DNA of 37,010 nucleotides from Paenibacillaceae bacterium (GTDB taxonomy: Bacteria; Bacillota; Clostridia; Lachnospirales; Lachnospiraceae): contig SVDS01000038.1 of assembly GCA_015057715.1 (NCBI GenBank), forward strand, positions 1-37,010, in the 5' to 3' direction. The position numbers and the translations under genes are program-made. Shown piece by piece: positions 1-37,010 of the stretch. The notes under the pieces are model-generated. The model did no database searches and was not told where the DNA came from. It was given only the letters and a program-made list of their open reading frames with translations. Position 1 is the first letter of the stretch; each line of letters begins with the position of its first letter.

Positions 1-2092
1 TTGTAACTTCCGTTCCTGTTCCATTCTTTCCCGTCCACCATCCGGTGAATTTCCAACCGTAAATTTCTGGCATAGGAGGGGTGGTTCCAAGTATTGTATC
101 AAAGGTGTGTTCTTCTATTATTGCTTCCCCGTCCCACCTTACATGATCAGGGTCGAAAGTAACCTTGTATGTATTTGGCGACCAGTGTGCAAACAATGTA
201 ACATTGGCTGCTGGCATCTGATTGCCACTATAGGAATAACCACTTCCTCCTGATGCGCTGGTGTACCAACCATCAAAACTATATCCTAGTCGGCTTACCA
301 AATCTCTTCCATCTTTGAGGACTTGATCATAAGACTGATTAAAGGAAATCACCTGTTCTTTTCTGGTCTTCCCCTCCAGAGTTCCGCCATTGCCGTCTAA
401 GATCAATGAATATCCATTGACGGCATACTGGGCAGTTATTACAGTATTCTTAGTAATAGAGTCATATGTCTTATCCCAACCATTAAAATTGTAACCAACC
501 CGCATTGGATTAGCTGGCGCTGTAGCAGATTTTCCATATGCAATATTTTGAGAAGATATAAGTCTTCCGTCCCAGTCTTGGAACGTTACTGTATAACTAG
601 AATTAGGATCTATCATGTAGGCATATAAAGTAGTATCTTCGGTCAAAGTAAATTTGTCGTACTTGGTACCTGTGCCATTTGGTTCACTATACCAACCTCC
701 AAATATCCACATTGAATAACTAATTGGATACTTACTTAAGTCTATTTCTTCTCCTTCATTTTTTATAATGATATAGTAAATACCATTACGATTCTCATCA
801 TCATTATTAAAACCCCAGTATTTGTTTGGAGCTAGCAGTTTTATACTATAAGTACCATCTGGCCGATATACACCTAAAATGTATTTAGATCCTTGACTTA
901 AGGTACTACATTTGATTCCTTTATCAGCTGCAACATTTGCATCCCAAAAATCAATCAATGAACCAGGAGCATTATTACGCGAAAAATAATAGTCATAATT
1001 TTGTGGGTTACTTATAACATCAATATTATTGATAACCATGTCCGCATAAGAACCTTCTCCAGGGGAATATATAGTACTACGCCCCCCGTATGGGGCACCT
1101 AGATCTGAAGCCCAACCTAAAAACTTATGTCCTGCCCAAGCGGGAGGATTAGGTATTTTATAATAATCATTGTCGGAATATTCACTTCTTGAAACTGTCT
1201 GAGTTACTGCTGAACCTAAACTGCTACTTGTAAGATAATACATTCCAAATTTAAAGGAATTACTTACACTCAATAAGGAACTCATCAACTGATAATTCAT
1301 TTTACTGATATTTCCATTTTCATCTGAATAATACCAGTCTGGTTGTCTTTCACTCTCTTCCTCATTCACTATGGTTCCATAAAAGTGATACCCCAAATCC
1401 TTATCTTCTTCCTCTTCATCACCCTTATTCACCAGATACCAGATATAATAGTCAGAGGAATCCCAGTTTTCAAACTTGCTTATTTTTTCTTTTGTATATG
1501 CCTCAATCCCATCACTGTTATACAAAAGCTTCCATGATAAGTCAGACCAGGCCGTTTTACCCGGCGTTACACTTTTAAATATGTATGGAGCTAAGCTGTA
1601 ATATTCCTTATCCAAATTGACGGAAGAGGACATATCCTCAACGCTTCCAGCCTGATCCGCTTCATACCAGAGAGGGAATTCCGCCTCACCCTCCACATAT
1701 CCATAGTCCCGGTACTGTATCATTCCGTTACGATCCTCAAATTTCCAGAATCGTTTCCCCGCTTTTCTAACCTGGGAATAATATTCCGGGATTTCCTCTG
1801 GCTCCACCTGGATAAACTTTCTCGTGGCCTCCGAAGGGGTTGCCTTATCCCCTGGCTTTTCTGCCTCCGAGGGCGTTGCCTTATCTCCTGGGCTTTCTGC
1901 CTCTGATGGGGTAGCCACTTCTTCCACAATTTCCTCTGCTTCAGATGGTGAAGCAAGCGCTTTTAATGCTTCTTCCATTCTTGAATTAGACATCGCAGTA
2001 AGCGCAAAAGATGGTGGTGCATATCCCACCGTGGTTACTACAATGATGGCAGCAAGGAAGAGGCAAATAACTCTTTTTACATTTCCTTTCAT
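1..2092 (-). CDS. Large secreted surface protein with InlB-type repeats (3' end outside window)
   Basis: About 697 codons are visible without a stop; the gene runs off the left edge. It starts at ATG 2092 behind a GGAGAAAGGAAT ribosome binding site. The N-terminus has a signal peptide (basic start, hydrophobic core to about residue 25), then a low-complexity stretch with four (A/S)PSEA motifs. From about residue 290 onward there are several modules with the F-x-GW pattern of Listeria-Bacteroides (InlB B) repeats, for example FGGWYSEPNGTGTKY, FDGWYTSASGGSGY and FTGWWTGKNGTGTEV. Such repeats are typical of exported adhesin-like proteins. The start overlaps the stop of the upstream small gene (ATGA), so it is the last visible cistron of the transfer operon. 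Inference: a cell-surface or mating-contact protein. An anchoring signal, if any, lies outside the window. Confidence 0.8.
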   Translation of the reverse strand, partial: MKGNVKRVICLFLAAIIVVTTVGYAPPSFALTAMSNSRMEEALKALASPSEAEEIVEEVATPSEAESPGDKATPSEAEKPGDKATPSEATRKFIQVEPEEIPEYYSQVRKAGKRFWKFEDRNGMIQYRDYGYVEGEAEFPLWYEADQAGSVEDMSSSVNLDKEYYSLAPYIFKSVTPGKTAWSDLSWKLLYNSDGIEAYTKEKISKFENWDSSDYYIWYLVNKGDEEEEDKDLGYHFYGTIVNEEESERQPDWYYSDENGNISKMNYQLMSSLLSVSNSFKFGMYYLTSSSLGSAVTQTVSRSEYSDNDYYKIPNPPAWAGHKFLGWASDLGAPYGGRSTIYSPGEGSYADMVINNIDVISNPQNYDYYFSRNNAPGSLIDFWDANVAADKGIKCSTLSQGSKYILGVYRPDGTYSIKLLAPNKYWGFNNDDENRNGIYYIIIKNEGEEIDLSKYPISYSMWIFGGWYSEPNGTGTKYDKFTLTEDTTLYAYMIDPNSSYTVTFQDWDGRLISSQNIAYGKSATAPANPMRVGYNFNGWDKTYDSITKNTVITAQYAVNGYSLILDGNGGTLEGKTRKEQVISFNQSYDQVLKDGRDLVSRLGYSFDGWYTSASGGSGYSYSGNQMPAANVTLFAHWSPNTYKVTFDPDHVRWDGEAIIEEHTFDTILGTTPPMPEIYGWKFTGWWTGKNGTGTEVT

Positions 2093-2268
2093 ATTCCTTT
2101 CTCCCTTAATTTCTTATCTTTGTATTTTTTTATCCATCGGATTTGTTCCTCATCCTCCTGATCTTTGTTACTGGAGCTCGCAACTACCAGAAAAGATACT
2201 GAGATGAAAATAAAAACCACAATGGATGCACAGATAAAACCAAGCATTAAATAAGGCAGCATGTTCAT
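2089..2268 (-). CDS. Small single-pass membrane protein (59 aa)
   Basis: This short ORF begins MNMLPYLMLGFICASIVVFI. One strongly hydrophobic segment (about residues 4-30) is followed by a charged cytoplasmic-type tail with DQEDEEQIRW and a lysine-rich end. The start ATG lies 2 nt after the stop of the upstream gene, and its TGA overlaps the ATG of the downstream surface protein, so it fits translational coupling in the operon. I recognise no family. It may assist export or assembly of the neighbouring surface proteins, but that is only suggested by position. Confidence 0.6.
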   Translation of the reverse strand: MNMLPYLMLGFICASIVVFIFISVSFLVVASSSNKDQEDEEQIRWIKKYKDKKLREKGI

Positions 2269-2270
2269 GA

Positions 2271-2822
2271 CTATTTTCCTCCTTCGCTTTTAATAATTGC
2301 TGCCGTGGAACAATATGCCTGGTAAATTTCCCTATCCATAAAGATGCCAAAGTGCCTGGTAGGGATTTTAAACATCCTTGTGATAATCTTTAGCCCCCAT
2401 TTAATCAGCATGAAATAAAAAATGAAGTTAATTAATTTATCAGAAGTAATAACAGGATCTAAATAAATTTGGATATATACCAGAACAGAACCGGTTATAA
2501 CTTCACAAATAGAATTTGCCTTTGCTCTTATGGAGACATCATCTGAGAGCAAAATTGATACTTTAAAAATTACTGTAATTAAAAAGAGAAAATTAACAGC
2601 TTGAGAAAATGCTCCGGTTTGATACTCTGATCTCAAAAATTCTTTCGGGATATCACCCCATATTTTTCTCAGAATCTCGCTTGGGAAGATAGCGGCTAAA
2701 TAAAAAATGCCAGTTACCCCTACAAAAATCTTATAATAATCAAGCCATATTTCCGTAATGCCATAAAACCAATCAATAATATTAGGAAATGTATCACGTA
2801 ATAATTTTTTAAGTTTTTTCAT
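2271..2822 (-). CDS. Hypothetical multi-pass membrane protein (183 aa)
   Basis: The protein starts MKKLKKLLRDTFPNII and has about four hydrophobic segments: VGVTGIFYLAAIF, AVNFLFLITVIF, ICEVITGSVLVYI and LINFIFYFMLI. The C-terminal 30 residues are amphipathic and probably cytoplasmic. The ribosome binding site (TAGGAG, about 5 nt before ATG 2822) overlaps the stop of the upstream gene, and the next small membrane protein starts 2 nt after its stop, so all three are co-translated. No family is recognised. Its place between two large secreted proteins suggests a role in the envelope part of the transfer apparatus (inference). Confidence 0.7.
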   Translation of the reverse strand: MKKLKKLLRDTFPNIIDWFYGITEIWLDYYKIFVGVTGIFYLAAIFPSEILRKIWGDIPKEFLRSEYQTGAFSQAVNFLFLITVIFKVSILLSDDVSIRAKANSICEVITGSVLVYIQIYLDPVITSDKLINFIFYFMLIKWGLKIITRMFKIPTRHFGIFMDREIYQAYCSTAAIIKSEGGK

Positions 2823-2829
2823 ATGTCTC

Positions 2830-5139
2830 CTATCCCTGGGGAATCGTCATGACCGGTCTGATCCCGATACTTGTTTCCGAAGTATTCACCGGCTGTATAT
2901 TCCCATCTATCAGGCTAACCGCATAAATGCCTTCTCCATACCAGAAATCTTCCAGACCGCCATTTTGAGGAGTCCTTAGATAATAGCCTTTTGAATAAGC
3001 AGATATCTGAGAATCCGGATTATTTGTTTCACTACCATTAAATTTCCATAGATATTCCCGATATTTTAATGCCTCTTCCACGGACAAAACAAATACTTTA
3101 TCCTCCATAGTCTGATATAGACGGTCATAACCCATTAAGCTGCTCTCTTTTAGCTGCTCATATGTTCCTCTCCCTGTTGAGCCTATGTATGATCGGGTAA
3201 TTCCGATATAAGCATTATGTAGAAATCGGGAATCAGAAGAATTGTTCTGCAGCCACTCCCGTACCTTAGAATATTTATAGTTATTGTTATCTCCAAAATT
3301 AAGCTTTTTTGATGTTCCCGTAATGTCGGAGCGGATCACGCTGTCACATAGAAACAAAGCTGCTTTCTGGCTATTGTTTAAGGCATCTTCATAATCCTCA
3401 TCGATGCATCGGAATGAATAGGTCTTATTTCCAATGGTACGGTACTGGACATCCCCAATACTGTAATGGACGGCTTCTGGTGTTTCCTGTACTGGCTGAT
3501 AACAAGCATCACAGATTCCATCATGATCTGTATCTATATGTCCCATAGCAGGTAATATCACTGTTTCCTCCTTTTTGCATTTTAAGCATTGGACGGTTTC
3601 ATAACCGTTATCCATACAGGTTGGTTCCACCCGGTCGATCACTTTATAGCTGTGATTGCAGGTATTCTCTTCATATGTTTTTTCAAACCCAACCCGTAAA
3701 ATGGTATATGTCTCATCAGCAATTGTTAATTTTTCCAAAGTAAGCTCAGATACGTTTTTGACGGTGGGGAACTTCTGACTGATAATTGCAGCATTGGGGG
3801 TATATCCCTTTGCTATTACGTAAACCTCTATCCGGTCTGCCCCATCTGCCATGGAAACCAGGTTAAGAAGTCTCTCATTTGCTTCCACTTGGCTTTGACT
3901 GATAAGCTGTCCCGCCGATGGCCTTTCTCCTGTAATGCTTTGATCTGCCTCACTGGAAACATCCAGCCAGTAATTTAATCTTTCTTTCATATCTCCATCT
4001 GAATCTGGTATTTCCGGTAAACGATCCCCTTTCCGGTATTCGATATAATATTTCTGGGTACCATTTCCATTCACCATAACACTCCATGGGCTAGGAACCA
4101 GGGAATGGTAGTAATATTGATCACTTCCCATAATTGTTTCTGGAAAATCAATAAACAGTTCCTTACCTTCCTCCGTCTTACCCTTTTGCCCTTTAAAAAT
4201 CTCCCTGTCTGGCTTTCCTTCTTCAATAAACTTTAAGTCCCAGTCAATTTTTCTGGCCTCAGATGGGGAAGCTGTGATATCTTTCTCATAATAAATATTT
4301 AAGGTGATCTGATCACTGGTTAATAAAAGGGTTTCTTTCTGGCCTTTTGATATTGTATATCCTTCAATGTCCGGCTGAATCAGCTCTATTGTTTCTCCTT
4401 CATTCCCTGTTCCAGTAATAATGTGTAGAATTGATTTATCAGCAATATCCATATACCTTATGGTATATTTGTATTGTTTAATCGGTACCCCCGGGACTTC
4501 CTTCCCACCACTGTCATCCGGATCAGTTGGCTTTACAGGTTCTGGCTTACTATCAGGCTTTTCACCATTGCTGTCATTCTTGGAACTGTTTGAGCTGCTG
4601 TGACCTCGGCTTCCGCCACCTCCTCCAGATCCTCCGCCACCGGAACCTCCAGAAAATTTGTTTTTACCTGTTGATAATATTTCTTCAACAACCGTCTGTA
4701 TCCCTTTCCCCGGAATTTCAACCACACCTCCTTCGTTAACCCATGCACCAGATTCATTGACAATGTATCCGTCGGGAGTCATACCATTCTCGTACATAGA
4801 ACCTTGCGGCCAGTTTCCCTCATTTGCAGAAGAAAGGAAGTAGCACTTACCATCAATCCATTGCCACCCGATGAGCATTGATCCTTTTGATCCATCAGAT
4901 ACTGGATTAAAGAAATACCATCTCCCATTAATTTGCTGCCATCCAGTTGCCATGTACCCAAAATCATCTAAGTAGAACCAAGCGTTATCTATCAGCTTCC
5001 AAGTACTTTTTTCATAAGTCTGATCCGTTTTATAGCGCCATTGGTCTTTATCTTGGACCCAAGCACCATAACTTTGAATAGGGATATTTATTATCATTAA
5101 AAGAACACTTAATAAAACAATTTTTCTCTTATTATTCAT
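2830..5139 (-). CDS. Secreted modular surface protein: cell-wall-binding repeats, MucBP-like domain, DUF6273-like C-terminus
   Basis: The 769-residue protein starts with a signal peptide (MNNKRKIVLLSVLLMIINIP). Residues about 27-135 carry choline-binding-type wall repeats, for example GWQQINGRWYFFNP and GWQWIDGKCYFLSS. A Gly/Ser-rich linker follows near 160-185. A MucBP-like domain (YTIRYMDIADKSIL to LNIYYEKD) lies near 220-290. A cysteine-bearing stretch with HxxxCxxC-like spacing (GYETVQCLKCKKEE, GHIDTDHDGICDAC) lies near 500-550. The last 210 residues (from YSIGDVQYRTIGNK to RPVMTI) resemble the DUF6273 domain of clostridial surface proteins. An AAAGGAG motif precedes the ATG by an unusually long 15 nt, but an in-frame TGA just upstream excludes earlier starts. 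Inference: a wall-attached adhesin or mating-surface protein co-expressed with the secretion machine. Confidence 0.8.
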   Translation of the reverse strand: MNNKRKIVLLSVLLMIINIPIQSYGAWVQDKDQWRYKTDQTYEKSTWKLIDNAWFYLDDFGYMATGWQQINGRWYFFNPVSDGSKGSMLIGWQWIDGKCYFLSSANEGNWPQGSMYENGMTPDGYIVNESGAWVNEGGVVEIPGKGIQTVVEEILSTGKNKFSGGSGGGGSGGGGGSRGHSSSNSSKNDSNGEKPDSKPEPVKPTDPDDSGGKEVPGVPIKQYKYTIRYMDIADKSILHIITGTGNEGETIELIQPDIEGYTISKGQKETLLLTSDQITLNIYYEKDITASPSEARKIDWDLKFIEEGKPDREIFKGQKGKTEEGKELFIDFPETIMGSDQYYYHSLVPSPWSVMVNGNGTQKYYIEYRKGDRLPEIPDSDGDMKERLNYWLDVSSEADQSITGERPSAGQLISQSQVEANERLLNLVSMADGADRIEVYVIAKGYTPNAAIISQKFPTVKNVSELTLEKLTIADETYTILRVGFEKTYEENTCNHSYKVIDRVEPTCMDNGYETVQCLKCKKEETVILPAMGHIDTDHDGICDACYQPVQETPEAVHYSIGDVQYRTIGNKTYSFRCIDEDYEDALNNSQKAALFLCDSVIRSDITGTSKKLNFGDNNNYKYSKVREWLQNNSSDSRFLHNAYIGITRSYIGSTGRGTYEQLKESSLMGYDRLYQTMEDKVFVLSVEEALKYREYLWKFNGSETNNPDSQISAYSKGYYLRTPQNGGLEDFWYGEGIYAVSLIDGNIQPVNTSETSIGIRPVMTIPQG

Positions 5140-5161
5140 TACAAATATTCATCACTCCTTT

Positions 5162-6259
5162 CTATTTGCCTCTTTTTCTACCAAACCAGCCCTTTTTTTG
5201 GGGGAAAACTCTCAGATATTCACCTAATAACTGCTCAACAGCCGGGAATTCTTCCGTATTAAAAGGATCAGATCTATATTCAAGAAAATGAACATTCAAG
5301 CTCTCACCTTTTGAATTTTTCATCTGCTTCTTGATTGGCTTTTCATAATTTTTATCTGTAAAATTAAAATAAAAATGCAAATGCTTAAGAATCTCATCAT
5401 CATAACGCTGTAAAATACTTGCAGCATATTCCAACTCCCAGGCTTTACTGCCGGCACATATTAGTCGTACATGGCACTTATGGAATTCTTCTAAATTGCA
5501 GTCCTGGAAATTTCCAAAATCCATAATTATGAAATTATAGCTTTTCTCCAACACTTTCTGAAAAGACTCTCTATTGATATCTGGATAATAATCAATCCCA
5601 TTCAATGTGAAGTAAAAATGATCATGAAATTTTTCACCAAAATCTTCTCTTATTTTTTGGAATGTGCAGGATTGATTAAATTCTACAACTGCAACCATAT
5701 ATCCTTTTTTTCTCAAACAGCCAGCCAACATTACTGCACTATGGGTAGTCCCTATACGAATCTGAGTCCCAGTGAATCCGATCATAACCCGGCTAACAGC
5801 CTTTACCTCGTTTAAATCTATCTCTTCTGTTTTTTTTACATCTTTAAACGCCAAGGCATCTTTAAAACTCATGCCCTTTTGTGATATACAAAGTTCCAAG
5901 CCCTTTTTCATTTCTAGATAATCATTGGTTGCAATAATATTCCAGATACCAAGTGCAAATAACTGGGATAACAGCAAATCTCCCGCTTTACGATACGGTG
6001 CAACTACAATACAACGGGTTTCATCATACATGGTTCGATACATCTTAAATGCCTGTAAAATATCATCATCCAGATCATCAAGTGCGCTTAAATCAACAAT
6101 TAGAAATTCAATGTCACTTAATGAGATGATGTTATTTTTTATGTACTTTAAAAATTCGATGTGATTATCAGTCTGCTGACCAATTATGAGTTGCCCACTT
6201 TCTTCCACAGTACTTAGGATTGTCTGATGATAAATGGTGCTTGCAATATAATAGACCAT
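5162..6259 (-). CDS. CpaE/MinD-like protein with a degenerate P-loop
   Basis: This 365-residue protein has a receiver-like N-terminal half (IEFLIVDLSALDDLDDDI, RCIVVAPYRK) followed by a SIMIBI/ParA-type fold from about residue 155. The position of the Walker A motif reads GFTGTQIRIGTTHSA (161-175). It keeps the G..GTT outline, but both lysines of the deviant KGGxGKTT motif are missing. A later beta-strand, YNFIIMDFGNFQD, corresponds to the D-x-G region. TadZ/CpaE relatives act as polar localisation factors for secretion systems, so here it may place the transfer apparatus (inference). It ends with a basic tail (KKGWFGRKRGK). It starts 3 nt after the preceding gene and is clearly in the operon. 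Confidence 0.6.
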   Translation of the reverse strand: MVYYIASTIYHQTILSTVEESGQLIIGQQTDNHIEFLKYIKNNIISLSDIEFLIVDLSALDDLDDDILQAFKMYRTMYDETRCIVVAPYRKAGDLLLSQLFALGIWNIIATNDYLEMKKGLELCISQKGMSFKDALAFKDVKKTEEIDLNEVKAVSRVMIGFTGTQIRIGTTHSAVMLAGCLRKKGYMVAVVEFNQSCTFQKIREDFGEKFHDHFYFTLNGIDYYPDINRESFQKVLEKSYNFIIMDFGNFQDCNLEEFHKCHVRLICAGSKAWELEYAASILQRYDDEILKHLHFYFNFTDKNYEKPIKKQMKNSKGESLNVHFLEYRSDPFNTEEFPAVEQLLGEYLRVFPQKKGWFGRKRGK

Positions 6260-6262
6260 AAG

Positions 6263-6598
6263 CTATACCTCCCGTGAACTTTCATACTTTTGGCATATCA
6301 GGATCTCAGCCAACTTCTTTTTAGATACCGGAATGTATTTGCATAGATTTAAAAGTTTTTCATTCATCTGCTTTGTTATTTCAAAAGCCACAATGGTTGT
6401 AGGAAGATTCACCTTATGGCTAAAAACAAATTGGAACTTTGGAAGCTCATTTTCATCAATATTTGACAACGCCTCAATTAACACTAATCTACATGTAGGC
6501 CCTCTCTTCAAGACTTTTTTCTCAGCATTCAAATCTATCCAGTCTACAACATAATCAGGCAAACTCACCTGTAAAAATATCTTTTTCTGATCATTCAC
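6263..6598 (-). CDS. Small hypothetical protein, possible ribbon-helix-helix-like fold (111 aa)
   Basis: The start is GTG 6598, overlapping the TGA of the upstream gene by a GTGA junction; the ATG 4 nt further on is out of frame. The sequence has two similar halves, each a short strand followed by helices (FLQVSLPDYVVDWIDLNAEK and IVAFEITKQMNEKLLNLCKY). This arrangement is reminiscent of a duplicated ribbon-helix-helix unit. No family is recognised with certainty. It could be a small regulator or a partner of the downstream CpaE-like protein. Confidence 0.55.
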   Translation of the reverse strand: MNDQKKIFLQVSLPDYVVDWIDLNAEKKVLKRGPTCRLVLIEALSNIDENELPKFQFVFSHKVNLPTTIVAFEITKQMNEKLLNLCKYIPVSKKKLAEILICQKYESSREV

Positions 6599-7074
6599 GC
6601 GCCTCCCCTCCTAAAAGAAAATTCAAATTCCTCTGTGTCTTCATGAAACCCAATGTGTAAAACAGATTTTCCAACTTTACAGGAAAAAAATGTTTTTTTT
6701 CCATCTTTACGTAAACTTCCATCAATAACCTGAATTTCCGTTTCCTCAATGCCATGTGAAATTAGAAACGCCTGGGTTTTCTCAGTTAATTGCTCTAATT
6801 CTTTATATGGCAACGCTCCCTTCTCATCGATCTGCTCTGTATTAGTAAAATAAATTGTTATTAGCTCACCCTCTTGGTACAATTCCGGTTCGACTACCGG
6901 TTCTTTTGACATCTGCACCTGTCCTTTCTGGCTTGTCTTCTCTTCTTTCATGACTTTTTTTTGTACAAAGGAAGTGACCAGAAATACAACTGACAAAAAA
7001 ATACAAATACATACTGTCATTAACTTTTTTCCTCGTTTATCACCATTCATTTTTTTCCTCAATGAAAACTCCAA
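6595..7074 (-). CDS. Membrane-anchored accessory protein of the transfer operon (159 aa)
   Basis: A basic N-terminus (SLRKKMNGDKRGKK) precedes one transmembrane segment (LMTVCICIFLSVVFLVTSFV, about residues 18-37). An extracytoplasmic domain of about 110 residues with alternating strands and helices follows (ELITIYFTNTEQ, FFSCKVGKSVLHIGF). The start overlaps the end of the upstream C39 peptidase gene by 16 nt, and the stop overlaps the next gene. The topology, one TM plus a small external domain, is common for type IV secretion accessory proteins of Gram-positive elements. The exact family is not recognised. Confidence 0.6.
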   Translation of the reverse strand: MEFSLRKKMNGDKRGKKLMTVCICIFLSVVFLVTSFVQKKVMKEEKTSQKGQVQMSKEPVVEPELYQEGELITIYFTNTEQIDEKGALPYKELEQLTEKTQAFLISHGIEETEIQVIDGSLRKDGKKTFFSCKVGKSVLHIGFHEDTEEFEFSFRRGGA

Positions 7075-8249
7075 AAATTTTTTGATTCCCTTAAAATAAG
7101 CTCCAAAGGAAATTTCTTGTTTATATGGTTTTTTGTATTGTTATCTGAGGGATCATTTACAAGAATTTTTCCATCCTCAGTAATTCCTCGGAGTACAATC
7201 AAATGTCCGCCTTTTGTAAAAGTTCCCGGCCCTACACTTGCAATCACCGGTTTTCCACTGGATAGTGCTGCTGTTAGACCGGCAGTACTTTTACCAAGAT
7301 TTTGACAACTGATCCCCCAATGTGATGCACATGCCGGAAATATATTCCAACTGCTTCCTTGTCCTGATACATAGTATCTGTTGCCTGTCCAAGAAACCAC
7401 ATCTGCAGGTGTCACCCTGTTTCCAATTAAATAGGATATAACCATGGCCAATGAAGTTGGCGCGCAGCCGCTGGAAGCTATAGTACCATTTCCGTATACC
7501 ATACTGCTCCAAGGCTGCCCTCCCCCCTGCTTATACAGTGGAATGTTCATCCCATTTGCACCATACGCCACTTCCCCGTCATAAACAGGGCTTCCTCCCT
7601 CATTATTTTTAGTACTTTGCTTATCATCTTTATACAGTGTGATGAAATTGCCATAAGATGTAATATAAAAATTCTGATATGTTTGTTCAGGAAAATATAA
7701 TTTGGCAATATCATCTTCAGATAAAATGACATTCTGAATTAAATAATCATCTCCATCATTGGAGATCTCAACCCGATTCACTGATTCATAAAAATCAAAT
7801 ATCTTTCCTCGGTCTGGCTTATATTTTTCTGCTTTATTTTCCTGATAATTTACGGTTGATAGATACGCTAACAAGACACAAATCCCTGGCTCATTCACTG
7901 TAACCTTGACATTGACATCACATTCACTTGTCTCCTCACCTGTTTCCGGGTCAACATCTGTGGTTGTGTTTTCCTCAATAATCCTGTTGGCCTCCGCATT
8001 CATTTCATTTTCGATCCCTGTCATATAATCTTCGTAAATTGGATTAATCTGGCCAAATAATTCTGTTTTGGTCAAATCAAAATCACCATTGATGGAACCA
8101 TTACCGAAAAGAACAGAGATTGTCATCAGCATGATCGAAGGAAGGAAAAGTAGAAAAAGTATCCCAAAAGAAACCCATTTCAATATTTTTTTTAAATTAT
8201 CGGGTTCTAATGCTAGTTTTTCCGCCAGTTTTATCAGCATTGGATTCAC
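7059..8249 (-). CDS. Membrane-anchored C39-like cysteine peptidase of the conjugation system
   Basis: This 396-residue protein has a transmembrane segment at about 24-48 (LKWVSFGILFLLFLPSIML). A middle domain of about 170 residues follows. The C-terminal domain (from about 225) is a Peptidase_C39_2-type fold. The predicted catalytic residues are Cys262 in SSGCAPTS, His349 in KGGHLIVLRG and Asp366 in VNDPSD. Conjugative elements of Gram-positives carry a wall-active enzyme at this place in the operon (Tn916 Orf14/CwlT-like). A C39-type peptidase could open peptidoglycan peptide bridges or process an exported protein; which one cannot be told here. It starts 3 nt after the VirB4 gene stop. Confidence 0.75.
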   Translation of the reverse strand: MNPMLIKLAEKLALEPDNLKKILKWVSFGILFLLFLPSIMLMTISVLFGNGSINGDFDLTKTELFGQINPIYEDYMTGIENEMNAEANRIIEENTTTDVDPETGEETSECDVNVKVTVNEPGICVLLAYLSTVNYQENKAEKYKPDRGKIFDFYESVNRVEISNDGDDYLIQNVILSEDDIAKLYFPEQTYQNFYITSYGNFITLYKDDKQSTKNNEGGSPVYDGEVAYGANGMNIPLYKQGGGQPWSSMVYGNGTIASSGCAPTSLAMVISYLIGNRVTPADVVSWTGNRYYVSGQGSSWNIFPACASHWGISCQNLGKSTAGLTAALSSGKPVIASVGPGTFTKGGHLIVLRGITEDGKILVNDPSDNNTKNHINKKFPLELILRESKNFWSFH

Positions 8250-8252
8250 GGA

Positions 8253-10115
8253 TTATCGTCCACCCGCCTTTCCAAACATCTTTAGAAATTCATCACTTAC
8301 CTCAACCGTTAGGTTTATACGGGTACTGCCCGCCATGAATATACCCTGTCCTCTGTTCTTCGCAGCTAAAATTGCCACTTCTTTCTCTGACAAATTGAAC
8401 AATTCCGTTGTATCCTTTAGGTTTTTTCCATCACACCCCATCAAAAATTTATAACAGGCATTATCCATAAGAGCTTGTCCATACCGTTTTACACTTTCAT
8501 CCATAATGTCAACACAGGAATGTGTAATGAACATGAGACCACCTTCGTATTTTCTATCTCTCTTAGAAATATTGCGGAAGAATTTCATCAGATCGGGGTT
8601 TTCCGGATCAACAAATAGGTATCCCTCATCGACCACAAAGATAACCTTTTGTGTTCGATCCTCCGACATTTGCTGCCATGCCCAGGTAGTTATGTTATAA
8701 AATTGAGCGTTTCTCACGTTATCATCTGCTTCTAACAGACCAGAGACTACAAGATCAACAAAGTCTGTCTTCGGGTCTAATGTAGTATGTCCATTCCATA
8801 AATGGCTGTCAGCTCCTTCTCCCGCACTAAATAAAAGATCTTCCAGATTTCTGTAAATATTTTTTAAGTAGCTTTCGGTTTCGTCATCAGCCTTTTCCTT
8901 AACCAGATGGTACAGATCCTCCATAATTGGAAAATCTTCATTTTTTAGATTTCTGATATCGGTATCCCATGTGATGCCAAACTTTCCGTACAATTCAATC
9001 AGACATTTTTCAAGATGAGTCTTGATGGTTGCGGTAAACTCTTTTTTACCAAAGTAAAGTGAGAAAAAGAATCTTAATTGCTGTATGTAAAGGGCCATGT
9101 CTGATACTCCATTACTTAAATCATAAACAAAGTAATCAGAGAGTTCTTCCCCCTCTTCCAAGTCTTCCTGGCGGATGTACGGAGCTGGTCTGATCTGTAA
9201 GGGATTTATGCGACTGTTTAAGCCCGATGCGCAATTGAGTACTTCACCATTTATAAATTCATGCCTGGCTAAATCCACATACTCAGTCTCTGGATCAAAA
9301 ATGATGATTTTAGCTCCAAGAGCAAATTCCATCGTAAGGATATCCTTGATTGCTGTTGATTTTCCTGTACCAGGAAGGCCGGTTATAATCCAATTTGAAT
9401 TGGTTCTGTCTTTGTTCCTAAGCCAGGTATTCACTCGTATGATTTTTTTATTTCTTGTTTTACCTAAGAAATAGCCATCTTTATCATTCAAACCTGAACT
9501 GGCCATGGGAAACCCACCAATAAAAGTGCTGATTGGCATACTTCTTTCTCCCATGTTGCTCACATTTTCCCTGTCAGGAAGACCAAATGGACTCATGGCC
9601 TGATATGCCTGTAATTGCCGGTATTTTAAATTTCTCATATTACACTCAGCAACGGAAACCGAACCGCTTACACGTTTAATCCGCTGATTTAATGTCTCAG
9701 AAGACGGAGACTGTATCAGCAGCATGATGTTTAAGTATCCAACCGGCTCATTTTGAATTCCGATTCTTTTAATCATCTCTTTTAAGTCTTTTACTCCTCT
9801 GGCATAACTCTGCCGTTCAGACTCTTCTTTTGCAGTTTCTGCATTGGATTTCAATTCTGATATCCGTTTATTCATGACCTTGATCATACGCGCAGGACTG
9901 GTATGCCGATATTCGATAACAGTTGCTGTCCCCTCCAGGGAACATAAATCAACCAGCCAGCCATAATCCACATGACTGGGATACTTAGATATGGTGAAAA
10001 TCGCTCCAGCATTTTCGCCAATATTGATATGGCTATTGTCATAATCAATGCCTGAGGGAGTAATAATATTTAATACATTTTCATTTACATCATTAACTAC
10101 CACAATTTCTTTCAT
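8253..10115 (-). CDS. virB4: VirB4/TraE-type conjugation ATPase, ATPase-containing polypeptide
   Basis: The 620-residue protein carries a clear Walker A (GLPGTGKS, 246-253) and Walker B (VIFVVDEGYL, 491-500). Typical VirB4 landmarks follow the latter (FFRNISKRDRKYEGGLMFITHS). The first 180 residues correspond to the region between the usual N-terminal domain and the ATPase core (SGIDYDNSHINIGENAGAIF). The usual N-terminal domain is missing and appears to be encoded by the gene directly upstream; the stop TGA and this ATG are 1 nt apart. VirB4 powers pilus assembly and substrate transfer at the inner face of the membrane. A GATGAAAG context gives no strong ribosome binding site, so translation probably depends on the upstream gene. 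Confidence 0.92.
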   Translation of the reverse strand: MKEIVVVNDVNENVLNIITPSGIDYDNSHINIGENAGAIFTISKYPSHVDYGWLVDLCSLEGTATVIEYRHTSPARMIKVMNKRISELKSNAETAKEESERQSYARGVKDLKEMIKRIGIQNEPVGYLNIMLLIQSPSSETLNQRIKRVSGSVSVAECNMRNLKYRQLQAYQAMSPFGLPDRENVSNMGERSMPISTFIGGFPMASSGLNDKDGYFLGKTRNKKIIRVNTWLRNKDRTNSNWIITGLPGTGKSTAIKDILTMEFALGAKIIIFDPETEYVDLARHEFINGEVLNCASGLNSRINPLQIRPAPYIRQEDLEEGEELSDYFVYDLSNGVSDMALYIQQLRFFFSLYFGKKEFTATIKTHLEKCLIELYGKFGITWDTDIRNLKNEDFPIMEDLYHLVKEKADDETESYLKNIYRNLEDLLFSAGEGADSHLWNGHTTLDPKTDFVDLVVSGLLEADDNVRNAQFYNITTWAWQQMSEDRTQKVIFVVDEGYLFVDPENPDLMKFFRNISKRDRKYEGGLMFITHSCVDIMDESVKRYGQALMDNACYKFLMGCDGKNLKDTTELFNLSEKEVAILAAKNRGQGIFMAGSTRINLTVEVSDEFLKMFGKAGGR

Positions 10116-10116
10116 C

Positions 10117-10740
10117 TCAATAATCCTTTATCATTGGTATAGGCGTTATAACCGGATTGTCCGCCGAACTCATAAAACTTACTTGCTGGCTGTTTGTAAA
10201 AAGATTACACAGCTTAAAAATTTCCGTTTCATTGAGTATTTCTGCATCTATACCTACGCCTGAATATCGCTGTTTAAATTCTTCCAGTCTGGTTAGCAAT
10301 TCTTTTTTCGTATCATTGATATTTTTTTCAGACTTTGCCCAGATCTTAAAATAGTGGTGATGCTCATAATTTTCACCAGATGAAGACAGCTCTGCTGCCT
10401 GTCGAATCATGACTGCTAAAATTTGTCTTTTCCCGTAATTCGATAATTCTTCCTGATATTGTTTTTTTAAATAATTCTTATAATCATCCAAATCCAGCTC
10501 TCTGGGGAAAGCACAGTAATCAAAATCCTTTCGATCTCCATCAAAGGATAAGGACAGGTTTTGCGTCCGGATACGACGCTCATCTATCGCTAACAGATCA
10601 AGATTGTATGGGTATACTCTTAAATAACCAAAGAGATATCCATCTTTTGAATAAAGAAAATTTCCTTTGATATCTTTTACGTTAGTAAATTGGTTTGCTG
10701 TCAATTCTCTTTCGTTTACATTTTGCTTGTTTTTACTCAT
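10117..10740 (-). CDS. N-terminal VirB4-like partner polypeptide
   Basis: I place the start at ATG 10740 (MSKNKQNVNERELTANQ), 9 nt after GAGG; this overlaps the upstream gene by 8 nt. The longer reading to 10827 would run inside that gene. The 207 residues include LYSKDGYLFGYLRVYPYNLDLLA and RIRTQNLSLSFDGD, which look like the N-terminal domain of VirB4/TrsE proteins. It ends at the point where a full VirB4 would continue. Together with the 620-residue downstream protein the total (about 827) matches single-chain VirB4 relatives such as Tn916 Orf16 in size. The two products therefore probably assemble, or the split is a fixed frameshift. Confidence 0.7.
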   Translation of the reverse strand: MSKNKQNVNERELTANQFTNVKDIKGNFLYSKDGYLFGYLRVYPYNLDLLAIDERRIRTQNLSLSFDGDRKDFDYCAFPRELDLDDYKNYLKKQYQEELSNYGKRQILAVMIRQAAELSSSGENYEHHHYFKIWAKSEKNINDTKKELLTRLEEFKQRYSGVGIDAEILNETEIFKLCNLFTNSQQVSFMSSADNPVITPIPMIKDY

Positions 10741-11092
10741 CTTCATCATCCTCAAACTCTGCGCAGAACTCATTTTTAAATACATACTGATATTTTCTCT
10801 GTGCCTTCTGATAATCCAGAAAAACAATAATTTTCTTTATTAAATTTTCATTGCATATGTCCCTCCTTATCAGAGTTATAACCATAAAGATAATGAAAGC
10901 ACCAATGCTTACTCCTACTATGGTATTCTGAGCTATAGAAAGGAAAATACCGATTACTACGGATATAATAAAAGCAATGGTTATGATACCTACCTCATTT
11001 TGTCCGATCCCGGATATATAATCATCAGAATCCGGAATCGGAACAGGTATGTAAAGTTCTTTTTCCAGAACCTGATTTTCTTTATCTTCCAT
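10733..11092 (-). CDS. PrgI/VirB3-like inner-membrane protein
   Basis: The 119 residues begin with the YIPVPIPDSDDYISGI segment typical of PrgI-family proteins. Two adjacent transmembrane helices follow (VGIITIAFIISVVIGIFL and NTIVGVSIGAFIIFMVITLI), then a basic stretch and an acidic tail (EFEDDEDE). Proteins of this size just upstream of VirB4 act as VirB3-like docking partners for it in the membrane. The gene overlaps the VirB4 N-terminal gene by 8 nt, which supports stoichiometric co-translation. The family call rests on position, length and topology. Confidence 0.75.
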   Translation of the reverse strand: MEDKENQVLEKELYIPVPIPDSDDYISGIGQNEVGIITIAFIISVVIGIFLSIAQNTIVGVSIGAFIIFMVITLIRRDICNENLIKKIIVFLDYQKAQRKYQYVFKNEFCAEFEDDEDE

Positions 11093-11101
11093 ATTCCCTC
11101 C

Positions 11102-11320
11102 CTAAAAATAATAATGTCTGATTACCCCTAAGACTGTGCTTAAACAAATTGCAATAATTGCCGCAGTTAACTTTTTAGTCATTTTATTTATCAGTTCAGG
11201 CACTGCTTCACCGGTAATAATACCTGCCAATATTAGACAAGCTATTCTGGCAGTAATACCGACCGCCATCAAACCAGATAATATAAAAGTCAAACTAGTT
11301 ATAAATTTTAATGATTCCAT
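11102..11320 (-). CDS. Small two-helix membrane protein of the type IV secretion operon (72 aa)
   Basis: The sequence is nearly all hydrophobic: one helix around FILSGLMAVGITARIACLIL, a short polar loop (ITGEAVPELINKMTKK) and a second helix (LTAAIIAICLSTVLGVI). Two-helix proteins of about 70 residues next to VirB3- and VirB6-like genes are often pilin-like or scaffold components. I cannot assign it to a named family. It lies 12 nt after the TrbL-like gene and 9 nt before the PrgI-like gene. Confidence 0.65.
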   Translation of the reverse strand: MESLKFITSLTFILSGLMAVGITARIACLILAGIITGEAVPELINKMTKKLTAAIIAICLSTVLGVIRHYYF

Positions 11321-11332
11321 TGTTTGTCCTTT

Positions 11333-12196
11333 TTATTTTGCCAGTCTTATCAAGTTAGGAAGCATAAATCCTGCAGTGCGCCCAGCCCCTGCAAACCCTC
11401 GACCGACCCCAGAGGAATAGATAAACTTCTCCAACCATTTGGGGCCTCTCAGCATAAGAAAAAACCAGCCAAAGGTTATTAATAACTCATTCGACATGAC
11501 ACTTACTGAAATAGTCATAAGTGACGCTAAAAACATCCGGTAACAAAGCAGTTGGAGACCGTAATATAAAAATGTCATTACATAAGAAACAAAAAAATTT
11601 CCCCAACGTTCCCGGTTGGCTGTTACAAGATCAACGGACATTATTGGCAACATTATTTTCATCAAGCTCAGCTCAGCTCCTCTGATACCCGCAATAATGC
11701 TAAAAACCAAAATGCCTATTACCAGTAAAAATATTATAAAAACAAAAATGAATGATGATGGTGTCCTGGCGATAGTGGCAATAAGATCTAAAATTGTGGG
11801 TTTTAAATCAATGGTTCCCCCAGACTCCCCCAAATCGGTAGCAAACGCTTTACTGAACTTAAAAAAATAAGTAGCAATAAAATCGTTAGATGAGCAGATA
11901 GCAACAGCTTCTGAACATCGCACCAAAATATCAAGTGGATCAGAGTCAGGATCTCCGCTTGTTTCCATCACATAAGTTGTAAAATATTGTTTTACTCCTA
12001 TTAGTGTTATCAGGGTGATTCCAAGCAAAGTCGTATACGTGGCTGCATTGATGACCAATCTGTTACTCAAATTGACCTCTGCAACGTAGAAAAAAATGTT
12101 ATTTACAAAATCATTAAAAAAATCCAGCATTCCATTAATCAAATCATAGATTACATCGGTAAAATTACTTAGCATCCAGCTAATTACATTATCCAC
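11333..12196 (-). CDS. TrbL/VirB6-like polytopic membrane protein
   Basis: The 287 residues contain about six hydrophobic segments, among them YTTLLGITLITLIGV, FIFVFIIFLLVIGILVF, FFVSYVMTFLYYGLQLL and LLITFGWFFLML. A conserved-looking cytoplasmic stretch (SLMKIMLPIMSVDLVTANRE) is typical of the clostridial VirB6/TrbL-like conjugation proteins. It ends with a glycine-rich tail (SSGVGRGFAGAGRTAG). The VirB6 role is to form part of the inner-membrane channel. It starts 5 nt after the pilin-like gene stop. The family assignment is by topology, context and the GGPKW-type end of the last helix rather than by a catalytic motif. Confidence 0.75.
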   Translation of the reverse strand: MDNVISWMLSNFTDVIYDLINGMLDFFNDFVNNIFFYVAEVNLSNRLVINAATYTTLLGITLITLIGVKQYFTTYVMETSGDPDSDPLDILVRCSEAVAICSSNDFIATYFFKFSKAFATDLGESGGTIDLKPTILDLIATIARTPSSFIFVFIIFLLVIGILVFSIIAGIRGAELSLMKIMLPIMSVDLVTANRERWGNFFVSYVMTFLYYGLQLLCYRMFLASLMTISVSVMSNELLITFGWFFLMLRGPKWLEKFIYSSGVGRGFAGAGRTAGFMLPNLIRLAK

Positions 12197-12201
12197 AACC
12201 C

Positions 12202-12528
12202 CTATCCTCCGTAATAGGAAAGCACTGCAGTTATTACTCCACCGATACAGGTGCCAAGAATTCCTAACCCTAAAGTTTGAGTAAATGCTTTTTTATGCTT
12301 TGGTTTTTCTTCATCAGCTGCAGTCTGCCAGGTAACAACATTTTTAATTGATATTGCAGCCGTTGCCAGAGCCACTAATCCCGTTAAAACTGCAGCCACA
12401 TCTCTCAATAAGTTCTTAGTTCCTACTACCAGCTGCGTACTTTCCAAACTTCCTGCAAATGCTGGAAAAGCAAATATTAATGTTGCAATAAATGCAATTT
12501 GCAAAATATAAAGTGTACTCTTTTTCAT
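12202..12528 (-). CDS. VirB2/TrbC-like pilin candidate (108 aa)
   Basis: I choose ATG 12528 (MKKSTLYILQIAFIATLIFA), behind AAAGGAAAA; a longer frame reaching 12762 only overlaps the upstream gene. It has a signal peptide ending FAFPAFA-GS, then a short amphipathic region. Two hydrophobic helices (VAAVLTGLVALATAAISI and TLGLGILGTCIGGVITAVL) are separated by a charged loop (DEEKPKHKK). This signal-plus-two-helix layout matches VirB2/TrbC pilins. The gene has one of the three leader hairpins (12551-12575), ending 22 nt before the start codon, so its expression may be set separately from its neighbours. Confidence 0.75.
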   Translation of the reverse strand: MKKSTLYILQIAFIATLIFAFPAFAGSLESTQLVVGTKNLLRDVAAVLTGLVALATAAISIKNVVTWQTAADEEKPKHKKAFTQTLGLGILGTCIGGVITAVLSYYGG

Positions 12529-12550
12529 AAAGATTGATTTTCCTTTCTTT

Positions 12551-12575
12551 ATGAGCGGAACTGAGTTCCGCTCAT
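12551..12575 (-). promoter_or_regulatory. Leader hairpin L1 upstream of the pilin-like gene
   Basis: A perfect 25-bp inverted repeat has 12-bp arms (on the coding strand ATGAGCGGAACT and AGTTCCGCTCAT) around one central base. It sits in a 55-nt gap in the operon and ends 22 nt before the pilin start, with the AAAGGAAAA site in between. No T-tract follows, so it is not an intrinsic terminator. Relative to L2, the fifth pair is G-C instead of A-T, a compensated change. Confidence 0.85.
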
Positions 12576-12583
12576 AGTTTTTC

Positions 12584-13795
12584 CTAAGGTTCCAATTCGA
12601 TAATGGGCTGTCTGATATTAGATATTTCCACTCTGGCTGACTGATTCTTCTGTATCTCCGGCAGTGCATCCGCAGATACTTCCTTAACCCAGCCCTTTTC
12701 AGCCCATGATTTCGGTACATTGTTTTTGTATTCAGGAAAACTCTGACCAGGTTTGATGTCATTTAATCCTTTAGCTGCTCTGTGGCGGTAGCCTTGTTCT
12801 GATAATACGAACACATTATTTCCCTGGGCTGATTTCATGTTGTCGACTGTATAGTCTTCAAGTTTTTCAAGTTTTTCAATGGCTTTGTTTACAGTCTCAC
12901 TCATTTGTGATGTGTATTTATTTATTTCAGAAAAAGGAAGCTGCAATATTCCGGATAATTTTCCGTTCTCCCTTACCGTTTCAACGGCTTCCTTTCCAAT
13001 AAGTAATCTACCGATATTTGCTGCACGATTTCCCATTTCATGATATTCATGGCTTACTGCATTGATTTTCTGTACCTTTCTATCCGCACCATGGGCCATC
13101 TTAATTAAAGAATCATTTAAAGATTGGAGACCTTCTTTTACTTTAAAAAAACCAATAACTTTATTAAGTGCCACAAACCCTTTTTCCTTAACTGAAGCAA
13201 GAGCATTTTTGGTAAATGTAATGATGAGGTCTTTCACGGAATTTAATTTCGAACCAATTTCAAAAACATTCTCTTTTTTTCTTTCAAGTTCCTCTGTCAA
13301 AGTATTATTTTTATTATGGATCTCACCCAATTGGGCTTTAAGATCATTTAATTCAATTAAAATTGAATCATACTTTTTTTCAACGATACTGACGTACTCA
13401 ACCAATTCCATGTAATCCTGTTTTTGGACCATAAAATTCGGATCACCAAAATTGCCAATAAAATCTTTTATGCTTTGATCTTCTTTTATCGGGTGAGATA
13501 CTGAATTCACTTCCATAACATTATTTTTGCCCAAGTCCGTTTCATCAATATAATCTCCAATTGCCTTTACAGTGGAATCATTAGGATGATTTTCAGCATA
13601 TACGACAAATGAATCCATAACACACTGATTAATAAAGCGAATATCTAATCCTGTATCCAAAGCTTTATAAACAGCCTCTTCTATAGTCCTTCTTGTTGGA
13701 TCAACCTCATCTTTCATGTGATTCTCATGTATTTTATCCGCTTTGATATCCCTTTCGTCAGGTGTATCAATCTCACTATTTAATTGTTTTTCCAT
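12584..13795 (-). CDS. Coiled-coil accessory protein of clostridial conjugative elements (403 aa)
   Basis: The protein is soluble and highly charged. A helical N-terminal part (RTIEEAVYKALDTGLDIRFI) is followed at about 130-185 by a predicted coiled coil (VSIVEKKYDSILIELNDLKA). An amphipathic middle part (FTKNALASVKEKGFVALNKV) and a C-terminal domain with VFVLSEQGYRHRAAKGLND follow. It starts at ATG 13795 behind AAAGGG. It lies between the coupling protein and the pilin genes and is preceded by leader hairpin L2. Proteins like this (I associate it tentatively with DUF6674) recur in Firmicute mobile elements without a known job. Confidence 0.65.
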   Translation of the reverse strand: MEKQLNSEIDTPDERDIKADKIHENHMKDEVDPTRRTIEEAVYKALDTGLDIRFINQCVMDSFVVYAENHPNDSTVKAIGDYIDETDLGKNNVMEVNSVSHPIKEDQSIKDFIGNFGDPNFMVQKQDYMELVEYVSIVEKKYDSILIELNDLKAQLGEIHNKNNTLTEELERKKENVFEIGSKLNSVKDLIITFTKNALASVKEKGFVALNKVIGFFKVKEGLQSLNDSLIKMAHGADRKVQKINAVSHEYHEMGNRAANIGRLLIGKEAVETVRENGKLSGILQLPFSEINKYTSQMSETVNKAIEKLEKLEDYTVDNMKSAQGNNVFVLSEQGYRHRAAKGLNDIKPGQSFPEYKNNVPKSWAEKGWVKEVSADALPEIQKNQSARVEISNIRQPIIELEP

Positions 13796-13810
13796 TCCTT
13801 CCCTTTCTGC

Positions 13811-13835
13811 ATGAACGGAACTGAGTTCCGTTCAT
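13811..13835 (-). promoter_or_regulatory. Leader hairpin L2 upstream of the coiled-coil gene
   Basis: A perfect 25-bp inverted repeat (coding strand arms ATGAACGGAACT and AGTTCCGTTCAT) ends 15 nt before ATG 13795, with the AAAGGG site in between. It lies in the 82-nt gap after the coupling-protein gene, the largest gap in the operon. Its fifth pair is A-T, where L1 has G-C and L3 has G-T. Confidence 0.85.
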
Positions 13836-13877
13836 AGATATTAAATATTCTTGTTAGTCATGTAATCTGGCTGATTC

Positions 13878-15812
13878 TTAGTTTAAAAAACTTATTTGCT
13901 GATTAGCCTCTTCCTCCAACATTTCTTTATAAGTATTCCATATACCCCAAAGCGGAATATCCTCCACAATACGCTCTTCTCTCTCCTGCTCTCTTTGCAT
14001 TAAAACACGGGTATTGTGATCTTCATCACCAAGCCCCCATATCTTATTGATACGATACTGAGAAAGATCAGGAAGCTCAGTGATTGCTGGAAACTCTCCA
14101 ATGTTTTTACTCAATGCATAAGGTTTATCAATGCGTCCGATTTCTTCAGGCTTTAATAACTTACGTCCTGTCATGCTACTGGAATTAGAAAGATTTACAT
14201 CATTGCTTTTTGTTGATGTTGACGCACTTGTCGATGAACTTGGAACTTCCACCGTATAATCCCCTATGCTATCCGAAAAATCTTTTAATGTTTGATTGTC
14301 ATCCGCTTTTAAAACAATCTTTATCTCGCAACAGGTTTTAATCGTTCTAAACTCATCTTTATACTTGGTCTCCAATTGCTGATAATCCTGAATAACAAGG
14401 TTCGCACGGCAACCACGACTACGTCCTGCCGATGCTAATCCTCCTAAAATTGGTATATAAGGGAAATTACCAACCTCATCCAAATCATAGTCAGTATTAA
14501 TCGGAAGCCTAAGCCCGTTTTTACTTGCAGTTTCAACCTGCGCAATATAGATTTGGTTTATCAGTATTGAGGCTAAAGGATATAAAGTTTTCTTTTCATC
14601 TGGGATCAACATATACAGGGCTATTTTTTCCTTTCCTATATCACTTAAGCGAAAGTCGGATTTTGAGGTCATTTCTGCGACATTCGGATTAGTAAATAAT
14701 TTCAATGTACCCATTGCAGATGTAAAGAAACTTGATTTTGTTCTATCATGCGCTACCTGAGCCATAGCAAAAACAGATTTGGCTGGATGTCCATCTGGTA
14801 ATGTTGCTAAATATAAAGATAACGGAGTTTTGAGTGTAACGGGATGTGGCTGACACATATACGCCAGGAAGTAATAGACATTGGTTAGATTTCGATATTG
14901 TTCTTCAGCCTCTATGGATACGGCTAAAATAGCTGCCGCAATTGTTGCGGTCTCGCCGTTATACCATAGTGGCTCTCCCTTTTGTTCTCCAACAAGTACT
15001 GATACCAAATCCCATGTATAATCAATTGCCTGTGCTTTATCCTTTGCAGCTAATGCATCTAAAATAGGTTGAAGGAAATTATAATGAGCGGATTTTTTAG
15101 GATTTCGAAAGTCTACAGCTATCGTCCGATGTCCCAAACTTTCAGCAAACTTATGAGTATAGGCATAAATTTCTCCCTTAACATCACTTATTACGGCACA
15201 CAGTCCTGAGATCAGCTGAAGCCAAACTGTTTGCAGCAAGATTCTCCGCGTCTTTCCTGCTCCAGTCGAACCAAGTATCAGCGCATGGCCCTCACCTTGT
15301 ATGTATCTAATTAATTCCCTACCTTTTGAATCTTTCTTCATTTCAATAACAAGACCACCGTTGCCATTAGGAACTTCTTTTCCCGTAAAAATAAACATAG
15401 AAAATAGCAAATCTTTTTCTTTCGCTGTCAGGAAACGAGCAGTTCCATACTGTCCATTTCCTACAGCAACTGGAATTTTAATCTTATTTGTGACCTGAAT
15501 TTCCTTTATATCCATAATTTCAGCTTTTGGCCTGATAACCAACCATATTATGTATGACGCATATAATGCCTGGAGGATTATATACCAGAGCTTAACACCC
15601 GTGTTCTTTACGAGAAACATCCATGCATTCAAATAGCTATAATCCAGCTTCAGGCCATCATATTTTGTAATGTGAAATAACCAGTCTGTATACTGATGAA
15701 TGACATATGCAATAAACGGACTGATTAAAAGTTCCATTACCGTAACTGCAATTATTGCATGCAGCCTCCTAAGCTTCTTTTCTTGCATTGTAGTTTTATC
15801 TAAGGTTGCCAC
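13878..15812 (-). CDS. virD4: TraG/VirD4-type conjugation coupling protein
   Basis: The 644-residue protein starts at GTG 15812; an in-frame TAG directly precedes it, so no earlier start is possible. Two transmembrane segments occupy the first 95 residues (AVTVMELLISPFIAYVI and WYIILQALYASYIIWLVI). The Walker A motif is GSTGAGKT (181-188), the Walker B region DYDLDEVGNFP (441-451), and the TraG-typical GGLASAGRSRGC follows. It recruits the relaxase-DNA complex and drives it into the channel. The first gene of the 15.8-kb operon, it is preceded by hairpin L3 and a possible 12-codon leader peptide. A serine-rich low-complexity insert lies near residue 530. Confidence 0.93.
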   Translation of the reverse strand: MATLDKTTMQEKKLRRLHAIIAVTVMELLISPFIAYVIHQYTDWLFHITKYDGLKLDYSYLNAWMFLVKNTGVKLWYIILQALYASYIIWLVIRPKAEIMDIKEIQVTNKIKIPVAVGNGQYGTARFLTAKEKDLLFSMFIFTGKEVPNGNGGLVIEMKKDSKGRELIRYIQGEGHALILGSTGAGKTRRILLQTVWLQLISGLCAVISDVKGEIYAYTHKFAESLGHRTIAVDFRNPKKSAHYNFLQPILDALAAKDKAQAIDYTWDLVSVLVGEQKGEPLWYNGETATIAAAILAVSIEAEEQYRNLTNVYYFLAYMCQPHPVTLKTPLSLYLATLPDGHPAKSVFAMAQVAHDRTKSSFFTSAMGTLKLFTNPNVAEMTSKSDFRLSDIGKEKIALYMLIPDEKKTLYPLASILINQIYIAQVETASKNGLRLPINTDYDLDEVGNFPYIPILGGLASAGRSRGCRANLVIQDYQQLETKYKDEFRTIKTCCEIKIVLKADDNQTLKDFSDSIGDYTVEVPSSSTSASTSTKSNDVNLSNSSSMTGRKLLKPEEIGRIDKPYALSKNIGEFPAITELPDLSQYRINKIWGLGDEDHNTRVLMQREQEREERIVEDIPLWGIWNTYKEMLEEEANQQISFLN

Positions 15813-15851
15813 CTAAAAAACAATCCCCTCCCTTCTGTACATAAGTAACAA
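15813..15851 (-). CDS. Possible leader peptide directly before the coupling protein
   Basis: Twelve codons run from TTG 15851 to TAG 15813, behind a strong AAAGGAGG. The TAG is adjacent to and in frame with the GTG of the coupling protein. The coupling protein's own ribosome binding site (GAGGGG, 12 nt away) is less well placed, so termination of the leader could feed ribosomes into it. Leader hairpin L3 ends 24 nt before the TTG, the same geometry that L1 and L2 have with real starts. It may equally be chance. Confidence 0.3.
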   Translation of the reverse strand: MLLMYRREGIVF

Positions 15852-15875
15852 ATTTCCTCCTTTCTTTTAACCTTT

Positions 15876-15900
15876 ATGAACGGAACTGAGTTCCGCTCAT
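15876..15900 (-). promoter_or_regulatory. Leader hairpin L3 upstream of the traG transcript
   Basis: Coding-strand arms ATGAGCGGAACT and AGTTCCGTTCAT pair over 12 positions, with one G-T (G-U in RNA) at the fifth pair. The sequence is identical to the consensus unit of the 68-bp array at 22459-23159. It precedes an AAAGGAGG ribosome binding site. No T-tract follows. Confidence 0.85.
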
Positions 15901-15939
15901 AAAACTGCGTATAAACGTAAAAAATCAACTGGAAAATAT

Positions 15940-15975
15940 TGGACAATATAGTTATTTTGTCCAGGTTAGTATCCA
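15940..15975 (+). promoter_or_regulatory. 36-bp palindrome-containing element between the divergent tra and mob operons
   Basis: A near-perfect palindrome (arms TGGACAATATA and TATTTTGTCCA, 2-bp centre) is followed by GGTTAGTATCCA. A copy with only two differences lies inverted at 25841-25876. On the plus strand TTTTGT (15955) and TAAAAT (15977) could serve as -35 and -10 boxes for the recombinase-mobilisation operon, 16 bp apart. The palindrome could be an operator for both divergent promoters, or a recombination site for the adjacent recombinase. Confidence 0.65.
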
Positions 15976-16012
15976 CTAAAATAGATAGTGCAATAATTTT
16001 AGGAGGATACGT

Positions 16013-16627
16013 ATGAGAAAGAGAAATTCTGGAGATTTGAAGTTTTTAACTCCGCAAGAAAAAACAGAATTATTTAAAGCTATATCCACAGATACCAGTC
16101 GTCTGGCCAACCGCAATAAAGCAATATTTTACTTATCAGAATATTGTGCACTTCGTGCGTCTGAGATAGGATTGCTCACCTTATCAGATTTTGATATTGC
16201 AAAAAAAAGCATTTTCTGCCGCAGGCTAAAAGGCAGTAAAAATAACACTCTTAAAATTGTTAATTCAAGAGTCTATGAAGCATTGGAACGCCATTACTGG
16301 GAAAGGATTCAAATAAACTCAAGTGACAATCACCTGTTTCTTTCCCAGCTTGGCAAGCCGATCAGCCGAAAGACATTGGATGTACTTATGAAAAGTTACT
16401 GCTCCTGCACGCAAATTCCAAACGAAAAACATCATTTTCATGTTTTAAAGCACACACGAGCTATGGAACTAATTGAATATAACGATGTTAAGCTCACAGA
16501 TGTACAGTGGTGGCTGGGACACCGTAACATCCAAAACACTATGATTTATCTGGACTACACCAGCAATGCAATGATTTCACTTTTTAATAAAATAGAAATC
16601 ATGGAAGGGGGTGAATTATATGGCTGA
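16013..16627 (+). CDS. Small tyrosine recombinase (204 aa)
   Basis: The start ATG 16013 follows a strong AGGAGG. The protein is essentially only the catalytic domain of the phage-integrase family, FimB/FimE-sized, and lacks the usual N-terminal core-binding domain. Visible catalytic positions are Arg48 (ALRASEIGL), Lys73 (RRLKGSKN), His143 (FHVLKHTRAM), His170 (WWLGHRN) and Tyr179 (MIYLDY). The second arginine of the HxxR box is lysine (Lys146), which is unusual. It is the first gene of the mobilisation operon and lies 38 nt from one copy of the 36-bp inverted element. It could resolve or invert DNA at such sites, or serve the element in another way. Confidence 0.85.
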   Translation: MRKRNSGDLKFLTPQEKTELFKAISTDTSRLANRNKAIFYLSEYCALRASEIGLLTLSDFDIAKKSIFCRRLKGSKNNTLKIVNSRVYEALERHYWERIQINSSDNHLFLSQLGKPISRKTLDVLMKSYCSCTQIPNEKHHFHVLKHTRAMELIEYNDVKLTDVQWWLGHRNIQNTMIYLDYTSNAMISLFNKIEIMEGGELYG

Positions 16628-16775
16628 TTTAGAAAAATTGATATTTGAATTGGGAATTACAGAAGAAAATACAGTAGCAGAAACCGAGTGCGATGGCTTA
16701 AGTCAAGAGGTTAGATGGGAGGATGTGGAATGGCAAAAGGAAAATCAGGAAAATACAATAAGTCTGAAGAAATAA
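16620..16775 (+). CDS. Small acidic ORF nested between recombinase and ArdC genes (51 aa)
   Basis: The ORF starts at ATG 16620, overlapping the recombinase stop by 8 nt, behind GGGGGTGA. It begins MADLEKLIFELGITEENTVA and is rich in Glu and Trp. It runs 46 nt into the ArdC-like gene in another frame, so both genes would be translationally coupled to it. No family is recognised. Its overlap on both sides suggests it is a real coupling cistron. Confidence 0.5.
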   Translation: MADLEKLIFELGITEENTVAETECDGLSQEVRWEDVEWQKENQENTISLKK

Positions 16776-18007
16776 AATTAACTTCGTTAGAGAAGGTGAT
16801 GGCCTCCAGAAAACAACTTGTTGAATCGATATTAGGTAATCTAAAGAAAGATAACCGGCTATTGCCTCCAAATTGGAATAAAAGTGCAATGAGACCCCAG
16901 AACCCTGTTTCCAATGTATATTATCGAGGAGGCAACCGTTTTAGGCTGATGAACGCAGCTATAGAAAATGGATATAAAGATCCCCGTTGGTGTACTTATA
17001 TTCAAGCGAAAGAAAATGGATGGCAGGTACAAAAAGGGGCTAAGGGTGTTTTGTGTGAAAAATGGATATTAAGTAAAGAGGTTGAAGAAGTTGATTCTGA
17101 AGGAAAAGCCGTACTAGATAAAAATGGAGTTCCAAAAAAGAAAATGATACAGCTTGATAGACCTATGGTAAATTATTTCATTGTCTTCAATGGAGAAAAT
17201 ATTAATAACATTCCCAAACTGGATCTCCCTTCCATTACTCGTGATGAGAGCTTCAGGCTTGCTGAAGACTTCATTCAATCCAGTAGATGTCCCATTAATG
17301 AAGTGGCTCAAGACAGTGCTTTTTATGATCCCATTAATGACAAAATAGTTCTTCCTCTAAAAGAAAGCTTTCATACCACTGAAGATTTTTTAGGAGTCAC
17401 TTTACATGAAATGTCACATTCAACTGGTCATGCAGACCGCCTTAACCGTCCCATGATGAACATGTTTGGCACTCCGGATTATGCGCGAGAAGAACTTAAC
17501 GCTGAAATCGGAACAATCTTCACTAAATGTGATTTGGGAATTGAGTTTGAGGAAATGGGATACATAGAAGAACGGCATAAGCAATATATCAAAAGCTGGA
17601 TCTCTCTGTTTGAAGGTGATCCCAATGAATTTTACAAAGCCTGTGCCAATGCAGATAAAATCAGTCATTATCTAATTGAAAATTATGAACAGCACCATAA
17701 GCTGCAACATACGGTAGAACTAATTCAGGATACAGCCTCACCTGACTATATGAAAAATTTAATGGTAGAACTGAAAAGTAACAACTTTTTATGTAGCGAT
17801 ATAATATTAAGCAATATTCTAAAACTAAATGAAGTTACTGGCCATAACCACCAACTGAGAGAGATTCACAGCAAATTTCACAATATAGATTCTCTTCCTC
17901 TCCCAGAGAAAGTAATCGTACAGGAACTTGGTAGAGAGCTCAAACAACAGGCAATAATCAGACAAAGACTTACCTCACTAAATCCTATTATACCAGAACT
18001 TTCATAA
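16730..18007 (+). CDS. ardC: ArdC-like protein: N-terminal ssDNA-binding domain and zincin metalloprotease domain
   Basis: I choose ATG 16730 (MAKGKSGKYN) because GGGAGG lies 7 nt upstream; an earlier ATG at 16715 has no such site. In the 425 residues the first ~160 match the ArdC N-terminal domain (NPVSNVYYRGGNRFRLMNA, WCTYIQAKENGWQVQKGAKG). The zinc site HEMSHSTGH is at 226-234, with a downstream EELNAEI glutamate near 255-259. ArdC proteins enter or act early in recipient cells and protect incoming DNA from restriction. Being in the mobilisation operon before the relaxase genes fits that job. A C-terminal helical extension of about 120 residues is unassigned. Confidence 0.85.
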   Translation: MAKGKSGKYNKSEEIKLTSLEKVMASRKQLVESILGNLKKDNRLLPPNWNKSAMRPQNPVSNVYYRGGNRFRLMNAAIENGYKDPRWCTYIQAKENGWQVQKGAKGVLCEKWILSKEVEEVDSEGKAVLDKNGVPKKKMIQLDRPMVNYFIVFNGENINNIPKLDLPSITRDESFRLAEDFIQSSRCPINEVAQDSAFYDPINDKIVLPLKESFHTTEDFLGVTLHEMSHSTGHADRLNRPMMNMFGTPDYAREELNAEIGTIFTKCDLGIEFEEMGYIEERHKQYIKSWISLFEGDPNEFYKACANADKISHYLIENYEQHHKLQHTVELIQDTASPDYMKNLMVELKSNNFLCSDIILSNILKLNEVTGHNHQLREIHSKFHNIDSLPLPEKVIVQELGRELKQQAIIRQRLTSLNPIIPELS

Positions 18008-18032
18008 TTATTAAATACCAGGAGAAAAATTG

Positions 18033-18446
18033 ATGAGAATAACTCAGAAAAAATCAGCTGAAAGTCCAAGAATCAATGTTGCCTTTGAGGCTGAGGCGTA
18101 TGAGCAAATACGACTGCTTGCTGCAAAGCAACATACTTCTATGTCAGAAGTCGTGAGGAACTGGGCCCTGCAGGGTCTTTCAGGAGATCTTAATGCTGAT
18201 AATATCGGATTGATTACTAATATACTCCGTACTCAGATCCAGGATGTCATGCGTCCTTCCTTTGAACGCCTGGCCTCATTAAGTGCAAAAACCTGCATTC
18301 AGTCTGGTACTGCCGCTTACCTTTCCGCCGAAGCTATATTAAAATTTGTCCCAGCTCCCCGGCAACAGGAAGTGGAAGAATCTTATGAACTGGCCAGAAA
18401 AAAAGCGATTGCATATTTAAAAGGGCGAACTAACGAAGACGAATAG
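18033..18446 (+). CDS. MobC-like ribbon-helix-helix relaxosome accessory protein (137 aa)
   Basis: I choose ATG 18033, 7 nt after AGGAG, over the adjacent TTG. Residues about 12-50 form a ribbon-helix-helix motif (PRINVAFEAEAYEQIRLLAA, then SMSEVVRNWALQGL). The rest is helical (QIQDVMRPSFERLASLSAK). Proteins of this kind bind next to oriT and help the relaxase nick. It lies directly before the relaxase gene, separated by a hairpin. Function is inferred from fold and context. Confidence 0.75.
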   Translation: MRITQKKSAESPRINVAFEAEAYEQIRLLAAKQHTSMSEVVRNWALQGLSGDLNADNIGLITNILRTQIQDVMRPSFERLASLSAKTCIQSGTAAYLSAEAILKFVPAPRQQEVEESYELARKKAIAYLKGRTNEDE

Positions 18447-18459
18447 ATATTTTTATTTC

Positions 18460-18499
18460 AATCTGCCACACTATGACAATAGCTTTGTGGCAGATTTTT
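18460..18499 (+). terminator. Hairpin with T-rich tail between the MobC-like and relaxase genes
   Basis: An 11-bp stem (AATCTGCCACA / TGTGGCAGATT) encloses a loop that can itself pair (CTAT..ATAG). TTTTA follows. It looks like an intrinsic terminator or attenuator 31 nt before the relaxase TTG start, so relaxase expression may be kept below that of its neighbours. It might alternatively belong to oriT. Confidence 0.6.
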
Positions 18500-18529
18500 A
18501 TTCAAGGAAACAAACAGGAGGAGTTAACA

Positions 18530-21500
18530 TTGCCCCATAATGTATTAATATCAAAAATAAGATGTGGTAATCCCAACAAGAAAAGTACAGCAATCCATAA
18601 TAAAAACAATTTTCTTTACATAGGAACCAGGGAAGGAACAGATCTTACCCCTTTAGAAGAAGAAAATACTGTAAAGTTTGAAAAAGAAATGGCAAAACCA
18701 GAAGACTATGTACGATACATAGCAAAAAGGTCACATAGCCATGGGCTCTTTGGCAATATACCTTTAGATAATATTGATGATGTAAGTAAAAATCTTTATA
18801 AATTATCACGAGAAAAACGACTTATTTATCGTGGGATTGTTTCTCTTGATCCGAGAGACGCTGAGGATTTAGGTTATTACGATAAATCAAAGTGGGATGC
18901 ATATATCCGCTCTGTGATTCCTGACATTGCTGACAAATTTGGTATAAGTGTTGAGAATCTACAATGGACTGCTGCCTACCATGCAGAGGCTAAACATCCA
19001 CATGTGCATTATATGTTCTGGTCCTCAAAGCCAATGGTACATGATTATTTTATTACAGAATATACACAAAATAAATGCCGGGAGCTCTTATCCGGAAAAA
19101 TGTTCGAAGATGAGCGTCAGAATGAAATTATTAGTAAAGAGGCTGCCAAAAGTTTTATTTTAGATTTTGGTAAGCAATTAATGCCTGACGAAATAAAGCG
19201 TATTAGTACTATAACTTCTGGAATTATACATGACAAAAAAATTATTCCCAAAATTACCAGAGAGCAACTTAATAAGACTACGGAAGAATTAATTAAATTA
19301 ATTCCTATACTTCCTAAAAATGGTCGACTTAATTATGCTTTCATGCCTCCGGATGTTAAAGAGCAAATCGACAAAGTTATAGATTCTATTCTAAAAAACA
19401 AGACTGTTTATCAAGAATATCAGAAATATATGAGCAGCGTAGAGAAAATGGCAATGACCTATTCTCCTTCCAAAAAAGAGCTAAAACACGCAGTTTGGGA
19501 GGATAATTCAGAGAAGGATCTTCGTGTGGACTTAGGAAATATTGTACTTAAAAATATTAGTAAAGAGCTTAAGACTCACTCTAATTTTTCTCAATATGTC
19601 GAATCCATACTGGAGCAGTTAGATGAAATCCAGCATCCCCCCATAGATGGCCACCTTGAAAAATTATCAACTGTTGACATTTCTGTGACATTAGATATTT
19701 CTAATGATAATTTTATCGCCGTTCATAATGACTTTATTTCTTCCAACTTTGATGCCTGGGAACATGATCCTTTAGAAGAAATGAGTTCTCCAGATCTTTC
19801 TTCGTCTCTTATATTTGATGAAACAGATAACAAAATAGCTACTGACGTTTCTGCCCAAATAACTGGAGACTCTAAAACGTCATTTGTCGAAAATGATAAT
19901 TATTATATTGAGTGGGATGGCACATACAAAACAGCTTTAAATGAATTATATAAAACTCATAATTATGAGAAAGCCATAGAATTACTGAATATCAGTTCTA
20001 GTAAAGGGAACCTGCTTGCAATACATGACCTGGGAAAGGTTCTTCAGCGTGGTCTTGGCTGTTCAGTAGATGAACAATTAGCTAACAGATATTATCATAA
20101 AGCACTACAGGGTTTTATGAAAGTATATAAGACAGAAAAAGACTCTTACTTAAGAGAATACGCTGCTTATAGAACTGGCAAATTATTAAATGCTGGTAAT
20201 GGCATTGAAAAGGATATAAATTTAGCCGAGCAATGGTTTATAAAAGCATATAATAATAAATATGCTCAATACTCTCTTGCCAAGATATATATTGACAAAG
20301 ATATTAAAAATGGAGAGCCATGTCATTCAAGTGAAATTTTCAGTTTATTGGAAAGTGCTTCTGAAAAAAGCCCGTATGCATCATACGAACTTGGAAATAT
20401 ATATATAAAAGGTTTCTTTGCTGATCCTGATCCTAAAAAATCATATATTTATTATAATGCTGCCATTACACAATTTAATGAAATGCTTCGAACTACATCT
20501 GATGACTCTTTAATGTACCGTGTTGGAAAAATGTATGAGCTTGGGTTGGGAACAGAAATCAATTTGCCTAAAGCCATAGAACTATTTCAAGAAGCTGGAA
20601 AACTAAAAAACACCTTTGCACTATTCTCGCTTGCTAAAATATATTTAAAAAGCAATGATGTAGAACTTCATGGAAAAGCAGTTCAAATATTGACCGATCT
20701 ACACATAGATAGACCTGATGACGATATGATCTCATATAGTTTGGGGAAAGTATATTTAAATGAGCAAACTTCTTTTTATGATGTCAATAAAGCTTTAGAA
20801 TATTTTAAAAGATCTGCTGATTGTGAAAATCAATTTGCCCAATATCAATTAGGTAAGATATATAGTTCAGAAAACTTTGGAAACCTCAATTACTCTCTTG
20901 CCATACCATACTTAGAAGCATCTGCTTTACAAGGGAATGATTTCGCAATGTATCAATTAGGTATAATTTATAAAAATTACGATTTGGAATTCTATAATAT
21001 TGACAAAGCGGTTGAATATTTTAAGAATTCTGCCGGATTAGGAAACCAGTCTGCTCAATGCCAATTGGGCATGATCTACAGTTCTCCTAAATTTGGAGTA
21101 CTGGATTATTCCCTTGCCATTTCCTGCTTAGAAGCCTCTGCTGCACTGGGGAATGATTCTGCTATCTATCAATTGGGAAAACTATACTCCAATAAAGAAA
21201 TTCCCATTTATAATATGAATTTAGCAATATCATACTTAATGGAAGCCTCAAGCAAAGGCAATTCTTTTGCACAACTACAGCTTGGTATTATTTATTTATG
21301 GGGTAAAGGAGTTAAACGTGACGTTAGTTTGGGCACTGATCTTCTTAACCAGGCAATCAATAATGGAAACCCATTTGCACAACAGATATTAGATTCCTAC
21401 AATTCATATCGTTTGCCATATGTAAATATTTCATATAAATTATTTTCAAACATATTTGATTTTATAACAAATGAAAATGACCGTAATTCAACTATTGCTG

Positions 21501-21592
21501 CAGATAAAAAATTCCGAAATTTAAGTAAAAAGGCTATGATTGAAGAACAGCTAAAAAATCCTCATAAACACAACCATGAACCTGATAAATAA
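18530..21592 (+). CDS. MobP-type relaxase with C-terminal Sel1-like repeats (1020 aa)
   Basis: The likely start is TTG 18530 (MPHNVLISKIRCGNPNKKST), 8 nt after GGAGGAG-type sequence; an earlier in-frame ATG at 18473 lies inside the hairpin. The relaxase domain spans about residues 1-250. FLYIGTREG has the candidate nucleophile Tyr30, and AYHAEAKHPHVHYMFW carries the metal-binding histidines (156, 158, 160). A helical linker covers about 250-440. The remainder, to about 990, is a row of roughly a dozen Sel1-like repeats, for example NDFAMYQLGIIYKNYDLEFY and NSFAQLQLGIIYLWGKGVKR. The relaxase nicks oriT and leads the DNA into the recipient. The repeat tail is likely a protein-binding surface, perhaps for the coupling protein (inference). 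Confidence 0.88.
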   Translation: MPHNVLISKIRCGNPNKKSTAIHNKNNFLYIGTREGTDLTPLEEENTVKFEKEMAKPEDYVRYIAKRSHSHGLFGNIPLDNIDDVSKNLYKLSREKRLIYRGIVSLDPRDAEDLGYYDKSKWDAYIRSVIPDIADKFGISVENLQWTAAYHAEAKHPHVHYMFWSSKPMVHDYFITEYTQNKCRELLSGKMFEDERQNEIISKEAAKSFILDFGKQLMPDEIKRISTITSGIIHDKKIIPKITREQLNKTTEELIKLIPILPKNGRLNYAFMPPDVKEQIDKVIDSILKNKTVYQEYQKYMSSVEKMAMTYSPSKKELKHAVWEDNSEKDLRVDLGNIVLKNISKELKTHSNFSQYVESILEQLDEIQHPPIDGHLEKLSTVDISVTLDISNDNFIAVHNDFISSNFDAWEHDPLEEMSSPDLSSSLIFDETDNKIATDVSAQITGDSKTSFVENDNYYIEWDGTYKTALNELYKTHNYEKAIELLNISSSKGNLLAIHDLGKVLQRGLGCSVDEQLANRYYHKALQGFMKVYKTEKDSYLREYAAYRTGKLLNAGNGIEKDINLAEQWFIKAYNNKYAQYSLAKIYIDKDIKNGEPCHSSEIFSLLESASEKSPYASYELGNIYIKGFFADPDPKKSYIYYNAAITQFNEMLRTTSDDSLMYRVGKMYELGLGTEINLPKAIELFQEAGKLKNTFALFSLAKIYLKSNDVELHGKAVQILTDLHIDRPDDDMISYSLGKVYLNEQTSFYDVNKALEYFKRSADCENQFAQYQLGKIYSSENFGNLNYSLAIPYLEASALQGNDFAMYQLGIIYKNYDLEFYNIDKAVEYFKNSAGLGNQSAQCQLGMIYSSPKFGVLDYSLAISCLEASAALGNDSAIYQLGKLYSNKEIPIYNMNLAISYLMEASSKGNSFAQLQLGIIYLWGKGVKRDVSLGTDLLNQAINNGNPFAQQILDSYNSYRLPYVNISYKLFSNIFDFITNENDRNSTIAADKKFRNLSKKAMIEEQLKNPHKHNHEPDK

Positions 21593-21598
21593 TTTTAA

Positions 21599-21626
21599 AT
21601 CGCTGGAAAATAACCAGCGATTTTTT
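21599..21626 (+). terminator. Intrinsic terminator after the relaxase gene
   Basis: An 8-bp stem (ATCGCTGG / CCAGCGAT) with a 7-nt loop is followed by six T. It lies directly after the relaxase stop, so the mobilisation operon ends here and the downstream RNA locus needs its own promoter. Confidence 0.85.
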
Positions 21627-21985
21627 ATTGTTAAAAAATGCAAACTCTCCTCTTCTCAACCGAACTCAGATCCTATCGTTAATCTTTACTTGTCCTCCAA
21701 AACCTTCTATGAACGAAACTCTTTTTAAAATGTTACAGCGATAAAAGCTGATAAAATCTAGCATTAACAACTCTAAGTATTTAAGGTGTTACATAATTTT
21801 GTTCTAAAACTTCCATTTGTAACACATGTATTTCATACATTAAGCCTTGATAGTTACAGGCTTTGCCTGTAATCTGTCCCTCCGGGCGTGTAACGCCCTA
21901 TTCCTGCCATAAATTCTGTATGCTTTACCGCATAGTTTATGGGCAGGAGATGGCATTTTCATCGGGCGGGTCGGCCTTGCTTTTC

Positions 21986-22118
21986 GTCGTCGGCATTGTG
22001 GGTATGTGGGGAAGGCAGCTGTTTTTAGAAGGGTGGACAAATCTGTTCATAACTATTGGATAGTTATGAACGGGTTTATCCAGGCTTCGTTAGCTGTCTT
22101 GTCCATATATCCACGATG
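21986..22118 (+). repeat. Long hairpin module, copy 1
   Basis: The outer arms 21994-22020 and 22092-22118 pair over 27 positions with five G-U pairs and one G-G mismatch. Inside, 22045-22071 is a perfect 12-bp stem with a TGG loop. A second module with about the same arms follows some 300 bp later. Confidence 0.75.
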
Positions 22119-22280
22119 TTTTTACTGGGGCAGGAAATTACCCAGGGCGGAAAGGATGTCTCCATGCTTCTTGGAGTCATTCTTTTTGACCGTACTTTTA
22201 GCCATACCCCCGCCTAGTTTTATGCCGGAGTTCTTTTCTCCGGTCTCTCGCCGTTCAGCCCATGAAGCTGAGCGGCAACC

Positions 22281-22429
22281 GTCGTCGACATTGTGGGTAT
22301 GTGGGCAAGGCTGCTGTTTTTCGAAGTGTGGGGAAAATTGTTTATAACAATCTGATGTTTATTTCATCGGATTGTTATGAACGGTTTTCTCCATACTTTG
22401 TTAGCTGCCTTGTCCATATATCCACGATG
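22281..22429 (+). repeat. Long hairpin module, copy 2
   Basis: The outer arms 22289-22315 and 22403-22429 pair over 27 positions with four G-U pairs and one T-T mismatch. Relative to copy 1, a G-G becomes C-G and a G-U becomes G-C. The inner stem 22340-22382 has 18 continuous pairs, including two U-G, and differs from that of copy 1. So the arms are duplicated while the inner stem has diverged but kept pairing. Confidence 0.75.
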
Positions 22430-22458
22430 CTATTCAACCTTCCTAAATACGTTCTCAA

Positions 22459-23215
22459 GAGCAGAACTTAGTTCCGTTCATCAGCTCCAGCGTTCTCTCC
22501 CGGAATCTTTCAAAATGCTTTCCCATGAGCGGAACTCAGTTCCGTTCATCAGCTCCTACATCTTCTCCTAGCATCTTTCAAAATGTTTTCCCATGAGCGG
22601 AACTCAGTTCCGTTCATCAGCTCCAGCTTCTTCTCTTGGAATATTCCTAAATACTTTACCATGGGCGGAACTCAGTTCCGTTCATCAACTCCAACTTCTT
22701 CTCCTGGAATCTTCCTAAATACTTTACCATGGACGGAACTCAGTTCCGTTCATCAGCCCAAGCTTCTCCTCTTGGAATCTTTATAAATACTTTACCATGA
22801 GCGGAACTCAGTTCCGTTCATCAGCTCCAGCTTCTTCTCCCGAAATCTTACTAAATGCTTTACCATGAGCGGAACTCAATTCTACTCATAAGCTCCAGCC
22901 TCTTCTCTTGAAATATTCCTAAATGCTTTTCCATAAACGGAACCCAGTTCCATTCATCAGCTCCGGCTTCTTCTCTTGGAATATTCCTATATACTTATCC
23001 ACGAACGGAACTCAGTTCCATTCATCAGCACCAACTTCTTCTCTTGGAATATTCCTATATGCTTTTCTATGAGCGGAACTCAGTTCCGTTCATCAGCTCC
23101 GACTTCTCCTCTTGGAATCTTCCTATATTTTTGTTCATGAGCGGAACTCAGTTCCGTTCATCAGTAACGGTTTTTTCTCTCGGAATCTTACTAAATACTC
23201 TCCCATAAGCAGAAT
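22459..23215 (+). repeat. Tandem array: 11 hairpin units and a remnant at an exact 68-bp period
   Basis: Palindrome cores (21 bp, arms GAGCGGAACT and AGTTCCGTTC, central C) begin at 22459, 22527, 22595, 22663, 22731, 22799, 22867, 22935, 23003, 23071 and 23139, each exactly 68 bp after the last. A degenerate half unit sits in phase at 23207. Units 2, 3, 6, 10 and 11 have the identical core. Units 4 and 5 vary with retained G-U pairing. Units 1, 7, 8 and 9 have one to three mismatches. The spacers are similar but not identical (around CAGCTCCAGCTTCTTCTC and GGAATATTCC), unlike CRISPR spacers. The period is not a multiple of three, so it is not a protein repeat. The core is the same as leader hairpins L1-L3. 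Confidence 0.95.
23154..23176 (+). terminator. Terminator-like stem at the end of the hairpin array
   Basis: After the eleventh core the spacer is altered so that CCGTT (23154) pairs with AACGG (23166), followed by six T. Other spacers have CTCCAGCTTCTT here and cannot form this. It suggests that a plus-strand transcript of the array stops after the last complete unit. The stem is only 5 bp and competes with the core hairpin. Confidence 0.45.
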
Positions 23216-23232
23216 GGGGTAAAAGGATTTAA

Positions 23233-23459
23233 GTGAAACTGCTCATGTACGACATAATAACTGCAGTCAATGAAATGTCTTTTGCAATGGAAATATCTCC
23301 TAATATAGGCAATTTAGTACAAAGAACACAGTCTCAATGGTCTGCTGCGTGGTACTGTTGTGTATTTTAAGTAATGCAGCCGGAAGATGTATGATTACAG
23401 CAGCTTGTGTATTAATAGGTGTCTGTACCTCCAACTTTTTAAACAGAACTAAGCGCTAA
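23233..23459 (+). pseudogene. Possible frameshifted small ORF in the gap after the array
   Basis: Between the array and the minus-strand cargo genes there is about 410 bp without a clear gene. A GTG at 23233 after AAAAGG opens 45 codons (MKLLMYDIITAVNEMSFAME to WYCCVF). A second frame then continues for about 30 codons (LSNAAGRCMITAACVLIGV to NRTKR) to a stop at 23459. Joined, they look like one short protein with a hydrophobic end, broken by a frameshift. This could be coincidence; the remaining 170 bp to 23627 show nothing I recognise. Confidence 0.2.
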
Positions 23460-23627
23460 TTAAATGAAATTAATTATGACATGGATCTTGATCATTAATA
23501 AAGCGTTTACGTCCAATCAACTAGGGGGTTAGTCCCATTTATTTTATTCTGTATCCCTATCAATACTACATCCAATATCTACAACTGCTATTGTATAAAA
23601 GATAAGAAATATTGAATGACATATTAC

Positions 23628-24377
23628 TCAACCCCACGGTAGTTTTATCATATAAGAGCTTAAGTTATAGATATCACCTAAAACTCTCTCATTTAAAATT
23701 AAATAAAGCCTTTGTTGAAGCTCATCGTCACTCTTGCTAATACTAATATTTATTATATATGATATTGTAGGAGATACATAATAATCACTTCGATGTTGTA
23801 TTGTCGAGTGATATCTAGGAATATAAAATTCAGATATTAATTCATAATTAAAATATATGCCTGTATCTACGCCGCATTCATATATTTCGTAATAGACAAA
23901 AAAACCTTCTCCAATATCCAAATAATCCTTGCCCAAAAAAACTCCTTTACCCTCTTTACAAATATCAATAATATTATACTTTATAAACAAATCATTTTTA
24001 TTATCCTGAGTATCTATTGTCGGATCATAGCACTGGATATTTTTTATATCACTTAATTTTATATTTATATCCCTTTTTATTTTATTACCAGATGGTGATC
24101 TATCAACTATATATCCTGATAAAACATTATCATTCTTTTCTCTAACATTAAGCCAAAAATTTAATTGAACATCATAATTACCTACATCTTTGAGGGTTAT
24201 AAAAATCCACATTCCATGACGACCACATCTATCTAAAATATTTTTTAAAGACACTCTATCTAAATTATAATCTTTGGGCACCAATAAAAATTGTGGATCA
24301 CTTTGTGTATATTCTTCTTGATGTTCAATATTAGGTATATCTTGTGAAGTATATATACAATTACCCGCTCTATACAT
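23628..24377 (-). CDS. Unrecognised cargo protein, second gene of pair (249 aa)
   Basis: The protein begins MYRAGNCIYTSQDIPNIEHQ, is rich in Tyr, Ile, Asn and Asp, and is probably soluble and beta-rich (FFVYYEIYECGVDTGIYFNY, VSPTISYIINISIS). There is no signal peptide, membrane helix or catalytic motif that I can identify. The codons are strongly AT-biased compared with the transfer genes, which suggests separate acquisition. It lies 32 nt after the 448-aa gene on the same strand and is probably co-transcribed with it. I do not recognise the family and infer no function beyond cargo. Confidence 0.6.
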   Translation of the reverse strand: MYRAGNCIYTSQDIPNIEHQEEYTQSDPQFLLVPKDYNLDRVSLKNILDRCGRHGMWIFITLKDVGNYDVQLNFWLNVREKNDNVLSGYIVDRSPSGNKIKRDINIKLSDIKNIQCYDPTIDTQDNKNDLFIKYNIIDICKEGKGVFLGKDYLDIGEGFFVYYEIYECGVDTGIYFNYELISEFYIPRYHSTIQHRSDYYVSPTISYIINISISKSDDELQQRLYLILNERVLGDIYNLSSYMIKLPWG

Positions 24378-24409
24378 ATTTTCCCTCTACTTTTGATCAT
24401 TAAAATTTA

Positions 24410-25756
24410 TTAAACAATTCCAGATACCAGATCAATCAAAGATCCTTTATTTTCCCACTCAACAGTTCTCTTATCTAATACCAAATCTATAGATACATAT
24501 TTTTCAATTGCGCTAATAAACCCCTCTAAACTATCTATATTTAAAAGATTATCGATTTCACTTTTAAATTGATAATATATATTAATTAAACATTTTTTCA
24601 ATGTAGACCAATAAACTAAAAATACATCAGATAAAGCAATTGGTATTGATGCCCCGTATGAATTTAATATAGAAGGAATATGCTTTGCCAATGTAATTAG
24701 CGCTGCATTTTGTGCCATTTGAAAGCAACCACTTAGATACGATTTAACTAATTCTTCTATATCAGATATATATTCAATGTTTATTTGTAATGCACTTGGA
24801 CTATTCTTCATAAAAAAACACATATTATATTTATTAAGTTCTTCTATTGTTTTATTGATTAGATCTGTAAGGACTTCCTTAGCTGAATAAAATAGATCAT
24901 CAAACTGTATCTGTCCTTTAATATCATCAAAATCTATCATAATATCATTAAGGGGGGGGATATTTAACATGTTTTCAATATTACTCGGTAATGGTATATT
25001 TAATATATCTGCAGGATCTATCTGTATATCAATTATAGTCTTAGGAAATTCCATAAAATCGTTAATTATAACAGGCATTGATTGGATTTCTTCTATCGTT
25101 GGCCAACTTTTAGGCCATTCTACGTCATTTAAAAGTTTATCATTATTTATTATTGAAATATTATTTTTAAATTGTTTCCATGAAGTATCTATAGAATTCC
25201 AAATATTACTCTTTCTTTTTAATTTTAATTCTCTTAATTTGATCTTCAAATCTTCAATTTCTTTCAACAAATTCGCACAAATATATTGTGATGATCTTTG
25301 CATATATTCTTGTCTAATGTATTTACAATCTAAATGATTATATAAATTTTCTTTTTCCTCAATTTCCTTTATCAACTTTTCAATTTCTTTATTATTATTG
25401 TTTAAAAGTTCATTTATAGTTTCATAAAAATTATTTGCAGCATCTTTTATAGCATTGCCGGCTTTTCTTACAGTATTATTCACATCTTTCATACTTATTT
25501 TAATCTTAAACATATATTGTAATAACTCATTAATACTATACTTTTCACATTGCGCTATCATAAATTCTGGAATATAAAATTCTTCACCTATTTGCATAAC
25601 AATTAGATTTTTCGCAGATTGAGGAACTGAATCAATATAGTTGTTCTGTTGACTTATTAAATTACTATCGGTCGTATTGAGTAAAATTGGTAACCTATAC
25701 TGGAACAACGAAATATACCTCGTATACTTTTTTTGTGTATAGTATGAGATATGCAA
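24410..25756 (-). CDS. Unrecognised cargo protein with coiled coil, first gene of pair (448 aa)
   Basis: The frame opens at TTG 25756 without a good ribosome binding site. TTG 25708, 9 nt after GAGG, is an alternative, so the true start is uncertain. A predicted coiled coil spans about residues 95-190 (NNNNKEIEKLIKEIEEKENL, LLKEIEDLKIKLRELKLKRK). A Pro/Ile-rich middle part (DPADILNIPLPSNIENMLNI) and a helical C-terminal half with moderately hydrophobic stretches (ALITLAKHIPSILNSYGASI) follow. It is AT-rich like its partner. The 36-bp palindrome element and a TATAAT box lie about 80-120 bp upstream. I cannot assign a function. A two-gene accessory cassette in this place could be defence, competition or surface-related. 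Confidence 0.6.
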   Translation of the reverse strand: MHISYYTQKKYTRYISLFQYRLPILLNTTDSNLISQQNNYIDSVPQSAKNLIVMQIGEEFYIPEFMIAQCEKYSINELLQYMFKIKISMKDVNNTVRKAGNAIKDAANNFYETINELLNNNNKEIEKLIKEIEEKENLYNHLDCKYIRQEYMQRSSQYICANLLKEIEDLKIKLRELKLKRKSNIWNSIDTSWKQFKNNISIINNDKLLNDVEWPKSWPTIEEIQSMPVIINDFMEFPKTIIDIQIDPADILNIPLPSNIENMLNIPPLNDIMIDFDDIKGQIQFDDLFYSAKEVLTDLINKTIEELNKYNMCFFMKNSPSALQINIEYISDIEELVKSYLSGCFQMAQNAALITLAKHIPSILNSYGASIPIALSDVFLVYWSTLKKCLINIYYQFKSEIDNLLNIDSLEGFISAIEKYVSIDLVLDKRTVEWENKGSLIDLVSGIV

Positions 25757-25832
25757 CTAAATTGTTACATTGAAACTAAAAAAATATATATAAAGTAAAA
25801 TTTTTATTGCATTCTTTCAAAAATAGTAGTAA

Positions 25833-25876
25833 ATTATATATGGATACTAATCTGGACAAAATAACTATTTTGTCCA
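25833..25876 (-). promoter_or_regulatory. Second 36-bp palindrome element with promoter-like boxes upstream of the cargo pair
   Basis: The sequence 25841-25876 is the inverted copy of 15940-15975 (two differences). The palindrome arms TGGACAAAATA and TATTTTGTCCA are perfect here. On the minus strand TATAAT (25838-25833) lies 17 bp after TTTTGT, pointing into the cargo genes. So the element again sits over a promoter -35 region. Confidence 0.65.
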
Positions 25877-25908
25877 GCTTTTTATAAATAACGGAACTTT
25901 TCTATGAC

Positions 25909-27363
25909 CTAAATTCCCTTGTTTATACCAGCAAGTATCAAAGCATCATAATCATATTCTCTCTGAGGAAAGTTCTGAAAATCATTCTTCTTTTCATGTT
26001 GTTTAATTGGCAATCCTTTTTTCTGCTTAACTCCATCACCTTGAAGCATGACATTATAAATACAAGCTTGCATATATCGTATGATATTTTTTATATGCCT
26101 GGTCGATTGAGCGGAATAGTAATCGCTTAAAACTCTCCTGCAAAAATCCTCAAAATAATCTTTACTGATGATATTCTTTAATTTCTCAATGATCTCTAAG
26201 CTGCTTATGCTTAACCCACTATATTGCATATTATTAATATAGCACAGTTCGCACAGTGTAGTCATGAAGATTTTATTGATTTCCAGGAATTTACTAATTT
26301 CTTCCTCCTCTGTAAAAAGCTGGTCTAAGGCACCGGCTTTTTTGATGTAATCTACCAATTCATTTGCACTCATATTAAATACATTAGAGGATGAAGAGGA
26401 TGTTAATAAAGTGTTTATGGTTAAAGTACTGTTTATGTTAATGTCCGAAATCTCGGTATCCGAAAAATTGGTATGCGGTGATACCTCTACCGTGTCCGAA
26501 ATTTTGGTACCCGGTGACGTTTTTACTATATCTTGTGCTATATCATTCATTTTTTCAATATTTAGCGTGTCCGAAATTTTGGTACTCGGTAGATCTCCCG
26601 TGTCCGAAATTTTGGTATCCGGTGATTTCCCCGTGTCCGAAATTTTGGTATCCGGTGACTTCCCCGTGTCCGAAATTTTGGTACCCGGTAAGCAATCTAC
26701 ATCTGGGTTATCATTTAAATAATAATCATTAACAGCCATTCGTCCGCTATCTCGCCTTTGGACCACAGTAATATAATTAAGATCAATGAGCTGCTTGTAA
26801 TAGCGCTGATATGTATTATGGCTAATACCTAAGTGCCTTAGAATGTCGTCTTTACTTGGAAAAGCACTATTTCCACTACCTGTCCATACACAGAAATAAG
26901 CATAAATACCTTTGGCTTTTATATTTAGACGATAATCAGTCATAACCATATATGGCATCCAACCATATCCTGCTGATTTTAACCCTCCAAACCGTATTCT
27001 GCTATAGGTGGATTTGTCAATTGTAGAGGATAGGGATTCAAATTTTTTAGGGTTTGAAACAAGTGTATAAATATTTTTCTTAAAACCATTGGAGGAATTT
27101 TCCTGCTTTGTAGTAACATAATTTTGTACAATTAACATTTTAAAATGTTTATAGAACGTATCCTTATTGATACCAAGATATTCTACTATTGTATCACGTC
27201 CAGGAAAAACTGTTGTCCCCATACCAGCCAGGCTTGCAAAATAGGTATAAATACATTTTGCTTCCAGCGTGAGATCTGGATCTAACATTACATATTTAGG
27301 CAGTATTCCTCCGCCTTTAGCACCTACGCCCTCTATCTTTAAAATATCCTGTATCTCTGCCAT
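25909..27363 (-). CDS. Replication-initiator-like protein with two winged-helix domains and in-gene repeats
   Basis: The 484 residues contain two consecutive HTH_36-like units: about 20-95 (LTLEAKCIYTYFASLAG to YLGINKDTFYKHFKMLIVQN) and about 140-215 (LNIKAKGIYAYFCVWTG to HLGISHNTYQRYYKQLIDLN). A linker at about 228-305 has repeated TKISDTGKSPD units. The C-terminal helical domain (about 330-450) looks DnaD/RepA-like in composition. Such proteins are found with parAB in Firmicute plasmids and mobile elements. The DNA of the linker is itself an iteron-like array, as in RepA_N plasmids where the origin lies inside rep. The role in replication is inferred. Confidence 0.6.
   Translation of the reverse strand: MAEIQDILKIEGVGAKGGGILPKYVMLDPDLTLEAKCIYTYFASLAGMGTTVFPGRDTIVEYLGINKDTFYKHFKMLIVQNYVTTKQENSSNGFKKNIYTLVSNPKKFESLSSTIDKSTYSRIRFGGLKSAGYGWMPYMVMTDYRLNIKAKGIYAYFCVWTGSGNSAFPSKDDILRHLGISHNTYQRYYKQLIDLNYITVVQRRDSGRMAVNDYYLNDNPDVDCLPGTKISDTGKSPDTKISDTGKSPDTKISDTGDLPSTKISDTLNIEKMNDIAQDIVKTSPGTKISDTVEVSPHTNFSDTEISDININSTLTINTLLTSSSSSNVFNMSANELVDYIKKAGALDQLFTEEEEISKFLEINKIFMTTLCELCYINNMQYSGLSISSLEIIEKLKNIISKDYFEDFCRRVLSDYYSAQSTRHIKNIIRYMQACIYNVMLQGDGVKQKKGLPIKQHEKKNDFQNFPQREYDYDALILAGINKGI
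26442..26689 (+). repeat. Iteron-like direct repeats inside the initiator-like gene
   Basis: Plus-strand copies of a 24-bp motif (GTGTCCGAAATTTTGG, then TAYYCGGT) start at 26492, 26567, 26600, 26633 and 26666. The last four are exactly 33 bp apart. Two degenerate copies lie at about 26442 and 26458. They encode the TKISDT repeats. DNA conservation is higher than needed for the protein alone, for example in the identical third positions, which suggests a binding site or origin. Confidence 0.8.
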
Positions 27364-27397
27364 TTTCTCACCTACTTCCGTTTTGCATTGTACTGCC

Positions 27398-27953
27398 TTA
27401 TTTTACTACTATCCCATTGATTTCAATATGTTCACTCGTTTCAATAACGATGCAGGAACGACCATTAACAAGCTGACGTTTTACCAGGTAAGACTTGTCC
27501 GGAGCAATTTTTATAATTACATCCGTTGTCTTAATCTCAAAACCCATCTGTTGATTTTGATGGAATATCATAAGCACAGTGTATCAAGATTATGTAATAA
27601 TTCTCACCATACTCATAATTTGCAATTACTCTGTTGTAAAACTCCTCGATAAGAGAATCATCCTTTAATTGACTATCACGAAGTCTCATTAAAAAATCCT
27701 GTGTACCCCCCTCTGCTTCAGTAAGAATAGGAAACCTCATATTAATCAGATTTTTACCTATGCTGCCACTTAATGAATTTTTAAAGATGGTAAAGTATTT
27801 AAATGTTTCTTCCTCCGGAAGAGATAGGAAGGCTTCCTTAAGCTCTGTCCGTTTGTTCTTTTCCGAATCTACGTAACAGCTGCAAATTCGACTAATGCAG
27901 CAATTTGCTGGGGTTAAAAGCTTTTTAATTTCACTTACTTCTTTTCTATTCAT
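27398..27953 (-). pseudogene. DUF4317 gene relic with internal deletion and frameshift
   Basis: The N-terminal 130 or so residues (MNRKEVSEIKKLLTPANCCI to DIPSKSTDGF, start ATG 27953 behind GGAGG) closely resemble the beginning of DUF4317 proteins, which I know as about 400 residues long. The frame then stops at 27537. The C-terminal end of the same family (FEIKTTDVIIKIAPDKSYLV to IEINGIVVK) follows at once in another frame, to 27398. So a central block is missing and the junction is frameshifted. The N-terminal part could still be translated as a short protein. Confidence 0.65.
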
Positions 27954-28005
27954 TCGTTCCTCCACAAATATTCGTTTACCTGATTTAATTCTCCGTTTTG
28001 GGTAC

Positions 28006-28043
28006 AAAAAAACCAACTACCGAATATGTGATAGTTGGTTTTT
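28006..28043 (-). terminator. Terminator after the 123-aa gene
   Basis: A 9-bp stem (AACCAACTA / TAGTTGGTT) with a 12-nt loop is flanked by T-runs on both strands. It ends the minus-strand unit just downstream of the gene at 28048. Confidence 0.75.
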
Positions 28044-28047
28044 ATAT

Positions 28048-28419
28048 TTATTTCTTGCAAATATTTCTAAATTTTTCTTCAAGTGCTTCAATCGTTGCTT
28101 CTCCGTTGTCATAACTCAAAGTGTACGTACCGTCATTAATCTCTTTCTCATTCGTTTCAAATGAGAGAAGTGTGTCAAAGTCAAACTGGAAATGAAAACG
28201 GGCATCATCTAAAAATTTTTTTATTTCTTCTTTTTTCTCTTCATCAGCATTAGCATATATGTACATACAAGTTGCGACCACTGCTGTGTAAGGATTATTT
28301 CTAATAAAACTTGCATCTGCCATTCCGCAAGCTCCACCTCTGTCACATTCAAATACATCACACATGATGTACTCAAACGGATGTGCGTATGACTGGCCAT
28401 TAATAATTTTTTGTTCCAT
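28048..28419 (-). CDS. Hypothetical protein (123 aa)
   Basis: The protein starts MEQKIINGQSYAHPFEYIMC behind a GGGGG-type purine run and is soluble and acidic. The segment CDVFECDRGGACGMADASFI contains three cysteines in close spacing that might bind metal. A lysine/glutamate-rich helix (NADEEKKEEIKKFLDDARFH) follows. I do not recognise the family. Flanked by terminators on both sides, it is a single-gene unit. Confidence 0.55.
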   Translation of the reverse strand: MEQKIINGQSYAHPFEYIMCDVFECDRGGACGMADASFIRNNPYTAVVATCMYIYANADEEKKEEIKKFLDDARFHFQFDFDTLLSFETNEKEINDGTYTLSYDNGEATIEALEEKFRNICKK

Positions 28420-28532
28420 TTCTTATCCCCCTTGTGTTTTGATAAGACAATTATACTTCACCAACTATCAATATTCAATTATCAAAGAACAATATTTCTT
28501 TTAAATTTCAGTTTACCTGATTTACAACAATA

Positions 28533-28569
28533 AAAAACTACCAGCTTAATACTGATAGTTAGTAGTTTT
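28533..28569 (-). terminator. Terminator after the GNAT gene
   Basis: On the minus strand AAACTAC pairs with GTAGTTT around a loop that can pair further, followed by TTTATTG. It lies 30-60 nt after the acetyltransferase stop. Confidence 0.65.
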
Positions 28570-28597
28570 ATATACGTATTCACTTTTACTGGCTTCA

Positions 28598-29143
28598 TTA
28601 TGCTAATTCTCTATAAATACGGTAGTAGTAATAACTGTCACTTTTCATATTGGGTTGAATGTGTCCAACAGGGGTTCTTTTTTCAAATAATTCGAAACCA
28701 CATTTTTCAGCTAATCTACAAGATGGGATGTTTGCACAGTCAATTGTAAGAATTAAATATGGTATATCCGATACCTGAAAACACCAATCAACAAAAGCAT
28801 TCACCGCTCGTTTGGTGTATCCCTTTCTCTGGTATTGTTCGGTCATAAAGTATGCGACTTCCACTTCATTCAAAGTATCTTCCAGTCCCATACCGACCAT
28901 ACCAATCAATTGGTCAGTTTCTTTCAATACGATGGCATATCGTTTATTCTCATAAATATCAGTAGATTCCTTTTGGGTTTGAAGCCAATCAATAAAACCA
29001 TAAAAATTTTCTGGTTTTGGTGCATTTTCAAACCAGTCCTTCATAAAACGAAGTATTTCTTTTTCACGAACAATTCTATGGAGAATTCCCGCATCTTTTC
29101 GTTCAAAATCTCTGATTATAATATCATTCAATTCTATTCTCAT
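28598..29143 (-). CDS. GNAT-family N-acetyltransferase (RimJ/RimL-like)
   Basis: I choose ATG 29143 (MRIELNDIIIRDFERKDAGI), with a GAGAGAAA purine run upstream; an earlier ATG at 29176 would add 11 atypical residues. The 181 residues show the GNAT layout: an N-terminal strand and helix (LHRIVREKEILRFM), the strand before motif A (QLIGMVGMGLED), the acetyl-CoA loop QYQRKGYTKRAV (a QRxGxT variant of the Q/RxxGxG/A signature) and the C-terminal CANIPSCRLAEKCGFELFEK. It transfers an acetyl group to an unknown amine, possibly a protein N-terminus or a small molecule. It is a monocistronic gene of the accessory region. Confidence 0.85.
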   Translation of the reverse strand: MRIELNDIIIRDFERKDAGILHRIVREKEILRFMKDWFENAPKPENFYGFIDWLQTQKESTDIYENKRYAIVLKETDQLIGMVGMGLEDTLNEVEVAYFMTEQYQRKGYTKRAVNAFVDWCFQVSDIPYLILTIDCANIPSCRLAEKCGFELFEKRTPVGHIQPNMKSDSYYYYRIYRELA

Positions 29144-29257
29144 ATATTTCTCTCTTTCACAAAATATAAATAACATTCATGAATAGACTATCATTAAATT
29201 TACTAACTATCAATATTAAGTTTCCAATGTGCAATAATTCGTTAAATTCTAATTTTG

Positions 29258-30193
29258 TTACCCAACATACTCTTCAAATGTAGGTGTTTTCCAGAAAATA
29301 AAATTATTACACCATCGTTGGATTTTTCTGTAAATTGGTTTGCAATGCTCTTTGTCATAAATCATAGGATAAGGCGAAAATCTCAACGATCTACAAAACT
29401 GTATTCGTTCAATGTCCTGCTCAATCGTAGTATTGAAATTGGTCAAGATATAAACCATCACCCGTCCTTTGTCCTTATCATATCCGGTTGATTCCTTAAA
29501 TGTCTTTAGCTTCTGCTCTATGAGGTGTTTATCTTCGTAACGATCGTAAGCAAAATGTATTCCATCAAGCCGAATTTGCTTAATCAATTCAAGGTTTTGA
29601 TCATTTATTCGCCTTATATCTAACCCCTGATTAAAATTCACTTTTGCTTTACTGTCTACCAGCTGCTGTAATAATTCAGTGTGTCCAGGATATGCCAGCG
29701 TATTGGGATCACAGAGGATAATATTTTTCTGATCTTTCCAAAATTCTGATAAATCAGCCACTTTATAACTCTTTTCCCCCTCTTTGCAAGCCACATGACA
29801 AAACTCACACCCCATAGGGCAACCTCTGGTTAAGAAACCGTATGCGGTATCTCTGGTCATTTCTGGATAAAGAGAATAGTCCGGGTAAATATGTTCAATT
29901 TCAGCAGGAAGCAAATTATCTCTTTCTCGATGATATATTTCCTTGCCATCTATTAATTCAATGCAATATCCAGACCCGCCTTTTTTAATCATCTTTGAAT
30001 AGACAGGCTGTATGTAGTCAGGTGTAAAGCTGAATACTTTTGACATATAAACTATGTCGTATTCTTCGATCAGACCGTCAAACGGTTCATACCACTGCAC
30101 ACGATCACCTTTTGACTTATGCCATGTGCTTATTTTCATAAGCGGTAAATTGGGGTAATTATGCCCGTCTACATCAATAAGACCTATTTTCAA
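29258..30193 (-). CDS. Radical SAM protein (311 aa)
   Basis: The iron-sulphur motif is CPMGCEFC (Cys125, Cys129, Cys132) after GFLTRG, as in B12-binding-domain-type radical SAM proteins. The N-terminal part starts MKIGLIDVDGHNYPNLPLMK and contains EYDIVYMSKVFSFTPDYIQP, resembling a truncated cobalamin-binding-like Rossmann unit. Strands of the TIM-type barrel follow (KNIILCDPNTLAYPGHTELL, VNFNQGLDIRRINDQNLELI, VMVYILTNFNTTIEQDIERI). This group is often found in phages and mobile elements with unknown substrate. Transcribed alone on the minus strand. Confidence 0.85.
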   Translation of the reverse strand: MKIGLIDVDGHNYPNLPLMKISTWHKSKGDRVQWYEPFDGLIEEYDIVYMSKVFSFTPDYIQPVYSKMIKKGGSGYCIELIDGKEIYHRERDNLLPAEIEHIYPDYSLYPEMTRDTAYGFLTRGCPMGCEFCHVACKEGEKSYKVADLSEFWKDQKNIILCDPNTLAYPGHTELLQQLVDSKAKVNFNQGLDIRRINDQNLELIKQIRLDGIHFAYDRYEDKHLIEQKLKTFKESTGYDKDKGRVMVYILTNFNTTIEQDIERIQFCRSLRFSPYPMIYDKEHCKPIYRKIQRWCNNFIFWKTPTFEEYVG

Positions 30194-30352
30194 TTCACAC
30201 CGCCTTTCTCCGTTAAATTCGGGATTACTTTACTTTTGTTTCAAGTGGTGCTATAGTATAAAAAGTCATCGCCTTTTCCTAAGTTAAGAATTGTTTTTAG
30301 TATTGCCGTCCCAGAGGGGTTCGGTAATTGCTTAAGAAAAGGAGGATTTACG

Positions 30353-30418
30353 ATGAGTGAAAGTTATTTGTTATTCATCGCTTTGATGATCATTTACAAT
30401 CTTACATGTAAGAGGTAA
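30353..30418 (+). CDS. 21-residue hydrophobic peptide with a perfect ribosome binding site
   Basis: ATG 30353 lies 7 nt after AAAGGAGG. The peptide MSESYLLFIALMIIYNLTCK-R has one hydrophobic stretch with a basic end, as in type I toxins or small holin-like peptides. It lies in a plus-strand unit of about 300 nt within the 378-bp gap 30194-30571, which otherwise has no gene. Possible promoter boxes are TTGTTT and TATAAA near 30237-30263. A hairpin-rich tail (GGCGGT / ATTGCC, GCGC / GCGC) and a terminator follow. It is divergent from the radical SAM gene. Toxin function is inferred from shape only. Confidence 0.5.
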   Translation: MSESYLLFIALMIIYNLTCKR

Positions 30419-30533
30419 GATTGGCGGTAGCGTCAAGTCTAAAAAGAAATACTTACGGCACATTTCACTATTAATGTAGAAATTGCCACCTCGCGCATGA
30501 AGCGCACGTGATAATGACAGTTACCCAAAGGAT

Positions 30534-30562
30534 AGGGCAGAGGAATCTGCCTTATTTCTTTT
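30534..30562 (+). terminator. Terminator of the small-peptide unit
   Basis: A 6-bp stem GGCAGA / TCTGCC, extendable by two weak pairs, with a GGAA tetraloop is followed by a T-rich stretch (TTATTTCTTTTTATT). It ends the plus-strand small transcript just before the AbrB gene on the other strand. Confidence 0.75.
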
Positions 30563-30571
30563 TATTAAATC

Positions 30572-30847
30572 CTAATTTGCCTGTCTTAATAGCAGTAGTG
30601 CTTCTTGTAGACACCTTTGTATTTGATCTACCTTATCCTGTCCTACATAAGAATTTTCTTCTTTAACAGATCTTTGCAAATTTTCAATATCTGTGATCAA
30701 GCTTAATTCCACGCTGTACTTTTTTAACAAAATCCCTTCATTTGTAGTCAAAATTTCCAATGAAGATCCATCAACTAATCCCATGGAACTTCTAATATCT
30801 TTCGGTAAGACTAACCTGCCGAGATGATCAATTTTTCTTATAATCAT
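30572..30847 (-). CDS. AbrB/SpoVT-type transcription regulator (91 aa)
   Basis: The N-terminal 45 residues (MIIRKIDHLGRLVLPKDIRS and GSSLEILTTNEGILLKKYS) are a swapped-hairpin AbrB DNA-binding domain with the typical RKID..GRLVLPKDIR motif. The C-terminal half is a short helix pair, probably for oligomerisation. The ribosome binding site is AAAGGAG, 8 nt before the ATG. It follows parB by 48 nt and is probably the last gene of the partition operon. As the only clear general transcription factor in view, it is a candidate regulator of the element's operators. Confidence 0.85.
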   Translation of the reverse strand: MIIRKIDHLGRLVLPKDIRSSMGLVDGSSLEILTTNEGILLKKYSVELSLITDIENLQRSVKEENSYVGQDKVDQIQRCLQEALLLLRQAN

Positions 30848-30895
30848 TTTTTCTTTCTCCTTTGCAGTAATGATTCATATACTTCCTGGTTAATT

Positions 30896-32305
30896 CTATA
30901 TTTTAAGTATGGTGTGCAGGTTATATACTATTGCCTCTATTTCCTGCTTAAATCTGGGGCTATCAGAACTATTTAACTTTCCATAAGCGATAAACGCCTT
31001 TTTTATGTCAGTTACTGAGCTCATTGCTGCCTCAATAGCCGTAGACAATTTCACTTCCATACGAATCCTTTCAAGATCTTGGCTAGGCTGATTCTTCATC
31101 TGCTTTAACTCAGCTTCTAACTTTTCAATCTCATTATTTTTATTGTTTAAATTTTGGTTGATTTCATTAAGGCTCTTATTAATATCTTTTTGCGCAGCTT
31201 CTTTTTCTTGCAGCTGCGTTTCAAGCTCTTTAACCTTAATTCTATCAGGGCTACTATTTAGAATCTCTTCCGATATTTCATGCTTAATACTCTCACGCTC
31301 CTGTTCAACACTCTCCTGAAGCCTCACAAGCTCTTTTTCGTGCCTTTCCCGCAATTGATCGCTCTCTTCCCTTAATCTGCTTAATTCCCCCTCTTTAAGG
31401 ATCAATTCCGTTTGCACAGCCTCCTTCTCCTGTTTAAGCTTTTTAATATCATCAGCAGATACTTTCTTCCCTTCCTGGATCAACTTTAAGATATTCCGTT
31501 GCTCCTCCTCAGTAAGAACCGAATAATTTGCTCCATCGGCCAGAGTGATATTATTCTGAAAAAACTCTTCTCTCAACTCCGGTATCAAAGCATCAATACT
31601 TTTATACTTTTGAACCTGCCTCTCAGTCAGCCCCATTTTATTTCCCACTTCTTTATTTACATTAATACGTTTCTTATAAGGCAGTAAGGCATTTCGCCTT
31701 TCCATCAATTCAGCACGCCTTGTGACTCGTTTATACTTGTCTTGGGGGTTCGTGGGTCTTACCTCTTCATTGGCATCCATCAATCTGATTTCACTGTCAA
31801 TTTCATCTAAAGGGGACATATCACCGGCATCCATATATTTTTTCTTTTTCACGTTAATAGGATAACCGGCTTCAAACCCCTTTACGTTCTCCAGGTAGTC
31901 CTGATACTCCTGAGAATCAGTACCTTCATAATCTCTAAACTTTTCCAGAAGAAGATCAATAGCCCTGGTTCTTCTCTCTCCAGATTCTATTACATATAAA
32001 TCCTGCTCCTCATCATAAAATCCCTCAAGAGAATGAATCAGCCCAAAGTGTAAAATTCCTTCCGCGAGCTTTTCTAGATCCACCTGGCTGTAATCGTTCT
32101 TATCATTGAATATGATTTTCTTTCTGGGTATTATTTTCAGATTAAATGGAACGCTGCTTCTCTTTTCACTCAACTTTCCTACTATTTCTTGCAAACCAAT
32201 GCCAGGATCTGTCACCTCGCGTTCCTCCGGTATAGTACTTACCTCCTGAACCTTGGCTATCTCATTATTTCTAATGCTGAGCCCTTTAAATTTCTGTACT
32301 GGCAT
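30896..32305 (-). CDS. parB: ParB-family partition protein with long coiled coil (469 aa)
   Basis: The ParB/Srx-type domain covers about residues 55-120, with the conserved ESGERRTRA box (107-115). A helix-turn-helix follows at about 215-240 (NVNKEVGNKMGLTERQVQKY). From about 285 to 410 the chain is a strongly predicted coiled coil (KQEKEAVQTELILKEGELSR, KELETQLQEKEAAQKDINKS). A small C-terminal helical domain ends the protein. ParB binds a centromere-like site and works with ParA in segregation. The coiled coil is longer than in chromosomal Spo0J. It starts 12 nt after the parA stop. Confidence 0.88.
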   Translation of the reverse strand: MPVQKFKGLSIRNNEIAKVQEVSTIPEEREVTDPGIGLQEIVGKLSEKRSSVPFNLKIIPRKKIIFNDKNDYSQVDLEKLAEGILHFGLIHSLEGFYDEEQDLYVIESGERRTRAIDLLLEKFRDYEGTDSQEYQDYLENVKGFEAGYPINVKKKKYMDAGDMSPLDEIDSEIRLMDANEEVRPTNPQDKYKRVTRRAELMERRNALLPYKKRINVNKEVGNKMGLTERQVQKYKSIDALIPELREEFFQNNITLADGANYSVLTEEEQRNILKLIQEGKKVSADDIKKLKQEKEAVQTELILKEGELSRLREESDQLRERHEKELVRLQESVEQERESIKHEISEEILNSSPDRIKVKELETQLQEKEAAQKDINKSLNEINQNLNNKNNEIEKLEAELKQMKNQPSQDLERIRMEVKLSTAIEAAMSSVTDIKKAFIAYGKLNSSDSPRFKQEIEAIVYNLHTILKI

Positions 32306-32317
32306 ACAACAACCTCC

Positions 32318-33178
32318 TTACATTGCTTCCTTTATGGTATCTCTTAAATATTTCTCAGTCTGGGTATCTAAAATGCCCATCTCCAATAACAAGTTACAGT
32401 AATCACTTAATGCTCTGGAATTTGGATATGTAAGCAATGGCTTAAATTCCCTTTCTATGTCATTGATTTTTGTATCTAAACGTATCGCTGTATCAAAAAA
32501 CATATTGCTCATGTTCGCTGTAAATATCTTGCTGGTTTCCTTAAATGCATTGGTAATAATATTTGCCTGGGTGATAAATGCTCCCAGAAACTGAGGGCTT
32601 TCTAAATCATGTTCCTCTTTTATATAGATAATGCTTTTCAATGTTTCCTGCAGCCCCTCATAAGAATACTGCTCACACTTAATCGGAATAATAATAAAAT
32701 CAGAGGCGAAAATGCTATTTACCGTCAAAATATTATTTGCCGGTGCATTGTCAATCAGTATATAGTCATACTCATGGGATATAGCTTTTAATGCCCGTTT
32801 TAAAATTGTATTATTATTGCCTGTATTGCTAACCACCAGATCCTGAGTCAATTTGTGCCTGTGGCTGCTGGGTAGAATAGAGAGATTTTCAATGTACGTT
32901 TTTCTTATCAAGCTCTTTACCTCTTCACCATTCCGATAGCGGAACCGATACAGCTCTGCAATATGGTAATCCACGCTTTCAGGTAGCAGTATTCCATTTT
33001 CAATCTCCGGACTGTCCTTCTGAAATAAATGAAACTGCATTGATGTATTCCCCTGCGGGTCCTGATCAACGATAAGAGTTTTTTTACCTAAGTAAGCCAG
33101 AAGCTCACCTAATACTACTGTAGTGGTGGTTTTGCCAACTCCACCTTTGTTACTGTTAATGCTCCCAATAACTGCCAT
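32318..33178 (-). CDS. parA: ParA-family partition ATPase
   Basis: The 286 residues start MAVIGSINSNKGGVGKTTTT; the deviant Walker A motif is KGGVGKTTT (11-19). Further landmarks are the A' motif LIVDQDPQGNTS and the Walker B-like strand YDYILIDNAPAN. A ribosome binding site (AGGAGG) precedes the ATG. It is transcribed with parB, and the pair would stabilise the element when it is excised or replicating. Presence of parAB and an initiator-like protein suggests a plasmid-like phase. Confidence 0.93.
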   Translation of the reverse strand: MAVIGSINSNKGGVGKTTTTVVLGELLAYLGKKTLIVDQDPQGNTSMQFHLFQKDSPEIENGILLPESVDYHIAELYRFRYRNGEEVKSLIRKTYIENLSILPSSHRHKLTQDLVVSNTGNNNTILKRALKAISHEYDYILIDNAPANNILTVNSIFASDFIIIPIKCEQYSYEGLQETLKSIIYIKEEHDLESPQFLGAFITQANIITNAFKETSKIFTANMSNMFFDTAIRLDTKINDIEREFKPLLTYPNSRALSDYCNLLLEMGILDTQTEKYLRDTIKEAM

Positions 33179-33235
33179 GTTTTTATCCTCCTGGTATTTA
33201 TGTTTTCAAAGACTCTTTATTCAGAATTTTTTCTA

Positions 33236-33886
33236 TTACACACCATTTTTCAAACGAACCATATCGCCATACCATTTAATTACTTTTTCAAGTTCATCTT
33301 CTAACGTACCTACTTGTCCATTAGCAGACTGCAAAAAATCATTCCAGTAATCATCTATTTGCTCCCGACAATCAGCCACAAACTCTTTTTCCTGTTTAAT
33401 ATTTTCTAATTGTACTTTTTCCCATTCTTCTTTTTGGGAATAGCAAGGCGTATCACCGTCAGCTATACAGATCATTAAATCCTGCCAAGTATATGTACTC
33501 CCATCATATCTTTTCATGATCCCGGTCTTAATTCCTTCTTCCATAATAGGAATCTGATCCACACTGCTTTTCATATCATTGTACAATTCCAGAAATTCCT
33601 CGATAGTATCCTGATCAATCAGATATTTCAAAAAACTCTCTTCCGGAAACATACCAAAGTAACATCTCTCAAACCAGTTATTTAACGCATCCCTTTCATT
33701 CGATCCATTGGTATAAGTTCCATCTACCAGATCACCAACAAAATTTTCAATAAGTTCTGACACAGACAAACTGGCACTTCCAGCCTTTTTATATAATCTT
33801 TCAACATCTGCATCTGACAGTTTGATTTCAATCTTTCGTTCCCTAATTGTCTTAATTTCTAACTGCGGATCTTTTTCAGCTCTCAT
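33236..33886 (-). CDS. Hypothetical protein upstream of parA (216 aa)
   Basis: I choose ATG 33886 (MRAEKDPQLEIKTIRERKIE), 7 nt after GAGAGG; the longer frame to 33919 overlaps the neighbouring gene. Residues about 20-60 (KIEIKLSDADVERLYKKAGS, SVSELIENFVGDLV) look like a ribbon-helix-helix-type DNA-binding unit. The rest is helical and acidic, ending in a segment that could bind a partner (DYWNDFLQSANGQVGTLEDE). It is co-transcribed with the partition genes. Function unknown; it may be a partition regulator. Confidence 0.6.
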   Translation of the reverse strand: MRAEKDPQLEIKTIRERKIEIKLSDADVERLYKKAGSASLSVSELIENFVGDLVDGTYTNGSNERDALNNWFERCYFGMFPEESFLKYLIDQDTIEEFLELYNDMKSSVDQIPIMEEGIKTGIMKRYDGSTYTWQDLMICIADGDTPCYSQKEEWEKVQLENIKQEKEFVADCREQIDDYWNDFLQSANGQVGTLEDELEKVIKWYGDMVRLKNGV

Positions 33887-33908
33887 AAGAAAACCTCTCT
33901 TTCTAAAA

Positions 33909-34220
33909 TCAATCATCATTGTTTTTATGAATCCACCTGATTTCCTTCACCACATCGTCTAAATAATCAGTACTTTTCTGGGCTGCCGCACGGAGCTTCC
34001 TCAATAATTGCTCCTGGCTCTTTATTTCCTCCTCATATGCTTTAAAGCGTCTTTGATACTCCTCTTCTACCTTAACCAGCATTTCTTCCCGCTTCATGCA
34101 AAAATGAATTAAGTACTCGAATTTATCAGTCAGATTTTTTCCCGGACATCTCATAAGATATTTTTCAGTCTCTGGTAAGAGTCTTATTGATGTAGGTCTT
34201 CCTTTCTTTTCCTTTTTCAT
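33909..34220 (-). CDS. Small DNA-binding-like protein at the head of the partition operon (103 aa)
   Basis: I choose ATG 34220 (MKKEKKGRPTSIRLLPETEK), behind GGAGG with 8 nt spacing; the frame extends upstream but without a start signal. The N-terminal 45 residues resemble a ribbon-helix-helix fold (RPTSIRLLPETEKYLM, then NLTDKFEYLIHFCM). A helix likely to form a coiled coil follows (EEYQRRFKAYEEEIKSQEQL). As the first gene of the operon, next to palindromic half-sites at 34293-34322, it may repress its own promoter (inference). Confidence 0.6.
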   Translation of the reverse strand: MKKEKKGRPTSIRLLPETEKYLMRCPGKNLTDKFEYLIHFCMKREEMLVKVEEEYQRRFKAYEEEIKSQEQLLRKLRAAAQKSTDYLDDVVKEIRWIHKNNDD

Positions 34221-34292
34221 TTTGCTTTCCTCCAATACATTTTTTCTCAACAATATCAACCACGGGAAGTTTTCTGTTTTACTGTATTTTAT

Positions 34293-34322
34293 AAATATCA
34301 ACTGCATTGATATTTTAAATAT
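34293..34322 (-). promoter_or_regulatory. Operator-like half-sites upstream of the partition operon
   Basis: Three 7-bp half-sites, AAATATC / GATATTT / AAATATC, alternate in direction (34293-34299, 34309-34315, 34316-34322). The first two form a 23-bp palindrome. They lie about 75-100 bp upstream of the first gene, near a TATAAA box. A further 10-bp inverted repeat (ATGTGTATAT / ATATACACAT) lies at 34361-34391. The rest of the 390-bp gap up to the terminator holds nothing I recognise. Confidence 0.5.
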
Positions 34323-34526
34323 CTATAGCACTTACTGATTTATCCCTATTGTTTTTTCTCATGTGTATATTTATAATTTCTATATACACATCATCAGTGG
34401 ATGTAATGAAGGCTTATAGGTGACACGTATCAGGTATTTGGTAACTGGTAATAAAACTTTAAGCTTGCTGATTCGTTCCCAAGTGTAGCCAGCACTTGTT
34501 TGATTGACTGTGTTTTTATCTATCCG

Positions 34527-34564
34527 AAATGTTAGGTCTAAAAAAGAGACCTAACATTTTTTTT
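34527..34564 (+). terminator. Strong terminator near the right end of the element
   Basis: A 13-bp stem (AAATGTTAGGTCT / AGACCTAACATTT) with a 7-nt loop is followed by a run of T. No plus-strand gene precedes it closely. It may shield the chromosome and element from each other's transcription. Confidence 0.8.
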
Positions 34565-34610
34565 AGGTCTCTTTCACTCTTTTCTATATTTTCCATCTAT
34601 ATGCAATGTA

Positions 34611-35135
34611 TTTACTCCTGTCTGCACTACCGAATTTGTAGCTTTTGCTCAGGCCAATGACCAATTTGAAGCCTTAAATGCCAAATTGATCGGTTTAAGC
34701 ATAGACAGCAATCCGTCCCATCTTGCTTGGGTAAATCAGATCTATTTATTGACAGGCGTCCAGATTCCATTTCCTATTATTGCAGATCGTATGGCGGAAG
34801 TGGCGGGTATGTATGGCATGATAGCTCCCGATGCCTCCAAACAGGAAACTGTCCGTAATGTCTTTTTCATTGATCCTGATCAGATTATCCGGGCAATACT
34901 TGTTTATCCACTTACAAATGGCAGAAATATTTGTGAGATCATACGGCTCTTAACTGCACTTGAGACAACAGACCGCTGTAATGTTGTTACTCCGGCAAAC
35001 TGGGAACCAGGCAGTCCTGCTATGGTGCCTCCACCCCGTACTTATGACCAGATGATAGAGCGGATTAATAATCCACAGGCTCAAAACTTAAATTGCATGG
35101 ACTGGTTCTGGTGTTATAAAGATAAACCCTGCTGA
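34611..35135 (+). pseudogene. 5'-truncated 1-Cys peroxiredoxin (Prx6-like)
   Basis: The frame begins abruptly at FTPVCTTEFVAFAQANDQFE, where the peroxidatic Cys motif (TPVCTTE) is present. The first roughly 45 residues of the family, including the start codon and the thioredoxin-fold beginning, are absent; the sequence just upstream (PSICNV) does not resemble them. The C-terminal part is intact (VFFIDPDQIIRAILVYPLTN to the end, CYKDKPC). An internal ATG at 34686 would make a 149-aa product lacking the active site. The truncation point probably marks the junction of the mobile element with the chromosome. Confidence 0.75.
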
Positions 35136-35150
35136 TCCGCTTTAACACAA

Positions 35151-35180
35151 AAAACCTTCAGGATTAATCCTGAAGGTTTT
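35151..35180 (+). terminator. Bidirectional terminator between peroxiredoxin relic and tRNA genes
   Basis: A perfect 30-bp palindrome (arms AAAACCTTCAGGATT / AATCCTGAAGGTTTT) has T-runs on both sides. It can stop plus-strand transcription from the peroxiredoxin relic and minus-strand transcription from the tRNA genes. Confidence 0.8.
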
Positions 35181-35185
35181 TATTA

Positions 35186-35257
35186 TGACCTATCCGAGAA
35201 TCGAACTCGGGTTTCCGCCGTGAGAGGGCGGCGTCTTGACCGCTTGACCAATAGGCC
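35186..35257 (-). tRNA. tRNA-Glu (CTC)
   Basis: The cloverleaf folds with acceptor GGCCTAT / ATAGGTC (one G-U) and discriminator A. The anticodon stem is CCGCC / GGCGG with loop CTCTCAC, giving anticodon CTC, and the T-arm contains GGTTCGATTC. CCA is not encoded. Confidence 0.95.
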
Positions 35258-35281
35258 AGTACGAATATGATTCATACAAAA

Positions 35282-35355
35282 TCGAGGCGACAAGATTCGA
35301 ACTTGCGACCTCTGCGTCCCGAACGCAGCGCTCTACCAAACTGAGCCACGCCTCG
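35282..35355 (-). tRNA. tRNA-Pro (CGG)
   Basis: The acceptor CGAGGCG pairs with CGCCTCG, with discriminator A. The anticodon stem CTGCG / CGCAG encloses loop TTCGGGA (anticodon CGG). The T-arm has AGTTCGAATCT. CCA is not encoded. It lies 24 nt upstream of tRNA-Glu in the same direction. Confidence 0.95.
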
Positions 35356-35470
35356 ATTACGTTACGTAGTATAATATAAATTTGAGACAATGTCAACCGT
35401 ATTTTCAAAATTTTTTTATTTTTTAAAAATACTGGAAAAATAACAGCAGATTTCAGTTACTCTTTTTATC

Positions 35471-35508
35471 TTCCGCTGCAGAACAAAGAATGCTATTTTG
35501 CAGCGGAA
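35471..35508 (-). terminator. Inverted repeat after polC
   Basis: A 10-bp stem TTCCGCTGCA / TGCAGCGGAA with an 18-nt loop starts 6 nt after the polC stop. The minus-strand side is followed by GATAAAAAG rather than a T-tract, so it is a poor intrinsic terminator and may protect the mRNA end. Confidence 0.4.
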
Positions 35509-35514
35509 ACTGCT

Positions 35515-37010
35515 TTATGCCAGATCAAACAGGGAAAGCTGATTGGATTCGGGTAGATCCCCCAGAAGTCCCAGATCCCCCATAAGATCACAAACAGTCT
35601 TACTGACCTTTGTCCGGTTTCTGAAATCCTCTCTGGATAAGAATTTTCCATCCTTACTGGCATCCACAACCGCATCTGCCGCTTTCTCTCCAAGTCCATC
35701 GATACTGCTTAAAGACGGCATTAATTTTCCATCAATGATCTGAAAATGTCTGGCTTTTGCCTGGTAAATATCGATAGGAGTAAAATCATAACCCCTGGCG
35801 TACATTTCCTGTACAATTCGCATATCACGCAGAGTATCCTGCTCTTTTTTTGAAAGAGTGTCAATCCGTTTCCTGTAATCAGCCAGATAATGCTCCAGCT
35901 TTTCTCTTCCCTGGCACATCAGTTCATAGCTGAAGCCATTGGCACGAATACTGAAAAATGATGCGTAATAAGCCAGTGGATAAAACACTTTACAGTACGC
36001 TATTCTCCACGCCATCATAACATAAGCTGCTGCATGGGCTTTTGGGAACATGTATTTAATCTTTTTACAGGACCAGATATACCAGTCCGGGACCCCATGG
36101 GATATCATCTCCTCTTCCCATTCGGGTTTTAACCCTTTTCCTTTACGCACGCTCTCCATGATAGAAAAGGATAAGCCTTCTTCCATACCCATGGAAATTA
36201 AATAAATCATAATATCATCTCTGGTACATATGGCGGTCTGAATGGTTGCCTTACCTTCCTGAATAAGGGCCTGGGCATTACCAAGCCACACATCCGTACC
36301 ATGAGCAAGCCCTGCAATGCGGACAAGATCAGAGAAATATTTGGGCTGAGTGTCTATTAACATCTGCATGGCAAAATCGGTACCAAACTCCGGTACTCCC
36401 AGCGCTCCCAGCTTGCAGCCGCCGATATCTTCCGGCAAAATTCCAAGGGCTGATGTGTCCTGGAAAAGTGACATGACTTCTCTGCTGTCCAGAGGAATAT
36501 CCTTTACCGGATCAAAGCCGATTAAGTCCTGAAGCATACGGATCATGGTCGGATCGTCGTGTCCCAGAATATCAAGCTTTAATAGGTTGTGGTCGATGGA
36601 GTGATAGTCGAAATGGGTGGTTACCGTCATTGTAGTCATATCATTAGCCGGCCTTTGTACCGGTGTAAAGGAGTAAATCTCCTCTCCATGGGGAAGAACG
36701 ATAATTCCCCCCGGATGCTGGCCAGTGGTTCGTCTCACACCTACACAGCCCTGAACAATCCGGTTAATTTCACAGTTCCGTTTTCTTACTCCATGTTCTT
36801 CGTAATAATTTTTCACATAACCGAATGCCGTCTTATCTGCAAGAGTACCAATCGTTCCTGCACGGAATGTCTGTCCTTTTCCGAAAATAACTTCTGTATA
36901 ATCATGGGCCTTACTCTGGTATTCTCCGGAAAAATTCAGATCGATATCAGGCTCCTTGTCTCCCTTAAATCCAAGGAATGTTTCAAATGGAATATCAAAA
37001 CCATCTTTTG
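35515..37010 (-). CDS. polC: DNA polymerase III PolC, C-terminal third (5' part outside window)
   Basis: About 498 codons are visible, open to the right edge. Recognisable PolC segments are DKEPDIDLNFSGEYQ (catalytic aspartates), FRAGTIGTLADKTAFGYVKN, RTTGQHPGGIIVLP, FDYHSIDHNLLKLDILGHDD, KKIKYMFPKAHAAAYV and the helix-hairpin-helix-like SSIDGLGEKAADAVV near the C-terminus. It ends SNQLSLFDLA, with QLSLF as the probable sliding-clamp binding motif. PolC is the replicative polymerase of low-GC Firmicutes, is chromosomal and marks the host side of the junction. Normal full length is about 1430-1450 residues. Confidence 0.96.
   Translation of the reverse strand, partial: KDGFDIPFETFLGFKGDKEPDIDLNFSGEYQSKAHDYTEVIFGKGQTFRAGTIGTLADKTAFGYVKNYYEEHGVRKRNCEINRIVQGCVGVRRTTGQHPGGIIVLPHGEEIYSFTPVQRPANDMTTMTVTTHFDYHSIDHNLLKLDILGHDDPTMIRMLQDLIGFDPVKDIPLDSREVMSLFQDTSALGILPEDIGGCKLGALGVPEFGTDFAMQMLIDTQPKYFSDLVRIAGLAHGTDVWLGNAQALIQEGKATIQTAICTRDDIMIYLISMGMEEGLSFSIMESVRKGKGLKPEWEEEMISHGVPDWYIWSCKKIKYMFPKAHAAAYVMMAWRIAYCKVFYPLAYYASFFSIRANGFSYELMCQGREKLEHYLADYRKRIDTLSKKEQDTLRDMRIVQEMYARGYDFTPIDIYQAKARHFQIIDGKLMPSLSSIDGLGEKAADAVVDASKDGKFLSREDFRNRTKVSKTVCDLMGDLGLLGDLPESNQLSLFDLA

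Follow-up and report, generated by a model that had tools for sequence, protein, structure and literature searches.

Introduction

The centromere sopC of the F plasmid consists of twelve 43-bp repeats with a 16-bp inverted repeat in each (PMC9178275, available excerpt). The ParB-family protein KorB of RK2 has dispersed palindromic operators and represses replication and transfer genes (PMC11790492, available excerpt); the operators are 12 palindromic 13-mers (PMC10954446, available excerpt). The same excerpt describes many parS copies across the backbone of IncC plasmids, one of them before parAB, and copies on SGI1, which lacks par genes (PMC10954446). EGeRS1 of pLS20 comprises regions of approximately 600 bp with inverted repeats that are GC-richer than the element, contain an internal duplication and are very stable when folded (PMC8708921, available excerpt).

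Here we describe an array of palindromes in a stretch of 37,010 bp, the whole of which is referred to as the window. A first-pass annotation had read the array as a candidate RNA sponge or protein-binding array, with a DNA role such as a centromere as the main alternative. We consider it to be a plasmid-type centromere, with a probability of about three in four: a parS cluster with one palindrome per 68-bp unit, whose duplex would be bound by a ParB-like protein working with ParA, while three single palindrome copies elsewhere would be extra ParB sites repressing or insulating the transfer operon.

Like sopC, as far as the excerpt describes it (PMC9178275), the window contains tandem repeats with one palindrome each, and the element that carries them encodes ParA and a ParB-like protein. 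It differs from sopC in the period (68 bp, and 54 bp in the related array of G167), in the palindrome itself, in the location of the array kilobases away from parAB and beside oriT, and in the single palindrome copies at its transfer genes. The 13-bp core of the window, with S as the centre base, is in our view similar to the KorB operator. Unlike KorB/RK2, the window adds a tandem array, and its sites are located between stop codon and ribosome-binding site. The tandem array also distinguishes it from IncC parS, for which none appears in the excerpt (PMC10954446).

Results and Discussion

Organization of the element and the array

The element was found to encode VirD4-like and VirB4-like proteins, a DUF6674 protein, ArdC, a tyrosine recombinase, a MobL relaxase with Sel1 repeats, an RHH-like protein, a DnaD_N/HTH_36 initiator, ParA and a ParB-like protein (Table 1). 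The array is located between converging genes, beside the probable oriT.

Table 1. Features of the window discussed in the text.
Feature	Position	Strand	Remarks
Single palindrome copy	12551..12575	-	In the approximately 55-bp gap from the DUF6674 gene stop (12584) to the next start (12528)
Single palindrome copy	13811..13835	-	Between VirD4-like gene stop and DUF6674 gene start, 5′ of the DUF6674 ribosome-binding site
Single palindrome copy	15876..15900	-	Between VirD4-like gene and divergent integrase gene
RHH relaxosome protein, weakly assigned	18030..18446		19.3 bits versus Pfam cut-off 26
MobL relaxase with Sel1 repeats	18473..21592	+	Upstream of the oriT-like segment
Probable oriT segment	21846..21918	+	Pair of short inverted repeats followed by CTATTCCTGCC; conserved in further Lachnospiraceae, close to RHH-like genes; predicted function
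Palindrome array, 11.4 x 68-bp units	22439..23214	.	Each unit with 25-bp palindrome ATGARCGGAACTSAGTTCCGYTCAT; proposed parS cluster
DnaD_N/HTH_36 replication-initiator-like protein	25909..27363	-	Internal 33-bp repeats, 26566-26689
ParB-like protein, 469 aa	30896..32305	-	ESGERRTRA motif, predicted HTH, long coiled coil; proposed array binder
ParA-family ATPase	32318..33178	-	ParA_partition E 5.7e-21, under curated cut-off

Tandem Repeats Finder (TRF) reported the array with a period of 68, 11.4 copies, 83% matches and 0% indels, in agreement with the indel-free structure noted in the first-pass annotation, and the core starts at 22459 + 68n (n = 0 to 10) with an in-phase remnant at 23207 were found in the sequence as annotated. 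The exact 68-bp period holds in the window but is not general; the period was 67–70 in G017 and 67–82 in G010. At no more than two mismatches, GGAACTNAGTTCC occurred 15 times in the window compared to 1.02 occurrences expected, and none of 100 shuffles reached 15 (largest count, 5). The exact 25-mer ATGAGCGGAACTCAGTTCCGTTCAT was present in 5 of the 11 units. Clustered palindromic sites, as in a sopC-like type Ia ParABS centromere, are thus a feature of the array.

Several other identities were considered for the array. A known Rfam RNA was ruled out, since only two tRNAs in the window scored above the Rfam gathering score and the array matched no family above it; weak miRNA and snoRNA matches all fell below that score. 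A genome-wide REP repeat was also ruled out, since the palindrome was found at only 16 places in the whole genome (5.4 Mb, no more than three mismatches), 14 of these on the contig of the window. BLASTn of the sequence against plasmids or phages gave no match, and an array shared with these was dropped. Type III toxin-antitoxin repeats were considered on general grounds and set aside. Replication iterons were set aside because the 33-bp repeats inside the rep gene are a better candidate; RepA_N origins are located inside rep. Comparable repeats were also seen within rep of G167 and, in G006, at the rep position.

Three further copies of the palindrome, absent from the first-pass annotation, were detected on the minus strand; each lies on the 5′ side of a transfer gene, close to a ribosome-binding site (Table 1). 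Dispersed palindromic sites at transfer genes, as known for KorB operators, were thus found in the window, and also in G210 (see below), and were absent from G167:C14.

ParA, the ParB-like protein and conserved gene order

By its E-value, a ParA-family ATPase is encoded on the same element as the array, as in sopC-like systems (Table 1). The adjacent 469-aa protein had no ParB match by sequence in Pfam, NCBIfam or PDB. It contains a GERRxRA motif, which we take to be a mark of the ParB family, and ESGERRxRA was invariant across six aligned relatives. The AlphaFold2 model of the protein had a mean pLDDT of 62.8, with residues 1–118 mostly below 50; fold matches of this low-confidence model in PDB were all to ParB, Noc, Spo0J or KorB at ranks 1–32, with a best E-value of 2.4e-3 and none below 1e-3. 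The distance from the array to parB is 7.7 kb, and no parS-like palindrome cluster was found beside parAB in the window.

The same gene order as in the window (ParA, ParB, rep, array, oriT-like segment, relaxase, RHH-like gene, integrase, VirD4) was found in G167:C14, from another genus. The G167:C14 array (29.6 x 54 bp by TRF, approximately 30–31 units) is located between the relaxase/oriT-like segment and rep-parB-parA and has the half-site CGGAAC in common with the window, while identity to the window was 49% for VirD4 and 62% for VirB4. The array palindrome of G167:C14 was not present at its transfer genes at up to three mismatches; three 3-mismatch matches were located in large ORFs further on. 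No second syntenic array was found in G006, where the element is split over two contigs, and none within 20 kb of the ParB of G010:C44, whose gene is located at a contig end.

Co-occurrence of palindrome and ParB was analyzed in 14 DUF6674 regions, 13 from a search with matches in 25 of 299 genomes and one from G012. An element-wide 25-bp palindrome was present in six of them. All six contained a ParB-like ORF (split in two in G175), compared to one of the eight regions without the palindrome (Fisher p 0.005), although the regions differed in length: five of the six with a palindrome spanned 40 kb, and seven of the eight without spanned no more than 20 kb. At least three copies of one palindrome were found in 14 of 18 ParB stretches and in 3 of 18 non-ParB stretches (p 0.0006); the stretches are not independent, and the p-values serve as a guide only. 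One of the three palindrome-positive non-ParB stretches, L058, belongs to an element whose ParB is located on another contig. An exact recurrent palindrome was absent from four ParB stretches (G319, G192C7, L176, and L177), and in G192:C7 three palindrome copies were present at one mismatch.

Palindromes in elements with related ParB proteins

A profile search with the ParB-like protein among 397 genomes of the family (E 1e-15) found seven, including the own genome and G167. The five new relatives (G383, G032, G210, G226, and G124) have a ParB that differs from that of the window and palindromes of their own. In G383, TGAACTSAGTTCA was present in eight exact copies in 40 kb, six of them directly upstream of parA, and in G032 the same palindrome was present in four exact copies, all upstream of parA. 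The core GAACTSAGTTC is common to the window, G383, and G032, while the reversed control motif gave no match in any of the stretches listed; the palindrome core is thus found at the parAB operon of relatives, as expected for a sopC-like centromere. The centre base was S in both orientations at 12 of 12 sites in G383 and G032. In G210, nine places matched GGGTGACTTNAAGTCACCC (seven of them exactly); they are located in the transfer region and next to parAB and the relaxase. G226 contained three exact copies of TGGGAAGTACTTCCCA, one inside parB and one inside rep, and G124 three exact copies of TGAAGCGCTTCA.

For exact palindromes, eight regions were each dinucleotide-shuffled 30 times, and the observed top count was never reached (shuffle maximum, 2). 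When two mismatches were allowed, G383, G032, and G124 had counts no higher than the highest among 200 random palindromes; only the exact counts stand out.

Alternatively, the array could serve a different DNA-binding protein encoded by the element, such as the RHH relaxosome protein; this protein would then occupy sites next to oriT and act as a repressor of transfer genes. Array and oriT-like segment are separated by approximately 0.5 kb in the window and by approximately 0.3 kb in G167, and RHH genes adjoin the relaxase in both. However, the RHH assignment falls short of the Pfam cut-off (Table 1), and the palindromes of G383 and G032 cluster upstream of parA. We regard binding by such a protein as unlikely. 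The clusters upstream of parAB, together with ParA and the ParB-like protein on the element, support the protein-binding array named in the first-pass annotation and the centromere that it had listed as its alternative.

Four of the G210 sites (15289, 16704, 25193, and 29524) are located between a stop codon and a ribosome-binding site. The same unusual placement applies to one of the G226 sites and to many sites in other elements. Conjugative elements of G086, G192, G012, G196, G175, and G167 (L138–L147, L151) contained 5–20 ACTTCGGGNCAANNTTGNCCCGAAGT-like palindromes each, many of them placed between stop codon and ribosome-binding site.

DNA sites or RNA hairpins

The first-pass annotation proposed an RNA sponge as one of its readings. 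In the form considered here, hairpins of a plus-strand transcript would titrate an RNA-binding protein that controls transfer-gene leaders with the same hairpin. Like CsrB-type sponges, the window combines a series of hairpins with copies of the hairpin in the leaders of candidate targets: the 25-mer is located directly 5′ of three transfer-gene ribosome-binding sites, in sense and with the loop of the array plus strand. This location still speaks for a role at the RNA level. An RNA hairpin is expected to tolerate G.U and to avoid A.C. Pairing of the units, as annotated, was seen at all 11 positions in 7 of the 11 units, among them units 4 and 5, which were correctly described as keeping their pairing, but the other four contain unpaired positions. 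The G-T pair annotated as the recurring non-Watson-Crick pair does recur (10 G.U in the window array), but A.C was nearly as frequent (7).

When the founder position was included, plus-strand G.U exceeded A.C in the three long Lacrimispora arrays (10:7 in the window, G000; 26:3 in G017; 17:1 in G010), as expected for a sponge. When it was excluded, the distinct units of these arrays contained 10 G.U, 11 A.C, and 5 other mismatches. The short arrays of G014 and G006 together showed a plus-strand G.U:A.C ratio of 3:9 with the founder position included. At pair 5, G.T was present in 38 of 46 units of G000, G017, and G010 compared to A.C in five of six units of G014 and G006; since some arrays have G.T and others A.C, this pair gives no indication of which strand is used. 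Among the 31 units of the G167:C14 array, a G.A mismatch in the stem was found in 12 and C.C in 7, with one G.U overall, and the palindromes of six other elements had 35 G.U and 28 A.C over 91 sites. The palindrome arms are not wobble-biased. Arm mutations without compensation in homologous arrays, named in the first-pass annotation as evidence against an RNA, are therefore present in G167 and, outside one position, in the three long Lacrimispora arrays, and hairpin pairing was not conserved between homologous arrays in the manner of CsrB.

Folded as RNA, the array was more stable than shuffled sequences, with a lower z-score on the plus strand (-14.5) than on the minus strand (-11.3), but its minimum free energy (MFE) was lower on the minus strand with RNA and DNA parameters alike. 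A promoter scan detected no plus-strand sigma-70-type site between 21594 and the array. The window also differs from CsrB in that GGA lies in the stem and in that related palindromes go with parAB. On balance, the arm, promoter and folding results are more consistent with DNA sites than with RNA hairpins. The sponge is not supported by these data; the arm mismatches, the stem breaks in G167 (where the transfer genes also lack the motif), and the promoter scan rule it out as the best reading, and we consider it quite improbable.

Among 66 sites in four elements, the loop showed a sense bias (ACT 49, AGT 11). The sites are orthologous and are therefore not independent evidence for RNA, so loop orientation was dropped as a sign of RNA. 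A ParB-based centromere leaves the sense-biased loops and the placement between stop codon and ribosome-binding site unexplained, and given these loops, the palindromic sites may also act as RNA hairpins.

The neighboring block with the probable oriT

DNA of 21840–22440, or part of it, had matches in 7 of 24 other members of the genus and in 6 of 396 other members of the family; four of the six family-level matches were to the oriT-like segment. An RHH-like ORF, assigned by eye, was present within approximately 1 kb at six of seven such loci (C-terminal part only in L084) and absent in L067 (G006). The oriT-like segment is common to MobL-type elements of other Lachnospiraceae genera.

The MFE of block 21850–22450 was -298 kcal/mol for the plus strand compared to -211 for the minus strand. 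Giant hairpins of 53 and 63 pairs are located at 21993–22118 and 22288–22429, beside the oriT-like segment (three such hairpins in G017), and matched no Rfam family. Seven copies of the giant hairpins from three elements contained 79 G.U pairs and 4 isolated A.C mismatches, and in their alignment, whose rows are closely related, most one-sided changes retained a standard pair and one pair was changed on both sides. The G.U excess and the pair-keeping changes indicate that the block, unlike the array, was shaped as a single strand, and the 21.85–22.44 kb block is a single-strand structure separate from the array. The single-strand form may be either RNA or transferred DNA, because DNA parameters show the same plus-strand bias.

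The structured block, with this bias and its location beside the probable oriT, raises the question whether the array, too, folds as single-stranded DNA on the transferred strand and works together with the giant hairpins while the element becomes established in the recipient. The array itself, however, is without the plus-strand bias, its MFE being lower on the minus strand with both parameter sets, which makes such a role very improbable.

In kind, block 21850–22450 resembles the EGeRS1 regions of pLS20 as described in the available excerpt (PMC8708921). Unlike EGeRS1, it is not followed by a gene on its own strand, and BLASTn against the plasmid collection gave no match. An EGeRS1 identity was dropped for the array, since it is the neighboring block that EGeRS1 fits in kind.

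Proposed function and significance

In the proposed centromere, the array would serve as the loading site for ParB. Through the action of ParA on the resulting ParB-DNA complex, the element would be kept in both daughter cells when extrachromosomal. The three copies at the transfer genes would be additional ParB sites, at which ParB would repress or insulate the transfer operon in the manner of KorB on RK2. ParB binding, the role of the array in partition and the regulation of transfer genes by the single copies are predictions.

More tentatively, and with odds that we place below even, Lachnospiraceae conjugative elements may share a ParB/KorB-type partition and silencing network, in which the palindrome code is specific to the element type and the sites are located between a stop codon and the next ribosome-binding site. 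ParB bound there and, in some elements, at an oriT-proximal array would couple segregation, transfer-gene silencing and DNA transfer.

If correct, the present reading identifies the centromere in a set of MobL conjugative elements with a ParB-like protein that Pfam and NCBIfam miss, supplies a palindrome that can be tested for several element types, and removes one candidate RNA sponge. It would also suggest that ParB-family proteins may control Gram-positive transfer operons much like KorB on RK2, with the intercistronic site placement being unusual. Such palindromes in Lachnospiraceae elements were not found described in titles and abstract openings, a coverage that leaves out most subscription journals.

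Palindromes in other genomes

The pattern ARCGGAACTSAGTTCCGYT was found outside the genus in none of 397 other Bacillota genomes drawn. Four genomes (G001, G002, G024, and G014) carry the palindrome with no detected ParB of the window kind. By analogy with SGI1 and the parS function of IncC plasmids, these may borrow the protein; they may also be a sign of another binder.

In other Lacrimispora elements (L053, L054, L055, L059, and L060), single palindrome copies were seen near HicB-like, toxin-antitoxin-like and ssb-like genes. Short arrays with a period of 60–62 were present in L051 (9888–10094, four palindromes) and L052 (9554–9640, two palindromes), where they adjoin a truncated peroxiredoxin gene, which flanks the element of the window, and are located upstream of a collagen-like gene. 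These are possibly remnants of an earlier element.

Among viral stretches, 11 matched a palindrome pattern compared to one for the control pattern, several of the 11 being redundant contigs. One aquatic-type phage contig (L044, 466–3262) contained six GGAACTCAGTTCC hairpins in one orientation, one of them directly 5′ of a ribosome-binding site; the phage palindromes and the array of the window are probably unrelated.
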